In this document: positions 1-64,000 of the stretch, in pieces
Position numbering within the stretch: position 1 is the first letter of the stretch
How the letters are laid out: the number at the start of each line of letters is the position of its first letter
Assembly (NCBI RefSeq): GCF_008933165.1
Contig: NZ_WBVQ01000001.1
Location: 496,001-560,000 of the forward strand
Source: Phaeocystidibacter marisrubri
GTDB taxonomy: Bacteria > Bacteroidota > Bacteroidia > Flavobacteriales > Schleiferiaceae
Length of the DNA stretch: 64,000 nucleotides
Reading direction: 5' to 3'
Translations under genes and position numbers: made by a program
Notes under the pieces: model-generated
Database searches by the model: none
Told to the model about the DNA's origin: nothing
The model's input: only the letters and a program-made list of their open reading frames with translations

Positions 1-586
1 GAACAATCTCCTTGATGTCTTGCGCGGCAATTTCAGCCGCATTTGAAACCACATTCTCCAAGGTGTCGCTTCTACTAATCCCACGAGCGCGAGGAATGGT
101 ACAATAGGTACACTTGTAATCACAACCATCTTGAACTTTCAAAAAGGCTCGTGTTCTTTCACCAATGGAATACGATCCGATGAAGGAATTCGCTTCGTCG
201 ATTTCACAGGAGTGAACTTCGCCGTGATCCGACTTGGTCAGGTCATTCAAATAATCAGTAACCTTGAATTTCTCAGTGGCACCTAGTACGAGATCAACTC
301 CATCAATCGCTGCAATTTCCTCGGGTTGAAGTTGGGCATAGCATCCAACAATCACCACAAAAGCATCTGGATTCTGGCGCATGGCACGGTTCACAATGCT
401 CTTGCATTCTTTGTCGGCATTTTGCGTAACAGAGCACGTGTTGATCACATATACATCTGCCGCTTGCTCAAATTCAACTTTAGCGAAGCCTTTATCCACA
501 AAATCACGCGCGATGGTGCTTGTTTCTGCAAAGTTCAACTTGCAGCCAAGTGTGTGAAATGCAACTGATTTACCGTTCATGTCCAT
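1..586 (-). CDS. mtaB: tRNA t6A37 methylthiotransferase MtaB (3' part beyond the window)
   Basis: Radical-SAM enzyme that adds the 2-methylthio group to N6-threonylcarbamoyladenosine at tRNA position 37, using two iron-sulfur clusters. The frame runs off the left edge, so about 195 N-terminal residues are present. Seen: UPF0004-domain cysteines C15, C51 and C82, with LGCKLN around C15 (typical of MtaB rather than MiaB or RimO), and the radical-SAM triad C155-x3-C159-x2-C162. The C-terminal TRAM region is outside. ATG at 586 or in-frame ATG at 580 are both possible; 586 lies 8 bases beyond a TACCTTTG box. Divergent from the next gene. tsaC, which makes the t6A precursor, is also in this window. 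Confidence 0.85.
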   Translation of the reverse strand, partial: MDMNGKSVAFHTLGCKLNFAETSTIARDFVDKGFAKVEFEQAADVYVINTCSVTQNADKECKSIVNRAMRQNPDAFVVIVGCYAQLQPEEIAAIDGVDLVLGATEKFKVTDYLNDLTKSDHGEVHSCEIDEANSFIGSYSIGERTRAFLKVQDGCDYKCTYCTIPRARGISRSDTLENVVSNAAEIAAQDIKEIV

Positions 587-594
587 AGTGGCGG

Positions 595-627
595 CAAAGG
601 TACAACAAAGCCCTATCCTGAACCAAA
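595..627 (-). promoter_or_regulatory. Bacteroidota-type promoter of mtaB
   Basis: On the minus strand TTTG (624-627) and TACCTTTG (595-602) are separated by 21 bases, matching the Bacteroidota -33/-7 pattern. The start codon is only 8 bases further on, so the mRNA would have almost no leader. Confidence 0.6.
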
Positions 628-673
628 GGGCTATTGTCTCACTCTATCAGACAAATATCATTTGATAGAATCT

Positions 674-681
674 TACATTTG
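674..681 (+). promoter_or_regulatory. -7 box TACATTTG next to the binding-protein start
   Basis: TACATTTG fits TAnnTTTG and ends 4 bases before the ATG at 686, placing the likely transcription start at or next to the start codon. I see no good -33 TTTG at the usual distance. Confidence 0.45.
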
Positions 682-685
682 GCCT

Positions 686-2302
686 ATGATCAAAACTGCA
701 TGGATTCAGCGGTCTGCTGTATGTCTATTTATGTTGATTTTTTCGTGCTCTACGGTTCCAGAAGTGCCAGAGGAAACGGTTTTTCGCTACAACGAATCCA
801 CCGGTATCTCCACTTTAGACCCTGCTTTTGCGCGGGAACAGTCTAGCATTTGGGCCTGTAACCAATTGTTTAACGGATTGGTACAGATGAATGATGATCT
901 TGAAGTTATACCCTGTATCGCGCAGAGTTGGACGATCTCAGATAGCGGCAGAACGTACACTTTCGCATTGCGCGATGATGTGTTTTTCCATTCTCATTTC
1001 CTTTTTGGAGAGGACAGCACACGTAGGGTGGTGGCGAGTGATTTTGAATACAGTTTTTATCGACTTACTGATCCGAAAACGGCTTCGCCCGGTGCATGGG
1101 TGCTTCAAGGCGTTTCATCCATATCTGCCACTCATCAAGACACCTTGGTGATTCACCTGAAAGAGCCATTTAGTCCTTTTTTAGGGATGCTGACGATGAA
1201 GTATTGCTCGGTAGTGCCTCGTGAAATAGTGGAAGACTTGGGCGATCAGTTTGGAAGGGAACCCATTGGTACAGGGCCATTTTCTTTTCAATGGTGGTCC
1301 ACCGATGAAAAGTTGGTCTTCCGCAAGAACCCGCTTTATTTTGAGTTTGAAGAGGGTGTTCGTTTACCATACTTAGAAGCGGTTGCTATTGATTTTATCA
1401 CCGATCGGCAGGCGGCCTTCTTGGAGTTTCTCAAAGGGGATATCGATTTGCTTTCAGGTTTGGATGCCAGTTACAAAGATGAATTGCTGACCAGTGATGG
1501 AGTACTTAAAGAGGAATACGAGGGACGCTTTCAACTTCAAAAGTTGCCTTATCTCAATACCGAGTACTTGGCAATCAATCAGAGCTGGGGAGAAGAACAA
1601 GTCATTTCTGATGTGGAATTTCGAAGAGCCCTCAACCTTAGTGTAGACCGCGTAAAAATGATGCGCTATCTGCGCAATGGAATTGGCCATCCTGCCGATG
1701 GCGGGATGATTCCATCGGGACTAAAGGGATATCATCCTGCAAGAACAGGAGGCTATTCCTTTCAACCCGACTCGGCAAAAGTACTTCTGGAGATGGTTCG
1801 CAGTCGCCACAATGGAGCAATTCCGTCGGTTACCTTAAACACCACGTCCAATTATTTAGATTTATGCGAGTATCTTCAATCGAGCTGGAACAAAATGGGA
1901 ATTCCTGTTGAGGTAGAAGTACTTCCCGCACCAACACTACGTGAGGGAAAAGCAGAAGGGACTTTGGCGTTTTTCCGGGCATCTTGGATTGCCGATTATC
2001 CAGATGCTGAGAACTATCTCTCCCTCTTTTATTCAGAGAATTTCACGCCAAACGGACCCAATTATACGTTCTTTTCTAATGCTGAATACGATCGTCTCTA
2101 TGCCTTGGTAAGAGCCTCTACAGAGGATGGCGAGCGAATAGAGTATTACCAAAAAATGGATAGCATTTTGGTGGCAGAATCTCCAGTGGTTCCACTGTTC
2201 TACGATGAAGTGGTGAGGTTTGTCCCTCGCAGTGTGGAGGGGTTGACACCCAATGCCTTGAATTTGCTAGACCTTAAGCGGGTGTTCAAGTCAGTTCGAT
2301 AA
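686..2302 (+). CDS. Peptide-type ABC transporter substrate-binding lipoprotein
   Basis: Family 5 extracellular solute-binding protein (DppA/OppA type), expected to bind peptides or similar solutes outside the inner membrane for an ABC importer. The 538-residue length fits the family. A start at 686 gives a short charged N-terminus, a hydrophobic stretch and a lipobox ending IFSC, so it is probably a lipoprotein; the frame is open a little further upstream, but the -7 box argues for 686. The body has the family pattern: YTFALRDDVFFH early, GTGPF near residue 195, and a C-terminal YYQKMDSILVAESPVVPLF segment. No permease or ATPase gene is adjacent, so it is an orphan here and the ligand cannot be inferred. 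Its end overlaps the convergent next gene by 12 bases. Confidence 0.85.
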   Translation: MIKTAWIQRSAVCLFMLIFSCSTVPEVPEETVFRYNESTGISTLDPAFAREQSSIWACNQLFNGLVQMNDDLEVIPCIAQSWTISDSGRTYTFALRDDVFFHSHFLFGEDSTRRVVASDFEYSFYRLTDPKTASPGAWVLQGVSSISATHQDTLVIHLKEPFSPFLGMLTMKYCSVVPREIVEDLGDQFGREPIGTGPFSFQWWSTDEKLVFRKNPLYFEFEEGVRLPYLEAVAIDFITDRQAAFLEFLKGDIDLLSGLDASYKDELLTSDGVLKEEYEGRFQLQKLPYLNTEYLAINQSWGEEQVISDVEFRRALNLSVDRVKMMRYLRNGIGHPADGGMIPSGLKGYHPARTGGYSFQPDSAKVLLEMVRSRHNGAIPSVTLNTTSNYLDLCEYLQSSWNKMGIPVEVEVLPAPTLREGKAEGTLAFFRASWIADYPDAENYLSLFYSENFTPNGPNYTFFSNAEYDRLYALVRASTEDGERIEYYQKMDSILVAESPVVPLFYDEVVRFVPRSVEGLTPNALNLLDLKRVFKSVR

Positions 2303-3370
2303 TTGAATTTTACACACGACCGGTTTGTGATCACTCACATCTACAGGGAGTGTTTTGAAATTTCCCACTTTGAAGGATGGATGAGCAAAGATGTAATCAA
2401 TGCGGAGTGAAAATAGCTTCATCTTGTTGTAGGTGTCACCCGTTCCCGCTCCAGATTCTGCGAATGCATCATTCAAATTCTCCGCAACTTGATGATAAGC
2501 ATAGGAGGAAGGAGTGTCGTTAAAGTCGCCGCAGAGAATCACGGGATATGGAGAATTTTCAATAAAGGCCTTTAATTCATCCGCTTGATTTCCACGGATG
2601 GAGTACGATTCAGCCAAGGTTCTATAGATGGCCTTTCCTTCTGTTTCAAGTTTCTTGGAATCCAACTCCGTTTTCGATTCTCCCCCTAGGGATTGATAAT
2701 CTTCTGGTGTTAGTCCCGTGTTTACCAAGTGAACATTAATCACTCGAACCACCTGTGAGTCGATTTGTAAGTCGCTCCACATGAAAGTTCGATACGTGCC
2801 TCGCTGTTTGCTGAACTCAACCTGACCTGAGTTTACAATTGGGAATTTTGAAAAAATGACATATCCCAAACCGCGATTGAGGCCATTGGAGAACTGAACT
2901 TGATGAGGAAATTCAAGTTGGTCTTTGCCGCGTAACTCACGGAATTCTTGAAGACAAACTATGTCGGCTTCTTGCGCATTGAGGGCTGAAACGAGTGTTT
3001 CTATTCCATCTCTAGCTGGTAAGCTATTGTATGGAGACCACGCTCTGACATTCGCCGAGAGAACTGTGATAGACTTTGCATCTTCTGGTAAACTGGAAGA
3101 TGAAAATTTAAAGACGGTGTTCCAATGAGGCCAAAGTCCAATAATAAGAATGATAGCACTTCCTAGAGCAACCTTGCCCGACTTCATCAACCAATAGACC
3201 GTAAAGATCAACTGGGCAATGAGAAAAACGGGATAGGACAAGCCAGCTACACCTGCCCAGTGTGCCGATTCTGGATTAATCCTATAGGCATAGGCAGAAA
3301 TGAGAAGTCCAATCGCGATGGGCGATTGAAGAACGAGTAGGAGACGACGGCCAATTTTTAGCGATTTCAC
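2291..3370 (-). CDS. Membrane-anchored endonuclease/exonuclease/phosphatase family protein
   Basis: 359 residues: an N-terminal hydrophobic part with about three membrane segments (residues ~10-85), then an EEP (DNase I-like) domain. Seen in the domain: VLSANVRAW, DIVCLQEFREL with the metal-binding Glu, NVHLVNTG, ILCGDFNDTPSS with the Asp/Asn pair, IDYIFAHP, and the terminal SDHKPVV with the catalytic Asp-His. These support a metal-dependent phosphodiesterase or phosphatase, but not whether the substrate is nucleic acid, a lipid headgroup or an inositol phosphate. The start is GTG at 3370, overlapping the stop of the upstream rhomboid gene (GTGA), so the two are translationally coupled at the end of the mutL-rhomboid unit. 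Confidence 0.85.
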   Translation of the reverse strand: MKSLKIGRRLLLVLQSPIAIGLLISAYAYRINPESAHWAGVAGLSYPVFLIAQLIFTVYWLMKSGKVALGSAIILIIGLWPHWNTVFKFSSSSLPEDAKSITVLSANVRAWSPYNSLPARDGIETLVSALNAQEADIVCLQEFRELRGKDQLEFPHQVQFSNGLNRGLGYVIFSKFPIVNSGQVEFSKQRGTYRTFMWSDLQIDSQVVRVINVHLVNTGLTPEDYQSLGGESKTELDSKKLETEGKAIYRTLAESYSIRGNQADELKAFIENSPYPVILCGDFNDTPSSYAYHQVAENLNDAFAESGAGTGDTYNKMKLFSLRIDYIFAHPSFKVGNFKTLPVDVSDHKPVVCKIQLSN

Positions 3371-4260
3371 TTCTTGGAGAATTGAAAGAGGAAGTCTTTT
3401 TCCTCTTTGGAAAGCTTGTCGTAGCCGTTCTTTTTAATCTTATCCAAGATCTCGTCCATTCTAGCTTGATCTGAAGTTTGATAGGTCGTTGACGCTTTTG
3501 TCTGTGTCGTCTTCGAATATCTCGATCTACTCTTGTGAACCGTTTTCAATTTTGGTTTACGCTTGAAAAGTTCGCTGATTCTCCTGATGAAATCCCAGAA
3601 AGAATTCGACCAATCGACGTTTCTGTCTAAGGCTTGAACATAAAGATATCCCACCATGGCTCCTCCTAAGTGAGCAAGGTGACCACCCGTATTTGAGCTT
3701 GAAATGCCGGATATATCTAACAGTACGTAGGCAACAGCAATCCACCAAAATTTGAACTCAAAAGGCAATAGCATCAATCGTACAGGGAGGTTGGGAACCT
3801 TAGTTGCCGCTGCAATCATGATAGCCATTACACCTGCGGATGCTCCAATCATCATACCTCCTGGTTCGAGATTAGGAGAGATATTGTACATCAAAATGTA
3901 GACGGCGGCTCCTGCAATCCCCCCTAGAATGTACACGGGGAGTACGCGCTTGTCGCCCAAGAAATCCATAAAAATCCTTCCAGAGAAGAACAGCACAATC
4001 ATGTTGAACAAGATGTGAAGGAATCCAAAATGGGTGAACATGTACGTAAGAATCGTCCACGGACGCCACATTAACTCGTATAAGCTCGAAGGAAGGGAGA
4101 GTTGTAGACTGATAAAAGCATCAATGTCAAATCCAGTAATGAAACTGATTGCACTCAAAATGATGAGCAACACAAACACCCCTAAATTGATATAAATCAA
4201 TCGGTTTAGCCAATTGGCTACTAGGAAGCTTTGCTTGATGTTATTGTATAAATTGGACAT
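3367..4260 (-). CDS. Rhomboid-family intramembrane serine protease (with C-terminal soluble tail)
   Basis: 297-residue polytopic protease. The serine sits in IGASAGVMA near residue 140 and the catalytic histidine in GHLAHLGGAMVGYL near residue 193, the standard dyad in TM4 and TM6; the W-R motif region is MWRPWTILTYMFTH. After the membrane core comes a ~90-residue basic linker and a conserved helical end (MDEILDKIKKNGYDKLSKEE), a tail often seen on Bacteroidota rhomboids. Substrates are unknown. It lies 3 bases after a second rhomboid gene and is translationally coupled to the downstream phosphatase gene. Confidence 0.9.
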   Translation of the reverse strand: MSNLYNNIKQSFLVANWLNRLIYINLGVFVLLIILSAISFITGFDIDAFISLQLSLPSSLYELMWRPWTILTYMFTHFGFLHILFNMIVLFFSGRIFMDFLGDKRVLPVYILGGIAGAAVYILMYNISPNLEPGGMMIGASAGVMAIMIAAATKVPNLPVRLMLLPFEFKFWWIAVAYVLLDISGISSSNTGGHLAHLGGAMVGYLYVQALDRNVDWSNSFWDFIRRISELFKRKPKLKTVHKSRSRYSKTTQTKASTTYQTSDQARMDEILDKIKKNGYDKLSKEEKDFLFQFSKK

Positions 4261-4263
4261 GAT

Positions 4264-4935
4264 TTAGTATCTCCGTTTATTCCAATATCGAATCAATAAA
4301 AATCCGAAGAGCATCCCTCCTAGGTGAGCAAAGTGTGCAACAGAACTACCTGGATTGTTAAAGCCGTTGTAGAATTCAAGAATACCCAATACAAGTACGA
4401 AATACTTGATTTTAACAGGAATGGCAAAGTAGAGGTACACCGTGTTGTTCGGATAAGTCATTCCCATAGCGAGTAAGACACCGTAAACAGCTCCAGATGC
4501 ACCTACCACTCTCAACTCGTTGAAAACACTGTTCAAGTAGTTGACGTCAGCCTGATTAACGGCCTCTCCCATGTATTGATAGTATTCAATCACATTGACC
4601 AATTCATACAGAATGCCAGCGCCAATTCCGGTAATCATGTAGTAGATGAGGAACTTTTTACTACCCCATCGGTTCTCCATCGGCGATCCAAACATCCACA
4701 GCGTGAACAGGTTGAAGAAGATGTGAGAGATGTTCGCATGCATGAACATCGACGTTACGAACTGGTAAGGATAGAAATTATCCGACATGGGAAAGAAAAG
4801 AGCGAGGTATTCACTCAAGTCTACCCCAAAGGTGTTATTCACCGTAAAGGTGGCAAAGAAGAACAAGATGTTAATGATGATCAAGTTCTTGATGACAGGT
4901 GGAAGTACCTGATATCTAGCGGGTCCTATTTGCAT
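4264..4935 (-). CDS. Rhomboid-family intramembrane serine protease (compact form)
   Basis: 223-residue polytopic protein with six predicted membrane segments. The catalytic Ser is in VGASGAVYGV near residue 142 and the His in AHFAHLGGMLFGFL near residue 200. Unlike the following rhomboid it has no soluble tail, ending shortly after the last membrane segment with a basic RYWNKRRY. The ATG overlaps the mutL stop by one base (TAATG), so expression should be coupled to mutL. The tandem rhomboids share topology but differ clearly in sequence, so they may be old paralogues with different substrates. Confidence 0.9.
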   Translation of the reverse strand: MQIGPARYQVLPPVIKNLIIINILFFFATFTVNNTFGVDLSEYLALFFPMSDNFYPYQFVTSMFMHANISHIFFNLFTLWMFGSPMENRWGSKKFLIYYMITGIGAGILYELVNVIEYYQYMGEAVNQADVNYLNSVFNELRVVGASGAVYGVLLAMGMTYPNNTVYLYFAIPVKIKYFVLVLGILEFYNGFNNPGSSVAHFAHLGGMLFGFLLIRYWNKRRY

Positions 4936-6773
4936 TATCTAAATTTTTTATCAAGTTCGTCCAAACCAATTTGTACAATGATCGGACGACCGAATATGTC
5001 GGTATAAGGCATCTCACACGCAAAAAGTTCATCAATGAGATGTTGCATCTCTTCGCGGTTAAGCACTTGCCCATTTTTAATTCCAATATGGCTACTCAAG
5101 CTTTTTGCCATGGCATGTGATGGATCGTTTCGGAACACATCGGCATCCGATTTCACGTCTTCCACCAATTGGTCGAGCACAATTTGAGTTTCACCATCAC
5201 TGATGTGCATGGGGATTCCCTGTACCAACACTTGTTGAGCACTGGGGAATTCCAATTCAAAACCCATTCTATGAAGGGTGTCATTCACGCTCTTGAGTGC
5301 TTCCATTTCTCCGCCATTCATGTGAATAGAAATGGGGAATAGGAGTTGTTGAGATGGGGCGTGATGACCATTCAACACTTGTAAAAATCGCTCGTAATTG
5401 ATTCGTCTGTGCGCTCTTTGCTGATGAATGGCGATCAAAGCACTTTTCACCTTCGTAATCACATATCGATTGTCGAGCTGGAAATGAGTTGCGTTTTTTT
5501 CAATCGTATCATCTTCCCAACCTGAACTTATTTGAATGTTGCCTGACTCTGTGCTTTCACTTCCCTTGTACAACTCTTGCCAATTGTCCGTAGGAGTTTT
5601 GCCAAAAGAAGATGATTTGAAGGAAGAGGAAGCCCCACTTGACTGAGCTGGAGTTTTAGGAGTCTCGGTGTTGAATGGGTTGAAGTTAGGATCTACCTGA
5701 ATGGTAGGAGGGATCACCGCTCGCGTTGGATCGGGGATGGGAATATCTCCTACATTTTGATTGAAATCAAGAGTTGGGGCAATGTTGAATTGTCCCAATG
5801 CATGTTTTACAGCCGAACGAATAATCGCATAAATCGCCTTCTCGTCATCAAACTTGATCTCCGTTTTTGTCGGGTGAATATTGACGTCAATTCGCTTGGG
5901 ATCTATACGAAGATAGAGGAAGTACGATGGGTGTTCATCGCCTTTGATCAGATGTTCAAAAGCGTGATTAACAGCGTGGTGGAGGTAGGAGTTCTTGATG
6001 AATCTATCATTCACAAAAAAGAACTGTTCCCCCCGAGTTTTGCGTGCATATTGCGGCTTGAGTACAAAACCACTCAGGGCCACAACATCGGTGATTTCTT
6101 CAACAGGAACCAATCGTTCGTTGAATTTCTTTCCAAAAACAGAAGTGATTCTCTGCCTATAATTTCCCTCTGGCAAGTGGAAAATCTCCACATTGTTTTG
6201 GGTGAATTTGAATGCGATTTCTGGATTGGCCAGGGCAACGTGCTCAAAGGCGTCAATGATGTGACGGTTCTCTACGTTGTCTGATTTCAAGAATTGCCGG
6301 CGTGCTGGAATATTGAAGAACAAGTTGCTCACGGCTAAGCTCGTTCCACCGCCGCATTGACAAACTTTTTGATGGATGACTTTACTTCCTTCAATGCGCA
6401 ACTCGGTGCCGAGATCTTCATCGTGAGGACGCGTTTTGAGTTCCACTTGAGCAACGGCAGCAATGGAAGCCAAGGCTTCACCGCGGAAGCCCATGGTGTG
6501 GAGATCAAATAGATCGTCAGCCAGTTTGATCTTACTGGTGGCGTGTCGTTCAAAGGCCATTCGGGCATCAGCATAGGACATTCCCTTGCCATTGTCGACA
6601 ACTTGAATAAGGGTTTTGCCTGCATCTTGAATGATGAGGTGTATCTCCGTAGCTCCAGAATCTACTGAGTTTTCAAGAAGCTCTTTTACTACGGATGACG
6701 GTCTTTGAACTACTTCACCAGCAGCAATCTGATTAGCAACATGATCGGGAAGTAGGGAGATTATATCGGACAT
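4935..6773 (-). CDS. mutL: DNA mismatch repair protein MutL (endonuclease motifs not recognisable)
   Basis: Matchmaker ATPase of mismatch repair, linking MutS recognition to strand removal. The N-terminal GHKL ATPase is intact: HVANQIAAGEVVQRP, ELLENSVDSGAT, DNGKGM, RHATSKI, TMGFRGEALASIAAV. A Ser/Pro-rich linker runs about residues 350-430, followed by the dimerisation domain. There the usual DQHA-x2-E-x4-E motif reads HQQRAHRRINYE, the CPHGRP motif reads DIFGRP, and no ACxxAxR is visible, so the latent nuclease site of many bacterial MutLs seems absent. 612 residues is normal length. It is the second gene of a minus-strand unit and overlaps the next gene by one base. Confidence 0.95.
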   Translation of the reverse strand: MSDIISLLPDHVANQIAAGEVVQRPSSVVKELLENSVDSGATEIHLIIQDAGKTLIQVVDNGKGMSYADARMAFERHATSKIKLADDLFDLHTMGFRGEALASIAAVAQVELKTRPHDEDLGTELRIEGSKVIHQKVCQCGGGTSLAVSNLFFNIPARRQFLKSDNVENRHIIDAFEHVALANPEIAFKFTQNNVEIFHLPEGNYRQRITSVFGKKFNERLVPVEEITDVVALSGFVLKPQYARKTRGEQFFFVNDRFIKNSYLHHAVNHAFEHLIKGDEHPSYFLYLRIDPKRIDVNIHPTKTEIKFDDEKAIYAIIRSAVKHALGQFNIAPTLDFNQNVGDIPIPDPTRAVIPPTIQVDPNFNPFNTETPKTPAQSSGASSSFKSSSFGKTPTDNWQELYKGSESTESGNIQISSGWEDDTIEKNATHFQLDNRYVITKVKSALIAIHQQRAHRRINYERFLQVLNGHHAPSQQLLFPISIHMNGGEMEALKSVNDTLHRMGFELEFPSAQQVLVQGIPMHISDGETQIVLDQLVEDVKSDADVFRNDPSHAMAKSLSSHIGIKNGQVLNREEMQHLIDELFACEMPYTDIFGRPIIVQIGLDELDKKFR

Positions 6774-6781
6774 CGAATGGG

Positions 6782-7057
6782 TTACTGCGAAAGGAAAATA
6801 TAAGCGATAAGCATGAGAAGTGCGAAGATAACGAGGATACGCATGGTACTCCCCTTATTTTGCTTAGAGTTATGACGAGATCTTTCCATTTTATCTCGAA
6901 CATTTCTCAAATAATCATCCTTGTTTTCATCGGTAACCCCTTCCTGGCCTTTAGCTGCCATCATCCGCTGCAAGCGATCCTTGCGCTCATCGTAAATGCG
7001 ATGGCCCAAGCTAAAAGGCTTTGGTTTGCGTTGATTCAGAAATGGTATTCGGGGCAT
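6782..7057 (-). CDS. Small tail-anchored membrane protein of unknown function
   Basis: 91 residues, not recognised. The N-terminal ~70 residues are strongly charged and probably helical (LGHRIYDERKDRLQRMM, DDYLRNVRDKMERSRHN), followed by one hydrophobic segment (ILVIFALLMLIAYIFL) ending three residues from the C-terminus. With no signal peptide this is a tail-anchored topology: soluble part in the cytoplasm, tail in the inner membrane. Its stop lies 8 bases before mutL, so it likely heads the mutL-rhomboid unit, although nothing ties it to mismatch repair. Confidence 0.75.
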   Translation of the reverse strand: MPRIPFLNQRKPKPFSLGHRIYDERKDRLQRMMAAKGQEGVTDENKDDYLRNVRDKMERSRHNSKQNKGSTMRILVIFALLMLIAYIFLSQ

Positions 7058-7116
7058 AACGGTCTTTAATTTACGAATTCACTACTCAAAAACTGAGCCA
7101 GCAAGCGGAATGAATA

Positions 7117-7147
7117 TTGCTGAACCCTACTCGATATCGTATTATTG
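7117..7147 (+). promoter_or_regulatory. Possible promoter of the GH3 fusion gene
   Basis: TTG (7117-7119), a 20-base spacer and TATTATTG (7140-7147) resemble the -33/-7 pattern with one mismatch in the -7 box. It would give a leader of about 15 bases before the ATG at 7168. Confidence 0.35.
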
Positions 7148-7167
7148 ACGGATCAATTTAGCTATAC

Positions 7168-10083
7168 ATGCACACAATCCGGTTGAACTTCAAGCTTTCT
7201 CTACTTTTTCTGATGATGACGGCCTCTTTTGGCCTCTGTTCACAACCCTTTTATCAAGGTGACGATGCGTCAGTGTGGGCTGACAGTACCATGAAATCTA
7301 TGACGATTCAACAGAAAATTGGTCAGTTGTTCATGGTAGCTGCCTACTCCAATAGAAACGCGGCGCACGAACGCGAACTTACTTCCCTTATCGAGAATCA
7401 CCATATTGGAGGGTTGATCTTTTTTCAAGGGGGACCTGTTCGTCAGGCTAGAATGACGAACCGATTGCAAGCCAAGTCTGACGTTCCTCTAATGATAGGA
7501 ATGGATGCTGAATGGGATTTGGCCATGCGTTTGGATAGCGTGACTCAATTGCCTTGGCCCATGACACTGGGGGCAACCAATGATAGCAGCTTGGCTTATG
7601 AGTACGGAAAGACAATCGCGCGTCATTGCAAGCGTTTGGGAGTTCACTTCAACTTTGGGCCTGTGCTTGATATCAACACCAATCCTGATAATCCCATCAT
7701 CGGAGTTCGGTCATTTGGAGAAGATGTGGAACGCGTCAGTCGCTTGTCGGTTGCCTACACTTTGGGAATGCAAGACCATGGCGTGCTCGCTTGTGGAAAG
7801 CACTTTCCCGGACACGGCGACACCGATCAAGATTCACACAAAACTCTTCCATCTGTTCACCAATCCTATCCCCGATTGAGCGAAGTAGAGTGGGCTCCGT
7901 ACCGCGAGAATTTTAAACATGGTTTGGCAAGTGTAATGGTCGCTCACCTCAATGTTCCTTCGTTGGACAGATCAGGAACGCCTACCTCACTTTCACCTAT
8001 TGTGGTAGATTCTCTTCTCAGGAATGAACTTGGCTTTGACGGTTTGGCCTTTACAGATGCGCTAAATATGCGCGGTGTAAGCGATTTATATCCACCAGGT
8101 GAAGTTGATCTCAGAGCCCTTTTGGCAGGAAATGACGTGTTGCTATTTGCGGAAGATGTTCCTGCCGCGGTTCAAAAGATTACGGCGGCCATTGCTTCTG
8201 GAAAATTGAGTGAAAAGGAGTTGGACCTTCATGTACGTCGAATTTTAATGGCCAAGTATGGTGCAGGTTTGGCGAATTATTCACCCATTGCGGTAGAGAA
8301 TATTATTGCGGATTTAAATGATCACGATTCACGAGTGCTCATCAAGCAGATTTATGACCAAGCAGCAACAGTGGTGGTCAATAAGGACAGAATCTTGCCC
8401 CTTCAAAACTTGGAGAATGAAAAGGTAACCGTTGTGAATATCGGTTCCCGAATCAACAACAACTTAGCCGATGCTGCTGCTCATTACTCTTTGGTGGAAT
8501 CTTTCGATTTTACGGGAGCTAATGCCTCTGAGGTCCTTAAAAAAGTGGCCCTGAGTGATTTGGTGATCGTGGGATATTTTACGGATAATACCAATCCATG
8601 GAGAAGGTATGTGATGAACGAAGAGGAGAAGCGGTTTATTCAACGACTTTTGCTTCAGAACCGAGTGGTCTTCGTTCACTTTGCCAATCCATACGGACTC
8701 AAATCTACTCCTGAAATATTGGAAAGTGAGGCCGTTATTCAAACCTATCAAAATACGTTTGATGCCGCTCTTAGTGCGGCCCAGATCATCTTTGGCGCAC
8801 GCGAAGCATCTGGGACACTTCCGGTGAGTATTGGTGTGCTCATGCCTTCCAATCACGGAATTCCTACGCTGGATTTAAATCGTCTTCGCTATGGGTTCCC
8901 AGAAGAAGTGGGGATGGATGCGACAACCCTCGCAAGAATAGATGCCGAAGTTCAGCGTGCTATTCGTGCCAAAGCCACGCCAGGTGCACAAGTGGTGGTA
9001 GCCCGAAGAGGAGTGATTGTCTATGAACGATCATTTGGGAAACCAATGTATTCGAGCTTGGAAACGGTAAAGTGGGACGATATTTACGACATTGCTTCGA
9101 TTACCAAAATAGCGGCGACACTTCCCATGGTGATGCGCATGTACGACGAAGGGAAACTGGAACTCAACGACGAGTTGGGCAAATTTCTCCCCGAAACCAT
9201 CGGCACGAACAAGGAGCATTTGAAAGTGATTGACGTTCTGACACATCAAGCGGGTTTGCAAGCGTGGATTCCATTTTACATCGAAACCCTTGAAGCACAG
9301 AAACCCAGCAACACCTATTACAGTAAATCTCTCAAAGAAGGCTATACCATTCAGGTGGCCAAGGATTTGTACATCCGCGATGATTACCGCGATACTATTT
9401 ATGATTTGATACTAAAATCGCCCTTGGAGAATCCGGGTAAATACAAGTATTCTGATTTGGGGTATTATTTAATGAAGAAGATCGTAGAGCAGACCTATCG
9501 CGCTCCCTTGGACGTATTGGTTCAAGAGTTCCTCTATCGTCCATTGGGTGCATGGAGTATGGGTTTTCATCCGCGAGAGCGTTTTTCACTGGACAAAATC
9601 ATCCCAACAGAGGAGGATCGCTACTTCAGGTATCAGCTCATTCAAGGCTTTGTGCACGATCAAGGTGCGGCCATGATGGGAGGTGTAGGTGGACACGCTG
9701 GAGTGTTTTCCAATGCAAACGACTTGGCAAAGCTGATGCAGATGTACCTCAACGACGGAGAGTACGGCGGTCACCGATATTTTCGCCCTGGCACTATTGA
9801 ACTCTTTACCAAGTGTGCTTTTTGTGAGAATAAGAATCGCAGAGGTATTGGATTCGATAAACCACAATTGGAAGGGGCTGGTCCCGCTTGTGATTGTGCA
9901 AGTCCCAAATCGTTTGGTCATACCGGATTCACCGGAACTATTGCATGGGTGGATCCCTCCGAGGATTTAGTGTATATTTTCCTGAGCAATCGCGTCTATC
10001 CTGACGCTGAGAACAGAGCACTTATTTCCATGAACATTCGCACCAATATTCAAGAGATAATCTACGATAGCCTTTTACCATGA
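7168..10083 (+). CDS. Glycoside hydrolase family 3 / beta-lactamase-fold fusion protein
   Basis: 971-residue exported enzyme with two catalytic units. After a signal peptide (LSLLFLMMTASFGLCS) comes a NagZ-like GH3 domain: the His/Asp loop KHFPGHGDTDQDSH near residue 211 and the nucleophile in FTDALNMRG near residue 296. A linker region with C-terminal GH3-like folds follows. From about residue 585 there is a serine beta-lactamase-like/esterase domain: SxxK as SITK near residue 640, a tyrosine motif YSD near residue 765, and HTGFTG near residue 915. The known substrate of NagZ-type GH3 is GlcNAc-anhydroMurNAc, so peptidoglycan turnover in the periplasm is the best guess; the second domain could act as a peptidase or esterase. 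It is followed with a 4-base overlap by the YwqK gene. Confidence 0.9.
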   Translation: MHTIRLNFKLSLLFLMMTASFGLCSQPFYQGDDASVWADSTMKSMTIQQKIGQLFMVAAYSNRNAAHERELTSLIENHHIGGLIFFQGGPVRQARMTNRLQAKSDVPLMIGMDAEWDLAMRLDSVTQLPWPMTLGATNDSSLAYEYGKTIARHCKRLGVHFNFGPVLDINTNPDNPIIGVRSFGEDVERVSRLSVAYTLGMQDHGVLACGKHFPGHGDTDQDSHKTLPSVHQSYPRLSEVEWAPYRENFKHGLASVMVAHLNVPSLDRSGTPTSLSPIVVDSLLRNELGFDGLAFTDALNMRGVSDLYPPGEVDLRALLAGNDVLLFAEDVPAAVQKITAAIASGKLSEKELDLHVRRILMAKYGAGLANYSPIAVENIIADLNDHDSRVLIKQIYDQAATVVVNKDRILPLQNLENEKVTVVNIGSRINNNLADAAAHYSLVESFDFTGANASEVLKKVALSDLVIVGYFTDNTNPWRRYVMNEEEKRFIQRLLLQNRVVFVHFANPYGLKSTPEILESEAVIQTYQNTFDAALSAAQIIFGAREASGTLPVSIGVLMPSNHGIPTLDLNRLRYGFPEEVGMDATTLARIDAEVQRAIRAKATPGAQVVVARRGVIVYERSFGKPMYSSLETVKWDDIYDIASITKIAATLPMVMRMYDEGKLELNDELGKFLPETIGTNKEHLKVIDVLTHQAGLQAWIPFYIETLEAQKPSNTYYSKSLKEGYTIQVAKDLYIRDDYRDTIYDLILKSPLENPGKYKYSDLGYYLMKKIVEQTYRAPLDVLVQEFLYRPLGAWSMGFHPRERFSLDKIIPTEEDRYFRYQLIQGFVHDQGAAMMGGVGGHAGVFSNANDLAKLMQMYLNDGEYGGHRYFRPGTIELFTKCAFCENKNRRGIGFDKPQLEGAGPACDCASPKSFGHTGFTGTIAWVDPSEDLVYIFLSNRVYPDAENRALISMNIRTNIQEIIYDSLLP

Positions 10084-10772
10084 AGAAGTTCGCACTAGCA
10101 TTCGGATTTATCCTCTCCATTGGACTTTCCGCTCAACCTGATACGCTTCTGCTTCCCGACCACATCAATCAGGAGAACAGGAAGGGAGAACGCGTAGGGA
10201 CATGGGTAGATTTACATTCCAACATGTGCGTAAGTACCATCACCGAATATGTAGATGGTAAGATTGATGGATTCCGCATTATGTTCACCGATCGAGGACA
10301 AATGTTGTCGCAAGAACTATTTTCAGAAGGCAAGTTGAATGGCCTTCAACGCTATTACGATCAGAGGGGAAATCTCGTACGCGAACTCACCTTTGAGGAG
10401 GGTGTAAAGAATGGAGTGGAGTGGGAGTATTATCCTGGACACTTCACGCTTAAGCAGTCGTTTTCTTGGAAGGATGGCGTAAAGAATGGAGAGTCGGTTT
10501 GGTACTATCCAGGAGGTGGACCGAGCGCGCGATACATGTACGTGGATGGCGAGATTGAAGGAGAGGTAATTTATTACTACGAGGATGGTACTGTGAAGCA
10601 AGTTTCAGATTATGTGGCTGGCAAGCGAACCGGATTCCATGAAACGCGTTATCCTAATGGAAATAAAAAGGAAGTTGGAGAGTATTATGAGAACCAGCAA
10701 GTAGGAACTTGGTACTTTTACAGCGAAGAAGGAGAGCTCATTCGAACAGAAGAGCACAAAGCAAAAGACTAA
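10080..10772 (+). CDS. YwqK/MORN-type repeat protein, exported
   Basis: 230 residues with a signal peptide (FALAFGFILSIGLSAQ) and about seven repeats of the type DGxxxGxxxxYxxxGxxxxxxxF, for example EGKLNGLQRYYDQRGN, DGVKNGESVWYYPGG and AGKRTGFHETRYPNGNK. Such repeats form beta-hairpin ladders, and many Bacteroidota proteins of this kind are annotated as toxin-antitoxin YwqK antitoxins. No toxin partner is adjacent, so I do not infer that role. It is translationally coupled at both ends: ATGA overlap with the GH3 gene and TAATG overlap with bshA. Confidence 0.75.
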   Translation: MKKFALAFGFILSIGLSAQPDTLLLPDHINQENRKGERVGTWVDLHSNMCVSTITEYVDGKIDGFRIMFTDRGQMLSQELFSEGKLNGLQRYYDQRGNLVRELTFEEGVKNGVEWEYYPGHFTLKQSFSWKDGVKNGESVWYYPGGGPSARYMYVDGEIEGEVIYYYEDGTVKQVSDYVAGKRTGFHETRYPNGNKKEVGEYYENQQVGTWYFYSEEGELIRTEEHKAKD

Positions 10773-11908
10773 TGATAATCGGGATTGTTTGTTACCCAAC
10801 CTTTGGAGGATCGGGTGTTGTGGCTACAGAACTAGGTGCTGTACTTGCCAAGAAAGGACACAAGGTTCACTTCATCACATATAATCAGCCTGTTCGATTG
10901 GACATTCTGGAGGAGAATATTTACTATCATGAGGTGAATGTTCACGATTATCCATTGTTCCAATACCAGCCTTATGAGCTTGCGCTCTCCAGCAAGATGG
11001 TAGATACCGTATTGAATGAAGGGATTGAAATTCTCCACGTTCACTATGCTATCCCACATGCATATGCAGCCTACATGGCAAAGAAGATTTTGGCAGATAA
11101 GGGAATCCACATTCCAGTGGTTACCACCTTGCACGGAACGGATATTACATTGGTGGGAAGAAATCCATCGTACAAGCCAGCTGTTACCTTTTCCATTAAT
11201 CACTCCGATTATGTGACTTCAGTGTCTGAAGACTTGAAGCGCGAAACTTTGAAATTCTTCGTGGTTCGCAAGGATATTGAAGTCATTCCAAACTTCATTG
11301 ATCTCAGTTTGTACAACAACGCCAAGCGATGCAATAGAGCAGGGCTAGCACATGAAGGTCAGAAGATCATCACCCATATATCCAACTTTAGAAAGGTGAA
11401 ACGCATCATGGATGTGGTGGAAATCTTTGCCAAAGTGCATGAGACGGTTCCATCTCGACTGGTGATGATAGGTGACGGTCCAGAGCGCGAACGCGCCGAA
11501 GATAAGGCCAAGGATTTAGGTGTTTCTGAAGATGTTCTCTTCTTGGGTAAGACCAATGAAGTGGAGCGAATACTTTGCATGAGTGACCTCTTCTTACTCC
11601 CTTCAGAAACAGAGAGTTTTGGTTTGGCAGCATTGGAAGCCATGGCCGCAAAAGTTCCAGTTATCTCGTCAAACGCCGGAGGTCTCACAGAGGTGAATAT
11701 GCACGGTGTGACTGGGTATACCGCCAATGTAGGAGATGTAAAGACGATGGCTAAATACGCCACAGAAATACTAACGGATGACGCCAAGCATGCGGAAATG
11801 AGCATGGCTGCGTATCGTCAAGCAGAGACCTTCAGCATTGATCGCATTACGCCGAAGTACGAAGAGTTGTACGAAAGAGCATTAAAGAACGTAACGCCGT
11901 TGGTTTAA
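10772..11908 (+). CDS. bshA: N-acetyl-alpha-D-glucosaminyl L-malate synthase BshA
   Basis: First enzyme of bacillithiol synthesis: a GT4 glycosyltransferase joining GlcNAc from UDP-GlcNAc to L-malate in the cytoplasm. With the start at 10772 the protein is 378 residues, the usual length, and begins MIIGIVCYPTFGGSGVVATE, a BshA hallmark; the 21 extra upstream in-frame residues are rejected because they overlap the previous gene and lack family similarity. Other signals are HVHYAIPHAYAAYMA, TTLHGTDITLVG, VSEDLKRET, the UDP-sugar site PNFIDLSLY, and SETESFGLAALEAMA with the E-x7-E element. The stop codon shares four bases (TTAA) with the convergent SUI1 gene. ytxJ, also linked to bacillithiol, lies at 52396. 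Confidence 0.92.
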   Translation: MIIGIVCYPTFGGSGVVATELGAVLAKKGHKVHFITYNQPVRLDILEENIYYHEVNVHDYPLFQYQPYELALSSKMVDTVLNEGIEILHVHYAIPHAYAAYMAKKILADKGIHIPVVTTLHGTDITLVGRNPSYKPAVTFSINHSDYVTSVSEDLKRETLKFFVVRKDIEVIPNFIDLSLYNNAKRCNRAGLAHEGQKIITHISNFRKVKRIMDVVEIFAKVHETVPSRLVMIGDGPERERAEDKAKDLGVSEDVLFLGKTNEVERILCMSDLFLLPSETESFGLAALEAMAAKVPVISSNAGGLTEVNMHGVTGYTANVGDVKTMAKYATEILTDDAKHAEMSMAAYRQAETFSIDRITPKYEELYERALKNVTPLV

Positions 11909-11930
11909 CCGCCAACGCGTTTCGTTTTGT
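11893..11930. terminator. Hairpin at the convergent bshA/SUI1 stop codons
   Basis: CGTTGG (11898-11903) pairs with CCAACG (11912-11917), and AACG/CGTT extends the stem past a bulged C. The 8-base loop contains TTAA, which is the stop codon of both genes. On the plus strand it is followed by TTCGTTTTG; on the minus strand the tail is weaker. Possible shared terminator, not a textbook one. Confidence 0.45.
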
Positions 11931-12264
11931 ATCCATGGTCTTCTAAATAGGCCATTACTTTATCGCGTACAGCTCCTTGAAGGAGGATTTCTCCATCTTT
12001 TACGCTACCTCCCACGCCACAATGTGAACGAAGGTCTTTAGCGAGCGACTTTACTTCATCTTCTGTTCCGGGATGCCCCATCACGAGCGTGGCTATTTTT
12101 CCTGCTCTTCCCTTTTTGGAAATGTGGACTTCTAAGGTAAAATCCTGACTATCATTGTCCTCTCCTCGCAAATCTGCAAAGAGGTCGCCAAAGGTTGCGC
12201 CTGGATTTGTCGAATAAACAATTCCGTCTTCGTCGTTTGTATGACGTTTTGATCTTTTACTCAT
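11905..12264 (-). CDS. SUI1/eIF1-family translation factor (YciH type)
   Basis: 119 residues from the ATG at 12264; a further in-frame start 15 bases upstream is less likely. The SUI1 domain is in the C-terminal two thirds: LEVHISKKGRAGKIATLVMG, LAKDLRSHCGVGGSVKDGE, ILLQGAVRDKVMAYLEDHGY. The family includes eukaryotic eIF1 and bacterial YciH, which influence start-codon selection in vitro; the physiological role in bacteria is unclear. The N-terminus (SKRSKRHTNDEDG) is basic and probably disordered. A TACCTTCG box just upstream of the start resembles the -7 element with one mismatch. Divergent from the next methyltransferase and convergent with bshA. Confidence 0.88.
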   Translation of the reverse strand: MSKRSKRHTNDEDGIVYSTNPGATFGDLFADLRGEDNDSQDFTLEVHISKKGRAGKIATLVMGHPGTEDEVKSLAKDLRSHCGVGGSVKDGEILLQGAVRDKVMAYLEDHGYKTKRVGG

Positions 12265-12311
12265 ACTGCGAAGGTACATCTGTTACCTAGAATACCGAAC
12301 TTGCAAGCCGT

Positions 12312-13106
12312 ATGAAAGAGCTAAATAGTATTCAGAATCCTACGGTTAAGAAGGTTGTTTCTTATATTGAAAAGTCTCGCGACCGCAAGAAGGATGCGGT
12401 TTTTGTTGTTGAAGGATTGAGAGAAAACGCTCGTGCCATTCAAACGGGATTGAGTCCGAAGTGGCTCTTTTATTCCAGTGAGTTTCTCAATGAAAACAAG
12501 ATGAGAGACCTAATTGAGTACAGGGAGCCTGACGCATTGGTTCACGAGTGCTCAGAAGCCGTATTTGAAAAGATTTCATTTCGCTCTGGAGTGCCCAATG
12601 TAGTGGGGGTTTATCCTCGAATTGACAAGAGTTTGGCCGAGTTGGAACCAAAGGAGAAAGCCTTCTATTTGATTGTTGAATCGGTAGAAAAGCCAGGAAA
12701 TTTAGGGGCGATTCTTCGCACGGCAAACGCGGCCAAAGTGGATGCTGTGATAGTGGCTAATGGGGTGGTGGATGTCTTTCATCCCCATGTGGTTAGAAAT
12801 AGTCTAGGAGGCTTCTTTGATGTTCCCGTAGTCAGTGCGAGCAATGATGAAATTAGTGACTTTCTTTCTTCCCATAACATTCCGTGTTTCGTTACCTATT
12901 TGGAAGGTGCGGTGCCACATTTTGAATGCGACTTTAGAGAAGCTTCTGCCATTGTGATGGGAGCTGAAGATACAGGTGTTTCCCAACATTGGATCGACGT
13001 GGCAGATGCTTTGGTAAAGATTCCGATGAGTGGAGTAGTGGATAGCTTGAACGTAAGTGTTGCTGCGGGAATCATGCTTTTTGAAGTGGTTCGCCAAAGA
13101 AGCTAA
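12312..13106 (+). CDS. TrmH/SpoU-family RNA 2'-O-methyltransferase
   Basis: 264-residue SPOUT methyltransferase with an N-terminal substrate-binding domain. The three SpoU motifs are present: VEKPGNLGAILRTA (motif 1, with the RNA-binding Asn and catalytic Arg), VIVMGAEDTGVS (motif 2) and IPMSGVVDSLNVSVAAGIMLFE (motif 3, the SAM-binding knot). It transfers a methyl group from SAM to a ribose 2'-OH of rRNA or tRNA; the target nucleotide cannot be read from sequence. It is distinct from rlmB in this window. Stands alone, with a candidate small RNA gene on the opposite strand just downstream. Confidence 0.88.
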   Translation: MKELNSIQNPTVKKVVSYIEKSRDRKKDAVFVVEGLRENARAIQTGLSPKWLFYSSEFLNENKMRDLIEYREPDALVHECSEAVFEKISFRSGVPNVVGVYPRIDKSLAELEPKEKAFYLIVESVEKPGNLGAILRTANAAKVDAVIVANGVVDVFHPHVVRNSLGGFFDVPVVSASNDEISDFLSSHNIPCFVTYLEGAVPHFECDFREASAIVMGAEDTGVSQHWIDVADALVKIPMSGVVDSLNVSVAAGIMLFEVVRQRS

Positions 13107-13134
13107 AAGCATGCCTTTTGAGGTAGGAATGGTC

Positions 13135-13220
13135 AGAAAATGAAAGACCCGGGTTTCCCCCGGGCCTCACACCAAACCAATAAACCTAAGCTACCCAGGT
13201 AGATCCCTGGGCATTAGATG
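13135..13220 (-). ncRNA. Candidate small structured RNA (two hairpins, terminator-like end)
   Basis: On the minus strand a TATATTTG box (13224-13231) is followed by hairpin 1, CCCAGG/CCTGGG (13194-13199 with 13206-13211) plus a G-U pair, an unpaired U-rich link, and hairpin 2, GGCCCGGG/CCCGGGTC (13146-13167), then TTTCATTTTC. In both hairpins one pair is G-U on the minus strand but A-C on the plus strand, so the structure is better as minus-strand RNA. No frame codes here. The only downstream gene in this direction faces the other way, so it would be a free-standing RNA of about 80 nt. I do not recognise a family. Confidence 0.5.
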
Positions 13221-13223
13221 AGT

Positions 13224-13231
13224 CAAATATA
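13224..13231 (-). promoter_or_regulatory. -7 box TATATTTG for the candidate small RNA
   Basis: A perfect TAnnTTTG on the minus strand just ahead of the two-hairpin region. No TTTG lies at the ideal upstream spacing; the nearest TTG (13264-13266) is too far. Confidence 0.4.
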
Positions 13232-13394
13232 GAACTTTATCTTTCATAACATTCCCCTAACATCAATTTTTTTGAAGCGAAATGGAATTTTCACGAAATC
13301 CTATGGGTAGTGCCTCAATTTGAACTTCTAGGCGAAATTTCAGGGTCAAATGAAGGGGGTTACATTCTTCAATAAACCTCCATTTGGAGGTAAG

Positions 13395-13682
13395 TTAATT
13401 GTTTTTTGAGGGCACATCAGTACTGGCAGTTTCCAGTGCGGATTTCCACTTGAGCTTTGTTTTATCGTCCACTTTAACCTCTTTTAGATGTTGGTGGTTG
13501 TGACTTAAAATGGAGTTGAGCTTTTTATTTTGTTTGCTGAATAAGGTGCAAAGTGCGCACCATTGCATGTGCATCCAAAGTCTCATTTGATCCAATCCAG
13601 ATAAGGCCTTCTGTTCGTTCATTTCAGCCTTCATGGTCGCTTCTTCGCAGGTGAAGAATAACTTGTGAAATAGGTTTTCCAT
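13395..13682 (-). CDS. Probable zinc-binding anti-sigma factor
   Basis: 95-residue soluble protein. H38-x3-C42-x2-C45 in HMQWCALC is the zinc-binding anti-sigma (ZAS) signature, preceded by a CEEAT motif (C12) that often opens such domains. There is no membrane segment, so it would act in the cytoplasm, binding the sigma factor directly. Its ATG overlaps the stop of the upstream ECF sigma gene (TAATG), the classic sigma/anti-sigma arrangement. The basic C-terminal half has no recognisable domain. The inducing signal is unknown; ZAS proteins often sense oxidation, but that is not shown here. Confidence 0.75.
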   Translation of the reverse strand: MENLFHKLFFTCEEATMKAEMNEQKALSGLDQMRLWMHMQWCALCTLFSKQNKKLNSILSHNHQHLKEVKVDDKTKLKWKSALETASTDVPSKNN

Positions 13683-14275
13683 TATTGGGCTTCGAATTTT
13701 TTCAATTCATTGAAATACGATTGGTCAAGGCAGTCTCTTAGTTGCAATTTGGCGCGGTGGATTAAAACCCAATAATTGGACGAGGTGATATCAAGTACCT
13801 TACAAATCTCCTCAGATTCTTCATCTTCTATATACTTCATTCGGAAAGCTGAAGCCCCTTTACCTTTCAGGTTGTCTATGCACCTTTCGAGTGCGCTTTT
13901 CAATTGAGAATTTTCCAATTCACCATCGGGTTGGTCATCCCAACTTTCATGGGGCATGTGTTCGCCGTTCCAACCGCCGCTTTCATCGAAATAGGAGCTG
14001 ATACTGACTTCTTTTTTAACGGAGACATCATCCTCACTTTGACGAGTACGCGTCTTTCGGTAGTGATCGATGATTTTGTTTCTGAGAATGCGCATCAACC
14101 AAGTTTTATCCGAAGCGCGCTCTTCAAAACTATCGAGAGATTTAAAGGCACTGAGCAAGGTGTCCTGAACGAGATCTTCTGCTATTTCCTTACTTCCCGT
14201 TCGTTGATAAGCAAAGCGAAAAAGCAAGTCTCCATAGGTGTCAACCCATTCACTGGCACGTTTTTGAGGATTCAA
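13682..14275 (-). CDS. ECF RNA polymerase sigma factor
   Basis: 197-residue group 4 sigma-70 factor. Region 2 is EDLVQDTLLSAFKSLDSFEERASDKTWLMRILRNKIIDHYRKTR (DNA melting and -10 recognition), then an acidic linker of about 50 residues, then region 4 with IEDEESEEICKVLDITSSNYWVLIHRAKLQLRDCL. The start is TTG; I see no in-frame ATG between the preceding stop and it. It is cotranscribed with the zinc-type anti-sigma gene that follows with a one-base overlap. The linker between regions 2 and 4 is longer than usual. Confidence 0.88.
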   Translation of the reverse strand: MNPQKRASEWVDTYGDLLFRFAYQRTGSKEIAEDLVQDTLLSAFKSLDSFEERASDKTWLMRILRNKIIDHYRKTRTRQSEDDVSVKKEVSISSYFDESGGWNGEHMPHESWDDQPDGELENSQLKSALERCIDNLKGKGASAFRMKYIEDEESEEICKVLDITSSNYWVLIHRAKLQLRDCLDQSYFNELKKFEAQ

Positions 14276-14329
14276 TGGAGTAGTGTTAGGATTATATTCA
14301 ATCTCAAGGTAGTATTATTTACCTTTCCG

Positions 14330-14361
14330 TTGACGAACGTACAATTCGTATCTTACATTTG
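14330..14361 (+). promoter_or_regulatory. Promoter of the haem-binding protein gene
   Basis: TTG (14330-14332), a 21-base spacer and TACATTTG (14354-14361) fit the Bacteroidota pattern. The implied start is about 15 bases before the ATG at 14383. Confidence 0.55.
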
Positions 14362-14382
14362 ATGTGACAAATCCTCATTCTG

Positions 14383-14832
14383 ATGAAAAAGAAGAACACC
14401 CGCAGAATTTTACTTGGATTGATTTTCGTCCTTGCCGCTATGCAATTTATTCAGCCGGCTAAGACCAATCCAACAGATCCAGCAGAACAAGATTTTGCGA
14501 ATGTTTACGACATTGATGCCGTGGATATGGAGATCATTCACAAAGCGTGCTACGATTGTCATTCGAATGAGACGGTATGGCCGTGGTACTCCAATGTAGC
14601 ACCGGCGTCATATGTGGTTGTCAATCATGTGAACGATGCTAGAAAGCATCTGAATTTTTCCAAATGGGGCAGCTATGCCGCAGATCGCAAAGACCACAAG
14701 CTAGAGGAGTGCGTGGAGGAAGTTGAAAGTGGCGAAATGCCAATGTCAAGTTACATTCTCGCACATAGTGAGGCTCGAATTTCAGCAGAGGAAAGAGCAC
14801 GCTTGGTCGAACTCTTCAAGTCGCTTCGCTAG
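14383..14832 (+). CDS. Haem-binding domain (cytochrome c-like) protein
   Basis: 149 residues with an N-terminal membrane anchor or signal (ILLGLIFVLAAMQFI) and a single haem c attachment site CYDCH (C56-x2-C59-H60), followed by SNETVWPWYSNVAP, a hallmark of the Bacteroidota Haem_bd family. A distal Met candidate lies in GEMPMSSY. It is probably periplasmic or anchored and could carry electrons, but its partner is unknown. The gene converges on uvrA with the two stop codons sharing four bases (CTAG). Confidence 0.85.
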   Translation: MKKKNTRRILLGLIFVLAAMQFIQPAKTNPTDPAEQDFANVYDIDAVDMEIIHKACYDCHSNETVWPWYSNVAPASYVVVNHVNDARKHLNFSKWGSYAADRKDHKLEECVEEVESGEMPMSSYILAHSEARISAEERARLVELFKSLR

Positions 14833-17639
14833 TCTATTTTCTCTCGAATCGCTTCTCCGGTGGCGTTTCCTTTCAGTTCTAAAATACCCTCGGGCGTGCC
14901 TTGATAAAGAAGCTCACCGCCTTTTTCGCCACCTTCCGGTCCTAGGTCAATGAGCCAGTCGGCACACTTGATTACATCCGGGTTGTGCTCGATAACTACG
15001 ATGCTGTGTCCCTTCTCGATCAAGGCATTAAAGGACTGAAGTAGTTTGTGGATGTCTTCAAAGTGAAGACCCGTCGTTGGCTCGTCAAAGATGAAGAGTT
15101 TCTTTCCTTCAGATTGCCCCATGATGAGGAAGCTGGCGAGCTTTACGCGCTGCGCTTCGCCACCTGAAAGTGTAGAAGATGATTGTCCGAGGTGTACATA
15201 ACCCAAGCCTACTTCCCTAAGCGGGTTAAGGCGAGTAACAATTTTAGGTTGCTCGTGTTCCTTAAAGAAATCAATGGCATCATCCACTGTCATTTCTAGT
15301 ACATCGTAGATGTTTTTCCCTTTGAACTGTACAGCCAGCACTTCGTCTTTGAATCGCTTGCCATCGCATTGTTCACACTTGAGGTGAACATCCGCCATAA
15401 ACTGCATTTCGATCGTAACCGAACCCTCACCCTTGCAAACGTCACATCTACCGCCATCGGTGTTGAACGAGAAGTGCTTGGGTTTTAGGTTATTCATCTC
15501 TGAAAGCTTCTGCGAAGCAAAGAGGGCGCGAATTTCGTCGTAGGCTTTGAGATAAGTTACAGGGTTGCTCCGGCTTGATTTACCAATTGGATTTTGATCC
15601 ACGAATTCCACTCCTGAGATGCGGTGGATGTCGCCTTCAACCGATTTGTGCTTTCCCGCTTTTTCGCCATAGCCTCCCAGTGCTTTCTGAAGCATAGGGT
15701 AGAGGATTCTGCGAACGAGTGTGGATTTACCTGAGCCGCTTACTCCTGTAACTACCGTGAACATGTGGAGAGGAAAGCTCACATCGATGTTCTTCAAGTT
15801 GTTTTCACGAGCTCCAGCTACTTCAATGGTGTACTTGAGTTCACGACGTTCTTTCGGGGTGGCAATTTCCTTGGTTCCGTTCAGGTATTGAGCGGTGAGG
15901 GTGTCTTTTTTCAGAAGGTTTTCAAGCGTTCCATCAAACAGAACTTCACCTCCATTAGAGCCCGCCCCCGGACCAATATCCACAATAAAATCTGCCGCCT
16001 TCATAAAGGCCTCGTCGTGTTCTACTACGATAACGGTGTTCCCAATGTCTCGAAGGTCTTGAACCACTTTCACTAAGCGGTCGGTGTCGCGCGGATGCAA
16101 GCCTATGCTAGGTTCGTCTAAGATATACATAGAACCAACAAGGCTAGAGCCCATGCTTGTAGCGAGGTTGATTCGTTGAGATTCTCCACCTGAAAGTGTA
16201 GCTGAAAGGCGATTTAGTGTTAGATATCCTAAACCCACCTCTCGGAGGTAATGCAAGCGATTGGTGATTTCGATGAGTAGACGTTTGGCTACTTTGTGAT
16301 CGAACTCAGACAATGAAAGATCGGCGAACCATTGGTGGAGCTTGTCCATGCTGAGATCCACCAACTCCATGATGTTCTTGTCGCCCACTTTTACATACGA
16401 TGCATCAATGCGCAGACGTCTTCCTTTACAATCTGGACATTTGGTCTTGCCGCGGTAACGCGAAAGCATAACGCGGTATTGAATCTTGTACGACTTTGAC
16501 TCAAGATGCTTGAAGAAGGCATTGATACCTCTGAAGTACTTGTTGCCTGTCCACAGCAGCTCTTGCTGTTCGGTCGACAAATCACCATAAGCGCGATGGA
16601 TGGGAAAATCGAATTTATCTGCATTTCGCACCAACTCATTTTTCCATTCTTGCATGGTATCTCCCTTCCAAGCCGCCACACAATCTTCATATACACTGAG
16701 AGCGCTATTCGGAATCACCAAATCTTCATCAATACCCATCACATTGCCAAAACCCTCGCATTTCGGACAAGCGCCGTAAGGGTTGTTAAAGCTGAAAAGG
16801 TGAAGTGAGGGTTCTTCAAATGTGATCCCGTCTGCCTCAAATTTGTTGCTGAACGTGACAATCTCATCTTGCTGAACCCAATGAATTCTACATTCTCCGT
16901 GTCCTTCAAAGAACGCCGTTTGAATCGAATCGGCGAGTCGGCTGTCGTTATCTTCATCGTCTTTCTTCGCCACCGCGCGATCAATGATCAATTCGGCATC
17001 TTGTGGCCAATCTTTTGGCTTTTGTTCGATGAGGTCATTGATATCTTCGGCTGTTCCATTCCACCAGATACGAGAAAAACCCTGTTGATGAAAGACGTTC
17101 AAGGCCTCTACTGTGGTTCTACCGTTGGGTTTAACAGGAGCAGTAACCATGAGGCGAGCACCTTCTTCTACGCTGTGAATGTGCTCCAGTACGTCGGATA
17201 CGGAATGACGCATGACTTGCTTTCCAGAAGTAGGAGAGTAGGTCTTTCCGATACGCGCAAATAGAACCTTGAGATAATCGTAAATCTCGGTTGTAGTACC
17301 GACCGTAGATCTAGGATTTCTTGAAATCACCTTTTGTTCGATGGCAATGGCAGGCGCCAACCCTTTTATGTCATCGACTTCCGGCTTGTTCAATCTGCCC
17401 AAAAACTGCCGAGCATAAGACGAAAGGCTTTCCACATATCTACGCTGACCCTCAGCATACAATGTGTCGAAGGCCAAAGAAGATTTACCACTTCCTGAAA
17501 CTCCCGTAATCACAACGAGTTTGTTTCTGGGAATGGTTAAATCAATGTTCTTCAAGTTGTGCACACGCGCACCAGAAATAACGATAGACTCGTCCATTTC
17601 AGCGGGTGTGGAAGTGATGTGTGGCGCCGTTTTTTCCAT
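14829..17639 (-). CDS. uvrA: Excinuclease ABC subunit UvrA
   Basis: DNA-damage recognition ATPase of nucleotide excision repair; dimerises and loads UvrB. 936 residues from the ATG at 17639, which lies 6 bases after a TACCTTTG box; an in-frame start 9 bases upstream would overlap that box. Two ABC modules are seen: Walker A GVSGSGKSSLAFDT near residue 45 and GVSGSGKSTLVRRI near residue 640, signatures LSGGESQRINLA and LSGGEAQRVKLA, and both zinc sites (CPKCEGFG with its pair, and CDVCKGEG...CEQCDG). Converges on the haem-binding gene with a four-base stop overlap. Confidence 0.97.
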   Translation of the reverse strand: MEKTAPHITSTPAEMDESIVISGARVHNLKNIDLTIPRNKLVVITGVSGSGKSSLAFDTLYAEGQRRYVESLSSYARQFLGRLNKPEVDDIKGLAPAIAIEQKVISRNPRSTVGTTTEIYDYLKVLFARIGKTYSPTSGKQVMRHSVSDVLEHIHSVEEGARLMVTAPVKPNGRTTVEALNVFHQQGFSRIWWNGTAEDINDLIEQKPKDWPQDAELIIDRAVAKKDDEDNDSRLADSIQTAFFEGHGECRIHWVQQDEIVTFSNKFEADGITFEEPSLHLFSFNNPYGACPKCEGFGNVMGIDEDLVIPNSALSVYEDCVAAWKGDTMQEWKNELVRNADKFDFPIHRAYGDLSTEQQELLWTGNKYFRGINAFFKHLESKSYKIQYRVMLSRYRGKTKCPDCKGRRLRIDASYVKVGDKNIMELVDLSMDKLHQWFADLSLSEFDHKVAKRLLIEITNRLHYLREVGLGYLTLNRLSATLSGGESQRINLATSMGSSLVGSMYILDEPSIGLHPRDTDRLVKVVQDLRDIGNTVIVVEHDEAFMKAADFIVDIGPGAGSNGGEVLFDGTLENLLKKDTLTAQYLNGTKEIATPKERRELKYTIEVAGARENNLKNIDVSFPLHMFTVVTGVSGSGKSTLVRRILYPMLQKALGGYGEKAGKHKSVEGDIHRISGVEFVDQNPIGKSSRSNPVTYLKAYDEIRALFASQKLSEMNNLKPKHFSFNTDGGRCDVCKGEGSVTIEMQFMADVHLKCEQCDGKRFKDEVLAVQFKGKNIYDVLEMTVDDAIDFFKEHEQPKIVTRLNPLREVGLGYVHLGQSSSTLSGGEAQRVKLASFLIMGQSEGKKLFIFDEPTTGLHFEDIHKLLQSFNALIEKGHSIVVIEHNPDVIKCADWLIDLGPEGGEKGGELLYQGTPEGILELKGNATGEAIREKID

Positions 17640-17645
17640 GGTTTG

Positions 17646-17653
17646 CAAAGGTA
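17646..17653 (-). promoter_or_regulatory. -7 box TACCTTTG of uvrA
   Basis: Perfect TAnnTTTG on the minus strand, ending 6 bases from the uvrA ATG. No clear TTTG is seen upstream at the expected distance. No SOS-type operator is recognised here. Confidence 0.45.
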
Positions 17654-17695
17654 ATCAATAGTGGCTAGCTATGAGCTATTGACCTCTGGCTATTA

Positions 17696-17724
17696 GGGGG
17701 AAGGTTGGGGGATAGGTGGGGAGG
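17696..17724 (+). repeat. G-rich tract in the uvrA/sigma factor intergenic region
   Basis: Six runs of two or more G in 29 bases, three of them at least four long (17696-17700, 17707-17711, 17718-17721). Could form a G-quadruplex or be decayed repeat sequence; no protein site is recognised. Confidence 0.4.
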
Positions 17725-17817
17725 CTCACAATGTGGAATGATACGGGAGATTAGTGCTTTACAGGCTAGAGTTCAGGAGTCACGTGCCAGACACTAGGAA
17801 CCAATTTCTACCTCCGA

Positions 17818-17850
17818 TTTGCATGTTTCATTTGAAATCGTTTATATTTG
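17818..17850 (+). promoter_or_regulatory. Promoter of the RpoE-like sigma factor gene
   Basis: TTTG (17818-17821), a 21-base spacer and TATATTTG (17843-17850) match the Bacteroidota consensus. It leaves a leader of about 100 bases before the ATG, unlike the short leaders of several neighbours. Confidence 0.6.
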
Positions 17851-17955
17851 GAGTTCAAGGCTCTCTCAAAAGCGCCCCATTTAACCTTATAAAGACGACT
17901 CTATAGCAACATTTCTACCCGTTTAATCAGGAATTAGGAACCAAATCGAACGGTT

Positions 17956-18543
17956 ATGGATATGTTGCAATTGGATGACTCCGTCCTAGTGAAGGAGTAC
18001 ATGAATGGTCGTGAGGCGTGTTTAGAAGTTCTCATCAACCGCCACCAGTCAAGAGTTTACTCATACATCATTAGCAAGCTTCGCGATGAAGACTTGGCAA
18101 ACGATGTGTTTCAAGACACTTTCGTCAAAGTGATTAATACACTTCGCGCTGGACGTTACAATGAAGAAGGAAAGTTTTTACCATGGGTGATGCGTATCGC
18201 ACACAACTTGGTTATTGATCATTTCCGTAGAGCGAAGAGAATACCAACAGTATCTCCTTCAGATGACTTCGACATCTTTGATATCATTAAAGATGGAACT
18301 CCTACGATAGAGAATGTGATGATTCGCGAGCAGATTGAAAGTGATTTGACTCGTTTGGTTGAACAATTACCAGACGAACAGAAGGAGGTCTTGAAGTTGA
18401 GAATTTACTCTCGATTGAGCTTCAAAGAAATTGCCGAGCAAACGGATGTAAGCATAAATACTGCGTTAGGGCGTATGCGCTACGCTTTGATGAACTTGAG
18501 AAAGATCATCGAACAAAATGGAGTGAGTCTTACCGTTGACTAA
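17956..18543 (+). CDS. RpoE-like sigma-70 family RNA polymerase sigma factor
   Basis: 195-residue ECF-type sigma factor. Region 2: INRHQSRVYSYIISKL, DLANDVFQDTFVKVINTL, FLPWVMRIAHNLVIDHFRRAKR. Region 4: VEQLPDEQKEVLKLRIYSRLSFKEIAEQTDVSINTALGRMRYALMNLRKII. This type, without a linked anti-sigma gene, is widespread in Bacteroidota and seems to act more generally than pathway-specific ECF factors; its regulon cannot be read here. The start is ATG at 17956, with an alternative in-frame ATG at 17962. It is followed by a structured intergenic element and a 48-residue gene, ending at a strong terminator, which suggests one transcript. Confidence 0.9.
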   Translation: MDMLQLDDSVLVKEYMNGREACLEVLINRHQSRVYSYIISKLRDEDLANDVFQDTFVKVINTLRAGRYNEEGKFLPWVMRIAHNLVIDHFRRAKRIPTVSPSDDFDIFDIIKDGTPTIENVMIREQIESDLTRLVEQLPDEQKEVLKLRIYSRLSFKEIAEQTDVSINTALGRMRYALMNLRKIIEQNGVSLTVD

Positions 18544-18561
18544 AATTTTTCGGCGTATGCA

Positions 18562-18615
18562 ATAGGCAGAATATTCCGGCGTTCTTGGAATATTAAACGA
18601 TGACAAATTGCCTAT
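18562..18615 (+). promoter_or_regulatory. Nested inverted repeat over the start of the 48-residue gene
   Basis: Inner stem AATATTCC (18570-18577) with GGAATATT (18587-18594), loop GGCGTTCTT. Outer stem ATAGGCA (18562-18568) with TGCCTAT (18609-18615), which takes in the first two bases of the ATG at 18614. There is no U tract, so it is not a terminator. It could control translation of the small gene or mark RNA processing. Confidence 0.5.
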
Positions 18616-18760
18616 GTATAACATTACTCCTAGCGAACGTAAAGCGAATGAACAGAAGAGAAACGCCCCTAAAAAGTGCATCGACTTCGTTCTTCAGTAC
18701 AGCAAGAGTTTGCACGCCGACAAATTAGATGAGCGAGACGTGTTCATCCATTTGAATTAA
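18614..18760 (+). CDS. 48-residue protein downstream of a sigma factor
   Basis: Short frame from ATG to TAA. The product opens MYNITPSERKANEQKR, then has a helical stretch PKKCIDFVLQYSKSLHADK and ends DERDVFIHLN. It is charged, soluble, has one Cys, and no signal or membrane segment. Support for being real: it sits between the sigma gene and a strong terminator, with 14 bases from stop to the start of the A-tract that precedes the hairpin, and similarly short proteins with a (F/L)xLxYSK(S/A)L pattern are common near sigma genes in Bacteroidota (my recollection). Function unknown. Confidence 0.65.
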   Translation: MYNITPSERKANEQKRNAPKKCIDFVLQYSKSLHADKLDERDVFIHLN

Positions 18761-18774
18761 TTGGTTTCAAAACG

Positions 18775-18814
18775 AAAAAAGCCCCCGACATCTCTGTTGG
18801 GGGCTTTTTGTTTT
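18775..18814 (+). terminator. Intrinsic terminator after the sigma factor/48-residue gene
   Basis: A 10-bp stem, GCCCCCGACA (18781-18790) with TGTTGGGGGC (18795-18804), TCTC loop, preceded by six A and followed by TTTTTGTTTT. The one wobble pair is G-U on the plus strand and C-A on the minus, so it favours plus-strand transcripts; it may also stop read-through from recQ. Confidence 0.9.
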
Positions 18815-18841
18815 AGATAGCGGGTGGTTGCTTTCAGGTTC

Positions 18842-18863
18842 GAGACTGGAGTCTGAAGTCTAA
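18842..18863. repeat. Decayed short-word patch at the recQ 3' end
   Basis: Alternating GAGACTGGAGTCTGAAGTCT: overlapping near-copies of a GAGTCT/GAAGTC word, running into the recQ stop codon. Similar in style to the patch at 39756-39808. Confidence 0.4.
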
Positions 18864-21034
18864 TTAGCCACCTCACTTAAAAACTTCAAGCGAATCAATC
18901 TCAATTCTTCTTCGCTGTAGTCTCCATCAAATTCTTCGTAAGCCTCGGTGATTTTTCCATCATCTGACTCATCCATGAAGTATTCGTAGATTTCTTCAAT
19001 GGAGTCCTCGTCAAGAATATCTTCCAAATAGTAGTCGATGTTCAACTTGGTTCCAGAGAACACAATCATCTCCATTTCCTTCAAGAGCTCGTCCATGGTT
19101 AGACCTTTTGCACTGGCGATGTCGTCTAATGGAAGCTTGCGGTCGGTACTTTGGATGAGGTAGACCTTCAACTGACTCTTGTTGGCAATGGACTTGACCA
19201 CTAAATCCATCGGTCGGTTGATGTCATTTTCTTCAACATACTTCTTGATGGTATCCACGAAAGGCTGGCCAAACTTCATGGCTTTACCCTCACCGACTCC
19301 ACTCATGTTTTTGAGTTCATCAATGGAGGTAGGGTAGTGCGTAGCCATTTCGTTGAGGGATGGTTCCATGAACACGGCATAAGGAGGAACGCCTTTTTCT
19401 TTGGCTACTTTTCGCGTCAGGTCTTTCAACATTTTGAAGAGTTGGTCATCTAACGCGATAACCTGACCACTATTTGGACTCGATTTGTCGACGTACTCTC
19501 GCTCTTCAGGGAGCATGAATGCCACAGGTTCTTCAATGAACTTCAATCCAGATTCACTCAGACGAAGAACGCCGTAGAGTTCAATTTCTCGATCGATATA
19601 TCCCTGAACAACAGCCTGGCGAATCAAGTTGTGCCAGAATCGGTCTGGATGGTCGGTTCCCTTGCCCCATTGAGGTAAGGTATCGGAATTGTGATTCTTG
19701 AGAAGAGCCGTTAGGTTTCCAATCAAGATGTTGACAATCTGTTGAGCTTTGAATTTTTGATTGGCGGCCTTCACGGTTTGAAGGGCTAAAAGGAGCTGAT
19801 CTTTTGCATCGTGCAACTTCTGTGGATTGTTACAGTTGTCGCAATTTCCACAATTCTCTTGCTCGTACACTTCGCCAAAGTAGTACAGGAGATAGCGACG
19901 TCGACACATGCTGGTTTCTGCATAGCTCATCGCCTCTTGCAAAAGTTGCTTTCCAATTTCTTGTTCAGCAACGGGCTTCTTCGCCAAGAATTTCTCCAGC
20001 TTTTCGATGTCTTTGTAGGAATAGAAGGTGATGAGATTACCTTCGCCACCGTCTCTTCCAGCACGTCCTGTTTCTTGGTAGTACGATTCCAGACTCTTGG
20101 GCATGTCGTGGTGAATCACATAGCGTACATCTGGCTTGTCGATTCCCATTCCAAAAGCGATCGTAGCGACAATCACATCGGTGTCTTCCGATAAGAATGC
20201 GTCTTGGTGACGAACTCTTGTTGAAGCGTCTAAACCAGCGTGATACGGCAAGGCCTTGATTCCGTTGACTTGGAGCTGTTGGGCTAAATCTTCAACCTTT
20301 TGACGTGACAGGCAGTAAACGATAGCGCTCTTGCCTGCGTTCTCGCGGAGAAGTCGAATTATTTGGCGTTCAATATCCTCTTTAGGACGCACCTCGTAGT
20401 AGAGATTGTCACGGTTAAAGGACGACTTGAAAACTCGGGCGTGTTCTACGCCGAGCGTCTTCATGATATCACTCTGAACCTTTGGGGTGGCTGTTGCGGT
20501 GAGCGCAATAATCGGCTTTCTTCCAATGGTTTCAATGGCGTGTTTCAGGTTTCGGTATTCAGGTCTGAAGTCGTGACCCCATTCCGAGATACAGTGAGCC
20601 TCATCAATGGCAAAGAATGAAATCTTCAATTCGCGAAGCATTTCAATATTCTCTTCCTTGTTTAAGGATTCTGGCGCTACATAGAGAAGTCGGGTCACTC
20701 CGTTGTACAAATCCTCCTTGACTTGCGTAATTTCCTTCTTGGTAAGTGAGGAGTTCAAGACGTGTGCAACGCCATCGTGCTGTGAGAAGCCACGCATGGC
20801 ATCTACCTGGTTCTTCATAAGCGCGATGAGCGGGGAAACAACAATCGCTGTTCCTTCGGTCATCATAGCCGGAAGTTGATAGCACAGCGACTTACCGCCG
20901 CCGGTTGGCATAATTACAAAGGTATCTTGACCGTTCAGAACATTCTTTACAATGTCTTCTTGTTCTCCCTTGAACTTGCTGAAACCAAAGTACTTTTTGA
21001 GTTCAGATGTAGGATTCAAATGGGCTTCTGCCAT
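18860..21034 (-). CDS. recQ: ATP-dependent DNA helicase RecQ
   Basis: 724-residue 3'-5' superfamily 2 helicase for recombination and fork repair. Seen: the Q-motif region YFGFSKFKGEQEDIV, Walker A MPTGGGKSLCYQLP, DEAH as AIDEAHCISEWGHDF, TATATPKV (motif III), ATIAFGMGIDKPDVRYVIH and QETGRAGRDG (motifs V, VI), the zinc site CRRRYLLYYFGE...CGNCDNC, the winged-helix RQC domain, and an HRDC domain around residues 520-600 (GVPPYAVFMEPSLNEMA). The acidic C-terminal ~100 residues (LDEDSIEEIYEYFMDESDD) are an additional tail. Convergent with the sigma unit, whose terminator lies between. Confidence 0.96.
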   Translation of the reverse strand: MAEAHLNPTSELKKYFGFSKFKGEQEDIVKNVLNGQDTFVIMPTGGGKSLCYQLPAMMTEGTAIVVSPLIALMKNQVDAMRGFSQHDGVAHVLNSSLTKKEITQVKEDLYNGVTRLLYVAPESLNKEENIEMLRELKISFFAIDEAHCISEWGHDFRPEYRNLKHAIETIGRKPIIALTATATPKVQSDIMKTLGVEHARVFKSSFNRDNLYYEVRPKEDIERQIIRLLRENAGKSAIVYCLSRQKVEDLAQQLQVNGIKALPYHAGLDASTRVRHQDAFLSEDTDVIVATIAFGMGIDKPDVRYVIHHDMPKSLESYYQETGRAGRDGGEGNLITFYSYKDIEKLEKFLAKKPVAEQEIGKQLLQEAMSYAETSMCRRRYLLYYFGEVYEQENCGNCDNCNNPQKLHDAKDQLLLALQTVKAANQKFKAQQIVNILIGNLTALLKNHNSDTLPQWGKGTDHPDRFWHNLIRQAVVQGYIDREIELYGVLRLSESGLKFIEEPVAFMLPEEREYVDKSSPNSGQVIALDDQLFKMLKDLTRKVAKEKGVPPYAVFMEPSLNEMATHYPTSIDELKNMSGVGEGKAMKFGQPFVDTIKKYVEENDINRPMDLVVKSIANKSQLKVYLIQSTDRKLPLDDIASAKGLTMDELLKEMEMIVFSGTKLNIDYYLEDILDEDSIEEIYEYFMDESDDGKITEAYEEFDGDYSEEELRLIRLKFLSEVAN

Positions 21035-21177
21035 GGCTAGTTGTTAGCAATCGTGCTGATTCATACTGCATTCAAAATGTACGAAAATTCTGCGGAGAAT
21101 ATCGTACATCCATTCACATTCCAAAAAAGTTGTTCAGGTAGGTGTCTCTCACTTGCAAATTTAATCAGCTTCAACGT

Positions 21178-21208
21178 TTTGAGGAAATGATTTGTGCAGG
21201 TAGCTTTG
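21178..21208 (+). promoter_or_regulatory. Promoter of tatC
   Basis: TTTG (21178-21181), a 19-base spacer and TAGCTTTG (21201-21208) match the consensus exactly. The ATG at 21217 is 8 bases beyond the -7 box, so the leader is nearly absent; this fixes the tatC start and excludes the longer frame upstream. Confidence 0.65.
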
Positions 21209-21216
21209 CAAATCTT

Positions 21217-22035
21217 ATGGCAAGTACTTCAAATCAGGATAAAAACGAGATGAGTTTCCTCGATCACCTCGAGGAATTGCGCTGGCACTTAGTCCGCGCA
21301 GCCATCGCAATATTGGTGTTTGCTATTGCGGCATTCGCTTTTAAGAGCTTCATCTTCAACGAAGTAATCTTCGGTCCGAAAACTCCGGGATTCTGGACTT
21401 ATGAGCAGATTTGCAACCTCTCCTCTATGATGGGCGGCGATACATTTTGCTTTGATGAAATGCCTTTTATCCTGATTAATACCGAGATGTCTGGGCAGTT
21501 TTCTACCCATATGTGGGTGAGTATTGTGGCCGGAATCATAGTTGCTTTCCCATATGTGGTCTTTGAAATGTGGCGTTTCGTCAAACCTGGGCTGCATGAA
21601 AACGAGCGAAAGAATGGAAGTAAGGTGATCTTTTTTACTGCGCTTCTCTTTATTATGGGCGTGCTTTTTGGCTATTATTTGATTGCTCCACTAAGCGTTC
21701 AATTCTTCGGAACGTATACGGTAGATCCATCGGTAGCCAATCAAATCCGACTCAGCTCGTATATCTCTATGGTAACAAGTACAACGCTTGCTTCTGGACT
21801 ACTCTTTGAACTTCCCGTATTGGCTTATTTTTTCAGTGTAATAGGATTGCTCACGCCAGAATGGATGAGAAAGTACCGCAGGCACGCTGTTATTGTGGTC
21901 TTGGTTTTGTCTGCGATTATCACCCCACCTGATATTCTGAGCCAAATTTTAGTTACAGTTCCGATTATGATTCTCTATGAGGTATCAATATCACTATCTT
22001 CACGCGTTAACAAGCGTAAGAAAGCAAGCGCATGA
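21217..22035 (+). CDS. tatC: Twin-arginine translocase subunit TatC
   Basis: Inner-membrane receptor that binds twin-arginine signal peptides and exports folded proteins with TatA. 272 residues from ATG 21217, in the family range. Seen: [19 protein letters not shown] (the conserved N-terminal LEELR), [45 protein letters not shown] and [28 protein letters not shown], with six membrane segments. A ~50-residue hydrophilic insert with two cysteines between TM1 and TM2 is typical of Bacteroidota TatC. No tatA gene is next to it. Overlaps lptB by four bases. Confidence 0.95.
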
Positions 22036-22793
22036 AGCTCGTAGCAGAAAACATTGTTAAGCGATACCGCTCACGCACCGTTGTTAAGGGTGTTTCTTTT
22101 GAAGTGAATCAAGGGGAGATTGTTGGATTGCTCGGTCCTAACGGGGCGGGTAAAACTACTTCCTTTTACATGGTTGTGGGCTTGGTTAAGCCCGATGAAG
22201 GCCTCGTTAAAATTGATGATGAAATCATCACTCGAGACCCGATGTACCGCCGTGCTCAAAAGGGAATTGGATACTTAGCTCAAGAGGCCTCCGTCTTTCG
22301 CAAGATGAGTGTGGAAGACAACATCATGGCGGTTCTTCAAATGACGAAGTATAAGAAGGCGGAACGATTGGAGCGATTAGAATCCCTTCTCGATGAGTTT
22401 GGATTGCAACACATTCGCAAGAACCGTGGTGATCTTCTATCTGGTGGAGAGCGCCGAAGAACGGAGATTGCTAGAGCATTGGCAACCGATCCGAATTTTA
22501 TCCTCCTGGATGAGCCCTTCGCGGGGGTTGACCCCATTGCGGTGGAAGATATTCAGAGCATTGTTGCTCAGTTGAAGAAGAAGAATATCGGGATTTTGAT
22601 TACCGACCACAACGTACAGGAAACCCTAGCAATCACGGATAGAACGTATTTGATGTTTGAGGGGAAAATTCTGAAATCTGGCTCAGCAGAAGAGTTGGCT
22701 TCAGATGAACAAGTGAGAAGAGTTTACCTCGGACAAAACTTTGAGCTTCGCAAGACACCTCGCGTTGAGAAGGAACGCGAAATGGAGGATTAA
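22032..22793 (+). CDS. lptB: LPS export ABC transporter ATP-binding protein LptB
   Basis: Cytoplasmic ATPase that drives extraction of lipopolysaccharide from the inner membrane with LptF/LptG. 253 residues: Walker [15 protein letters not shown]-loop around [16 protein letters not shown], signature [17 protein letters not shown], Walker [14 protein letters not shown], switch His in [13 protein letters not shown]. The [11 protein letters not shown] segment and R-rich signature are LptB hallmarks. Start overlaps tatC (ATGA); the stop shares four bases (TTAA) with the convergent tsaC. Confidence 0.93.
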
Positions 22794-23755
22794 TTCGATT
22801 TGTAAAGTGCTCGCTTAAGACGGTCGTTGATAGCCTTGCCCAACCCTTCATTAGGAACCATTTCCACTACTGCTGCTTCAATCTCCATGTTGTCTAATGC
22901 GCGCAAATGCCTGAATAAGTTCTTGGCTGCTTCGCGTAAATCTCCCGTTTTACTCAAGATTAATTGTTTCTCAGCAAGAACTCCATGGATGGGGTTCGTG
23001 AAGGAGATGGCTCCTATTTTTTCAATCGAATAGGAGGGGAGTAAGTCGTCAATAGATGAAGTGAAGAGTTTCACCCCTGGTGCATAATGGCTGTGAAGCA
23101 TTCCAGGCGCATGCGGAGCGGAACTCGACAGGCGGATGTCGTTCAACTCCATTCCAATAATGGATTCGAGTTCACTCAATTCATATCCACCCAAACGCAA
23201 TATCACGGGTTTCTCTCCCGAAAGGTCGATGATGGTCGATTCGATTCCCACTTCACAATCGCCTCCATCTAAGATATACGGTATTTTACCTCCCAATTGA
23301 TCGGCTACGTGAGAGGCTTTGGTAGGACTTACATACCCAAACGGATTAGCGCTTGGCGCGGCAAGGGGATAATCAAGTCGACGCAAAAGCTCCAACGTAA
23401 GTGGGTGATTCGGAATGCGAAGTCCAACCGTAGGGTGTCCACTGGTCACCAAATCTGGAATGATGGGCTTTTTACGGAGGATGTAGGTGATGGGACCCGG
23501 GCTCAGCTTTTGGACCCATGGAATTACTTCCGCAGGAACATCTGCATATTTGTGAAACTCATTTACAGAGTGAGTGTGAACAATGAGTGGATCAAATGCC
23601 GGACGGGCTTTCGTTTCAAATATTCGAATGACCGATTCACGTTCTAGGGCATTTCCAGCCAGACCGTAAACGGTTTCTGTAGGAATGGCAACAACCTCAT
23701 TTTTATTGAGGTGATCAATTGCTTCTGATATGGATGTTCCGATGGTAGCCCTCAT
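22790..23755 (-). CDS. tsaC: L-threonylcarbamoyladenylate synthase (Sua5/TsaC family)
   Basis: Makes threonylcarbamoyl-AMP from threonine, bicarbonate and ATP for the universal tRNA t6A37 modification. 321 residues from ATG 23755, chosen over a TTG nine bases upstream that falls inside the -7 box. The YrdC domain holds [51 protein letters not shown] and [16 protein letters not shown]; the C-terminal Sua5 domain follows [20 protein letters not shown]. The length makes it a Sua5-type rather than a short TsaC. Stop overlaps the convergent lptB stop. Confidence 0.93.
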
Positions 23756-23761
23756 GGCGGG

Positions 23762-23769
23762 CAAAGGTA
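23762..23769 (-). promoter_or_regulatory. -7 box TACCTTTG of tsaC
   Basis: Perfect TAnnTTTG on the minus strand ending 6 bases before the ATG. The implied mRNA is leaderless or nearly so. No convincing TTTG upstream. Confidence 0.45.
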
Positions 23770-23775
23770 CGAGCC

Positions 23776-24162
23776 TTAATTGAGTCTTGGGCTTGCGAAA
23801 AATTGGAAAGTGGGGATATTTACTTCAAATCGTTCTGAAGAATTGAGTCGCACCATGTTGTAAACTCCTCGCATGGCGCCAATGCTTGCGCGTAAATGAC
23901 AACCCGAACGGTAGGTGTGAACTTCACCTGGGGCAATAACTGGTTGCTTACCAATCACCCCATTTCCCTCTACTTCACTTGGGCCTTCACCAGTGTCGTA
24001 AATAAACCAATGTCGCCCCAAGAGCTGAACGGTTTCACTGCTTTGGTTCTCTATGGTTACATCATAGGTAAACACGTAAAGAGGACCGTGTTTTGAGAAA
24101 AATCTTCCTTCAAAACCGGTCTCCACGCTAACGCGAATTCCTGAAGTGACTTGAGTGACCAA
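23776..24162 (-). CDS. apaG: ApaG family protein
   Basis: 128-residue beta-sandwich protein of the ApaG family (historically linked to Co2+/Mg2+ efflux and Ap4A levels; function not settled). Seen: TIENQSSETVQLLGRHWFIYD, GNGVIGKQPVIAPGEVHTYRSGC and IGAMRGVYNMV, the family core. The start is TTG at 24162: the N-terminus it gives, MVTQVTSGIRVSVET, matches the family start, and no ATG is available until far into the domain. It follows the DUF3667 gene by six bases. Confidence 0.9.
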   Translation of the reverse strand: MVTQVTSGIRVSVETGFEGRFFSKHGPLYVFTYDVTIENQSSETVQLLGRHWFIYDTGEGPSEVEGNGVIGKQPVIAPGEVHTYRSGCHLRASIGAMRGVYNMVRLNSSERFEVNIPTFQFFASPRLN

Positions 24163-24168
24163 GGTTAG

Positions 24169-25239
24169 TTAATAGAGTATTACAGAAACGGTTGCAACTA
24201 AAAGTATAAAAATTATCGTTACGATGAACAGTACGATATTGAGGATAGAGAATTTTATAAAGGTGATGAACCAGTTTTGTCGGTAGAACCGTTTTATTGC
24301 AAGGAAGATGTAGGTCATGATGCCAAGGTAGTAGACCAAGTACAAAACCTCCGATTGCAATATCCAATAACTCATGATGAGCAGAGACATGTACAAGGAC
24401 AGCGCCGTTTGTATATGGGTGGCAAAGACAAAGTGATCTACATAATAGATTCCCTTGTAAATGTAGAGCCCCTTCATGACCAGTGCAATGATGGGAATAA
24501 ACAACAGAAGGATAATCAGCACATTGCTGCTGATGTAATTCACGAAGTCATCTCCTTTCATCAGAGAGATCTTCAGTGCCGTCGAATAGAGGAGGTGGTT
24601 GGTGAAGGTGGGTTCGAAGTTCAGCTCTTCAAGCGCTTCGTCTACGGGTTGGAGTTTGTGGTTGTATGAATATTGATAGAATTCAGAAAACCGCGAGTCA
24701 CCAAAATACCAATTGACCGTATTGCTATAGCCCTTGTTAGGATTTACCAGAAATCTGTTTGAAGCAGTATCTAGAATGATCCAGTCATTTTCAATCAAGC
24801 TGTCTAGTTTCGCTGGACTTATTCCACTGGTGTCCACATTGAGGTGTACCACGGAGGAAAGCAAGCTGGCCCCTTCGTTTTCCAGTTGAGGTCGATCAAC
24901 TTCATACCATCTTTCTTTATCAATGCTGTTGTTACAAGAGATAACAGCGAGCAAGAGGAAAATGGAAATGATGAAGAGACGAATGGGGAGAACGTATCTC
25001 GACTTCTTGCCCTCTACGTAATTAATGGTGAGCCGCCCGGGGCGAAAAAGAAGAGGCCCGAGGGTCTTGTAAAAGCGCGAATCAAATGCAAACAGGTTTT
25101 CGAGAGCCTCGCGAATCAATTCAAGTACATTCGGCTTTTTCGAGTTATTGAACTGTCCACAGTTAGGGCAATAATTCGCATCGCCTTGATGTGTTCCGCA
25201 ATTGAGGCAGGTTTCTGTTTTTTTGATCCGCTTGGCCAT
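24169..25239 (-). CDS. DUF3667 membrane protein with N-terminal zinc ribbon
   Basis: 356 residues. C11-x2-C14 and C25-x2-C28 (CLNCGTHQGDANYCPNCG) form a zinc ribbon, followed by the DUF3667 signature FDSRFYKTLGPLLFRPGRLTINYVEGKKSRYVLPIRLFII with the first membrane segment. A periplasmic domain of about 110 residues follows, then four or five further membrane segments. Function unknown; the family is common in Bacteroidota. Upstream of apaG on the same strand with six bases between, so likely cotranscribed. Confidence 0.85.
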   Translation of the reverse strand: MAKRIKKTETCLNCGTHQGDANYCPNCGQFNNSKKPNVLELIREALENLFAFDSRFYKTLGPLLFRPGRLTINYVEGKKSRYVLPIRLFIISIFLLLAVISCNNSIDKERWYEVDRPQLENEGASLLSSVVHLNVDTSGISPAKLDSLIENDWIILDTASNRFLVNPNKGYSNTVNWYFGDSRFSEFYQYSYNHKLQPVDEALEELNFEPTFTNHLLYSTALKISLMKGDDFVNYISSNVLIILLLFIPIIALVMKGLYIYKGIYYVDHFVFATHIQTALSLYMSLLIMSYWILQSEVLYLVYYLGIMTYIFLAIKRFYRQNWFITFIKFSILNIVLFIVTIIFILLVATVSVILY

Positions 25240-25280
25240 TGGGTGGGATTAGGTATCGAATGATACGAAAATAAACCGTG

Positions 25281-26537
25281 TTAATCGCCGATGTAGTTGG
25301 ATGTGGTTATGCCAATCACACGATCGTAGCGGATGCCAATTTCACGATGGTACACAATGATGGTGTATTCGTTTTCTGTCTGCCAGTGGTCACCTTCAAA
25401 TGGCGTAGTATCTGCACCTCCGGCGGCTGTCATGGTAGCGTACTGGTAATTGTAGAAACCTTGCTTAAAGTAGAACTGTCCAGTGTATGTGCCCTCGTCG
25501 TGATTGTATGTGAGTGCGTACTTCGGATCTACGCGCCAGTTGGTCAATTCTCCAAAAAGATAACACCCTCCTGGAAGTGGGTAGTCGTATTTGAGTTTGA
25601 AATCCATGCGGATATAATCGGCCTCCGTGTGCTCGTCTTCTCCATCTTGCTTAATGATGCGGTAACCACCGTTGAGGTCTTCCCAAGTGATAAACTGCTT
25701 GAACCTACGGGACTCTTCGTCCATTACATAAGCGACAAATGCCGTATCAATTTCGATTTTCCGGACACGGAGCGAAAGGGATCGCATATTCTTTGTGTTG
25801 AACTCGCGGAACTCATTGCCTCCCAGGAAATTATTCTCTAGATCGTAATCGTAGTTGAGCGTGTTGTTGCTCATGAAACGTGGCTTGAGGTTGGTAATGG
25901 CATTGTCCCATCTATGGTTCTGCATCACCGTCACTTTAAGATCGCGGAAAGCATCTGGTATGGGGTATTCACCGTGGTAGATGCTAAAATCTACTTGCTG
26001 GTGGTCCGCCATTTGATCTGCTGTAGTTGCACGGTGTGTGTCGGAAGAAATATTCACAACGTCTTCATAAATCACAAACCGAAGGGTGAAAGCTGGTTCA
26101 TCGGGGGTATCGAGGTAAACGATAAGTAAGTAATTACCCGACTTGGTGAATTTGATGTACTGATTTGGGAATGACAGTTCGTAGTGCGTGTAGGGTACGT
26201 AGGTATTGAATGAGAAATTGTAGTCTCGAATAATCTCCTGCTGGTATGTCTCCATATACTCCGCTCGAATCAAATCGGAAGGGGTCCAATCTGCGTTGCA
26301 ATGGAGAAAAGTGTACTGGTAATTTTTGAAGTCGGCTGCGAGGTCATCAAACATCAACTTGATGGCGCCATTCGCTCCCAATCGCACAAAGGGCATGCTT
26401 TCCGTTTCGCCTACTCTCAGTAGTCGAACTGTGCGAATATTATCGTCGTATACATTGTTAACTGCTGGAATGTCTTGGCCTGTGATCGAGAAAGACGCAG
26501 CGAACAGAAGGATAGAAAATAGATGCTTTCGTGTCAT
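25281..26537 (-). CDS. Type IX secretion system plug protein (DUF5103)
   Basis: 418-residue exported beta-rich protein. Signal peptide FSILLFAASFSITGQD, then the first domain with VYDDNIRTVRLLRVGETESMPFV, FDDLAADFKNYQYTFLHCNADWTPSDL and FTKSGNYLLIVY, and a second, immunoglobulin-like domain with YPLPGGCYLFGELTNW and GQFYFKQGFYNYQY. Members of this family plug the large SprA translocon pore of the T9SS, matching the T9SS substrates at 45676 and 54459. No other T9SS core gene is adjacent. A TACTTTG box lies upstream, close to the start. Divergent from nqrA. Confidence 0.82.
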   Translation of the reverse strand: MTRKHLFSILLFAASFSITGQDIPAVNNVYDDNIRTVRLLRVGETESMPFVRLGANGAIKLMFDDLAADFKNYQYTFLHCNADWTPSDLIRAEYMETYQQEIIRDYNFSFNTYVPYTHYELSFPNQYIKFTKSGNYLLIVYLDTPDEPAFTLRFVIYEDVVNISSDTHRATTADQMADHQQVDFSIYHGEYPIPDAFRDLKVTVMQNHRWDNAITNLKPRFMSNNTLNYDYDLENNFLGGNEFREFNTKNMRSLSLRVRKIEIDTAFVAYVMDEESRRFKQFITWEDLNGGYRIIKQDGEDEHTEADYIRMDFKLKYDYPLPGGCYLFGELTNWRVDPKYALTYNHDEGTYTGQFYFKQGFYNYQYATMTAAGGADTTPFEGDHWQTENEYTIIVYHREIGIRYDRVIGITTSNYIGD

Positions 26538-26678
26538 ATTCTTCAGACAACGTTTAAAATAGGTGCCAAAGTACCCATTTATTTAGTAATTTCGGCCTCC
26601 CATAAACGGTGGCTATCAGTATATAGTTTAGAACTGTTCTAAATAGCTTAAAAGCGAAGTTAGAGCGTGACTAATCAT

Positions 26679-26686
26679 TACTTTTG
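26679..26686 (+). promoter_or_regulatory. -7 box TACTTTTG of the nqr operon
   Basis: Perfect TAnnTTTG 35 bases before the nqrA ATG, giving a leader of about 30 bases. No clear TTTG upstream at 17-23 bases. Confidence 0.45.
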
Positions 26687-26721
26687 CCCGTGTTTTTCTA
26701 AACGATAATCGTCTCGGTGAC

Positions 26722-28074
26722 ATGTCGAAATTGATCAAGATCCGCAAAGGATACGACATTAAGCTTGTGGGTACGGCTGAATTGAAATTCGGCGAAACCC
26801 CAAGAGTAAGCCACTATGCGCTAATTCCCGACGATTTCAGCGGTGTTATTCCTAAACTAGAGGCACGCGAGGGCGACAAGGTCCAAGCGGGTGATGTGAT
26901 CTTCCACAGTAAGGTAGATTCACGCATCAAGTTCTGTTCTCCAGTGAGCGGTGAAATTGCTGAAGTTGTACGCGGAGAGAAGCGTAAAATAATGGCAATC
27001 CGCATCATTGCGGAAAGTGAAACAACTTATCGCGACCTCGGTAAGGCCAACCCTTCTGACCTCTCGAGAGAGCAGGTGATTGAGAAGGTGTTGTCCAGTG
27101 GTATTTGGCCGACGATTCAAATGCGTCCTTACGGTCGTATTGCGAGTCCGGACGACAAGCCAAGAGCGATTTTCATTTCAGGTATGGACACTGCTCCATT
27201 GGCTCCTGACTTGAATTTTGCACTTCAAGGCTTGGAGAACGAATTCCAAACCGGTATCGATGCACTGGCTAAGTTGACAGAAGGCAAGGTGTACTTGTCT
27301 CTGGAAAACGGAGTGTCTGCTTGTCCGGCTTTCGCCAACGCGAAAGGGGTAGAAGTAAACCACTTTGAAGGTCCACATCCAGCAGGTAACGTGGGAACTC
27401 AAATCCATCACCTCGCTCCAATCAACAAGGGAGAGGTAGTTTGGACAATGAAGCCTCAAGACGTTGTGATGTTGGGTCGACTTTTCTCTGAAGGTCGTTA
27501 CAACGCTTCTAAGGTTGTTGCACTTACAGGTTCTGAAGTAGAAGCTCCACAATACTATCACATGGTAGCAGGTGCATCTATCGAGGGATTGGTTTCTTCA
27601 GGTATTAAGGGATCGAATAACAGATTCATTTCAGGTAACGTGTTGACCGGCCGTAACACCGGTGCGAAAGGTTACTTGGGTTACTACGATACACAACTCA
27701 CTGTCATTCCAGAAGGCGATCAAACGGAGTTCCTCGGTTGGGTACTTCCTGGCTTCGGTAAGTTCTCCTTGTCGAAAACTTTCCTCACTTGGATGAATCC
27801 AAATAAGAAGTTTGTTCTCGATACCAACATGCACGGTGAAGAGCGAGCTTTCGTGGTTACTGGTCAGTACGAGAAAGTATTCCCTTTTGATATTTATCCA
27901 CAACAATTGATCAAGGCCGTTATGGTTCGCGATATTGAATTGATGGAAAACTTGGGGATTTACGAAGTGACTGACGAGGACTTTGCACTTTGTGAAGTGA
28001 TTTGTACTTCCAAATTGCCGTTGCAAGAAACGGTTCGTGAAGGTCTCGACTACATGTACAAGGAAATGAACTAA
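26722..28074 (+). CDS. nqrA: Na+-NQR subunit A
   Basis: Peripheral cytoplasmic subunit of the sodium-pumping NADH:quinone oxidoreductase. 450 residues, full length. It opens with IKIRKGYDIKLVGTAE, a family hallmark, and contains HYALIPDDFSGVIPKLEAREGDKV (biotinyl/lipoyl-like fold), FISGMDTAPLAPDL, HHLAPINKGEVVWTM and LPGFGKFSLSKTFL. First gene of nqrABCDEF, all in the same direction with gaps of 1-25 bases. Codon choice across the operon looks strongly biased (many GGT, AAC, CTT/TTG and GTT), consistent with high expression, judged by eye. Confidence 0.97.
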   Translation: MSKLIKIRKGYDIKLVGTAELKFGETPRVSHYALIPDDFSGVIPKLEAREGDKVQAGDVIFHSKVDSRIKFCSPVSGEIAEVVRGEKRKIMAIRIIAESETTYRDLGKANPSDLSREQVIEKVLSSGIWPTIQMRPYGRIASPDDKPRAIFISGMDTAPLAPDLNFALQGLENEFQTGIDALAKLTEGKVYLSLENGVSACPAFANAKGVEVNHFEGPHPAGNVGTQIHHLAPINKGEVVWTMKPQDVVMLGRLFSEGRYNASKVVALTGSEVEAPQYYHMVAGASIEGLVSSGIKGSNNRFISGNVLTGRNTGAKGYLGYYDTQLTVIPEGDQTEFLGWVLPGFGKFSLSKTFLTWMNPNKKFVLDTNMHGEERAFVVTGQYEKVFPFDIYPQQLIKAVMVRDIELMENLGIYEVTDEDFALCEVICTSKLPLQETVREGLDYMYKEMN

Positions 28075-28094
28075 GGACGGAACAAGTTAGAGAT

Positions 28095-29297
28095 ATGAAA
28101 TTCATTCAAAACATACTTGACAAGACGCGTCCGGCGGTTACTACAGGTAAATTGAAGCCTTTGTACCCGTTGCATAACGCCCTCGAAACGATGATGTTCG
28201 TGCCGGATCACACTGCTCATAGCGGTGCCCACGTGCGTGACTCTATCGATTTGAAAAGAACCATGGTAACTGTAATTTTCGCATTGGTACCGGCTATGAT
28301 TTTCGGTATGTGGAATACAGGTTACTGGCACTTCACCGCTCTAGGTGTTGAGAGTACACTGATGGAAAACTTCCTTTACGGTGTGCAGATTCTCCTTCCA
28401 ATGATCATTGTAACGTATGCTGCAGGTCTTGGTGTTGAGATTCTATTCTCGTACCTCCGCAAGCACCCTGTAAACGAAGGCTTCTTGGTTTCAGGTATGC
28501 TTATTCCATTGATCATGCCTGCCGATATTCCATTGTGGATGGTGGCTATTTCTACCATCTTCGCCGTACTTATTGGTAAAGAGGTATTTGGTGGTACTGG
28601 TATGAACATTTTGAACCCTGCGCTTACTGCTCGTGCCTTTGCATTCTTCGCTTACCCAAGCTGGATGTCGGGTGACCAAGTATGGATCAGCGGTCTTAAA
28701 AGTGGAGAAGGTGTGGTTGACGGATTTTCTGGAGCAACGGCTCTAGGACAGTATGCAGCGGGTTCTGAAGCTCCAGCTATTGGAGGTCAGGCTCTCGATG
28801 CTTACCACGCATTTATTGGTCAGATTCCTGGTTCCATTGGTGAAACTTCAACCTTGGCTATTTTGATCGGTGCAATTATGTTGATTGCATCGGGAATTGG
28901 TAGCTGGAAAATCATGCTCAGCGGGGTTGCAGGTGCTCTAACCATGGGCCTCATCTTCAACTTAGTTGCTGACTATGCTATCAGTACTGATCAACAAGTT
29001 TACATGGCACTTCCATTCTGGCAGCACCTCGTTTATGGTGGTTTCGCCTTTGGTATCGTGTTGATGGCAACAGATCCAGTTTCTGCCGCTCAAACCGAGA
29101 AAGGCAAATGGATTTACGGTTTCTTGACAGGTATCTTCTGTATCATGATTCGCGTTTTCAACCCAGCTTTCCCTGAAGGTGTGATGCTTGCCATTCTCTT
29201 CATGAATGTGATGGCTCCGTTGATTGACCACTATGTGATTCAGGCGAATGTTAAGAAGCGTCAGAAGCGCGCACAACTAGCAACTGCTAACTCATAA
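28095..29297 (+). CDS. nqrB: Na+-NQR subunit B
   Basis: Integral membrane subunit carrying covalently bound FMN and riboflavin, part of the Na+ path. 400 residues with about ten membrane segments. The FMN-attachment motif is VDGFSGATALG, with the Thr in SGAT accepting FMN from ApbE. Other family blocks: HVRDSIDLKRTMVTVIFALVPA, GKEVFGGTGMNILNPALTARAF and LMATDPVSAAQTEKGKW. 20 bases downstream of nqrA. Confidence 0.97.
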   Translation: MKFIQNILDKTRPAVTTGKLKPLYPLHNALETMMFVPDHTAHSGAHVRDSIDLKRTMVTVIFALVPAMIFGMWNTGYWHFTALGVESTLMENFLYGVQILLPMIIVTYAAGLGVEILFSYLRKHPVNEGFLVSGMLIPLIMPADIPLWMVAISTIFAVLIGKEVFGGTGMNILNPALTARAFAFFAYPSWMSGDQVWISGLKSGEGVVDGFSGATALGQYAAGSEAPAIGGQALDAYHAFIGQIPGSIGETSTLAILIGAIMLIASGIGSWKIMLSGVAGALTMGLIFNLVADYAISTDQQVYMALPFWQHLVYGGFAFGIVLMATDPVSAAQTEKGKWIYGFLTGIFCIMIRVFNPAFPEGVMLAILFMNVMAPLIDHYVIQANVKKRQKRAQLATANS

Positions 29298-29300
29298 GCC

Positions 29301-29996
29301 ATGGATGTAAACAGTAATAAATACACATACCTATTCGCATTGGTGATGGTTGTTGTGGTAGCTCTTTTGCTATCAGGTGCATCCATTTCACTAAAGGATA
29401 GACAAGACGCAAACGTTCGCCAAGAGAAGCAACAAGATATCTTGAAGTCAATTGGCATCATGGTAGAGCGTTCTGAGGCACCGGCTGAGTTCGACAAGTT
29501 CATTACTGAGCAAGTAGTTGTTCAGAATGGTCAAGCCGTAGAATCAGAAACAGGCGCATTCGAAATTGACATGGCCGCAGCCGTTTCAAAGCCAGTTGCA
29601 GAACGTCAAGTTCCACTTTATGTGGCTAGCAAGAACGACACAACTTTTTACATTGTTCCGTTGAGAGGTAAAGGTCTCTGGGGTCCAATTTGGGGATACG
29701 TATCTCTTTTGTCAGATGGAAGCACCGTTTACGGTACTACTTTCGGTCACAAGGGTGAAACTCCTGGCTTGGGTGCGGAGATTACAACTGACCGTTTCCA
29801 AGAGCAATTCTCTGGAAAGCAAATCATGGACGGGAACAATTTCGTTTCTGTTGAGGTTGTGAAGACAGGTGCAAACAACGAACACGAAGTTGATGGTATC
29901 TCTGGAGGTACAATTACTTCGGTGGGAGTTGGAAACATGTTGAAAGACTGTTTGACTCCGTACGTTGACTATTTCAAGAACACTAACGCACAGTAA
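29301..29996 (+). CDS. nqrC: Na+-NQR subunit C
   Basis: 231-residue subunit with one N-terminal membrane helix ([17 protein letters not shown]) and a periplasmic FMN-binding domain. The flavinylation site reads [17 protein letters not shown] rather than the SGAT seen in NqrB and in the usual NqrC motif. Also seen: [17 protein letters not shown] and [16 protein letters not shown]. Starts 3 bases after nqrB. Confidence 0.95.
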
Positions 29997-29997
29997 G

Positions 29998-30678
29998 ATG
30001 AGCACAGAAACTCAAGAAGTAGCAAAATCGCGTGAGCCTTTGTTCTCTAAGAAGAACCGTAAGCTCATCTCTGATCCGCTCAATGAGAACAACCCGATTA
30101 CCGTTCAGGTATTGGGTATCTGTTCAGCCCTTGCCATTACGGTTAAATTGGAGCCGGCCATCGTTATGTCCATCTCCGTGTTTGTGGTATTGGCAGCAGG
30201 TAACGTGATCATCTCTTTGATGCGTAACATTATCCCTAACCGAATTCGTATCATCGTGCAGCTGGTTGTCGTTGCATCCTTGGTAATTTTGGTTGACCAA
30301 GTTTTGAAGGCCTTTGTTTACGACGTGAGTAAACAACTTTCGGTATTCGTTGGTTTGATTATTACGAACTGTATCATCATGGGACGTTTTGAGGCATTTG
30401 CCTTGGGAAACACACCTTGGAAATCTTTCCTTGATGCAGTGGGTAACGCAGCAGGTTATGGTTTTATCCTCGTAACCGTGGCATTTTTCCGCGAACTTTT
30501 AGGTTCGGGTACACTCTTCGGAATCGAAGTGTTGGGTAATGCTGCAGATAAAACCGGACTATACGCTATTGGTTATGAAAACAACGGTATGATGTTGCTT
30601 CCTCCAATGGCATTGATCGTGGTTGCTTTGATCATTTGGGTTCAACGCAGCAGAACGAAGTCACTCATCGAAGAATAA
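29998..30678 (+). CDS. nqrD: Na+-NQR subunit D
   Basis: Six-helix membrane subunit; with NqrE it forms the pseudo-symmetric pair that binds the intramembrane iron centre. 226 residues from ATG 29998, one base after the nqrC stop; the slightly longer open frame overlapping nqrC is rejected. Family blocks: [17 protein letters not shown] with the Cys ligand, [20 protein letters not shown] with the second conserved Cys, and [17 protein letters not shown]. Confidence 0.96.
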
Positions 30679-30699
30679 TAGATTCAAAGCTAGATTACG

Positions 30700-31317
30700 A
30701 TGCAAGAATTAGTAAACATATTCGTGAAGAGTGTTTTCGTTGAGAACATGATCTTCGCATACTTCTTGGGCATGTGTTCCTATTTGGCCGTGTCTAAGAC
30801 TGTTAAAACAGCTGTGGGTCTAGGTGCCGCCGTGATTTTCGTTCTCGGTATCACATTGCCTGTAAACTGGTTGCTTGAGAACTACGTATTGAAGGCCGGA
30901 GCCCTTTCTTGGCTCGGCTCTGAATTTGAGAATGTAGACTTGAGCTTCTTGAGCTTTATCATGTTTATCGCGGTTATCGCTTCTATCGTTCAGTTGGTAG
31001 AAATGATCGTAGAAAGATTCGCTCCAGCGCTTTATTCTGCCTTGGGTATCTTTCTTCCACTTATCGCTGTAAACTGTTCCATCCTTGGTGGTGCACTCTT
31101 CATGCAAGAGCGTGGCTATCAAACTATCGGACAAGCTACTGTGTTTGGTCTAGGTAGTGGTGTGGGTTGGTTCTTGGCTATCGTTGCCATCGCAGCGATT
31201 CGTGAAAAGATCCGCTACTCTCAGGTTCCTGCTCCACTTCGTGGATTGGGTATTACCTTCATCATCACTGGTTTGATGGGTATTGCCTTCATGAGTTTCA
31301 TGGGAATTAAGCTCTAA
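30700..31317 (+). CDS. nqrE: Na+-NQR subunit E
   Basis: 205 residues, six membrane helices, homologous to NqrD. Conserved cysteines are in [14 protein letters not shown] and [18 protein letters not shown]; together with the NqrD cysteines they hold the intramembrane iron centre. [13 protein letters not shown] at the N-terminus is diagnostic. Full length. Confidence 0.96.
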
Positions 31318-31342
31318 CCGAAACGGGAAAAAGAAAACAGAT

Positions 31343-32653
31343 ATGTTTTTAGCTAGTACATCAACTATTGTTATTGCCAGTGTAGCCATCTTCGCATTGG
31401 TGATTATCCTACTCGTAACGGTCTTGCTTCAGGCTAAGGCTCGTTTGGCTCCTTCTGGACCCGTGAAGTTGGATATCAACGGTGAAGAGGTGGAAGTGGA
31501 GTCTGGAACAACACTTCTCCAAACATTAGGCAACCAGAAAATCTTCCTTCCATCTGCCTGTGGTGGTGGTGGTACTTGCGGTATGTGTAAGTGTCAGGTT
31601 ACCGAAGGCGGTGGTGAAATTCTTCCTACTGAAACAGGATTCTTCAACCGTAAACAAATTGCGGAAGACTGGCGATTGGGCTGTCAGGTTAAGGTGAAGA
31701 ACGACATGAAGATCAAGGTGCCTGAAGAAATCTTCGGTATCAAGAAGTGGGAATGTGAAGTGGTTTCTAACTACAACGTTGCTTCCTTCATTAAAGAGTT
31801 TGTCGTTCGTTTGCCAGAAGGTGAATCACTTGACTTTGAAGCGGGTGGTTACATTCAAGTTGACGTTCCTGCGTTGGAGGTTGACTTCAGCAAGGATATC
31901 GACATTACAGCTCACCCTGACTTAGGTCGTGATCCAGATGACTTTAAAGGAGAATGGGACAAATTTGGTCTTTGGGATTTGAAGATGAAGAACGACGAAG
32001 AAATCTTCCGAGCGTACTCCATGGCCAATCACCCAGCCGAAGGAAACATCATCATGTTGAACATTCGTATTGCTACTCCACCGTGGGATCGCAAGAAGAA
32101 TGCATGGATGGATGTGAACCCAGGAATCTGTTCTTCATTCGTGTTCTCACGCAAGCCAGGAGACAAAGTAACTATCTCAGGTCCTTACGGTGAATTCTTT
32201 ATCAAAGAGACCAACGCAGAGATGGTTTACATCGGTGGTGGTGCAGGTATGGCGCCAATGCGTTCACACCTTTTCCACTTGTTCCACACTTTGAAAACTG
32301 ACCGTAAGGTGAGCTTCTGGTACGGTGGACGTTCACGTCGTGAGCTCTTCTACTTGAAGGACTTCCAAGACATTGAAAAAGACTTCCCGAACTTTACTTT
32401 CAACATTGTTCTCTCTGAGCCATTGCCAGAGGATAATTGGAAAGCTAAGCAACACATTGATGACGAAGGTGACGGTTACGTCGGTTTCGTTCACCAAGCA
32501 TTGATCGATAATTATCTTTCTAAGCACGATGCTCCGGAAGATATCGAGTTCTACTTCTGTGGACCTCCTATGATGAACGCTGCGGTAATCAAGATGTGTG
32601 ACGACTTTGGCGTTCCACCAGAGAATGTAAGCTTCGACGACTTTGGAGGCTAA
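31343..32653 (+). CDS. nqrF: Na+-NQR subunit F (NADH dehydrogenase, 2Fe-2S and FAD)
   Basis: Electron entry subunit. 436 residues: N-terminal membrane helix (~8-30), ferredoxin domain with cluster ligands C73-x5-C79-x2-C82 and C114, FAD site RAYSMANHP, NADH site IGGGAGMAPMRSHLFH, and the terminal FCGPPMM plus FDDFGG ending of the family. Last gene of the operon, 21 bases before a strong terminator hairpin. Confidence 0.97.
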   Translation: MFLASTSTIVIASVAIFALVIILLVTVLLQAKARLAPSGPVKLDINGEEVEVESGTTLLQTLGNQKIFLPSACGGGGTCGMCKCQVTEGGGEILPTETGFFNRKQIAEDWRLGCQVKVKNDMKIKVPEEIFGIKKWECEVVSNYNVASFIKEFVVRLPEGESLDFEAGGYIQVDVPALEVDFSKDIDITAHPDLGRDPDDFKGEWDKFGLWDLKMKNDEEIFRAYSMANHPAEGNIIMLNIRIATPPWDRKKNAWMDVNPGICSSFVFSRKPGDKVTISGPYGEFFIKETNAEMVYIGGGAGMAPMRSHLFHLFHTLKTDRKVSFWYGGRSRRELFYLKDFQDIEKDFPNFTFNIVLSEPLPEDNWKAKQHIDDEGDGYVGFVHQALIDNYLSKHDAPEDIEFYFCGPPMMNAAVIKMCDDFGVPPENVSFDDFGG

Positions 32654-32674
32654 TCCCTCAGAGTTTCCCTATAC

Positions 32675-32707
32675 AGCCCCGATGAGAGATCATCGGGGCT
32701 TTTTTTA
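32675..32707 (+). terminator. Intrinsic terminator of the nqr operon
   Basis: Perfect 10-bp stem AGCCCCGATG/CATCGGGGCT with a 6-base loop and seven T after it. Lies between nqrF and the convergent sulfotransferase gene. Confidence 0.92.
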
Positions 32708-32812
32708 TAACCTTTGGAGAGTTCGAAGGGAATTGGGTTCAATTGGGTTGTGATTTCAGCAGAATGCACAACCTAGACTCTGGAGGAGAATCCCAGCTTT
32801 GCGATGAAAGTT

Positions 32813-33691
32813 CTAGTAGGGGTAGCCCAATTTGTCTAGCTCTAAGTTATAGAGCTCGTTCAAGGCATGGTTTCCCGAACGGTATAATTCGGAGTACTCT
32901 TTTGCTTCCTCTTCTGAAACATAGCTCTTGTGCTTCGAGATCACGGAGAAAATATACGGGTCGAGGAATTTCTCAGAGAGGGAGCGCATCTTCCAAGTCG
33001 TTAAACGCTTTGGAACAAAAAGAGTAGAGGGGGCGTGCGCGCTAAAAGTAAACTTGTTGGTGAACCTCAAGAAGGCAATCCCTAAATTGGATAGACTTTG
33101 ATTTGATCGAGCTGGAGTTTTGGATGGCGTGTATTTGCCTCCAGTGAATCGTTCCACCAAGTCAATTACTCTAGCTTCATCCTGACGAATCCACTCATTG
33201 GGAATGACCAATACGTTCTCTTTTCCATAAAGGTCAACATAGTACTCAATGAGCCGATAAAAATCAAAATGCAACGGATTCGGTGCAAACTTCCACTCAT
33301 GCCAGAAGGTTTTGAAACGAAGAGTACCTCCCTCTTGAATGTATTGGCGGTAACAGGAATCTATGAGTTTGATTTGGTCGCGAATGGTAATAATAATCTT
33401 CGTAGCTCCCAGTTCTTGCAAACGATGAGCGGTATCCGTCTTTCCCAATCCAGTGTGATAGAAAAGCGGCCCGGTGAGCTGCTCTGCAGAATGTAGAAGT
33501 GGCTCTTCTCCCCACGACTTCACACGTTCAGCCACTTCAGACCAATCTACCTCCAAATGTGAAGATTCACTGGCGACTACAATGCAGTCATCCTCCATTA
33601 CATCCACATAGTTGACTCCTTTTAGGTTGGGAAACAACTGTGTTTGTAGATAAGTAGTGCCGGTTTTGTGATAACCGATGTGAACGATCAT
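32813..33691 (-). CDS. Sulfotransferase-family protein
   Basis: 292 residues. The 5'-phosphosulfate loop is at the very N-terminus, IVHIGYHKTGTTYLQTQLF, and the 3'-phosphate region is IIITIRDQIKLIDSCYRQYI near residue 100, with the Arg and Ser in the expected order. It would transfer sulfate from PAPS; the acceptor (glycan, lipid or other) is unknown. No signal peptide, so cytoplasmic. Unlinked to glycosyltransferases here, so its pathway cannot be inferred. Converges on nqrF. Confidence 0.8.
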   Translation of the reverse strand: MIVHIGYHKTGTTYLQTQLFPNLKGVNYVDVMEDDCIVVASESSHLEVDWSEVAERVKSWGEEPLLHSAEQLTGPLFYHTGLGKTDTAHRLQELGATKIIITIRDQIKLIDSCYRQYIQEGGTLRFKTFWHEWKFAPNPLHFDFYRLIEYYVDLYGKENVLVIPNEWIRQDEARVIDLVERFTGGKYTPSKTPARSNQSLSNLGIAFLRFTNKFTFSAHAPSTLFVPKRLTTWKMRSLSEKFLDPYIFSVISKHKSYVSEEEAKEYSELYRSGNHALNELYNLELDKLGYPY

Positions 33692-33739
33692 AGGATAATA
33701 GTTGCAGAATCTAGCCGAAGATACGGCTTATGCCTGTTC

Positions 33740-34438
33740 TTAAATCTGATAACTGTAGGAGAGTCGAACAATATGCCTATTGAAGAAACTACCCGCTGGA
33801 ATGCGCTCTTGATACCAATTGAAATATCCCGCAGCAAACTTGTGATGTTTAAAAGCGGTGTACCACAGGTTGAATCCAATTCTGTTTTGATCCAATCTAT
33901 TGGTAAGTACTTCAGATTTGCGGAAGGTATTGACGTGAATTTCATCGTACAAATCAAGTCGTCCCCAGTCTGAAATAGCGAGTTGTGCCATAATGCGGTA
34001 GCGAACACGAGTGGTGGCGTATTCGTAGGTATCAAACCCTTCAATGAAGCGAAATTCTGGCCATAATCTTTGGTGTATAGCCCAATGTTCGTTGACATGC
34101 CATTTGTGCGATACGTGAAGGATAGGACGCAATTCTCGAAAGGTGGCGAGTCCTTCTACATGTGGATCGTTAGGAAGGGTTTGTGTGAAGTATACGAACC
34201 CCGCCCCAATGCGAAAGCCGCTTCCAATTCCCTTTGTTACCAGTGTTCTCTCTTGGAAGATATGCTGACGTGCCGGAAACCAGTATAGTGCTTCTTCAAA
34301 GTCTTGTTGTAAGGTCCAATCTGAACCCCAGTTCGCCTTCACTTGGGCATGTGTCCAAAGCACGCTTTGTGTTGTACGGGTCTGCCCGAATGTTTGACAA
34401 ACAGTGAAGGTTAGAAGTAGTGTTAGAAGTCGACTCAT
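33740..34438 (-). CDS. DUF2490 family outer-membrane-type protein
   Basis: 232 residues from ATG 34438, which gives a clean signal peptide (SRLLTLLLTFTVCQTFGQ). The rest alternates in short amphipathic strands ending in aromatic residues, e.g. QHIFQERTLVTKGIGSGFRI, HQRLWPEFRFIEGFD, TTRVRYRIMAQLAI, and ends IVRLSYSYQI, so a beta-barrel is likely. DUF2490 proteins are common in Bacteroidota and have no assigned function. Alone on its strand between the sulfotransferase and a membrane protein gene. Confidence 0.75.
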   Translation of the reverse strand: MSRLLTLLLTFTVCQTFGQTRTTQSVLWTHAQVKANWGSDWTLQQDFEEALYWFPARQHIFQERTLVTKGIGSGFRIGAGFVYFTQTLPNDPHVEGLATFRELRPILHVSHKWHVNEHWAIHQRLWPEFRFIEGFDTYEYATTRVRYRIMAQLAISDWGRLDLYDEIHVNTFRKSEVLTNRLDQNRIGFNLWYTAFKHHKFAAGYFNWYQERIPAGSFFNRHIVRLSYSYQI

Positions 34439-34510
34439 GTAGGAGGATTGTATCACCAAAGGGAAAGTTATCCGAAAAGTACAAGTTGAGTTAGCGCTTG
34501 TATTCCGTGA

Positions 34511-35002
34511 TCATATCGATTCGAATTCACGCATTTCTTCAGAGGTCAACTCTGCAAGATCTGTAAAGTGCGTACGTCTTGGTCGAAGGAGACCCATGAT
34601 GCCAATCACAGCGATTGCGATGTACAACATGAGCGTGTTGCCTGTCAGCATAAATACCACAATAGTGAAGAGGTTTGCACCTTCTATAATCGCATATCGA
34701 ATGATCATTGATACTTGATACTGGTGGAATTTAGTCTTTAGGTTGTTCCCGTTCTTTACCTGATTTAAGAATTTGTTCGAAATGAAGTAGTTCGCTGTAT
34801 TCCCCACTATCACCAAGGTAATACAAACAACGTAGAGCACATTGGAAGTGAGGTTTGAATTGAAATGCATAACTCCTTCTTTATCCACGTTGAGGAATGC
34901 CACAAAGCAGAACAGAATTTGTCCCATCAACAAGGCAATATGAATGATCTGAAGGGTTTTGAAACTCGGTTTAAAATTCGGGTCAGGAGTGGCGTTTATC
35001 AT
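34511..35002 (-). CDS. Four-helix membrane protein of unknown function
   Basis: 163 residues with four predicted membrane segments (about 18-40, 48-70, 98-118, 120-142), in two pairs separated by a basic loop KFHQYQVSMIIRYAIIEG. The C-terminus is cytoplasmic or exposed and acidic (LAELTSEEMREFES). Not recognised beyond being a Bacteroidota-type conserved membrane protein. It lies 2 bases after the truncated haemoglobin gene and is probably cotranscribed with it and yjdM. Confidence 0.7.
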   Translation of the reverse strand: MINATPDPNFKPSFKTLQIIHIALLMGQILFCFVAFLNVDKEGVMHFNSNLTSNVLYVVCITLVIVGNTANYFISNKFLNQVKNGNNLKTKFHQYQVSMIIRYAIIEGANLFTIVVFMLTGNTLMLYIAIAVIGIMGLLRPRRTHFTDLAELTSEEMREFESI

Positions 35003-35004
35003 GT

Positions 35005-35373
35005 TTAAAGAGAGTTCATGTTATGGGACATCAAGTTGGCGATATGTTTCGCTCTAGTCTTCGCTTCATCTGCTTTGGTACCCGAAAATAATTCGTTTAC
35101 CGTGTATTCCCAAGTGGTTAGCCAGCGTTCAAAATGTTCGGGTTTCATGCGCTTTCTGCCGTTCATGCTGTAATGCTTGTGCATCGCATTTCCAGAATAA
35201 CTCGAACCTCCCAGAAGCATGGTTTCCCAAAAATCGTACATAATGGGCATGTGTTCTTTGAGGTTGATAGGAGATACTTCGGTGAAGAATACCCCAATCA
35301 AGTCATCAACCATTACTCTTGAGTAAAACGTGTCCACTAGGCGAATGATGTCCTCTCGAGTGGAGATGTCCAT
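35005..35373 (-). CDS. Group III truncated haemoglobin
   Basis: 122-residue globin of the 2-on-2 fold. Family signs: IIRLVDTFYSRVMVDDLIGVFF at helices A/B, MYDFWETMLLGGSSYSGNAMHKHY with the conserved Trp and the proximal-side His-Tyr region, and FERWLTTWEYTVNELF near the end. Such proteins bind oxygen or nitric oxide; in-vivo roles vary. The ATG overlaps the yjdM stop by one base (TAATG), so the pair is translationally coupled. Confidence 0.82.
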   Translation of the reverse strand: MDISTREDIIRLVDTFYSRVMVDDLIGVFFTEVSPINLKEHMPIMYDFWETMLLGGSSYSGNAMHKHYSMNGRKRMKPEHFERWLTTWEYTVNELFSGTKADEAKTRAKHIANLMSHNMNSL

Positions 35374-35705
35374 TAGCCTTTCTTTACAAATTCCGACTTC
35401 AATGCCATGGCGCCAAAGCCATCGATTTTACAATCAATATTGTGATCGCCATCAGTGAGACGAATGTTTTTCACTTTGGTTCCTGCTTTAACGGGTCCTG
35501 AAGCTCCTTTTACAGGAAGGTTTTTCAGAACAATGACGGTGTCACCATCCGCCAAAACATTACCATTGGCATCTTTGACAACCAATCCTTCTTCTTCCAC
35601 GTGATCCGGATTCCATTCGTGACCACATTCCGGGCAAACCAATAGCGAATCCATAGGGTAGGCATAAGCTGAATTGCATTCCGGGCATGGAGGGATTTGA
35701 GACAT
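35373..35705 (-). CDS. yjdM: YjdM/PhnA-type zinc ribbon protein
   Basis: 110 residues: N-terminal zinc ribbon CPEC...CPECGHEW (C7, C10, C24, C27), then the PhnA domain [31 protein letters not shown] ending [13 protein letters not shown]. The family was once called phosphonoacetate hydrolase-like by context, but there is no phosphonate gene here and the real role is unknown. First of the yjdM-globin-membrane protein unit. Confidence 0.85.
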
Positions 35706-35743
35706 TTTTTTGGGGTTTTGTTTGAGATTGTAAAGATAGGGAA

Positions 35744-35796
35744 TCCGTCACCAGCCACCTGTCATCGGTCCCCAGACATCCGTCACCCGTCACCCA
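35744..35796. repeat. Decayed short-word repeat (GTCACC type)
   Basis: A run of imperfect copies of CCGTCACC-like words separated by related sequence, lying in the gap after the VOC gene and extending back through its last codons, which therefore encode a Gly/Asp-rich end (ELGDG). No transposase or flanking duplication is visible. Confidence 0.45.
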
Positions 35797-36607
35797 ACTC
35801 ATCCACCACAATCTTCTTCATATTTCTAAAGTTCTCTGCGGTACGGCGAGCCGTTTCGGGGTTGCTCATCAATTCCGATAGTTTACGCGGGTAGATTTGC
35901 CAGGCCACTCCAAATTCATCGGTACACCAACCGCACATTCCCTCCTTGCCGTAACGGGTGATGGCATTCCAATAATGATCGATTTCTGCCTGATCTTCAC
36001 ACTCTACCATGAAGGATATCCCATTGTTGAAGGTGAATTCATGTGGTTCGGGACTGTCCATGAACATGAACTTTTGACCGTTCAGCGCAAATTGAGAATG
36101 CTGAATCATTTTCTCGGTTTCGTCAAAATACATGATCCCATCAAGGTCGAATTTATCGAAGAGGCGAGAGTACAATTCAATTGCTGGGCGAGCCTTTCCC
36201 GCATATTGATTGACGAAAAGTAAAGCAGGAGTGATCTTCTGACCAATTTCTTCCCATTCATGAACGGCAATTTGCCAACTGATCCCAAATTTATCGCTTA
36301 TCCAACCATAAAGTGGACTCCACGGATAGGAGTCGAGTGGAACCATCTCCTGCCCATCTAAACTTAATCTTTCCCAAAGATCGTAGGCCTCATCTTTTGT
36401 TGTGCACAAGTGGTAAAAGGAAATAGAAGGATTGGGAAGTTCGGACGTGTTACCCGCAAGGAATCGGAAGAGTTTTCCACCCATTGTCAATTCCACCAGC
36501 ATCTCACTCTGTGAACGCACTTCAACATTTGGGAAAATAGTGGTGTAATAATCTACCATCTCGCTGAGATTAGCTGAATGCCAGATGCAGGGGGTGATGT
36601 CTTTCAT
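35783..36607 (-). CDS. VOC-family protein with two PhnB-like domains
   Basis: 274 residues made of two glyoxalase/bleomycin-resistance-fold halves of the PhnB (3-demethylubiquinone methyltransferase-like) type. Each half ends in the diagnostic GWISDKFGISWQIAV and GWCTDEFGVAWQIYP segments, and each starts with a Y-x-x-x-F pattern (YYTTIFPNVEVRS; LYSRLFDKFDLDG). Despite the old name these are not methyltransferases; the ligand is unknown. The last residues run into a repetitive patch. Confidence 0.8.
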   Translation of the reverse strand: MKDITPCIWHSANLSEMVDYYTTIFPNVEVRSQSEMLVELTMGGKLFRFLAGNTSELPNPSISFYHLCTTKDEAYDLWERLSLDGQEMVPLDSYPWSPLYGWISDKFGISWQIAVHEWEEIGQKITPALLFVNQYAGKARPAIELYSRLFDKFDLDGIMYFDETEKMIQHSQFALNGQKFMFMDSPEPHEFTFNNGISFMVECEDQAEIDHYWNAITRYGKEGMCGWCTDEFGVAWQIYPRKLSELMSNPETARRTAENFRNMKKIVVDELGDG

Positions 36608-36647
36608 ACTCGAGGATTTGAGTTAGCAAGTTATAAAAGCCATGAGA

Positions 36648-37619
36648 TTAACAGCCTTGATGGACCCAATAGTACTGGCCGTTTATAAAAGTAATAAGCC
36701 CTTTACTTCCAATTTCAGATTTTCTGCGAACTTCTATGGACACATTTTCAAGTTCAAGTGGTTTCTCTACGATGTCGCCGTCACTGACTATATGATCGGT
36801 TGTACGCTTGGGAAGAACGAGTCTCCAATCCTCAGCCCAACTGTAATCGGCCAAGAAATTGCGATAAGTTCGATTGAACCCTATCAATGTGAGCATTCCC
36901 GATTTGCCATCAATTATTTGGATTCCAGCTACCTGACCTTCTTTGAGAAATGATACTTTCTCCGGGGATTTATCACCATTGAGATCTGCGGTAAGTACGT
37001 GTGACAACGGAACGTAGCACGTATCCGTTCGAGTTTCCAAAGTGCTAAGGTCCACGGGAATATTGAGATGTACAGAAATAAGAGTGAGAAGGTGCATTAG
37101 GTTTTGACGAGATTCCAAGGGAGCAGATGTAAACGCAGTGTCCAGTAGAATCCGTCTCTTTAGACTTGTGTAACTCTCAATTGGAGAACCTTCGCGGTCA
37201 AATTCACGTGCAATACACTTCCCAATACGCATCATGTTCTCTTCCCAAGAGCTGTCCCATGTTGCAGCTTGTTCTGCAAATTCTATGGGATGTGTGTATA
37301 CATAATTATAGAATGGAGTTCCCAAGTTTTCTGAAATAGAGGCGTTAGCCATGTTGAGGATAGCGATTGCCGAAGGAGTGTAATAGGACCTCACATGAGT
37401 TTTCGGATGAGTCATGCTATCCAGAACAGCGTACGTCATCCAAGTTTCTCTCGGATGAATGAGTTGTGCGGTGAGTGAATCAGCATAAGCGCGAAGAGCG
37501 ATTTGTAGAGTGTCTGAATGAATGGCAGAACTGGGTGTATTCTCAGCTTCAGGCGATTCATTCGAGGAGCAGGAAGCCAGTGTCAATAAAGCGATGGAAA
37601 GTGAAGTGAGTGTTTTCAC
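36648..37619 (-). CDS. Lipoprotein of unknown function
   Basis: 323 residues. Signal peptide with lipobox LASCS and the Cys near residue 17, then a Ser/Glu-rich linker. The middle is helical and unrecognised; around residue 215 it has ADLNGDKSPEKVSFL, resembling the calcium-loop strand of FG-GAP repeats (DxNxDxxxE), and it ends in a short strand region (FINGQYYWVHQGC). The start is GTG at 37619; no ATG is available nearby. Divergent from apbE, with which it shares a short promoter region containing a TATCTTTA box on this strand. Confidence 0.65.
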   Translation of the reverse strand: MKTLTSLSIALLTLASCSSNESPEAENTPSSAIHSDTLQIALRAYADSLTAQLIHPRETWMTYAVLDSMTHPKTHVRSYYTPSAIAILNMANASISENLGTPFYNYVYTHPIEFAEQAATWDSSWEENMMRIGKCIAREFDREGSPIESYTSLKRRILLDTAFTSAPLESRQNLMHLLTLISVHLNIPVDLSTLETRTDTCYVPLSHVLTADLNGDKSPEKVSFLKEGQVAGIQIIDGKSGMLTLIGFNRTYRNFLADYSWAEDWRLVLPKRTTDHIVSDGDIVEKPLELENVSIEVRRKSEIGSKGLITFINGQYYWVHQGC

Positions 37620-37663
37620 AATGAAAGAACTTAGAGCCTAAAGATACGAAGCTGGTCATTGTA

Positions 37664-37671
37664 TACCTTTG
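37664..37671 (+). promoter_or_regulatory. -7 box TACCTTTG of apbE
   Basis: Perfect TAnnTTTG 17 bases before the apbE ATG. It lies inside the longer open frame that starts with TTG, supporting the later ATG. Confidence 0.45.
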
Positions 37672-37688
37672 TGTCAAAGAATCAAGAC

Positions 37689-38690
37689 ATGCGAAGTTTA
37701 TTACTCGGATTGGTCAGCCTATTTCTACTGATTTCATGTTCTGAAGAAGACGTGCAGTTGAAATATACGTTACGAGGAAGAGCACAGGGGACAACATATT
37801 CCATCGTGTACATGGCATCAGCGGGGAAAGACTTCCACACCCAGGTAGACAGCATTCTCTTTGAAGTAGATAGAAGCCTTTCGGCGTGGAATCCAAACAG
37901 TACGCTCTCCAAAGTAAATTCAGGCGAGCTGGATTCGGTGACCGATCCACTTTTCATTACGTGTATTCAGGCAGGACAAAGAATCAGCCGAGAAACAGGC
38001 GGAGCTTTCGACATGACCGTTGGGCCACTGGTAAACTACTGGGGGTTCGGTGCTGAACAAAGAGGAGAATTAGACTCTGCAGTGGTGGATAGTCTACTCA
38101 AGTTGACGGGATTCTACAATTTGAGAATGGGAAGCGACGGCAAATTGATTCGGCCCAAAGGTCTTAAAATTGACGTGAATGCCATTGCGCAGGGCTATAG
38201 TGTAGATCTACTTGCCGAGTGGTTGGATGCCCGTGGAATTTCCAATTACTTGATTGAAGTGGGAGGAGAGATGAAGGCGCGAGGCGTTAATTTAGAAGGA
38301 AATCCATGGATTGTGGGAATAGATAAACCCAGTGAAGAAATTCAGGAACAGCGCTTTCAAGTAATTGTAAACCTTGATAGCGCGTCGTTGGCCACTTCTG
38401 GAAATTACCGCAAGTTCTTTGTTGACTCTATCTCGGGAATTAAGTTTAGTCATACCATCGACCCCAAAACAGGATATCCCGCGCGCGACCGACTCTTGAG
38501 TGTGTCCATTGTGACGTCCAGCTGTATGGATGCAGATGCCATCGCCACGGCGTGTATGGTAATGGGCCTAGACAAAGCCAAAGCATTTGTGCAAAGCAGA
38601 AGTGATGTGGAAGCCTACTTTGTATTCGGAGGCTTAACGGGCGATTGGGAAGTTTGGAGCACGGAAGGTTTTGATGCGATGGTGCATTAA
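37689..38690 (+). CDS. apbE: FAD:protein FMN transferase ApbE
   Basis: Periplasmic lipoprotein that attaches FMN from FAD to Thr/Ser residues of NqrB, NqrC and similar proteins. 333 residues from ATG 37689, giving the signal MRSLLLGLVSLFLLISC with the lipobox Cys near residue 17. Family motifs: RAQGTTYSIVY, GGAFDMTVGPLVNYWGFG, KIDVNAIAQGYSVDLLAE, YLIEVGGEMKARG, TSGNYRKF and SHTIDPKTGYPA, with metal-binding acidic residues in the last third. The likely clients are encoded about 5 kb upstream. Converges on the isoprenoid-synthase-like gene. Confidence 0.94.
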   Translation: MRSLLLGLVSLFLLISCSEEDVQLKYTLRGRAQGTTYSIVYMASAGKDFHTQVDSILFEVDRSLSAWNPNSTLSKVNSGELDSVTDPLFITCIQAGQRISRETGGAFDMTVGPLVNYWGFGAEQRGELDSAVVDSLLKLTGFYNLRMGSDGKLIRPKGLKIDVNAIAQGYSVDLLAEWLDARGISNYLIEVGGEMKARGVNLEGNPWIVGIDKPSEEIQEQRFQVIVNLDSASLATSGNYRKFFVDSISGIKFSHTIDPKTGYPARDRLLSVSIVTSSCMDADAIATACMVMGLDKAKAFVQSRSDVEAYFVFGGLTGDWEVWSTEGFDAMVH

Positions 38691-38704
38691 TCCGCTTTCG
38701 AATT

Positions 38705-39694
38705 CTACTTATCCCAATTCAAATAGTAATTGATCCACTTCAGCGCGTTTCTCGTTTTTCCCATATCGCAAATCAATTGATCTTTGGAATATGCGCTAGG
38801 CTCAAAATCTCCGCGATCTAGCGATTGAAGTTGATCGAGACAAACAAGACCTCTAGTTGCCACTACAGCAAGTAGACGAGAGAATTTCTTTTTGTTCTTT
38901 TCAGAGAATTCCATTTCATCAATCAACTGAAAAGCTCTGCTCATCAGAGATTTATATGTTGCACGAAGTTCCGCTATTGATTTTGTAGTGGTGGCAAGTG
39001 TATGGATGCCTCCATGGTAGTCCTTATAAATGTCGAACGTGTCATTTTCAAGTTGACCTAAGAATCCAATTTGAAAGAGCAACTCCTTTTCCTTCTCTGA
39101 AATTTCTCCTTCTAGGGCGCAGCGGTAGAGCAGAATAAAGATTCCCCCTTTTTGTCGGGTGATCTTTGCAATCTCTTCCTGTGTCAATCCCGGGCGGAGT
39201 TGTTTTTCACTCTGCACCTGAGCCTCCATGCCTGCCAGATAATATTCCTTTATCCAATTCGCATTGGGATGATTCAGCGCCTTGGTGTAGAACTGAAGGA
39301 AGAGCTTTTCGTTTGGGGTTTGAGCGTCCTTGAGATTTGGATGAGTGAGCATTTTTGTCAATTGCTCTTTAGAAGTATGGTCTTCGTCGAAGAAATCGTC
39401 AAACAATCCTGTCGTTCCTCCTAAATAGGTAAGAGAGTTGATATCGGTGGTCGACAATTGATAGCCTCTCAATTCGCCATAGAACTGCCCGATCACGGGA
39501 ACAGCCAAGCCATAGTAGAATCGAATTTTCTCGATGTCCTTCTCCGTCAACGTGTGATCATTGTTGGCAATAAAGTCTTCTAAATCAGCAAGGATCGTTC
39601 CCTGCATGAATTTTTTCTGTGCTTTATAACGCTTATAAATGAACGCGAAAATGGAAGGGATGCTCAGAAAATTGCGAAGTCGCTTGGTTGCCAT
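38705..39694 (-). CDS. Orphan class I isoprenoid synthase-like protein
   Basis: 329 residues, all-helical by inspection, no signal peptide. Two features point to the class I terpenoid/prenyl synthase fold: an aspartate-rich motif D99-D100-F-F-D103-E104 on a predicted helix, and N217-D218-x2-D221-x3-D225 in a second helix, matching the order and spacing of the DDxxD/E and NSE/DTE metal motifs, 118 residues apart. Overall similarity to prenyltransferases or squalene synthases is not visible, and no other isoprenoid gene is nearby, so substrate and product are unknown. It could be a divergent enzyme or an inactive relative. Own intergenic region upstream. Confidence 0.6.
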   Translation of the reverse strand: MATKRLRNFLSIPSIFAFIYKRYKAQKKFMQGTILADLEDFIANNDHTLTEKDIEKIRFYYGLAVPVIGQFYGELRGYQLSTTDINSLTYLGGTTGLFDDFFDEDHTSKEQLTKMLTHPNLKDAQTPNEKLFLQFYTKALNHPNANWIKEYYLAGMEAQVQSEKQLRPGLTQEEIAKITRQKGGIFILLYRCALEGEISEKEKELLFQIGFLGQLENDTFDIYKDYHGGIHTLATTTKSIAELRATYKSLMSRAFQLIDEMEFSEKNKKKFSRLLAVVATRGLVCLDQLQSLDRGDFEPSAYSKDQLICDMGKTRNALKWINYYLNWDK

Positions 39695-39755
39695 GAAAGA
39701 GGGTATCTAATAAGGGTCTAAAACTAGGGTTGATTTTTTAAAGTTCCTAGCTTAG

Positions 39756-39808
39756 GTAGCCTGTTGGTTATTAGGTTGAGGCGCTTGAAGCTGAAGACCA
39801 GAGACTAA
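39756..39808. repeat. Decayed short-word patch (GCTGAAGACCAGAGACT type)
   Basis: Low-complexity intergenic text of overlapping words such as GGTTATTAGGTTGAGG and GCTTGAAGCTGAAGACC. It resembles the patch at 18842-18863 and lies between the orphan synthase and the terminator of the NqrM-like gene. Confidence 0.35.
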
Positions 39809-39846
39809 ATAAAAAATCCCCCAAACCAACAGGCCAGAGGGATTTC
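39807..39846 (-). terminator. Terminator of the NqrM-like gene
   Basis: On the minus strand AAATCCCTC pairs with GGGGGATTT (one G-U), with further pairs inside, followed by TTTTTTATTT. Confidence 0.75.
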
Positions 39847-39868
39847 GTATTCTTTTGATGTAAAGCGT

Positions 39869-40078
39869 TTACGCCTTTTCTTCCGGCGATTTGCACTTTT
39901 GATCAGGTGTTGCTCCACAGAAGCTGCACGATTCACCTTCTTTGTTTAGGAAGGGACTCTGACTTGCACATGTTCCTGCAAACTCACCGTCTTTCTTCGC
40001 CCAAATCTTAATCGCGATACCCAAGAAACCGAGTCCGATTAGTACAAAAGCGATTAGAAAGAGTTTCAATGCCATCAT
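39869..40078 (-). CDS. Small membrane protein with four cysteines, NqrM-like
   Basis: 69 residues: one N-terminal membrane helix (LKLFLIAFVLIGLGFLGIAI), a short basic turn (KIWAKKDG), then GTCASQS...GESCSFCGATPDQKC with cysteines at C37, C51, C54 and C62. This layout, one helix followed by a four-cysteine tail after a GxC motif, is that of NqrM (DUF539), which delivers the iron that NqrD/NqrE bind. Sequence identity to gammaproteobacterial NqrM looks low, so the call is inference from architecture plus the presence of nqrABCDEF and apbE in the same window. An in-frame ATG one codon later is also possible. Confidence 0.6.
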   Translation of the reverse strand: MMALKLFLIAFVLIGLGFLGIAIKIWAKKDGEFAGTCASQSPFLNKEGESCSFCGATPDQKCKSPEEKA

Positions 40079-40136
40079 AACTGTAATATTCTTTAGGATT
40101 ACGTCTATTTGGGCAGACGTAAAACTGTGGACAAAA

Positions 40137-41156
40137 TTACAAAATGTTCACCTCGGGTTCTAGTAAAATGCCAAAACGTTCGTGTACGTCTTTGATGATG
40201 GTTTGAGCGAGATCCCAAACCTCCGCGCCACGTGCGTTTCCATAGTTGACCAATACGAGGGCTTGCTTGATATGAACCCCAGCGTCGCCTTTTCGGTAGC
40301 CTTTCCAACCACTTTGATCGATAAGCCAACCTGCAGCGAGTTTCATTCTTCCTTCGCCGGCGGGGTAGGCTACTACATCTGGATATTCCGCTTTTACACG
40401 CTCGTATTCGGTTATAGCTACTACAGGATTTTTGAAGAAACTGCCGCTGTTACCGATTTCGGCAGGGTTGGGAAGCTTGCTTTGGCGAATGGCAATCACA
40501 GCTTTCGAAACATCGTCAATGGTAGGTTGAGCGATATTCCACTCATCCAATTGTGCATGAATGGCGCCATAGGATGTGCGAATGGCGTGATCATTTACCG
40601 TCAGCTTAAAGCGAACCGCTGTAATGATAAATTTCGCCTTCCACTCGTGCTTAAAAATCGAGTCTCGATAGCCAAATTGACATTCTTCTGCGGTGAATGT
40701 TTTGCGTTCACCTGTTCCCAAAACAACGCCGTCCAAAGAATGGAAGTGATCCTTCAACTCTACGCCGTATGCACCGATGTTCTGAACGGGAGCTGTACCT
40801 ACTTGCCCGGGGATTAGTGATAAGTTCTCCAATCCTCCAAAGTTGTTTTCAACCGTCCACCGAACAGTTTCATGCCAGCTTTCGCCCGCTTTTACTTGAA
40901 GTAAAACGTGTTTGTCATCCTGAGAAAGAATCTCTCGTCCCTTTAGCGCAATATGTGCCACAAGACCATTGATGGGGCCTGTGAGCAAGAGGTTAGAACC
41001 ACCACCCAAAATGAGTTGGAGTCGGTTAAGTGCAGCCTCATCTTTCGCAAAAGTTACTACGTCTTCTTCCGTTTCCAGTACCCAAACTTCGCGGGCTCTT
41101 TCATCGAGCCCAAAGGTGTTGAAGTTTTTGAGTGATGGATTCTCGTACTTTCTCAT
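40137..41156 (-). CDS. murB: UDP-N-acetylmuramate dehydrogenase MurB
   Basis: FAD enzyme that reduces UDP-GlcNAc-enolpyruvate to UDP-MurNAc in peptidoglycan precursor synthesis. 339 residues, type I length. Seen: LKNFNTFGLDERA at the start, LGGGSNLLLTG (FAD), LSLIPGQVGTAPVQNIGAYGVEL, CQFGYRDSIFK with the conserved Tyr, GNSGSFFKNPVV with the catalytic Ser, and the terminal LEPEVNIL with the catalytic Glu. Its ATG overlaps the stop of the upstream aminotransferase (TAATG). Confidence 0.96.
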   Translation of the reverse strand: MRKYENPSLKNFNTFGLDERAREVWVLETEEDVVTFAKDEAALNRLQLILGGGSNLLLTGPINGLVAHIALKGREILSQDDKHVLLQVKAGESWHETVRWTVENNFGGLENLSLIPGQVGTAPVQNIGAYGVELKDHFHSLDGVVLGTGERKTFTAEECQFGYRDSIFKHEWKAKFIITAVRFKLTVNDHAIRTSYGAIHAQLDEWNIAQPTIDDVSKAVIAIRQSKLPNPAEIGNSGSFFKNPVVAITEYERVKAEYPDVVAYPAGEGRMKLAAGWLIDQSGWKGYRKGDAGVHIKQALVLVNYGNARGAEVWDLAQTIIKDVHERFGILLEPEVNIL

Positions 41157-42355
41157 TAGATGTGTCCGCCAGGATATTCAGCCAATGCTCTACGCATCAA
41201 TTCCACACATTTTTGAAGGGATTCTTGATTGAGTACATAGGCCAATCGCGCTTGACGCTTACCTAAGCTAGGCTTTGCATAGAATCCAGATGCTGGAGCA
41301 ATCATTACAGTTTCGTTGTTGTGCTCAAACGACTGAAGGAGCCATTGTGCAAAACGGTCGGCATCATCCACAGGAAGCTGCGCTACACAATAGAATGCCC
41401 CTTGTGGCTTTGGACAAAAAACACCGTCAATGCTGTTCAGTCCATCTACCAAGATGTCTCTACGCTTAACATACTCATCATTTACCTCTGTGAAGTAAGA
41501 TTCAGGAGTGTCAAGTGCTCCTTCGGTTGCAATCTGAGCGTATGTAGGAGGACTCAAACGCGCTTGTGCAAATTTGAGAGCTGTTCTCATCACGTTTTGA
41601 TTGCGGGACACGAGCATACCGATACGCGCACCGCACATGGAGTAGCGCTTGGATACAGAGTCGATCATAATCGCATGCTGTTCCAAATCGGGAAGTGTCA
41701 TAATACTGTGATGCTTCACTCCGTCGTATACAAACTCGCGGTAAACTTCATCCGCAATAAGGAAGAGGTCGTATTTGAGTACGAGTTTGGCCAATTGTTG
41801 AAGCTCTTCTTCTGAATACAAGTAACCGGTCGGGTTACCTGGGTTACAGATGAGGATGGCCTTCGTTTTATCCGTGATGTGCTTTTCAAAATCTTCAATG
41901 GGAGGCAAAGCAAATCCGTTGTGAATGGTCGCTTCAACTGGAACCACTTTCACTCCGGTTTGAATGGCGAAGCCATTGTAGTTGGCGTAGAAAGGTTCTG
42001 GGATGATGATTTCATCACCGGCGTCCATGATGGATCCGAATGCAAAAGTCAATGCTTCAGATCCTCCGGTAGTGACAAGTAAGTCGCCTGTAGTCACATC
42101 GATTTGATGCGAGCGATAATAATGTGCCAAACCATTTCTCAATGACTCGTTGCCCGCAGAGTGACTGTACGCAAGCGTATCAATCTCTGCATTTTTCACG
42201 GCATCAAGTGCGCCTTGAGGTGTGTGAATATCCGGCTGACCGATATTCAGGTAGTACACTTTGCGTCCTTCTTGTTCTGCCGCTTCAGCAAAAGGAACTA
42301 GTTTCCGGATAGGGGATTCCGGCATAGCCATTCCCTTGGTCGATATTCTGGGCAT
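41156..42355 (-). CDS. Pyridoxal-phosphate aminotransferase, class I/II (aspartate aminotransferase-like)
   Basis: 399 residues, fold type I. Seen: YYLNIGQPDIHTPQGAL, YSHSAGNESLRNGLAHYY, TTGGSEALTFAFGSIMD, LICNPGNPTGYLYSEEEL (substrate Asn and Pro), FLIADEVYREFVYDG with the PLP Asp, and SVSKRYSMCGARIGML with the Schiff-base Lys. Substrate is probably aspartate or another common amino acid, but specificity cannot be fixed by reading. Coupled to murB by a one-base overlap. Confidence 0.9.
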   Translation of the reverse strand: MPRISTKGMAMPESPIRKLVPFAEAAEQEGRKVYYLNIGQPDIHTPQGALDAVKNAEIDTLAYSHSAGNESLRNGLAHYYRSHQIDVTTGDLLVTTGGSEALTFAFGSIMDAGDEIIIPEPFYANYNGFAIQTGVKVVPVEATIHNGFALPPIEDFEKHITDKTKAILICNPGNPTGYLYSEEELQQLAKLVLKYDLFLIADEVYREFVYDGVKHHSIMTLPDLEQHAIMIDSVSKRYSMCGARIGMLVSRNQNVMRTALKFAQARLSPPTYAQIATEGALDTPESYFTEVNDEYVKRRDILVDGLNSIDGVFCPKPQGAFYCVAQLPVDDADRFAQWLLQSFEHNNETVMIAPASGFYAKPSLGKRQARLAYVLNQESLQKCVELMRRALAEYPGGHI

Positions 42356-42379
42356 GACAACTGGTATTAAAAAGTTCTA

Positions 42380-42418
42380 AAAACACAAAGCCCCCGAAGG
42401 AGCATTCCAACGGGGGCA
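42380..42418 (-). terminator. Terminator of the DUF1573 gene
   Basis: GCCCCCG/CGGGGGC stem (42390-42396 with 42411-42417) with a partly paired 14-base middle; on the minus strand it is followed by TTTGTGTTTTTAG. Confidence 0.8.
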
Positions 42419-42438
42419 AAGGTGATAAAATTTTATCG

Positions 42439-42879
42439 TTAGCGCGATACGCGTGAGGTAGGAGTGTTCTCATTAACAGGAGTAGTTTGCGCTTGGCGAA
42501 CATTCCCTTTGATAGTCAACACGATAGTTCCTTGTGAAGCATTAGAGGTTACTGTAACCGACTTCTGGAATCTACCCACTCTGTGTGTGTCATAACGCAC
42601 TTTAATCTCTGCACTTTCACCTGGTGCGATTGGCTTGTTCACGATACTTTGATCAGGAACAGTACATCCGCAAGAACCTCGAAGATTAGAAATAATCAAT
42701 GGCTCTTTACCAGTGTTGGTGAATTCAAATACTCGAACTCCGTTGGCATCTTGTTCAATAGTACCGTAGTCCATAACTGTAGACTCAAAAGTCATAACGG
42801 GTGCGTTAGGGTTCTCTTGAGCAGATGCATAGGTCATTCCGAAGAATACCACAGCTAGAGTCATCAGTAATTTTTTCAT
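42439..42879 (-). CDS. DUF1573 exported protein
   Basis: 146 residues: signal peptide LLMTLAVVFFGMTYASAQ, then a single immunoglobulin-like DUF1573 domain with DYGTIEQDANGVRVFEFTNTG, PLIISNLRGSCGCTVPD and IKVRYDTHRVGRFQKSVTV. The C-G-C pair is a family trait. It ends in a Thr/Pro/Asn-rich tail. Such proteins are abundant in Bacteroidota periplasm or envelope, with no defined function. Monocistronic by its own terminator; divergent from valS. Confidence 0.88.
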   Translation of the reverse strand: MKKLLMTLAVVFFGMTYASAQENPNAPVMTFESTVMDYGTIEQDANGVRVFEFTNTGKEPLIISNLRGSCGCTVPDQSIVNKPIAPGESAEIKVRYDTHRVGRFQKSVTVTSNASQGTIVLTIKGNVRQAQTTPVNENTPTSRVSR

Positions 42880-43003
42880 TGTTCTCGTCCTTATAGTTAA
42901 ACTCGAAGGGTAAAGTTACTACAGTTCGTAGAAATCTACCTAATTCTTTACACATTCTTATAAGCCGTTCAAACATCATGCCCCGTCGATGGATTGCATT
43001 TTC

Positions 43004-43011
43004 TAAATTTG
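43004..43011 (+). promoter_or_regulatory. -7 box TAAATTTG of valS
   Basis: Perfect TAnnTTTG 22 bases before the valS ATG. The TTG seen upstream is too close to serve as -33. No T-box or other leader structure is seen. Confidence 0.4.
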
Positions 43012-43033
43012 CGGCTTCAATCAATTCAATAGC

Positions 43034-45655
43034 ATGGAGATTCCTGCAAAATACGACCCGACTTCAATTGAAGACAAATGGTACGCTTACTGGATGAAGA
43101 ATAACTTCTTCCGATCAGTTCCAGATGAGCGCGAACCGTATACTATTGTTATCCCTCCGCCTAACGTCACCGGCGTTTTGCACATGGGACACATGTTGAA
43201 TAACACCATTCAAGATGTCTTGGTTCGTAGGGCTCGTATGCGAGGATTGAACGCTTGTTGGGTTCCGGGTACAGATCACGCCTCTATTGCAACAGAAGCC
43301 AAAGTGGTTCAAAAACTTCGCGCTGAAGGGATCAAGAAATCTGACCTTAGTCGTGAGGAGTTCTTGGAACATGCGTGGGACTGGACGCACAAGCACGGAG
43401 GTATCATCCTTTCGCAATTGAAGAAGCTCGGTGCTTCTTGTGATTGGGAACGCGAGGCATTTACCATGGACGAAGCGAGAAGTGAAAGCGTCCTTCAGGT
43501 GTTTGCAGACCTTTATGAGAAAGGTCACATTTACCGCGGCAACCGCATGGTGAATTGGGATCCAGAGGCGAAAACAACAGTTTCGGATGAAGAGGTGATT
43601 CACAAAGACGTGAATGCAAAACTCTACTACCTGAAGTATTTTATTGAGGGAACCGAAGAGTATGTGGTAGTGGCTACTACCCGTCCGGAGACAATCATGG
43701 GCGATACTGCCGTATGTGTGAATCCAAAGGATGAGCGCTACACCAAGTTGAAAGGAAAGAAGCTTATCGTTCCTGTTGTGGGACGCGCAGTTCCTGTGAT
43801 TGAAGATGATTACGTGGATCTCGAATTCGGTACAGGTTGTTTGAAAGTGACACCAGCGCACGATGTGAATGACTACGAAATCGGACAGCGTCACCAATTA
43901 GATACCATAGATATTTTCCATGCGGATGGCACTTTGAATGAGAATGGTCTTCACTATGAAGGTCAGGATCGATTTGTAGTACGCAAGGCGATTTACAAGG
44001 AACTTGAGGAGAAAGGCCTACTTGAGAAGGTAGAAGATTACAACACTTCGGTGGGAACTTCGGAACGCACAGGAGCTGTGATTGAACCGAGATTGAGTTT
44101 GCAGTGGTTCCTACGCATGAGTGAAATTTCTGAACCGGCTCTAAAAGCTGTGATGGATGATGAGGTGAAGCTCATCCCTGAGAAATTCAAGAATACATAC
44201 CGCCATTGGATGGAGAATGTTCGCGATTGGAACATCTCACGTCAGCTATGGTGGGGACATCAAATACCTGCTTACTACTACGGGGAAGGGGCAGATGACT
44301 TTGTTGTGGCTTTGTCGGAAGAGGAAGCAATTGCAAAGGCTACTGAAAAAGCGGGAAGAGCGATCACAGCTACCGATCTTACCCAAGATCCAGACGTTTT
44401 GGATACTTGGTTCAGCTCATGGTTGTGGCCTATTTCTGTTTTTGATGGCATTCGCAATCCTGAAAACGAAGAGATTCAATACTATTACCCAACCAACGAC
44501 TTGGTGACGGCACCGGAGATTTTGTTCTTCTGGGTGGCTCGAATGATCTTGGCGGGTTACGAATACAAAGGGAAGAAGCCATTCAGTAACGTTTACCTCA
44601 CAGGTATCGTTCGCGATAAATTGGGTAGAAAAATGTCGAAGTCACTCGGCAATTCTCCAGACCCCATCGATTTGATGGCAAAGTATGGCGCCGATGGAGT
44701 TCGAGTGGGAATGTTGTTGACCTCTCCTGCGGGGAATGACCTTCCGTTTGATGAAGAACTCTGTGTTCAAGGAAGAAACTTCTCCAATAAGATTTGGAAT
44801 GCTTTCCGTCTTGTTAAAGGATGGGAAGTGTCAGAAAGTGCTCCAGATGCAGCAGGTGAAGCGGCAGTGGAATGGTTTGGTGAACGTCTAAAGCAAGCGA
44901 CGGCTGAAATCAACGATTCATTTAGCAAGTACCGTATCTCAGACGCCCTGATGTCAACTTATAAGTTGGTGTGGGATGATTTCTGTTCATGGTACCTGGA
45001 GTTAGTGAAACCAGCCTATCAGCAGCCTATTTCCAAAACTACCCTTAACTCGACGATTGGATATTTTGAGGAACTCCTGAAATTGCTTCATCCATTCATG
45101 CCATTCCTTACAGAGGAATTGTGGCAATTGATGACGGAGCGTAAGGACGGCGAAACTATCATGTACGCCCCTTGGCCAAGTGAAGGAGAGGTGAATGAAA
45201 CTGCATTGACTTCGTTCCAACACGCTCAAGAGGTGATTTCGGGAATCCGAAACATCCGAAAGGAGAAGAATATTTCTCCAAAAGAGCCATTGGAGTTGGT
45301 GAGCACGAGCGACGATTCGCCGGCGTACTTGCCGTTCATTACGAAGTTGGGACACATCTCTGAATTTGTTCAAGCCAAAGAGAAGCCAGAACAAGCTTTT
45401 GCCTTCCGTGCGGGGACTTCAGAGTATCATATTCCTGTTTCAGATGCCATTGACATCGAAGCGGAAATTGAGAAACTCAACAAAGACCTCGATTACCAAA
45501 AAGGTTTCTTGGTTTCTGTGAACAAGAAGCTGAGCAATGAGCGCTTCGTGAACAATGCCCCAGAGCAAGTAATTGCCAACGAGAGAAAGAAATTGGCGGA
45601 TGCTGAAGCTAAGATCAGTTTGATTGAAGAGCGTTTAACGGCCTTAAAGGGCTAA
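43034..45655 (+). CDS. valS: Valyl-tRNA synthetase
   Basis: 873 residues, class Ia. HIGH motif as [15 protein letters not shown], the editing domain with [20 protein letters not shown] as [14 protein letters not shown], and a C-terminal coiled-coil tRNA arm of about 70 residues from [14 protein letters not shown] to the end. WDWTHKHGG and [14 protein letters not shown] also fit. Transcription should end at the hairpin 25 bases downstream, inside the convergent peptidase gene. Confidence 0.97.
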
Positions 45656-45675
45656 GCTTTACACGAAGTAGAATA

Positions 45676-48066
45676 CTAGCGGGTGAATAGAATTTTCTGT
45701 TCACCCGTTTTTGTTTTCACGATGTAGCTTCCCGAAGGGATGTTGAGTTCGAGTACTTTTTCATTCATGCCCGGAACCAACTGCCAGTCGGTTTCAAAGA
45801 CCGATTTACCCGATACGTCTACAATTTGGAGTGGGGTGGAACCACTGGCTTCAGCGAGTAATTCAATTTTTAATGTGCCGTGGTTCGGATTCGGATAAAC
45901 TCGCAATGGAGGTATGCCCATTCCCGATTCTTTCAGGCCGATATCTGCGGAAGCATTGGCCAACACATAATCTCCCGGGAGTATTTTTGTCAGGTTAATT
46001 TGACCGAATTGATCACTTGCACTGCCCATTGTGTTTTTCGTGAAATGAGGATAAAGAGTCCATTCTTCCGAGGCATCGAAGCGATAGAGGAGAACTAAAC
46101 TGTCTTCTGTAACGGAAACCAAATCGTCATCCATTCCTCCGTTGGCAATCCTGCCATCGTAAAATAGTCGAAGTCCAGCGTCAAAATCGGAACCCCACAT
46201 GCCACGGATGGTCCAAAATCTATTGCTTGAAACATTGGCAATGGAGCTTCGCCGCTCTGGACCTGCCCAGTGGTGAGCTACATATACGTAATGCGAATCT
46301 GTGGCTGTATTGACGGTGAGTCTTGCTTTGGCATTGTCTAAGTTGAATATTCCAAACCCAATTCCTTTCACTCTGTTATAGGTGGTTCCTGCCAAGTAGT
46401 CCTCGCCTTCGTTGATGGTGGCGTAAACGGGGTTAAAGTTGAGTCCGACCAACAGATGGCTTTCATGAGCCTGCTCTACCATTATAGTGGTGCGGTGCTT
46501 TTCTCCATTTGGGCCGTACAGATTGAGTACCATCGGTGCAGATGAGAGATACGTGCTTCGCGCTTTTCGATTCTGCGAAAGATCAATCCTGACATCCCAA
46601 TTGTTACCAGAGGCCATACTCTCAATAGAGTCGATGGAAATAGCAACATGCCCAGGAGTGGTGATCCAATCGCTGAAGAAATCAGCCAAACTAACTCCTG
46701 AAGCTGCGCTCATGTAGTTTTGAAATTGAGCGGTAGTCACATTGGTGTGAGCGTAGTTGCTCAAAACGGATGTCACCGCAGCAGAGAAAATAGAGTCGCC
46801 GAGATATCCACGCAAATTGTGACCAATCCATGCGCCTTTTTGGTAAACATGGGTTCCATATGTTGTGCTGTGGTCAATTCCGTTTAGGGCGAAGTAGCCT
46901 CCGTCGTCTTTTCGAGCGTAATTCAATACATACAATTGGTTCCCTCTCACTGTGCGAATGTATCGTTCACGGCTGTAGACGTCTTCTTCATAGAGGTGAG
47001 AGCTGAATTCTGCCAATCCCTCGTTGATCCACATATCTTCAGCTGTGGCACATGTAAGGAGGTTTCCCCACCAGTGGTGCGCCAATTCATGTGCAATAAT
47101 ATCCTCGCGATTGTACGTTCCATCCGCTAAACCGACAGGAAGGTGGATGCTCGTTACGTGCTCCATGGCTCCGGTTGCTGTGAGTGCATATCCCACTTTG
47201 TCCCAAACGTAGGGACCATACCAGTTTTCAAAAGAGGTGAGGATTCCTTGAAGGTGACCAAAGCTCGACTTCGCATTGGCAGTGTCTGCAGGACGACCGA
47301 GAATTAAACTAGGGACGGTAGAACCACCTACTTTGCTCAAGGTTCCTTCTAATTCTGCATAGTTAGAAACGGCTACACTTGCGAGGTAGGCCGACATGGG
47401 ATCTGTACAATCCCAAGATTGATGGATGGAATCACCGTTTATAACCATAGCAGTTCGCACGCCATTCGCGTACGCCTTGCGTGGGGATTTTGTCAGGATA
47501 TTGAAACTGTATGTGGAGTGCTCCACAAAATTGTCAAATGCAGGGAAAAGTGATCTTCCATAACTGTGTGGATTCACACCAAATCCAACCCCAAGGTTGA
47601 AATAATAGGGAGATGTTTGATGCCATCCGCCCCAACCGGTAGGGTCTGCTGGAGCAGCGCCGCTGTAATAGATCACCACATTAGCATGTGTTCCTACCGA
47701 CCAAGATGCAGGCAGTGAAGTGAGTTGAACAAAAGGTGAAGTTCCAGCTGGAACAACCGTTACACTTTGTCCATTCACGGTAGCTGAATCAACAGAGAAA
47801 CCATCCAGTTGAAATCGAAAAGAGGATGAATTCATCAATCGCTCCACATCTAAGGAAGCAATGGCCTTGAAATCATTCACTGGAATAGCGTACAAGTCTA
47901 GATCCAAGTGGGTATGATGAATATCGAATGTATCGCTGAGAGCAGAGTAATTCAAATTTGGAACACCTGCTGGTGATGCAACATTCTTGAAATCGCCACA
48001 CGCAAATTGTCCGTGTGCCGAAAACTGAAATAGGCCGATAAAACCGGCGAGTATTAGTGAGCGCAT
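45676..48066 (-). CDS. M1-family metallopeptidase with T9SS type A sorting domain
   Basis: 796 residues from ATG 48066, which starts a signal peptide (SLILAGFIGLFQFSAHG). Zinc site HELAHHWWGN with the third ligand Glu 18 residues on in NEGLAEF, i.e. HExxH-x18-E. An N-terminal M1 beta domain precedes it, but the usual GAMEN exopeptidase signature is not visible. The C-terminal ~75 residues form a T9SS type A sorting domain beginning PPLRVYPNPNHG and ending SGSYIVKTKTGEQKILFTR, so it should be exported by T9SS and attached to the surface or released. The last ten codons also form the valS terminator. Confidence 0.88.
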   Translation of the reverse strand: MRSLILAGFIGLFQFSAHGQFACGDFKNVASPAGVPNLNYSALSDTFDIHHTHLDLDLYAIPVNDFKAIASLDVERLMNSSSFRFQLDGFSVDSATVNGQSVTVVPAGTSPFVQLTSLPASWSVGTHANVVIYYSGAAPADPTGWGGWHQTSPYYFNLGVGFGVNPHSYGRSLFPAFDNFVEHSTYSFNILTKSPRKAYANGVRTAMVINGDSIHQSWDCTDPMSAYLASVAVSNYAELEGTLSKVGGSTVPSLILGRPADTANAKSSFGHLQGILTSFENWYGPYVWDKVGYALTATGAMEHVTSIHLPVGLADGTYNREDIIAHELAHHWWGNLLTCATAEDMWINEGLAEFSSHLYEEDVYSRERYIRTVRGNQLYVLNYARKDDGGYFALNGIDHSTTYGTHVYQKGAWIGHNLRGYLGDSIFSAAVTSVLSNYAHTNVTTAQFQNYMSAASGVSLADFFSDWITTPGHVAISIDSIESMASGNNWDVRIDLSQNRKARSTYLSSAPMVLNLYGPNGEKHRTTIMVEQAHESHLLVGLNFNPVYATINEGEDYLAGTTYNRVKGIGFGIFNLDNAKARLTVNTATDSHYVYVAHHWAGPERRSSIANVSSNRFWTIRGMWGSDFDAGLRLFYDGRIANGGMDDDLVSVTEDSLVLLYRFDASEEWTLYPHFTKNTMGSASDQFGQINLTKILPGDYVLANASADIGLKESGMGIPPLRVYPNPNHGTLKIELLAEASGSTPLQIVDVSGKSVFETDWQLVPGMNEKVLELNIPSGSYIVKTKTGEQKILFTR
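45680..45718 (+). terminator. valS terminator lying inside the M1 peptidase coding sequence
   Basis: Stem CGGGTGAA (45680-45687) with TTCACCCG (45700-45707), extended by TAGA/TCTG to 12 bp with loop ATTT, then TTTTTGTTTT. One pair is U-G on the plus strand and A-C on the minus strand, so it is built for valS mRNA. It overlaps the last codons of the peptidase gene, whose stop is at 45676-45678. Confidence 0.88.
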
Positions 48067-48104
48067 CCCGTAAAAATAGGGAATTACTCCAATCGCCGAA
48101 CGCT

Positions 48105-48863
48105 CTATGCTTTTCTTTGGCGCACCGTTTCCCAAAGAACGATTCCCGCAGCAACGCTAACGTTCAGAGAGCCGATATTTCCCATCATTGGAATTCGAGC
48201 TCTGTGTTTACAGAGTTTCATCACCGCTGGGGAAATTCCATCTTCTTCCGAACCCATCACAATGGCGAGCGGTTGATTGAAATTGAGGGCATACATTTCT
48301 TCCTCGGTCTTCTCTGTACATGCTACCGATTCAATTCCCGAATCGTGTAGGAAATGAAGTGTGTCTTGTAGGTTTTTAACGCGACAAACGGGGACGCGAA
48401 GCAGGGCTCCTGCGCTACTCTTTACGGCATCCTCATGCATTGGTGCTGAGTGCTTTTCTGGAATAACGATGGCATGAACGCCTGCGCACTCTGCACTTCG
48501 AGCTATAGCTCCAACATTTCGAACATCGGTGAGACGATCGAGAAGGAGCAAAAGTGGTGTTTCGCCTCGTTCCCAAATACTTGGAAGAATATCTTCTACG
48601 GAACCAAAAGGAACCGCACTAACATAGGCGATTACGCCTTGATGATTCTTTCTTGTAAGCTTGTTGAGTTTATCAAGAGGTACGTGCTTAAAGGGAAGTC
48701 CACGTTCCTTGATGTAAGGCCAAAGTTCTTGGAAAACTCCACCGCGAGATCCTTTCTGAACATAGATGCGATCAATTTCGAGACCTTCCTCTATCGCTTC
48801 TATTACCGGTCTAATACCATATATGAGGTGCGGCTGTTTGCCTGAGTTGCTGGTCTCGTTCAT
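48105..48863 (-). CDS. rlmB: 23S rRNA (guanosine-2'-O-)-methyltransferase RlmB
   Basis: SpoU-family enzyme that 2'-O-methylates G2251 (E. coli numbering) in the peptidyl-transferase loop. 252 residues from ATG 48863; the frame is open further upstream but that part is antisense-like filler overlapping the next gene. Seen: HLIYGIRPVIEAIEEG (N-terminal L30-like domain), DRLTDVRNVGAIARSAECAG (motif 1), AIVMGSEEDGISPAV (motif 2) and IPMMGNIGSLNVSVAAGIVLWE (motif 3). Its first 53 bases overlap the end of the GWxTD gene in another frame. Confidence 0.92.
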   Translation of the reverse strand: MNETSNSGKQPHLIYGIRPVIEAIEEGLEIDRIYVQKGSRGGVFQELWPYIKERGLPFKHVPLDKLNKLTRKNHQGVIAYVSAVPFGSVEDILPSIWERGETPLLLLLDRLTDVRNVGAIARSAECAGVHAIVIPEKHSAPMHEDAVKSSAGALLRVPVCRVKNLQDTLHFLHDSGIESVACTEKTEEEMYALNFNQPLAIVMGSEEDGISPAVMKLCKHRARIPMMGNIGSLNVSVAAGIVLWETVRQRKA

Positions 48864-50154
48864 CTTGTGCCTTTTTGATATCTGAGACATCGTAAATACG
48901 CCCATGTCTCCATGCGTCAATCGCCATTCCCCAGCCGTATCGGTATTCCGAAGAGCGACGTAGGCTATAGTCGTTTCCGGTATACGGATTGACCATGCGA
49001 TCGAATGCAAAGGTAAAGTTAAGTGAGCTGGTCTCTTCACCATAAACCCATATTTCGGTGTTCAGGGTGCGATAAATCTTTTGAGGAGGACCATAAATTA
49101 CATAAAGCACCCCTCTGTCTGTCATCCATCCTTCTTTGTAAGAGGTGAAATAAACATTGGCAGCTTCAACGCGCTCGTAGTATTCTTCAATCTGATCTCT
49201 CGCTCTTTCCTCGTTGCTAGCGTGTGTGAGCCAGAATTTGTCGATGGCGTATTTGGCGGAATCTTCATCATTTAAATTGATACCATCGTATTCCAAATTG
49301 GAAGTGAGGTAACGCATAGGATAGATGAGGTGCTTTTTGTCTGTCACCAGAGGATAAGTGTCGTAGAAGTTGTACAGGGTGAACCCATCGCGAACACTTG
49401 GATCGGTTTGAAAGTGATAGAATCCTTGCTCATGGACTTGAAAACGTTCGCCATTGGACACTCTGAAGGTAGAATCTGCGGTATGATCAAAATTTCCTTC
49501 TCCGGGTTTGGCAAAAGGAGGGAGGCCTGGGTTGAACTCGCGATTGTAGTACCGAACGTGAAGTTGTTTATCGTCGGTATTTGCCAGTACTCGGTAATCT
49601 TTATTGAGTAGGATGTGGTCTCCAAAAACCACATTACTATCGGCATCAAGCACTAAGTAGTTTTGTCTACTCAATGGATTGGATCGCTCTAGGAGCTGGA
49701 TCGCGTCGAAGTAGAGTTTTCTATTTCGATCATTGAAGCGAATGAGCAGCACGTACTGTTCCAGAGGTCGCATTTCATGAATGGCTACATCCACCTCTCC
49801 ATAAATGGTGTGAGGTGTTAGTTCCATGGTACTTTCTGAAATGCTTGTAGAAAAAGTGTCGATAATGGAGCCTAAACTGAAGTCTTCATAAACGAAGATT
49901 TGAACATCCACGCTGGCTTCAAAAGGTTCATCAGCACGCAATCGGCTGTAAAGAATTTCTTCAGAAGAGAAAGAGAAGTAGACTTTGGAGTTGAATTGAT
50001 CGGTATTGTAGATGCGAATTCTAGGTCGAACCAAAGTGCCATCTTTTTGATAGATATGATTGAGATCCAACGCCCCTAGGCCCTTGCGAGAACCACAAGA
50101 AGCCAGCGTTAATGCCAAGGCAATAAGTGCGATATAGGTCAGAGAAAGTCTCAT
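48811..50154 (-). CDS. GWxTD domain lipoprotein
   Basis: 447 residues. Lipobox LTLASCGS with the lipid Cys at residue 20. The family signature GWMTDRGVLYVIYGPP lies near residue 350, followed by TEIWVYG and a C-terminal AFDRMVNPYTGNDYSLRRSSEYR. The N-terminal 300 residues are beta-rich. GWxTD proteins are found in Bacteroidota and relatives and have no firm function. Overlaps rmuC upstream by 4 bases (ATGA) and rlmB downstream by 53 bases. Confidence 0.82.
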   Translation of the reverse strand: MRLSLTYIALIALALTLASCGSRKGLGALDLNHIYQKDGTLVRPRIRIYNTDQFNSKVYFSFSSEEILYSRLRADEPFEASVDVQIFVYEDFSLGSIIDTFSTSISESTMELTPHTIYGEVDVAIHEMRPLEQYVLLIRFNDRNRKLYFDAIQLLERSNPLSRQNYLVLDADSNVVFGDHILLNKDYRVLANTDDKQLHVRYYNREFNPGLPPFAKPGEGNFDHTADSTFRVSNGERFQVHEQGFYHFQTDPSVRDGFTLYNFYDTYPLVTDKKHLIYPMRYLTSNLEYDGINLNDEDSAKYAIDKFWLTHASNEERARDQIEEYYERVEAANVYFTSYKEGWMTDRGVLYVIYGPPQKIYRTLNTEIWVYGEETSSLNFTFAFDRMVNPYTGNDYSLRRSSEYRYGWGMAIDAWRHGRIYDVSDIKKAQDERDQQLRQTAAPHIWY

Positions 50155-51464
50155 TCAATCAACTCATTATCACTGTCGTTATCCAACAACTCTTTATCAA
50201 TACTCTTTGTTGTTTGGAGTCCAAGTTTCTTCATGTTTTCACCTCTGCGAAGCAAATTACCACTTCCTTCAGAGAGTTTCTTCATGGCTCCTTCATAAGT
50301 ACGCTGAGTAGTGTCCATTTGTTTGCCCAACTTCTGCATATCTTCAACAAAGCCTACAAGTTTGTCGTACAACTTGGCACCTTCATCCGCAATTTTTCGG
50401 ATGTTTTGATTCTGGTATTCCTGTTTCCAAATGGACGCTATGGTTCGAAGCGTGGCTAGAAGGGTGGTTGGACTAACGATAATGATATTCTTGTCGAGAG
50501 CGTCCTCATAAATCGCGTTGTCGAATTGTAGAGCCGCGTTAAATGCGCCTTCAATGGGAATAAAGAGCAGCACAAAATCTGGACTTTTCTCTTTGTGTAG
50601 TTTTTGATAGGCTTTGTCGGATAGACCTTTTACATGCGCTCGTACCGATAGACTGTGTTCCTTGAGGGCTTTTTCAATGTCCTCTGCTTCTTCGGCTCCA
50701 GCCAATTTTTCATAGGCTACCAATGAAACTTTAGAATCGACTATCACATATTTTTCGTCGGGAAGGTGGATCACTACATCGGGCTGAACCAATCGACCTT
50801 CATCATTTCGAAAACTCTCTTGGGTAGTGTATTCAAACCCTTTTCTCAATCCAGACGATTCGAGTATTCGTTCCAGGATCACTTCTCCCCAATTTCCCTG
50901 TTTCTTCACATCTCCCTTAAGGGCCTTGGTGAGGTTTTGAGCCTCTTCGCTCAGGTTCTTGTTTTGTAGACTGAGTTGTTCTACCACCGCTTTTAAAGCA
51001 GCGCGTTCAGAAACTCCTTTTTCATGGGTTTCTACCACTTTCTTTTCAAAAGAGACAATCTTTTCTTGAAGTGGTGAGAGGATGGTTTTCATCTGTTCCG
51101 AGCTTCGCTTTTGGAAGTTCTCGGTGTTTTTGTCTAAGATGCGATTGGCAGCCAGTTCAAACTCCTTCTGGAATTTTTCTTGAAGCTTTTCCACTTCAGC
51201 GGCGTGTTCTTCGAGACGACGCTCTAAATCAACTTTAGCCTGTTTCTCCGCTGAAATCATTCTATTGAGTTCCATCAATTCGGCACTCAATTTTTCATTG
51301 TTCGATTTGAGTTCAGCTACATAGGCTTGCTCACGCTTGAGCAGGTCAACACTTACATAGGCATTCAAGTCTACTTCGGGCGTCTTGTTCGTTTGAGATC
51401 GAATCAGGAGAATCACCAACAGAATGAAAGACAGGGCAGAGAGTATGACAAAAAGTATTTCCAT
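50151..51464 (-). CDS. rmuC: DNA recombination protein RmuC
   Basis: 437 residues from ATG 51464, giving the usual N-terminal membrane anchor (ILFVILSALSFILLVILLI). A coiled coil of about 170 residues follows, then the RmuC nuclease-like domain with KKQGNWGEVILERILESSGLRKG, VIVDSKVSLVAYE and FVLLFIPIEGAFNAAL. The family suppresses inverted-repeat rearrangements and is thought to be a restriction-endonuclease-fold nuclease. The in-frame extension upstream overlaps ung and is rejected. Seven bases after ung. Confidence 0.92.
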   Translation of the reverse strand: MEILFVILSALSFILLVILLIRSQTNKTPEVDLNAYVSVDLLKREQAYVAELKSNNEKLSAELMELNRMISAEKQAKVDLERRLEEHAAEVEKLQEKFQKEFELAANRILDKNTENFQKRSSEQMKTILSPLQEKIVSFEKKVVETHEKGVSERAALKAVVEQLSLQNKNLSEEAQNLTKALKGDVKKQGNWGEVILERILESSGLRKGFEYTTQESFRNDEGRLVQPDVVIHLPDEKYVIVDSKVSLVAYEKLAGAEEAEDIEKALKEHSLSVRAHVKGLSDKAYQKLHKEKSPDFVLLFIPIEGAFNAALQFDNAIYEDALDKNIIIVSPTTLLATLRTIASIWKQEYQNQNIRKIADEGAKLYDKLVGFVEDMQKLGKQMDTTQRTYEGAMKKLSEGSGNLLRRGENMKKLGLQTTKSIDKELLDNDSDNELIE

Positions 51465-51471
51465 CTGAAAA

Positions 51472-52188
51472 TTAGACGTTTGAAAACAGGTTTGGGGATT
51501 CGAGACACCAATCAATGGGCGATTTTCCCGAATCGACAAGGTACGCATTCGTTTTGCTGAAATGAGCGCATCCAAAAAATCCTTTATACGCTGAAAGAGG
51601 TGAAGGGTGAGGTGCGGTTAGAATGAGGTGTTTGTGATCCTCAATCAAAGTTGATTTAGAAATCGCATGACTTCCCCACAGTATAAAAACGACGTTTTTC
51701 TGTTGAGCGGAAATGTATTGAATGAGGGTGTCTGTGAGATCTTGCCAACCCGATTTTGCGTGGCTACCTGGTTTAGACTCTACAACGGTTAGACTCGAGT
51801 TCAACAAGAGAACACCTTGTTTGGCCCACGATTCTAAATTGCCCGAACTCGGTGTTCCACATCCTATATCATGTCCCATTTCCTTAATGATGTTCTTGAG
51901 AGAAGGAGGGATAGTGATGCCATTGGGAACGGAAAAGGCAAGGCCGTGTGCTTGGTTGGGACCGTGATATGGATCCTGTCCAACAATTACCACTTTGATC
52001 TCTTCTGGGGCACAATATTCCAGTGCTTTGAAGGTCTCTTCTTTGGGGGGATAAACCTTTTTGGTAGAAAATTCGTTGTCAATATAGTCGAATAGTGAAT
52101 CGAATGTAGACGGAGCATTTTTTGGAAAAATGGCATCCAACCAACGCTCGGGTACGTACTTACGTATGGACAATGTGGTTGTGGTCAT
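51472..52188 (-). CDS. ung: Uracil-DNA glycosylase
   Basis: 238-residue family 1 UNG that removes uracil from DNA. Catalytic Asp in VVIVGQDPYHGPNQAHGLAF near residue 68, uracil-binding GVLLLNSSLTV, FILWGSHA, and the minor-groove loop with the catalytic His in APHPSPLSAYKGFFG near residue 190. Full length. First of an ung-rmuC-GWxTD-rlmB run on the minus strand. Confidence 0.96.
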   Translation of the reverse strand: MTTTTLSIRKYVPERWLDAIFPKNAPSTFDSLFDYIDNEFSTKKVYPPKEETFKALEYCAPEEIKVVIVGQDPYHGPNQAHGLAFSVPNGITIPPSLKNIIKEMGHDIGCGTPSSGNLESWAKQGVLLLNSSLTVVESKPGSHAKSGWQDLTDTLIQYISAQQKNVVFILWGSHAISKSTLIEDHKHLILTAPHPSPLSAYKGFFGCAHFSKTNAYLVDSGKSPIDWCLESPNLFSNV

Positions 52189-52204
52189 GTAAAGCAGAAG
52201 AGAA

Positions 52205-52241
52205 TTTGTCTGAAGCGCTTACGCTATTTTGGCTACATTTG
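52205..52241 (+). promoter_or_regulatory. Possible promoter of the lipoprotein-ytxJ unit
   Basis: TACATTTG (52234-52241) is a perfect -7 box; a TTTG lies at 52205-52208 but the 25-base spacing is longer than usual. Start codon 32 bases downstream. Confidence 0.4.
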
Positions 52242-52273
52242 TCATTTATACAAAGAACAGAAAAATCACCAGA

Positions 52274-52399
52274 ATGAAGCGATTGACTTTTGCATTGATA
52301 GCAGCCTTAGGTCTTCTAGTAGCCTCGTGTGGATCTCATGAACCTTGCCCAGCATTTCAGGGTGACGCGGGTCAGCCTGACGTAGAGTACCGAGCATGA
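52274..52399 (+). CDS. 41-residue lipoprotein upstream of ytxJ
   Basis: Complete short frame: RLTFALIAALGLLVASC is a signal peptide with lipobox VASC (Cys about residue 19), leaving a mature peptide of only some 23 residues with a CPAF motif and a Gln/Asp-rich end. The stop overlaps the ytxJ start (ATGA), so it is translationally coupled. Function unknown; the coupling, a -7 box 32 bases upstream and a clean signal argue that it is a real gene. Confidence 0.65.
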   Translation: MKRLTFALIAALGLLVASCGSHEPCPAFQGDAGQPDVEYRA

Positions 52400-52737
52400 T
52401 GAAAGGTTTCATCGAGCTCACTTCGGAGAGCCAATTGGATGAAATTGATAGTGCTTCTCGGAATGGCAAGGGTGTGTTGATTTACAAGCACAGTACCCGT
52501 TGTTTCATTTCATCAATGGCACAAAGACGTTTGTCGGGGTTAGATACGGATGAAATTCCCGCTTACTATTTAGACCTGTTGAGGTATCGTTCTGTATCCA
52601 ATGCCATCGCAGAAAAGTATGGCGTGGGTCATCAGTCGCCTCAGCTACTATGGATAGTAGACGGAAAATGTGTGGAACACACTTCTCACGAAGGAGTGAG
52701 TTCAGAGGTAGTAGATACTTGGATGGAACATGCGTAA
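52396..52737 (+). CDS. ytxJ: Bacillithiol system redox-active protein YtxJ
   Basis: 113-residue thioredoxin-fold protein of the YtxJ (monothiol bacilliredoxin-like) family. The active site is HSTRCFISS with a single Cys (C36) where thioredoxins have CxxC; VGHQSPQLLWIVDGK is the cis-Pro strand. YtxJ co-occurs with bacillithiol genes and probably reverses S-bacillithiolation. bshA at 10772 supports bacillithiol use. Overlaps the next gene by 8 bases. Confidence 0.88.
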   Translation: MMKGFIELTSESQLDEIDSASRNGKGVLIYKHSTRCFISSMAQRRLSGLDTDEIPAYYLDLLRYRSVSNAIAEKYGVGHQSPQLLWIVDGKCVEHTSHEGVSSEVVDTWMEHA

Positions 52738-53503
52738 ATTTCTAACGATAGGAGTGGTATTGTTGAGTATGTTGGCAGAAGGTCAGATTGAGACAGATGC
52801 CGACTTTCGACGTACGGTCTATCGAGAGGAATTTTCAGTGGGTTTGATCTTACACACGCGATCTCCTTGGCCGGGAGTTAATTTTCGCCGACTTTCTTAC
52901 TCTGATGGTTACAATAAATGGGGATACGAGATAGACTACACCAGTTATCGTCATCCCAGAGAAATAAAATACCCAGTTCAAAGCATTTTGGGGAATTCTC
53001 GAAGCTTCACCTTTGGTAAAATCAATGATTTTTTTGCCCTGCGTGGAGGCTATGGACGGGAGAGAATCCTGTTTGACAAAACCGATCAGGGCTCGGTTTC
53101 CATTTCGCTTCAAACCTATGGCGGTGTCGCTTTGGGGTTTTTGAAACCGATTTATGTGGAAGTTCGAAAGGTTAGCGGTGATGGTACTTACATCGATGTG
53201 GTTGAACGCTACAATCCAGACGAACACGATAATGTATACGTATACGGTGAAGATTCTTTCTTCACTGGATTTAATGAAACCCAAATGCGCCTAGGCGTAT
53301 ATGGAAAAGTGGGAGTTAGTTTTGATTACAACTTCCTCGATCAACGCATCACCTCCATGGAAGTGGGGGCGATTTTTGATTACTACCCAAGTTGGTTTGG
53401 GTTGTATGAACCGGGTGGAGTTCCGGTAATGGCAGAAACGGACAACTTAGCCTTGTGGTGGCAGTTGTACGTAAGTTTCAACTTTGGAAACAAGTGGTTC
53501 TAA
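52730..53503 (+). CDS. Outer-membrane-type beta-barrel protein of unknown function
   Basis: 257 residues with signal peptide FLTIGVVLLSMLAEGQ. The rest is strand-rich with alternating aromatic residues (VGLILHTRSPWPGVNFRRL, RSFTFGKINDFFALRGGYG, GSVSISLQTYGGVALGFL, LWWQLYVSFNFGNKWF) and ends in a final aromatic residue, typical of BAM-inserted barrels. Family not assigned. It sits between ytxJ (8-base overlap) and lipA (no gap), suggesting one transcript but no evident shared function. Confidence 0.72.
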   Translation: MRKFLTIGVVLLSMLAEGQIETDADFRRTVYREEFSVGLILHTRSPWPGVNFRRLSYSDGYNKWGYEIDYTSYRHPREIKYPVQSILGNSRSFTFGKINDFFALRGGYGRERILFDKTDQGSVSISLQTYGGVALGFLKPIYVEVRKVSGDGTYIDVVERYNPDEHDNVYVYGEDSFFTGFNETQMRLGVYGKVGVSFDYNFLDQRITSMEVGAIFDYYPSWFGLYEPGGVPVMAETDNLALWWQLYVSFNFGNKWF

Positions 53504-54376
53504 ATGAGCACTTCAACAGAAGAAAATAAGACAAAGACAGGCAAGCCAAAATGGTTGCGCGTCAAGCTTCCAACCGGAGGCAACTACAAAAGCGTTCGCA
53601 AACTGGTAGATAATTACGATCTACATACCATCTGTGAAAGCGGACATTGTCCCAATATGGGAGAATGTTGGGGTGCGGGTACTGCTACCTTCATGATTGC
53701 GGGTAACACGTGTACGCGATCGTGTGGTTTTTGCAACGTTGCTACAGGTCGCCCAGATGCCATTGATTGGGATGAACCTGAGCGCGTAGCTCGTTCTGTG
53801 CGTTTGATGAAAGTAAAGCACTGTGTCCTTACTTCAGTAGACCGCGACGATCTCGCCGATGGTGGTTCCATCCTATGGGCTGAAACCGTCAAAGCGGTGA
53901 GAAGAATGAGTCCAGGGACAACCATGGAAACCCTAATTCCAGATTTTCAAGGGATTACGCGCAACATTGATCGAATCGTAGAGGCCAATCCAGAGATTGT
54001 TTCTCATAATATGGAAACGGTAAAACGCCTTTCCAGAAAGGTTCGTATTCAGGCGAAGTATGAGAGAAGTCTTGAAGTTCTTCGCTATTTGAAAGAGAGT
54101 GGAATTCACAGAACGAAGTCGGGCATTATGCTCGGACTGGGAGAAACAGAGGAGGAAGTAATTGAAACATTGCGCGACTTGAGAGCGGCGAATGTGGATA
54201 TTATTACACTTGGACAGTACTTACAACCAACCCCTAAGCACCTTCCTGTCGTTAACTTTGTTGAACCTCAACAATTTGATAAGTACAAAGAAATTGGTTT
54301 AGAAATGGGATTCAGATATGTGGAGAGCGGACCGCTTGTTCGGTCGAGTTATCACGCTGAAAAACATTTAGTGTGA
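53504..54376 (+). CDS. lipA: Lipoyl synthase
   Basis: Radical-SAM enzyme inserting two sulfurs into octanoyl groups on the lipoyl domains of dehydrogenase complexes. 290 residues. Auxiliary cluster C44-x4-C49-x5-C55 ([12 protein letters not shown]), radical-SAM triad C70-x3-C74-x2-C77 (CTRSCGFC), and the C-terminal VRSSYHAE Ser ligand motif. The ATG directly follows the stop of the barrel gene. No lipB alongside. Confidence 0.97.
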
Positions 54377-54458
54377 AGTAAGGGTTAAGTTTTTCCCTTG
54401 TAAAACACACATTTTACCTATTTTTAACGCCTCAGAATCGCGATAACAAGATTTGTGT

Positions 54459-57400
54459 ATGAAAAATGGACGTTTACTCCTTGGTTTAGTTGGAATTAGC
54501 GTTGTTGGCTCAGCATTGTTTGCAACGCAGAGCTTACAAGCACGTTATACTCCTAGAGCAACTTCCTCGGGAGTTGAGGCTATTGCCGGAGCGGCAGAGT
54601 ATCTCAATTCACTTCGTGTAGATATCACAACGGGTACTGTTGATCCAAGAATGGAACAAGAGGCTCGCCGACAAGCTTCGGCTTTGTCGAGTAACAAAAC
54701 GCTTAATCTCCAGTGGGAGAGTCTAGGGCCAGCAAACTCTGGTGGTAGAGCTCGAGCTCTTTTGGTAGATCGCGATTCTTCTAACATCGTATATGCTGCT
54801 TCCGTAAGTGGTGGACTTTATCGTTCACGTACAAGCGGTTCATCTTGGATTCCAGTGAGTCCAATGGATGAAAACCTAGCAGTAGTTTCTATTTGTCAAG
54901 CGACAAATGGCGATATCTACTACGGTACTGGAGAATTCCCATTCATCGGTTACTTTGGTAATGGTGCTTCAAGTACTCCTGCTTTCATCGGTGGTGGTAT
55001 CTTCAAGAGTACCGATAACGGTAAGACATTTACTGTATTGCCGAACACGGTTCCTTCTAGCCCAACAACCAACGATGGTTGGGCCGCTGTTGGTGATATT
55101 GAAGCCGATCCAAATGATGCAAACACAATCTATGCCGCTACTCCAGGTGGTTTGCGTAGATCTCAAGACGGTGGCCAAACTTGGAGCATCGTTCTTTCTG
55201 GTTTCACTCGTGACTTCACAATTGACGTGAATGGTAACCTTTATGTAGATAATGGTAGCCGTTTGATGTACTCTTCTACAGGGAACGCGGGTGATTGGAC
55301 TGAACTTTCTTCAGGTTCAGGTATGGCAGGAACACTTCCTCGTACGCAAGGTCGTATGAGAATTGCGGTTTCGCCACAAGACCCTAACTACATCTACGTG
55401 GTTGAAGGTAATGGTAGTCAATTGAAAGGTGTGTACCGCTCCATTGATGCAGGTGCTACCTGGACTCAAATCGGAACGAAAGGTGCTCAGTTCGATCCAA
55501 TGTGTAGTGGTTCTAGCTGTCAAGGTATCTACGACCTACTTTTCTCCGTTAGTGCAAAAGATAAAAATAGAATTTGGTTCGGTGGTATTACACTTTGGAC
55601 CTGGTACAACGGTCAGTGGAGCCAAGTGAATACTACCAATGATTCTCCTGGTAACCCTTACTACATCCACTCTGACCTTCACGAACTTATTTCAGATCCT
55701 AAGAACCCAGACATTTTGTGGTTGGCGAGTGACGGCGGTATCTTTAAATCAAGTGACCACGGTGTAACTTGGGGAGAGCGCAACTTGAACTTCCGTACCA
55801 TTCAGTTCTACAAGTTCGGTTTGGGTCAAGATCGCAGCCTACTTGGCGGTACACAAGATAATGGTACTCAATTGATCGACGGTTCTCAAAACTTTGCTAG
55901 TTACAGCACGCGTTTGCAAATCAATAACAAGTTTGCAGATGGTGGTGAAGCTGAGATTTCTTGGTTGGTACCGAAGGTAATGTTCGGTGAAAACCAGAAC
56001 GGTGACCTTGGTCGTTCAGAGAACAACGGTGAGTCTTTCTCTGCTTTCTACGAAGGAAACATGAAGAACTTGTTCCAGCCTATGTCGGGTGGATTTGCCA
56101 ACTGGATTATGCCTTATGAGCTTTACGAAGACGATAACGACCTAGAGTCTATCGACAGTGTAATGTTCTACGCTTTCCCAGCTTCTCAAAGTCTTGGTTT
56201 CGGTAACGGTACAGACGTTACGTTTACATCTACTTTGTCCCGTCCTTATGCTCCAGCAGTATTTGATGCATCATCTTTTGAAATTGTAAGTGGAGCCCTT
56301 TCACTACAATCTGATGCAGCAGGTAATCTAACGGGTGACGGTACAGGAACGTTTGATGCTGCAACAGGAACTTACATGGCAACCTTCAATACAGCTCCTC
56401 TTGCTGAGATTGTAGTTACTTGTAACGTGAGCTACCCTGCTGGATCTGAGTTCCGCGTACCGAGTAAAACAGGTGGGCTTTTAATGGATGTTCAATTGAC
56501 ACAAACTCTTGGTGCTAACGATACCGCTTACTTCCAAGATGTTGTTCAATCCTTCTTGATTGCAGGTCTTACTTCTCACGATAACAACGGTGCTTTTGCC
56601 GGTGGTATTTGGATGACTCGCGAAGCACTTGACTTCAGCGGAACTCCAGATTGGTGGAAAGTTGCGCAGCTTCAAAACGGTGAATCTCCTTTGAGCATGA
56701 CCGTAACTTCTGATGGTGATATCTGTTACGTGGGTACCACTTCTGGTCGCCTTTACCGTATCTCAAATCTTGATGCTGCCCGCACCGACGATGCAGATAT
56801 CTTGTTCGATACTGTAGGTCAACCTACACCAGTTGCTGTTGATTTGATCCGCAGCTTTGGTAGAAACGTGACCAGTGTTTCTGTAGACCCTAACGATAAC
56901 GATCGCGTGATTGCAACTTTGGGTAACTACGGTCAAACAGATTACGTATACTACTCAACAAATGCTACCTCTGCTTCGCCAGTATTTACATCTAAGCAAG
57001 GTAACCTTCCAGCTATGCCAGTATATGCCTCTTCATTCGACAAGGGAGATGCAGGTGCGGTTCTACTCGGTACCGAGTTGGGTATGTTTGCCATTCAAGA
57101 TATTGATGCGGCAGGTACTCCACAGTGGACCAATGAGAACAACGGTATGCCTATGGTTCCAGTGTTTGAAATTGAGCAGTACCGCACAAACAAGTTGAGC
57201 CCAGCTGATACAACAATTGTAGAAGGTGATTTCTACATCGCAACTCACGGTAGAGGTTTCTACAGAACAGGTTCAACTCTTACCAACCGTCCGGTTTCTG
57301 TTGAGGAGAATGAAATGACATTCAATAACCGTGAGGAGTTGAATATCTTCCCTAACCCAGCGAAGACCAAGTCAACGATCGCATTCGAATTGAACGCAAC

Positions 57401-57587
57401 TTCTGAAGTATCGGTTACTGTGCGCGATTTGAATGGCCGTGTAGTTCGCTCTATCAACTACGGTAGAATGGGTGCAGGTGAGCAAACTGTTGAAGTGAAC
57501 TTTAACGGATTGAGTGCTGGTGCTTACATGGTGAGCTTGGCTAACGGTTCCACCATTAACACTGCAAAAGTGATTGTTCAGCGATAG
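54459..57587 (+). CDS. Large T9SS-exported protein with BNR/Asp-box propeller repeats
   Basis: 1042 residues from ATG 54459. A signal or anchor (GLVGISVVGSALFATQSL) is followed by propeller repeats bearing Asp boxes: STDNGKTFTV, SQDGGQTWSI, SIDAGATWTQ, SSDHGVTWGE, SENNGESFSA. Residues ~560-720 break the repeat pattern with a separate beta-rich region, then the propeller resumes. The end is a T9SS type A sorting domain (LNIFPNPAKTKSTIAFEL ... SAGAYMVSLANG). Such proteins are often called exo-alpha-sialidases or Vps10-like, but no sialidase active-site Arg triad is evident, so no activity is claimed. Codon use resembles the nqr operon, suggesting high expression. Ends at a strong terminator. 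Confidence 0.85.
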   Translation: MKNGRLLLGLVGISVVGSALFATQSLQARYTPRATSSGVEAIAGAAEYLNSLRVDITTGTVDPRMEQEARRQASALSSNKTLNLQWESLGPANSGGRARALLVDRDSSNIVYAASVSGGLYRSRTSGSSWIPVSPMDENLAVVSICQATNGDIYYGTGEFPFIGYFGNGASSTPAFIGGGIFKSTDNGKTFTVLPNTVPSSPTTNDGWAAVGDIEADPNDANTIYAATPGGLRRSQDGGQTWSIVLSGFTRDFTIDVNGNLYVDNGSRLMYSSTGNAGDWTELSSGSGMAGTLPRTQGRMRIAVSPQDPNYIYVVEGNGSQLKGVYRSIDAGATWTQIGTKGAQFDPMCSGSSCQGIYDLLFSVSAKDKNRIWFGGITLWTWYNGQWSQVNTTNDSPGNPYYIHSDLHELISDPKNPDILWLASDGGIFKSSDHGVTWGERNLNFRTIQFYKFGLGQDRSLLGGTQDNGTQLIDGSQNFASYSTRLQINNKFADGGEAEISWLVPKVMFGENQNGDLGRSENNGESFSAFYEGNMKNLFQPMSGGFANWIMPYELYEDDNDLESIDSVMFYAFPASQSLGFGNGTDVTFTSTLSRPYAPAVFDASSFEIVSGALSLQSDAAGNLTGDGTGTFDAATGTYMATFNTAPLAEIVVTCNVSYPAGSEFRVPSKTGGLLMDVQLTQTLGANDTAYFQDVVQSFLIAGLTSHDNNGAFAGGIWMTREALDFSGTPDWWKVAQLQNGESPLSMTVTSDGDICYVGTTSGRLYRISNLDAARTDDADILFDTVGQPTPVAVDLIRSFGRNVTSVSVDPNDNDRVIATLGNYGQTDYVYYSTNATSASPVFTSKQGNLPAMPVYASSFDKGDAGAVLLGTELGMFAIQDIDAAGTPQWTNENNGMPMVPVFEIEQYRTNKLSPADTTIVEGDFYIATHGRGFYRTGSTLTNRPVSVEENEMTFNNREELNIFPNPAKTKSTIAFELNATSEVSVTVRDLNGRVVRSINYGRMGAGEQTVEVNFNGLSAGAYMVSLANGSTINTAKVIVQR

Positions 57588-57611
57588 TATTCGCACACTT
57601 TAATACAGAAG

Positions 57612-57640
57612 AAGAGCCGCCATTGTGCGGCTCTTTTTTT
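57612..57640 (+). terminator. Terminator after the BNR-repeat gene
   Basis: Perfect 9-bp stem AAGAGCCGC/GCGGCTCTT, 6-base loop, seven T. It isolates this gene from gap. Confidence 0.92.
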
Positions 57641-57690
57641 ATTCTGTCTACCTCGAAGTTGTACTTTCGTATTCTCAATTTATCGCGCAC

Positions 57691-58677
57691 ATGATTCGAG
57701 TTGGCATTAACGGCTTTGGACGTATTGGGAGAATGTTCCTCCGGATTTCAGAAGCATCAAACGCTATTCGCGTTGTTCAAATCAACGATCTAGCCGATGG
57801 CCCTACATTGGCTCATCTTCTAAAGTATGATAGCGTTCATGGAAGATTCCCTGGTGAAGTAGATTTTGCAGATTCGCAGATTCAAGTAAATGGAAGACCC
57901 ATACGCTTGTCTTCTTCAAGTACACCTGCTGAAATTGAATGGAAGGATGTGGATGTGGTATTGGAATCTACCGGGAAGTTTAAGACCCGTCCAGATTTAG
58001 AACACCACTTGAGAGGTCATGTGAAGAAGGTGGTTCTCAGTGCGCCTCCTGCAGATGCAGAAGTTCCGATGGTAGTATTGGGAATCAATGATGAATTGCT
58101 CACCACACATCCATCCATCGTTTCTAATGCGTCGTGTACAACGAATTGTGCTGCGCCAATGATCAAGGTGATTCGCGAGAATTTTGGCGTTGAGCACGCT
58201 TATATCACTACTGTGCATAGTTTTACGAGTGATCAACGTCTCCATGATGCTCCACACAAGGATTTGAGAAGAGCTAGGGCTGCGACTCTTTCCATGGTGC
58301 CTACTACAACCGGAGCAGCAAAAGCACTTTCTAAGGTGTTTCCAGATTTAGAGGGAAAGATGGGAGGATGTGGAATCCGCGTTCCTGTTCCTGATGGTTC
58401 ATTGACCGATATCACCTTTACCGTTAAATCAGATACGACCGTAGAAGAGGTGAATGCCGCATTTAAAAAAGCCTCTCAGAATGAACTGAAAGGCTTTTTA
58501 GGCTATACGGCAGATCCGATTGTGTCCGCCGATATTGTGGGTTTGAAAGAGAGTTGTCTCTTTGATGAACAACTAACTTCTGTACTCGGAAAACAAGTGA
58601 AAGTAGTGGGCTGGTACGACAATGAAGTAGGGTATAGCAACCGCCTTCATGATCTCATCAGCCGCATTTCCAATTAA
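57691..58677 (+). CDS. gap: Glyceraldehyde-3-phosphate dehydrogenase
   Basis: 328 residues from ATG 57691, which gives MIRVGINGFGRIGR, the NAD-binding start; a longer frame upstream runs back into the terminator region. Catalytic Cys in SNASCTTNCAAP near residue 150, the phosphate site TTGAAKALSKVFPDL and the C-terminal GWYDNEVGYSNRL. A TACTTTCG box lies 23 bases before the ATG. Codons near residue 260-270 form a hairpin that works as a terminator for the opposite strand. The stop shares TTAA with the convergent redoxin gene. Confidence 0.96.
   Translation: MIRVGINGFGRIGRMFLRISEASNAIRVVQINDLADGPTLAHLLKYDSVHGRFPGEVDFADSQIQVNGRPIRLSSSSTPAEIEWKDVDVVLESTGKFKTRPDLEHHLRGHVKKVVLSAPPADAEVPMVVLGINDELLTTHPSIVSNASCTTNCAAPMIKVIRENFGVEHAYITTVHSFTSDQRLHDAPHKDLRRARAATLSMVPTTTGAAKALSKVFPDLEGKMGGCGIRVPVPDGSLTDITFTVKSDTTVEEVNAAFKKASQNELKGFLGYTADPIVSADIVGLKESCLFDEQLTSVLGKQVKVVGWYDNEVGYSNRLHDLISRISN
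58465..58499 (-). terminator. Redoxin-gene terminator lying inside the gap coding sequence
   Basis: AAAAAGCCT (58466-58474) with AGGCTTTTT (58491-58499), then one non-Watson-Crick position, then TCAG/CTGA, loop of six. On the minus strand the odd position is G-U, giving a continuous 14-bp stem followed by six T; on the plus strand it is a C-A mismatch. It lies 175 bases past the redoxin stop codon. Confidence 0.8.
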
Positions 58678-59867
58678 TTTCCCAAATAGATCTCTAATTT
58701 TTGCTCAAGTGCTTCGCCACGCAAGTTGGTTCCCAAGATGTAACCTTCACGGTCGATGAGTACAGTGAATGGAATACCTTCAATGCCATAAGAAGTAACC
58801 ACTTCAGAGTCCCATCCCTTTAAGTCGCTGACGTGATTCGGCCAAATCAAGCCGTCCTGTTGAATCGCATTTCTCCAATCCTCCCTAGGAAGACCCCTTT
58901 GATTCGGCAAACCATCAAGACTAACGGAATAGATGTCAAATCCTTTGTTCTTGTACTTGTTGTACATACTCACAAGGTGTGGGTTGTTTTGTCGACATGG
59001 CATACACCAAGAGGCCCAGAAGTCAATCAACACCACTTTACCGCGCAAATCCTTTAGAGCTCTTTCTTCTCCGAAAGGATCTTTTAGAGTAATGCTCGGT
59101 GCCAATGCCCCTTCTTGAATGCTCATGCGAGCTTGTTGGGCAGCACGCTGACGAGCAACGTTCTCGCGGAATTTCTGGATGCTATTGTGGTAGGTTTTCG
59201 CAATTGGGTGGTCGGGATATCTCGAAAACACACCGTTGTCGATGCGATAAAAGATATCAATGTCGGTTGAAGGGTTCAAGACAGGAGAATTTCCCACTTG
59301 GTGATAGATCACAAAGATGTTGGTGAGGTTCGTACTGTCGTCATTCACCATGTCAATCAAAGCCTGACGATGATTAATCATGGTGCTTTGATAGACTTGA
59401 TTGAGTCCCATGCGAACCTCTTCAAAATTCACACTGTCTCTGTACATCTTGTTGATGCCATCCAATGAGTCAAGCACGCTGATGGTGTTTCCCATTAGTA
59501 CTTGCTGCTCCTGAAGCAACTTGCTGTATTCGTTTCCTTCCACCGTGTAATGTAGGAAGGTCGGTGTGATGTTAATATCAAATTTCAAGGTGTCATTTGG
59601 GCTTGCCGCAAAACGGAAATTAACGTTTCCAGCAAACATCACATTGTAAATCCCATCTTCACCATTGGCCGGAATATCAGCGCTAAAGTGGCTCCCCGAT
59701 AAATCGAGAGTGTCTACTACCACTGTACTGTCACCCATCAATTGTTGGATGTAAGCAACATCATCTGTATTCACATTTCCTTCAATGTGAAAAGTCTCCT
59801 GATTCGATGTGTTCGAACAGGAAGAAAGCAATGCAATTCCTGCAATAGCAGCTAGATAAATTCTCAT
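58674..59867 (-). CDS. TlpA/AhpC-type redoxin lipoprotein with N-terminal DUF4369
   Basis: 397 residues. Lipobox LLSSCS near residue 17; a beta-rich DUF4369 region with FHIEGNVNTDDVAYIQQL; a helical linker; then a thioredoxin-like domain with active site FWASWCMPCRQNNPHL near residue 287 and cis-Pro in GIEGIPFTVLI. It would act on disulfides in the envelope; partner unknown. Follows gatB by 5 bases, so likely cotranscribed. The stop shares TTAA with gap. Confidence 0.88.
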   Translation of the reverse strand: MRIYLAAIAGIALLSSCSNTSNQETFHIEGNVNTDDVAYIQQLMGDSTVVVDTLDLSGSHFSADIPANGEDGIYNVMFAGNVNFRFAASPNDTLKFDINITPTFLHYTVEGNEYSKLLQEQQVLMGNTISVLDSLDGINKMYRDSVNFEEVRMGLNQVYQSTMINHRQALIDMVNDDSTNLTNIFVIYHQVGNSPVLNPSTDIDIFYRIDNGVFSRYPDHPIAKTYHNSIQKFRENVARQRAAQQARMSIQEGALAPSITLKDPFGEERALKDLRGKVVLIDFWASWCMPCRQNNPHLVSMYNKYKNKGFDIYSVSLDGLPNQRGLPREDWRNAIQQDGLIWPNHVSDLKGWDSEVVTSYGIEGIPFTVLIDREGYILGTNLRGEALEQKLEIYLGN

Positions 59868-59872
59868 GGAAA

Positions 59873-61330
59873 TTATTTTTCTAGAGTTTCTCTCAACATT
59901 TGGCTGGCCACTTTCGGGTCAGCCTTTCCTTGTGATAGTTTCATCACTTCGCCCATAAAGAGTCCGAGTACACCTTTCTTTCCATTTTTGTACTCTTCTA
60001 CCTTGTCTGGATACTGTGCCAAAGCCGCATCAACATGTGCTTGAAGGGCGTTTGAATCGCTCTCTTGAACCCAGTCGTTTTCTGAAGCAATGGCCTCTGG
60101 TTTGCCGTCTGGTTTTTCCAAAAGAAGAGGGAAAATCTTCTGATTGGCCACTGTGTTACTCACCTTGCCATCATCTACGAGTGCAATCAGTTCTGCAATC
60201 GTAGCCGCTGGAACTGGGAAGTTTTCAATGACTTCTGCACGTTCATTCAGCCAACCTTTAATTGGACCTTGAATCCAGTTTGAAGCACCTTTGGCATTTT
60301 GAGTATGAGCCAAACACTCCTCAAAATACATGGCTACACTTTTATCTTCGGTTAATACTTTGGCGTCATAATCCGATAGCCCCAAGTTCTCCGTGTACTT
60401 CAAATAAAGTTCTCGCGGTAGGGGAGGGAGCGTAGTTTTTACCTTCTCTACATAGTCTTGTGTAACAACAACGGGTTGTAGATCTGGTTCAGGGAAGTAT
60501 CGATAGTCGTGTGCGTCTTCTTTCGCTCGTAAAATAGCTGTGGCACCGGTAGACGCATCGAATGTTCTGGTTTCTTGAACAATGGTTTCACCCGCTTCAA
60601 TAGCTGCAATTTGGCGGTTGATTTCGAAGTCGATGGACTTTTGAACATTGCGGAATGAGTTCAGGTTTTTCACCTCTACTTTGGTTCCAAACTTTTCTGT
60701 TCCTCTCTTTCGTACCGATACGTTCACGTCACAGCGAAGCGAGCCTTCCTCCATGTTCCCATCACTGATGTCGAGGTAGCGCACGAGCTTTCGAATCTCG
60801 TTCAAGTACGCATAAGCCTCCTCACCATTTCTAAAATCAGGTTCAGAAACGATTTCTAGAAGGGGTACGCCGGCACGGTTCAGGTCGATTAAAGAGTGGA
60901 AAGGATCCAAATCGTGAATACTCTTTCCCGAATCCTCTTCCATGTGAATTCGAGTCAGGTTGATGAATTTCTCACCTCCTTCTGTCGTTTCAATTCTCAC
61001 AGCACCTCCTGTACAGATAGGTGTTTTATCCTGAGTAATTTGATATCCTTTTGGAAGGTCGGCGTAGAAGTAATTCTTGCGCGCGTACTCATTCCATTCA
61101 CGGATGTCACAACCACAGGCTATGCCCAATCTCACGGCGTATTCAATCACCGATTTGTTGGCCACAGGTAAGGTACCTGGATGACCTAGTGATATTGGAG
61201 ATACTTGTGAATTGGGTGCAGCGCCATACTCTGTTGCGTCAGAGGAATAGGCTTTACTCTTGGTACTTAATTGGGTGTGGACTTCAAGTCCGATAATCGC
61301 CTCCCAGGCGTCCATTTTTGATGCGCTCAT
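59873..61330 (-). CDS. gatB: Asp-tRNA(Asn)/Glu-tRNA(Gln) amidotransferase subunit B
   Basis: 485 residues. Subunit of GatCAB that phosphorylates mischarged Glu-tRNA(Gln) or Asp-tRNA(Asn). Seen: WEAIIGLEVHTQLSTKSKAY, YFYADLPKGYQITQ, RIHMEEDSGKS, LIDLNRAGVPLLEIVSEPD, GSLRCDVNVSVR, KNLNSFRNVQKSIDFEINRQ, and a C-terminal YqeY-like tail domain ending LGLFMGEVMKLSQGKADPKV. An in-frame ATG five codons later is also possible. No gatA or gatC adjacent. Confidence 0.96.
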   Translation of the reverse strand: MSASKMDAWEAIIGLEVHTQLSTKSKAYSSDATEYGAAPNSQVSPISLGHPGTLPVANKSVIEYAVRLGIACGCDIREWNEYARKNYFYADLPKGYQITQDKTPICTGGAVRIETTEGGEKFINLTRIHMEEDSGKSIHDLDPFHSLIDLNRAGVPLLEIVSEPDFRNGEEAYAYLNEIRKLVRYLDISDGNMEEGSLRCDVNVSVRKRGTEKFGTKVEVKNLNSFRNVQKSIDFEINRQIAAIEAGETIVQETRTFDASTGATAILRAKEDAHDYRYFPEPDLQPVVVTQDYVEKVKTTLPPLPRELYLKYTENLGLSDYDAKVLTEDKSVAMYFEECLAHTQNAKGASNWIQGPIKGWLNERAEVIENFPVPAATIAELIALVDDGKVSNTVANQKIFPLLLEKPDGKPEAIASENDWVQESDSNALQAHVDAALAQYPDKVEEYKNGKKGVLGLFMGEVMKLSQGKADPKVASQMLRETLEK

Positions 61331-61399
61331 TGATCGCGTTTTTGCAGCAGTGCAAAGTAAGTAAATCCGCAGGGAATCTGGGAATGTGTTAACACTCTC

Positions 61400-62422
61400 T
61401 TAGGCCTGAAAGTCAGAAATAAATCGATCGATGATTCTGTAAATAACGCCAGAATCTTCATCCATCTCAATGGAGATGTCTTGAATGTAAGTGGGAATGG
61501 CATCTAACTCAGCATTGGAAGGCCAGCGAACAAAGTCTTTACGGGTGGTAATGATACATTCTACATTGCTGTTTTCAAATGCATTGATCATCCTCTGAGC
61601 ATCGGAATGGGTATAATCCCGATGATCTTTGAATCGAAGGGAATGAACTTCAACACCTCGATCTATGAGGTGGTTGATGAGGTGATCTGGACTCGCAATA
61701 CCCGTTACTACCAATGCTGATTTGGGGTTCTGCACGCTGTGATTCTGCGCATTGGTGAGGGGGAGGTAGGTCATTCTACTCATGGACAGAGTGTGGACAT
61801 CCGTAGGATTAATCTCCTTGCGTAGAATTTCACGCTCCTCTTGATTCAGTTTATGTGGACACTTGGTCACGGTGATGATATCCGCTCTTTCCAAGGCTCG
61901 CACATCTTCACGCAAGTTTCCTGCGGGCAGTAGAAAATCTTTGGTGAATAAGTCGTTGTACGGAGTGAGAACCCAATTCAATCCTGCATGCACATAGCGA
62001 TGTTGGAATGCATCATCTAATACAATTACATCGGGGGCATTTTTATCTTGAAGTAATTGATTCACACCATTCACTCGATCTTCGCAAACAACCACCTTAA
62101 CATGGGGGAAGCGCTGCGCGATTTGAAGTGGTTCATCTCCGATTTCTCTAGCGGTGCTATTAGGAGTAGCTTCGAGGTAACCCTTGGTTTTTCTGCCATA
62201 CCCCCTGCTCAAAACAGCAATTTTATATTTTTCAGAAAATTGATGTAGAATCCACTCGGTGTGAGGTGTTTTTCCCGTGCCACCCGCAGATATGTTTCCC
62301 ATACAAATGATGGGAATGGGGAATGACTTAGAGCGAAGTATTCCCAAGTCGAACAGGGAGTTGCGAACAGAAGTTGCAATCCAGTAAAGGGGTACAAAGG
62401 GTAGAAGCAGTGGTCTTCGCAT
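61400..62422 (-). CDS. lpxK: Tetraacyldisaccharide 4'-kinase LpxK
   Basis: 340-residue membrane-associated kinase that phosphorylates the 4' position of lipid A disaccharide. P-loop MGNISAGGTGKTPHTEWIL near residue 45, AVLSRGYGRKTKGYLE, IGDEPLQIAQRFP, VIVLDDAFQHRYVHAGLN with the catalytic Asp, and a hydrophobic N-terminus (LLPFVPLYWIATSVRNSLF). Nine bases after miaA. Confidence 0.94.
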   Translation of the reverse strand: MRRPLLLPFVPLYWIATSVRNSLFDLGILRSKSFPIPIICMGNISAGGTGKTPHTEWILHQFSEKYKIAVLSRGYGRKTKGYLEATPNSTAREIGDEPLQIAQRFPHVKVVVCEDRVNGVNQLLQDKNAPDVIVLDDAFQHRYVHAGLNWVLTPYNDLFTKDFLLPAGNLREDVRALERADIITVTKCPHKLNQEEREILRKEINPTDVHTLSMSRMTYLPLTNAQNHSVQNPKSALVVTGIASPDHLINHLIDRGVEVHSLRFKDHRDYTHSDAQRMINAFENSNVECIITTRKDFVRWPSNAELDAIPTYIQDISIEMDEDSGVIYRIIDRFISDFQA

Positions 62423-62431
62423 GCGACGAAT

Positions 62432-63337
62432 TTAGCGCAATTTAGATTCGATAGTTACTAATGCTTCATCGAAATCCGTAGGATTAAAGAGACGTAGATC
62501 GCTCTCTTTGCGATTCCATGTGAGCTGACGCTTCGCGTAGTTTCTGCTGTTCTGTTTTATCTTGGCTATGCAGGTTTCTCGATCCATCAATCCGTCAAAA
62601 TGGTCAAACCACTCGCGGTACCCCACCGTTTGCAATGCCGTAAAGTGTCGGAAGGGTAGAACTGAACGAGCTTCTTCTTCCAATCCCTCAGAAACCATGA
62701 GATCTACTCTTGTGTTGATGCGCTCATACAGAATTTCTCTCTCCCAATCCGGAGCGATTTTAATCACGTCAAAAGGCCTACTTGTACGCTTTTTACTGCG
62801 GAAAACGGAGTAAGGCTTTCCGGTTTGAAGACAGATTTCTAGGGCTCTGATCACTCTTTGGTGGTTGTGCAAATCCACCCGTTTAGCATGTTCGGGATCT
62901 AATTTGAGTAACATCTCACGCAATGGATCGATTCCGTTTTGGGCAAATTCCGCATTGAGTCGTTCGCGAATGGAAGGATCAACTTCAGGCATGTCATCAA
63001 ACCCCTCCATCAACGCTTTGGCAAAGAGTCCACTTCCTCCAACTACAATCTGGACAGGGTTTTTGGAGAATAGCATATCGAGCTTAGCTAGTGCCTCACG
63101 TTCGTACTCGCCTGCAGATAGCGGTGTTTCAATGGAGCGGTCGGCAATGAAATGATGAACAGCTCTGGCCAATTCTTCTTCGGATGGGCGGGCAACACCA
63201 ATTTTGAGCTCACGATAGAATTGACGAGAATCACACGAGAGAATTTCTGACCCGAAGTGTTCTGCCAATTGTATGGCCCATTCGGTTTTTCCAGAAGCGG
63301 TTGGGCCTAGTACTGCAATGAGCGTTGGTTTCGACAT
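62432..63337 (-). CDS. miaA: tRNA dimethylallyltransferase MiaA
   Basis: 301 residues. Adds a dimethylallyl group to A37 of tRNAs reading UNN codons. P-loop AVLGPTASGKTEWAIQLA, ILSCDSRQFYREL with the catalytic Asp, VVGGSGLFAKAL, and the C-terminal TVGYREWFDHFDG and QNSRNYAKRQLTWNRK segments. A GACCTTTG box sits next to its start (one mismatch to TAnnTTTG). Upstream of lpxK. Confidence 0.95.
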   Translation of the reverse strand: MSKPTLIAVLGPTASGKTEWAIQLAEHFGSEILSCDSRQFYRELKIGVARPSEEELARAVHHFIADRSIETPLSAGEYEREALAKLDMLFSKNPVQIVVGGSGLFAKALMEGFDDMPEVDPSIRERLNAEFAQNGIDPLREMLLKLDPEHAKRVDLHNHQRVIRALEICLQTGKPYSVFRSKKRTSRPFDVIKIAPDWEREILYERINTRVDLMVSEGLEEEARSVLPFRHFTALQTVGYREWFDHFDGLMDRETCIAKIKQNSRNYAKRQLTWNRKESDLRLFNPTDFDEALVTIESKLR

Positions 63338-63373
63338 GGGACAAAGGTCGACATACCCTCGACATAATGCAAT

Positions 63374-63397
63374 CGCCCCGCGCTATTAACGCAGGGC
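63374..63397 (-). terminator. Hairpin between the VWA-type gene and miaA
   Basis: GCCCTGCG pairs with CGCGGGGC on the minus strand (one U-G, which is A-C on the plus strand) around a short AT loop. There is no T tract, so it is a weak or non-canonical terminator for the upstream gene. Confidence 0.4.
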
Positions 63398-63431
63398 AAT
63401 ACACACAAACAATCACAAAAGAAAGAGGAGC

Positions 63432-64000
63432 TTAGTCGGTATGAGCTGAGGCTTGAAGATTTTGATAAAGTCGCATGAGCTGGATAAAGTCTGAACGTTC
63501 TCCATTTTCATCTCGACCTTTTCCGTTTACGGCTAGTTCAATAATTTCAGGTAGTTCAATTCGGAAATTATCATCTTCACGAAGAAGACCTGCAAAAGAG
63601 GCAACCGATAAAGCGAACAATTGGTCAGTGCTCATTTTGTCCTCAACACGATTTGAAATAGGGAGACTTTCTATGGCGCTAATATGTCCATTCGGAGATT
63701 TGTATCGAATGGAAACAGAGGCAATTTCTTCCGTATTTCCAGTAGGAGAAGAAGATTGATATTGGAGATTGGATTGTGAGCTGCCATCTCCTGGAACAAT
63801 CTCATAGATTGCGGTTACTTGATGATTGATTCCCACTTCGCCTCCATCTACTTCATCGTTGTCGAAATCTTCATCCTTTAACATCCGGTTTTCGTAACCA
63901 ATAAGGCGGTATTGCTTCACAAATAGTGGGTTGAACTCCACCTGTATTTTTGCATCCTTGGCCACCGTAAAGAAGGTGCCTCCAAACTCTTCTACGAAAA
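63432..64000 (-). CDS. VWA/YfbK-type protein, C-terminal part (5' end beyond the window)
   Basis: The frame enters from the right edge; about 190 C-terminal residues are present. The sequence IQVEFNPLFVKQYRLIGYENRML, VDGGEVGINHQVTAIYEIVP, ASVSIRYKSPNG and FALSVASFAGLLREDDNF is the DUF3520 region that follows a von Willebrand A domain in YfbK-like proteins, usually secreted or lipoprotein. The GTG at 63965 is not the real start because the frame continues upstream without a stop. A run of Ser/Gln near residue 75 of the visible part is probably a loop. Function unknown. Confidence 0.75.
   Translation of the reverse strand, partial: FVEEFGGTFFTVAKDAKIQVEFNPLFVKQYRLIGYENRMLKDEDFDNDEVDGGEVGINHQVTAIYEIVPGDGSSQSNLQYQSSSPTGNTEEIASVSIRYKSPNGHISAIESLPISNRVEDKMSTDQLFALSVASFAGLLREDDNFRIELPEIIELAVNGKGRDENGERSDFIQLMRLYQNLQASAHTD

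Follow-up and report, generated by a model that had tools for sequence, protein, structure and literature searches.

To our knowledge, little is known about small RNAs (sRNAs) in Bacteroidota from outside the gut. Exact-word searches of the open-access literature found no description of a Schleiferiaceae small RNA or Owenweeksia sRNA, and no paper on sRNA sponges in Bacteroidetes, Bacteroides or Bacteroidota. Among described systems, FopS and GibS of Bacteroides combine a consensus promoter, a conserved unpaired seed and a Rho-independent terminator; FopS has a single-stranded seed at its 5′ end and occurs in 12-15 copies in Bacteroidaceae (PMC11697453). Pairs of small RNAs that carry complementary stretches and act on each other are exemplified by CjNC140-CjNC110 (PMC10470494) and by the cis-antisense pair CJnc180-CJnc190 (PMC8687705), with experimental proof of both interactions.

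We analyzed a window of 64,000 nucleotides from Phaeocystidibacter marisrubri, in which positions 13231-13135 on the minus strand look, judging from the sequence, like a previously unlisted small regulatory RNA gene common to aquatic Schleiferiaceae. The predicted RNA is like FopS and GibS in its consensus promoter, conserved unpaired seed and terminator, but its seed would lie between two hairpins, and each genome carries only one to three strong copies. It is like the CjNC140-CjNC110 and CJnc180-CJnc190 pairs in having small RNAs with complementary stretches as partners. However, we infer this pairing rather than demonstrate it, and, in contrast with a cis-antisense pair, the partners have loci of their own, apart from the sRNA gene, with at least two of them in five genomes of genus g11.

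The element sits in a gap of 288 bases (13107-13394) between a SpoU-family methylase gene (12312-13106, plus strand; Pfam PF00588), with which it is convergent, and a minus-strand ORF of 95 aa (13395-13682; no Pfam match). This ORF overlaps the gene of an ECF-type sigma factor, the two together spanning 13395-14275 on the minus strand; in this genome they separate the sRNA gene from uvrA (14829-17648, minus strand; Pfam UvrA domains). The sequence-only reading that drew attention to the locus had described a gap of this length without a coding frame, and the ORF list indeed holds no frame of at least 50 aa inside it; a 102-aa minus-strand ORF (12804-13112) reaches only its edge. In two congeners, the genes adjacent to the sRNA differ from the pair of sigma factor gene and 95-aa ORF in the window.

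Read along the minus strand, the element begins with a promoter-like box, TATATTTG (13231-13224), which follows the −7 consensus TAnnTTTG of Bacteroidota, given for Bacteroides and Flavobacterium (PMC7366714). As an 8-mer by itself TATATTTG is common (2 occurrences in the window vs. 2.04 expected). Hairpin 1 (13219-13184; 14 pairs with a 2-base bulge) is followed by an unpaired linker of 15 bases, TTATTGGTTTGGTGT (13183-13169), then by hairpin 2, an intrinsic-terminator stem-loop of 10 pairs (13168-13144), and finally by the T-rich tail TCATTTTCT (13143-13135). The predicted sRNA body, whose ends are also predictions, is about 82 nt long (13219-13138). The linker is the most telling part of the element: its conservation and unpaired probability mark it as the proposed seed, and the stretch complementary to the partner units described below, TATTGGTTTGGTGTGAGGCC (13182-13163), starts within it and enters hairpin 2 with its last bases.

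The box, the two stable hairpins and the terminator-like end had all been noted by the sequence-only reading, and each was recovered; the linker between the hairpins and the complementary units elsewhere lay outside that reading. On the minus strand the element folds at −45.3 kcal/mol (z = −5.14), a value equalled by none of 200 shuffles, compared with −27.7 kcal/mol (z = −1.78; 7 of 200 shuffles) on the plus strand. By energy, z and shuffles alike the minus strand folds better, so the earlier choice of strand, which had been made from G-U pairs, was right; each hairpin has two such pairs on that strand (2-35 and 8-27; 52-76 and 55-73). The terminator scan placed a site at 13168-13144 on the minus strand with the tail TCATTTTCTG, and terminator-like sites numbered 3 in 501 bases vs. 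0.6 expected, all three within the element.

No Rfam family matched the window at its gathering score and ARAGORN found no tmRNA there, in keeping with the initial failure to recognize 6S, 4.5S (SRP), tmRNA or RNase P RNA, which are likewise small non-coding RNA genes. Across 20 loci of the family and its partners, Rfam gave no match at the elements, and its two matches elsewhere were a tRNA and a DUF805b RNA. At a relaxed threshold, three matches in the gap were at chance level and were discarded. RteR (RF04181) is weakly similar in that a CCCGG terminator stem follows G/U-rich sequence, but its 16.6 bits (E = 5.9; gathering score 72) are at chance level. FopS has been deposited in Rfam, according to its report (PMC11697453), and Rfam release 15 may not include it.

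In a blastn search with the gap against 60 relatives, two congeners matched at 91% and 86% over query positions 164-258 (window 13231-13137), and in other genera the match was a core centered on the linker. The covariance-model search that had been proposed as a check was run with a model, R1, built from 14 copies. It recovered the family in 53 of 88 Schleiferiaceae genomes at E ≤ 0.01 and in 46 of 88, from 6 of 19 genera, at E ≤ 3.1e-10, the remaining 7 of the 53 being weak. Strong matches were found in genera g1 (3/3 genomes), g6 (23/25), g11 (15/22), g12 (3/3), g16 (1/1) and g18 (1/1). Phaeocystidibacter luteus LMG 25704 also carries the element, on a contig that shares 1 kb of identical sequence with the congener locus L002.

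Under stricter filters, R1 found nothing above 28.4 bits outside the family among 395 genomes of the order; the matches there came from three genomes of family f3 (23-28 bits), and one of these matches, L125, keeps 13 of 16 core bases. Matches in g3, g4, g15 and g17 were also weak (best L121, with 14 of 16 core bases; the others at most 13). In L121 and L125 (about 1270-1340), from another genus and another family, GGTTAATTGGTTTGAT or GGTTGATTAGTTTGGA precedes a terminator-like hairpin; from this resemblance, the two are possible distant relatives of the sRNA. In viral contigs the 16-mer matched 63 times, which is about chance by our estimate, and none of the 15 matches with TTTT downstream showed the sRNA layout by eye.

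Most of what follows on genomic position and conservation refers to 68 copies, defined as those in which the fetched locus contains TTGGTTTGGT; a few model matches without it (e.g. L103, L111) were excluded. Genes in these loci are longest-ORF picks, with Pfam run on one member each. In 40 of the 68 copies (type A) element and methylase gene converge, and within the fetched flank a uvrA relative is the upstream same-strand neighbor of 36 of these 40. Another 22 are second copies (type B), all in genus g6, convergent with a DUF5777 beta-barrel gene that is followed by a YceI gene. When nine loci beside the methylase gene were read by eye, the element was visible at those of g1 and g11 and absent at seven (g5, g7, g10 and four other families). 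The type B loci L083-L088, L090-L093, L095, L097, L099-L102 and L104-L109 have diverged and mostly carry GGTTTATTGGTTTGGTTAA before the terminator. In genome G017, locus L110 (about 1480-1830, plus strand) holds two diverged copies 252 bases apart, with AGGTTTTGGTTTGGTTAGTG and strong terminator hairpins.

Conservation is uneven along the element. At a distance of 24-44 bases upstream of TTGGTTTGGT, 37 of 68 copies carry a TAnnTTTG box, a number that rises to 57 if TAnnTTTA is also accepted. Conservation of pairing, the other check proposed at the outset, held in an ordinary alignment of three congeneric genomes: all 72 pair cells of both hairpins were kept, under a structure taken from one of the three sequences, and hairpin 1 accounted for all of the three compensatory double changes (a number reached by 15 of 500 shuffles). 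For hairpin 2, in an alignment that is biased towards structure by having been fitted to the covariance model, 85.5% of 668 cells were paired across 69 distinct rows, vs. 66.4% in shuffles and 32-65% in slid structures, and double-change cells numbered 145 vs. 45.6 in shuffles. Over 69 unique copies, the mean z was −2.03 for the hairpin 1 parts and −4.97 for the hairpin 2 parts. Identity in the model alignment was 94-100% in columns 33-48 and 29-79% in columns 1-24; TTGGTTTGGT was present in 67 of 69 distinct model-aligned copies, some of whose loci had been fetched by this core. The linker ATTGGTTTGG had a mean unpaired probability of 0.78 (lowest 0.34, in L079).

These features bear on the simplest alternative, that no separate RNA exists and the element is just where transcripts of the upstream sigma operon end, as their terminator or 3′ untranslated region, or else a terminator working in both directions that also serves the methylase gene. 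Its place between convergent genes and its intrinsic terminator fit this idea, but a bare terminator has no need of the box found in 57 of 68 copies, of a covarying hairpin 1 or of a fixed linker. The upstream gene also varies, being a sigma operon here, other genes in the congeners and a uvrA relative in 36 of 40 methylase-linked copies. A 3′ untranslated end would lack a promoter of its own and conserved upstream structure; the element has a promoter-like box and a conserved hairpin 1, and we give this alternative hardly any credence. At the sequence level it possesses the promoter and intrinsic terminator of a trans-acting sRNA, together with a conserved single-stranded seed whose conservation comes partly from how the copies were selected. 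With box, covarying hairpins, near-fixed linker and no Rfam match, the comparison favors the free-standing minus-strand sRNA that the sequence-only reading had put forward.

Complementary RNA-like units in some of the relatives make a base-pairing action probable. In genus g11, the exact complement of the linker, GGCYTCACACCAAACC, occurs at two loci in other intergenic units, each closed by a terminator. Across 22 g11 genomes, YTCACACCAAACC with at most one mismatch gave 96 matches vs. 55 for the reversed pattern; its 34 exact matches comprised 15 in the sRNA, 2 in coding sequence and 17 others. A terminator stem lies 10-45 nt downstream of 13 of these 17 non-coding, non-sRNA sites, which are not independent of one another, vs. 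73 of 729 random non-coding positions. GGC, absent from the search pattern, precedes 14 of the 17 and lengthens the complement. Coding matches to the anti-linker (L254, L258, L274, L286, L292, L293) were dropped. Another pattern, CACCMAACC plus a T-run, proved too loose and was rejected, its counts being of the same order as for the reversed pattern (by eye, with overlapping T-runs recounted).

Two other readings of the linker can be weighed against these sites. It could be the site of an RNA-binding protein, with the RNA acting as a protein decoy of the CsrB kind and the complementary units unrelated. UUGGUUUGGU is repetitive and mostly unpaired, and in Bacteroides the RRM protein RbpB binds sRNAs where they are single-stranded (PMC11697453). 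Yet what recurs in the partners is the exact complement, even beyond the searched bases, and it stands ahead of a terminator at two orthologous loci, which makes a decoy quite unlikely. Alternatively, the sequence could be a double-stranded DNA motif, such as a regulator site or an uptake sequence, that chances to adjoin terminators, since both orientations occur near them. There are few exact copies per genome, however, 13 of the 17 non-coding g11 sites have the complement ahead of a terminator, and the hairpins next to the sRNA copies show the covariation of an RNA; we consider such a motif very improbable.

With one mismatch allowed, the candidate partners include two orthologous loci, P1 (9 genomes) and P2 (10 genomes), both of which are present in five g11 genomes. 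Neighboring genes confirm the orthology. At P1, all 9 members have a related convergent gene and 8 of 9 a related upstream same-strand gene (product in L222, Schlafen AlbA_2, PF04326). At P2, a related divergent gene is present in all 10 members, and on the other side blastp finds an FeS_assembly_P gene (PF01883, run on L220) to be related in 8 of 10. Identity between neighbor proteins falls to 30-39% (P1) and 26-30% (P2) for the most distant members compared. Across the P1 and P2 units found, the anti-linker differs by no more than one or two bases, a sameness biased by the pattern (at most one mismatch) through which the members were found.

The layout of the g11 partners mirrors that of the sRNA: an anti-linker, then a terminator, often with a 5′ hairpin. 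A terminator stem lies within 70 nt in all 19 P1 and P2 units, and a CAnnTTTG box, one base off the consensus, 13-21 bases ahead in 16 of 19 (P1 6/9, P2 10/10). No box could be recognized in P1 units L213, L214 and L253, in P3 units or in L207, L309 and L321, and the terminator is missing in two of three P3 units. Folded alone, many units leave the anti-linker unpaired between 5′ hairpin and terminator, while in three P1 folds (L222, L259, L290) the terminator arm is taken up by pairing with the 5′ part. The terminators of partner units could not be aligned with one another. Ahead of the box the two loci carry different repeats. GTACC repeats occur in 6 of 9 P1 members and, in L259, L290, L222, L285 and L289, take the form GTACCC...GGTAC...GTACCA directly ahead of the CAnnTTTG box; from their sequence they look like a regulator's operator. 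P2 units (L215, L220, L271, L282, L287, L291, L295-L297, L299) have tandem TCAC repeats, CTCACAA and variants, in the same place, and the CTCACAA repeats are as well conserved as the anti-linker.

Pairing of partner units with the sRNA of their own genome would span 11-18 contiguous bases including G-U (24 units compared, 2 without an sRNA), with 13 bases in L221 and an unbroken stretch of 11 in L289; duplex energies are biased because the sites were chosen by complementarity. In the two genomes whose sRNA has GAAGCC, the partners have GGCTTC in 3 of 3 cases, and where the sRNA has GAGGCC, the partners have C or T, both of which can pair. This agreement is consistent with pairing but weak, because the search pattern favored C or T.

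The window's own genome has four exact ACCAAACCAATA sites, that of the sRNA among them. One intergenic minus-strand unit, L140, has the box TAGGTTTG, then CTCACACCAAACCAATA and TCTCACACCCAACCAAAACC, then a strong terminator; its CTCACACCAAACCAATA holds 17 nt perfectly complementary to the window sRNA, with a near-complement in the same unit. We considered whether L140 might be a decayed sense-strand copy of the sRNA but prefer to read it as a partner, because its box and terminator lie on the complementary strand. The unit has no blastn match in two congeners. Downstream of it (L140:1190-1227, minus strand) Rfam matches a DUF805b cis-regulatory RNA (37.0 bits; gathering score 35.6), which directly precedes an outer-membrane beta-barrel gene. 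Two sites in the congener G001 are linked to a terminator and would pair over 15-17 bases. In the genus as a whole there was no excess of complementary sites, neither for the 12-base anti-linker (86 vs. 108 for the reversed pattern) nor for CACCAAACC ahead of ATG (66 vs. 64), and a large regulon is thus not supported.

A few anti-linker sites lie close to start codons. In the window's own genome three genes have one no more than 35 nt before their start codon: a TonB-dependent receptor gene (L141; PF07715), a gene for a 279-aa protein (L436) and, with one mismatch, a gene for a 281-aa protein (L151). The first agrees with the susC-type target of the FopS report (PMC11697453). In g6, where there are 68 exact ACCAAACCAATA sites and those in 30 fetched loci were read, a start codon follows 17-29 positions after the first base of the site in 5 of 7 non-coding, non-sRNA sites; the five are two orthologous pairs and one single site.

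We conclude that the window RNA is probably a trans-acting sRNA of about 82 nt with a linker seed, titrated by sponge RNAs and blocking a few mRNAs. The linker would act as the seed and pair with CACACCAAACC-type sequences. The anti-linker units would be small, separately controlled sponge RNAs that titrate the sRNA by binding it, and free sRNA would block translation of the few mRNAs with an anti-linker just upstream of the start codon, the target in this genome perhaps being the TonB-dependent receptor. A protein of the RbpB type as chaperone is a lead by analogy with Bacteroides (PMC11697453). Transcription and ends of the sRNA, RNA-RNA pairing in cells, the direction of control and the targets are what we infer from these patterns. 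The direction could be the opposite, with CACACCAAACC RNAs as the regulators and the window RNA as their sponge: the repeats ahead of them (GTACC at P1, tandem CTCACAA at P2) make the partners look regulated, and the window RNA has a consensus box. But the window RNA occurs in six genera, whereas P1 and P2 were found in one, and candidate start-codon sites, though few, exist for the window linker, the side on which the search was made. Such a reversal of roles is unlikely.

These results give an aquatic bacterial family a defined sRNA gene whose ends and seed are predicted and whose partner RNAs can be tested, and whether and how the sRNAs of Bacteroidota are titrated becomes directly testable. 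More tentatively, and with somewhat less than even confidence, we propose for Schleiferiaceae a circuit in which a hub sRNA with a near-frozen linker faces several mirror RNAs at separate loci, each with a different operator-like sequence, so that different signals would free the same set of targets. If true, this hub and its mirror RNAs would be a sponge network in Bacteroidota.
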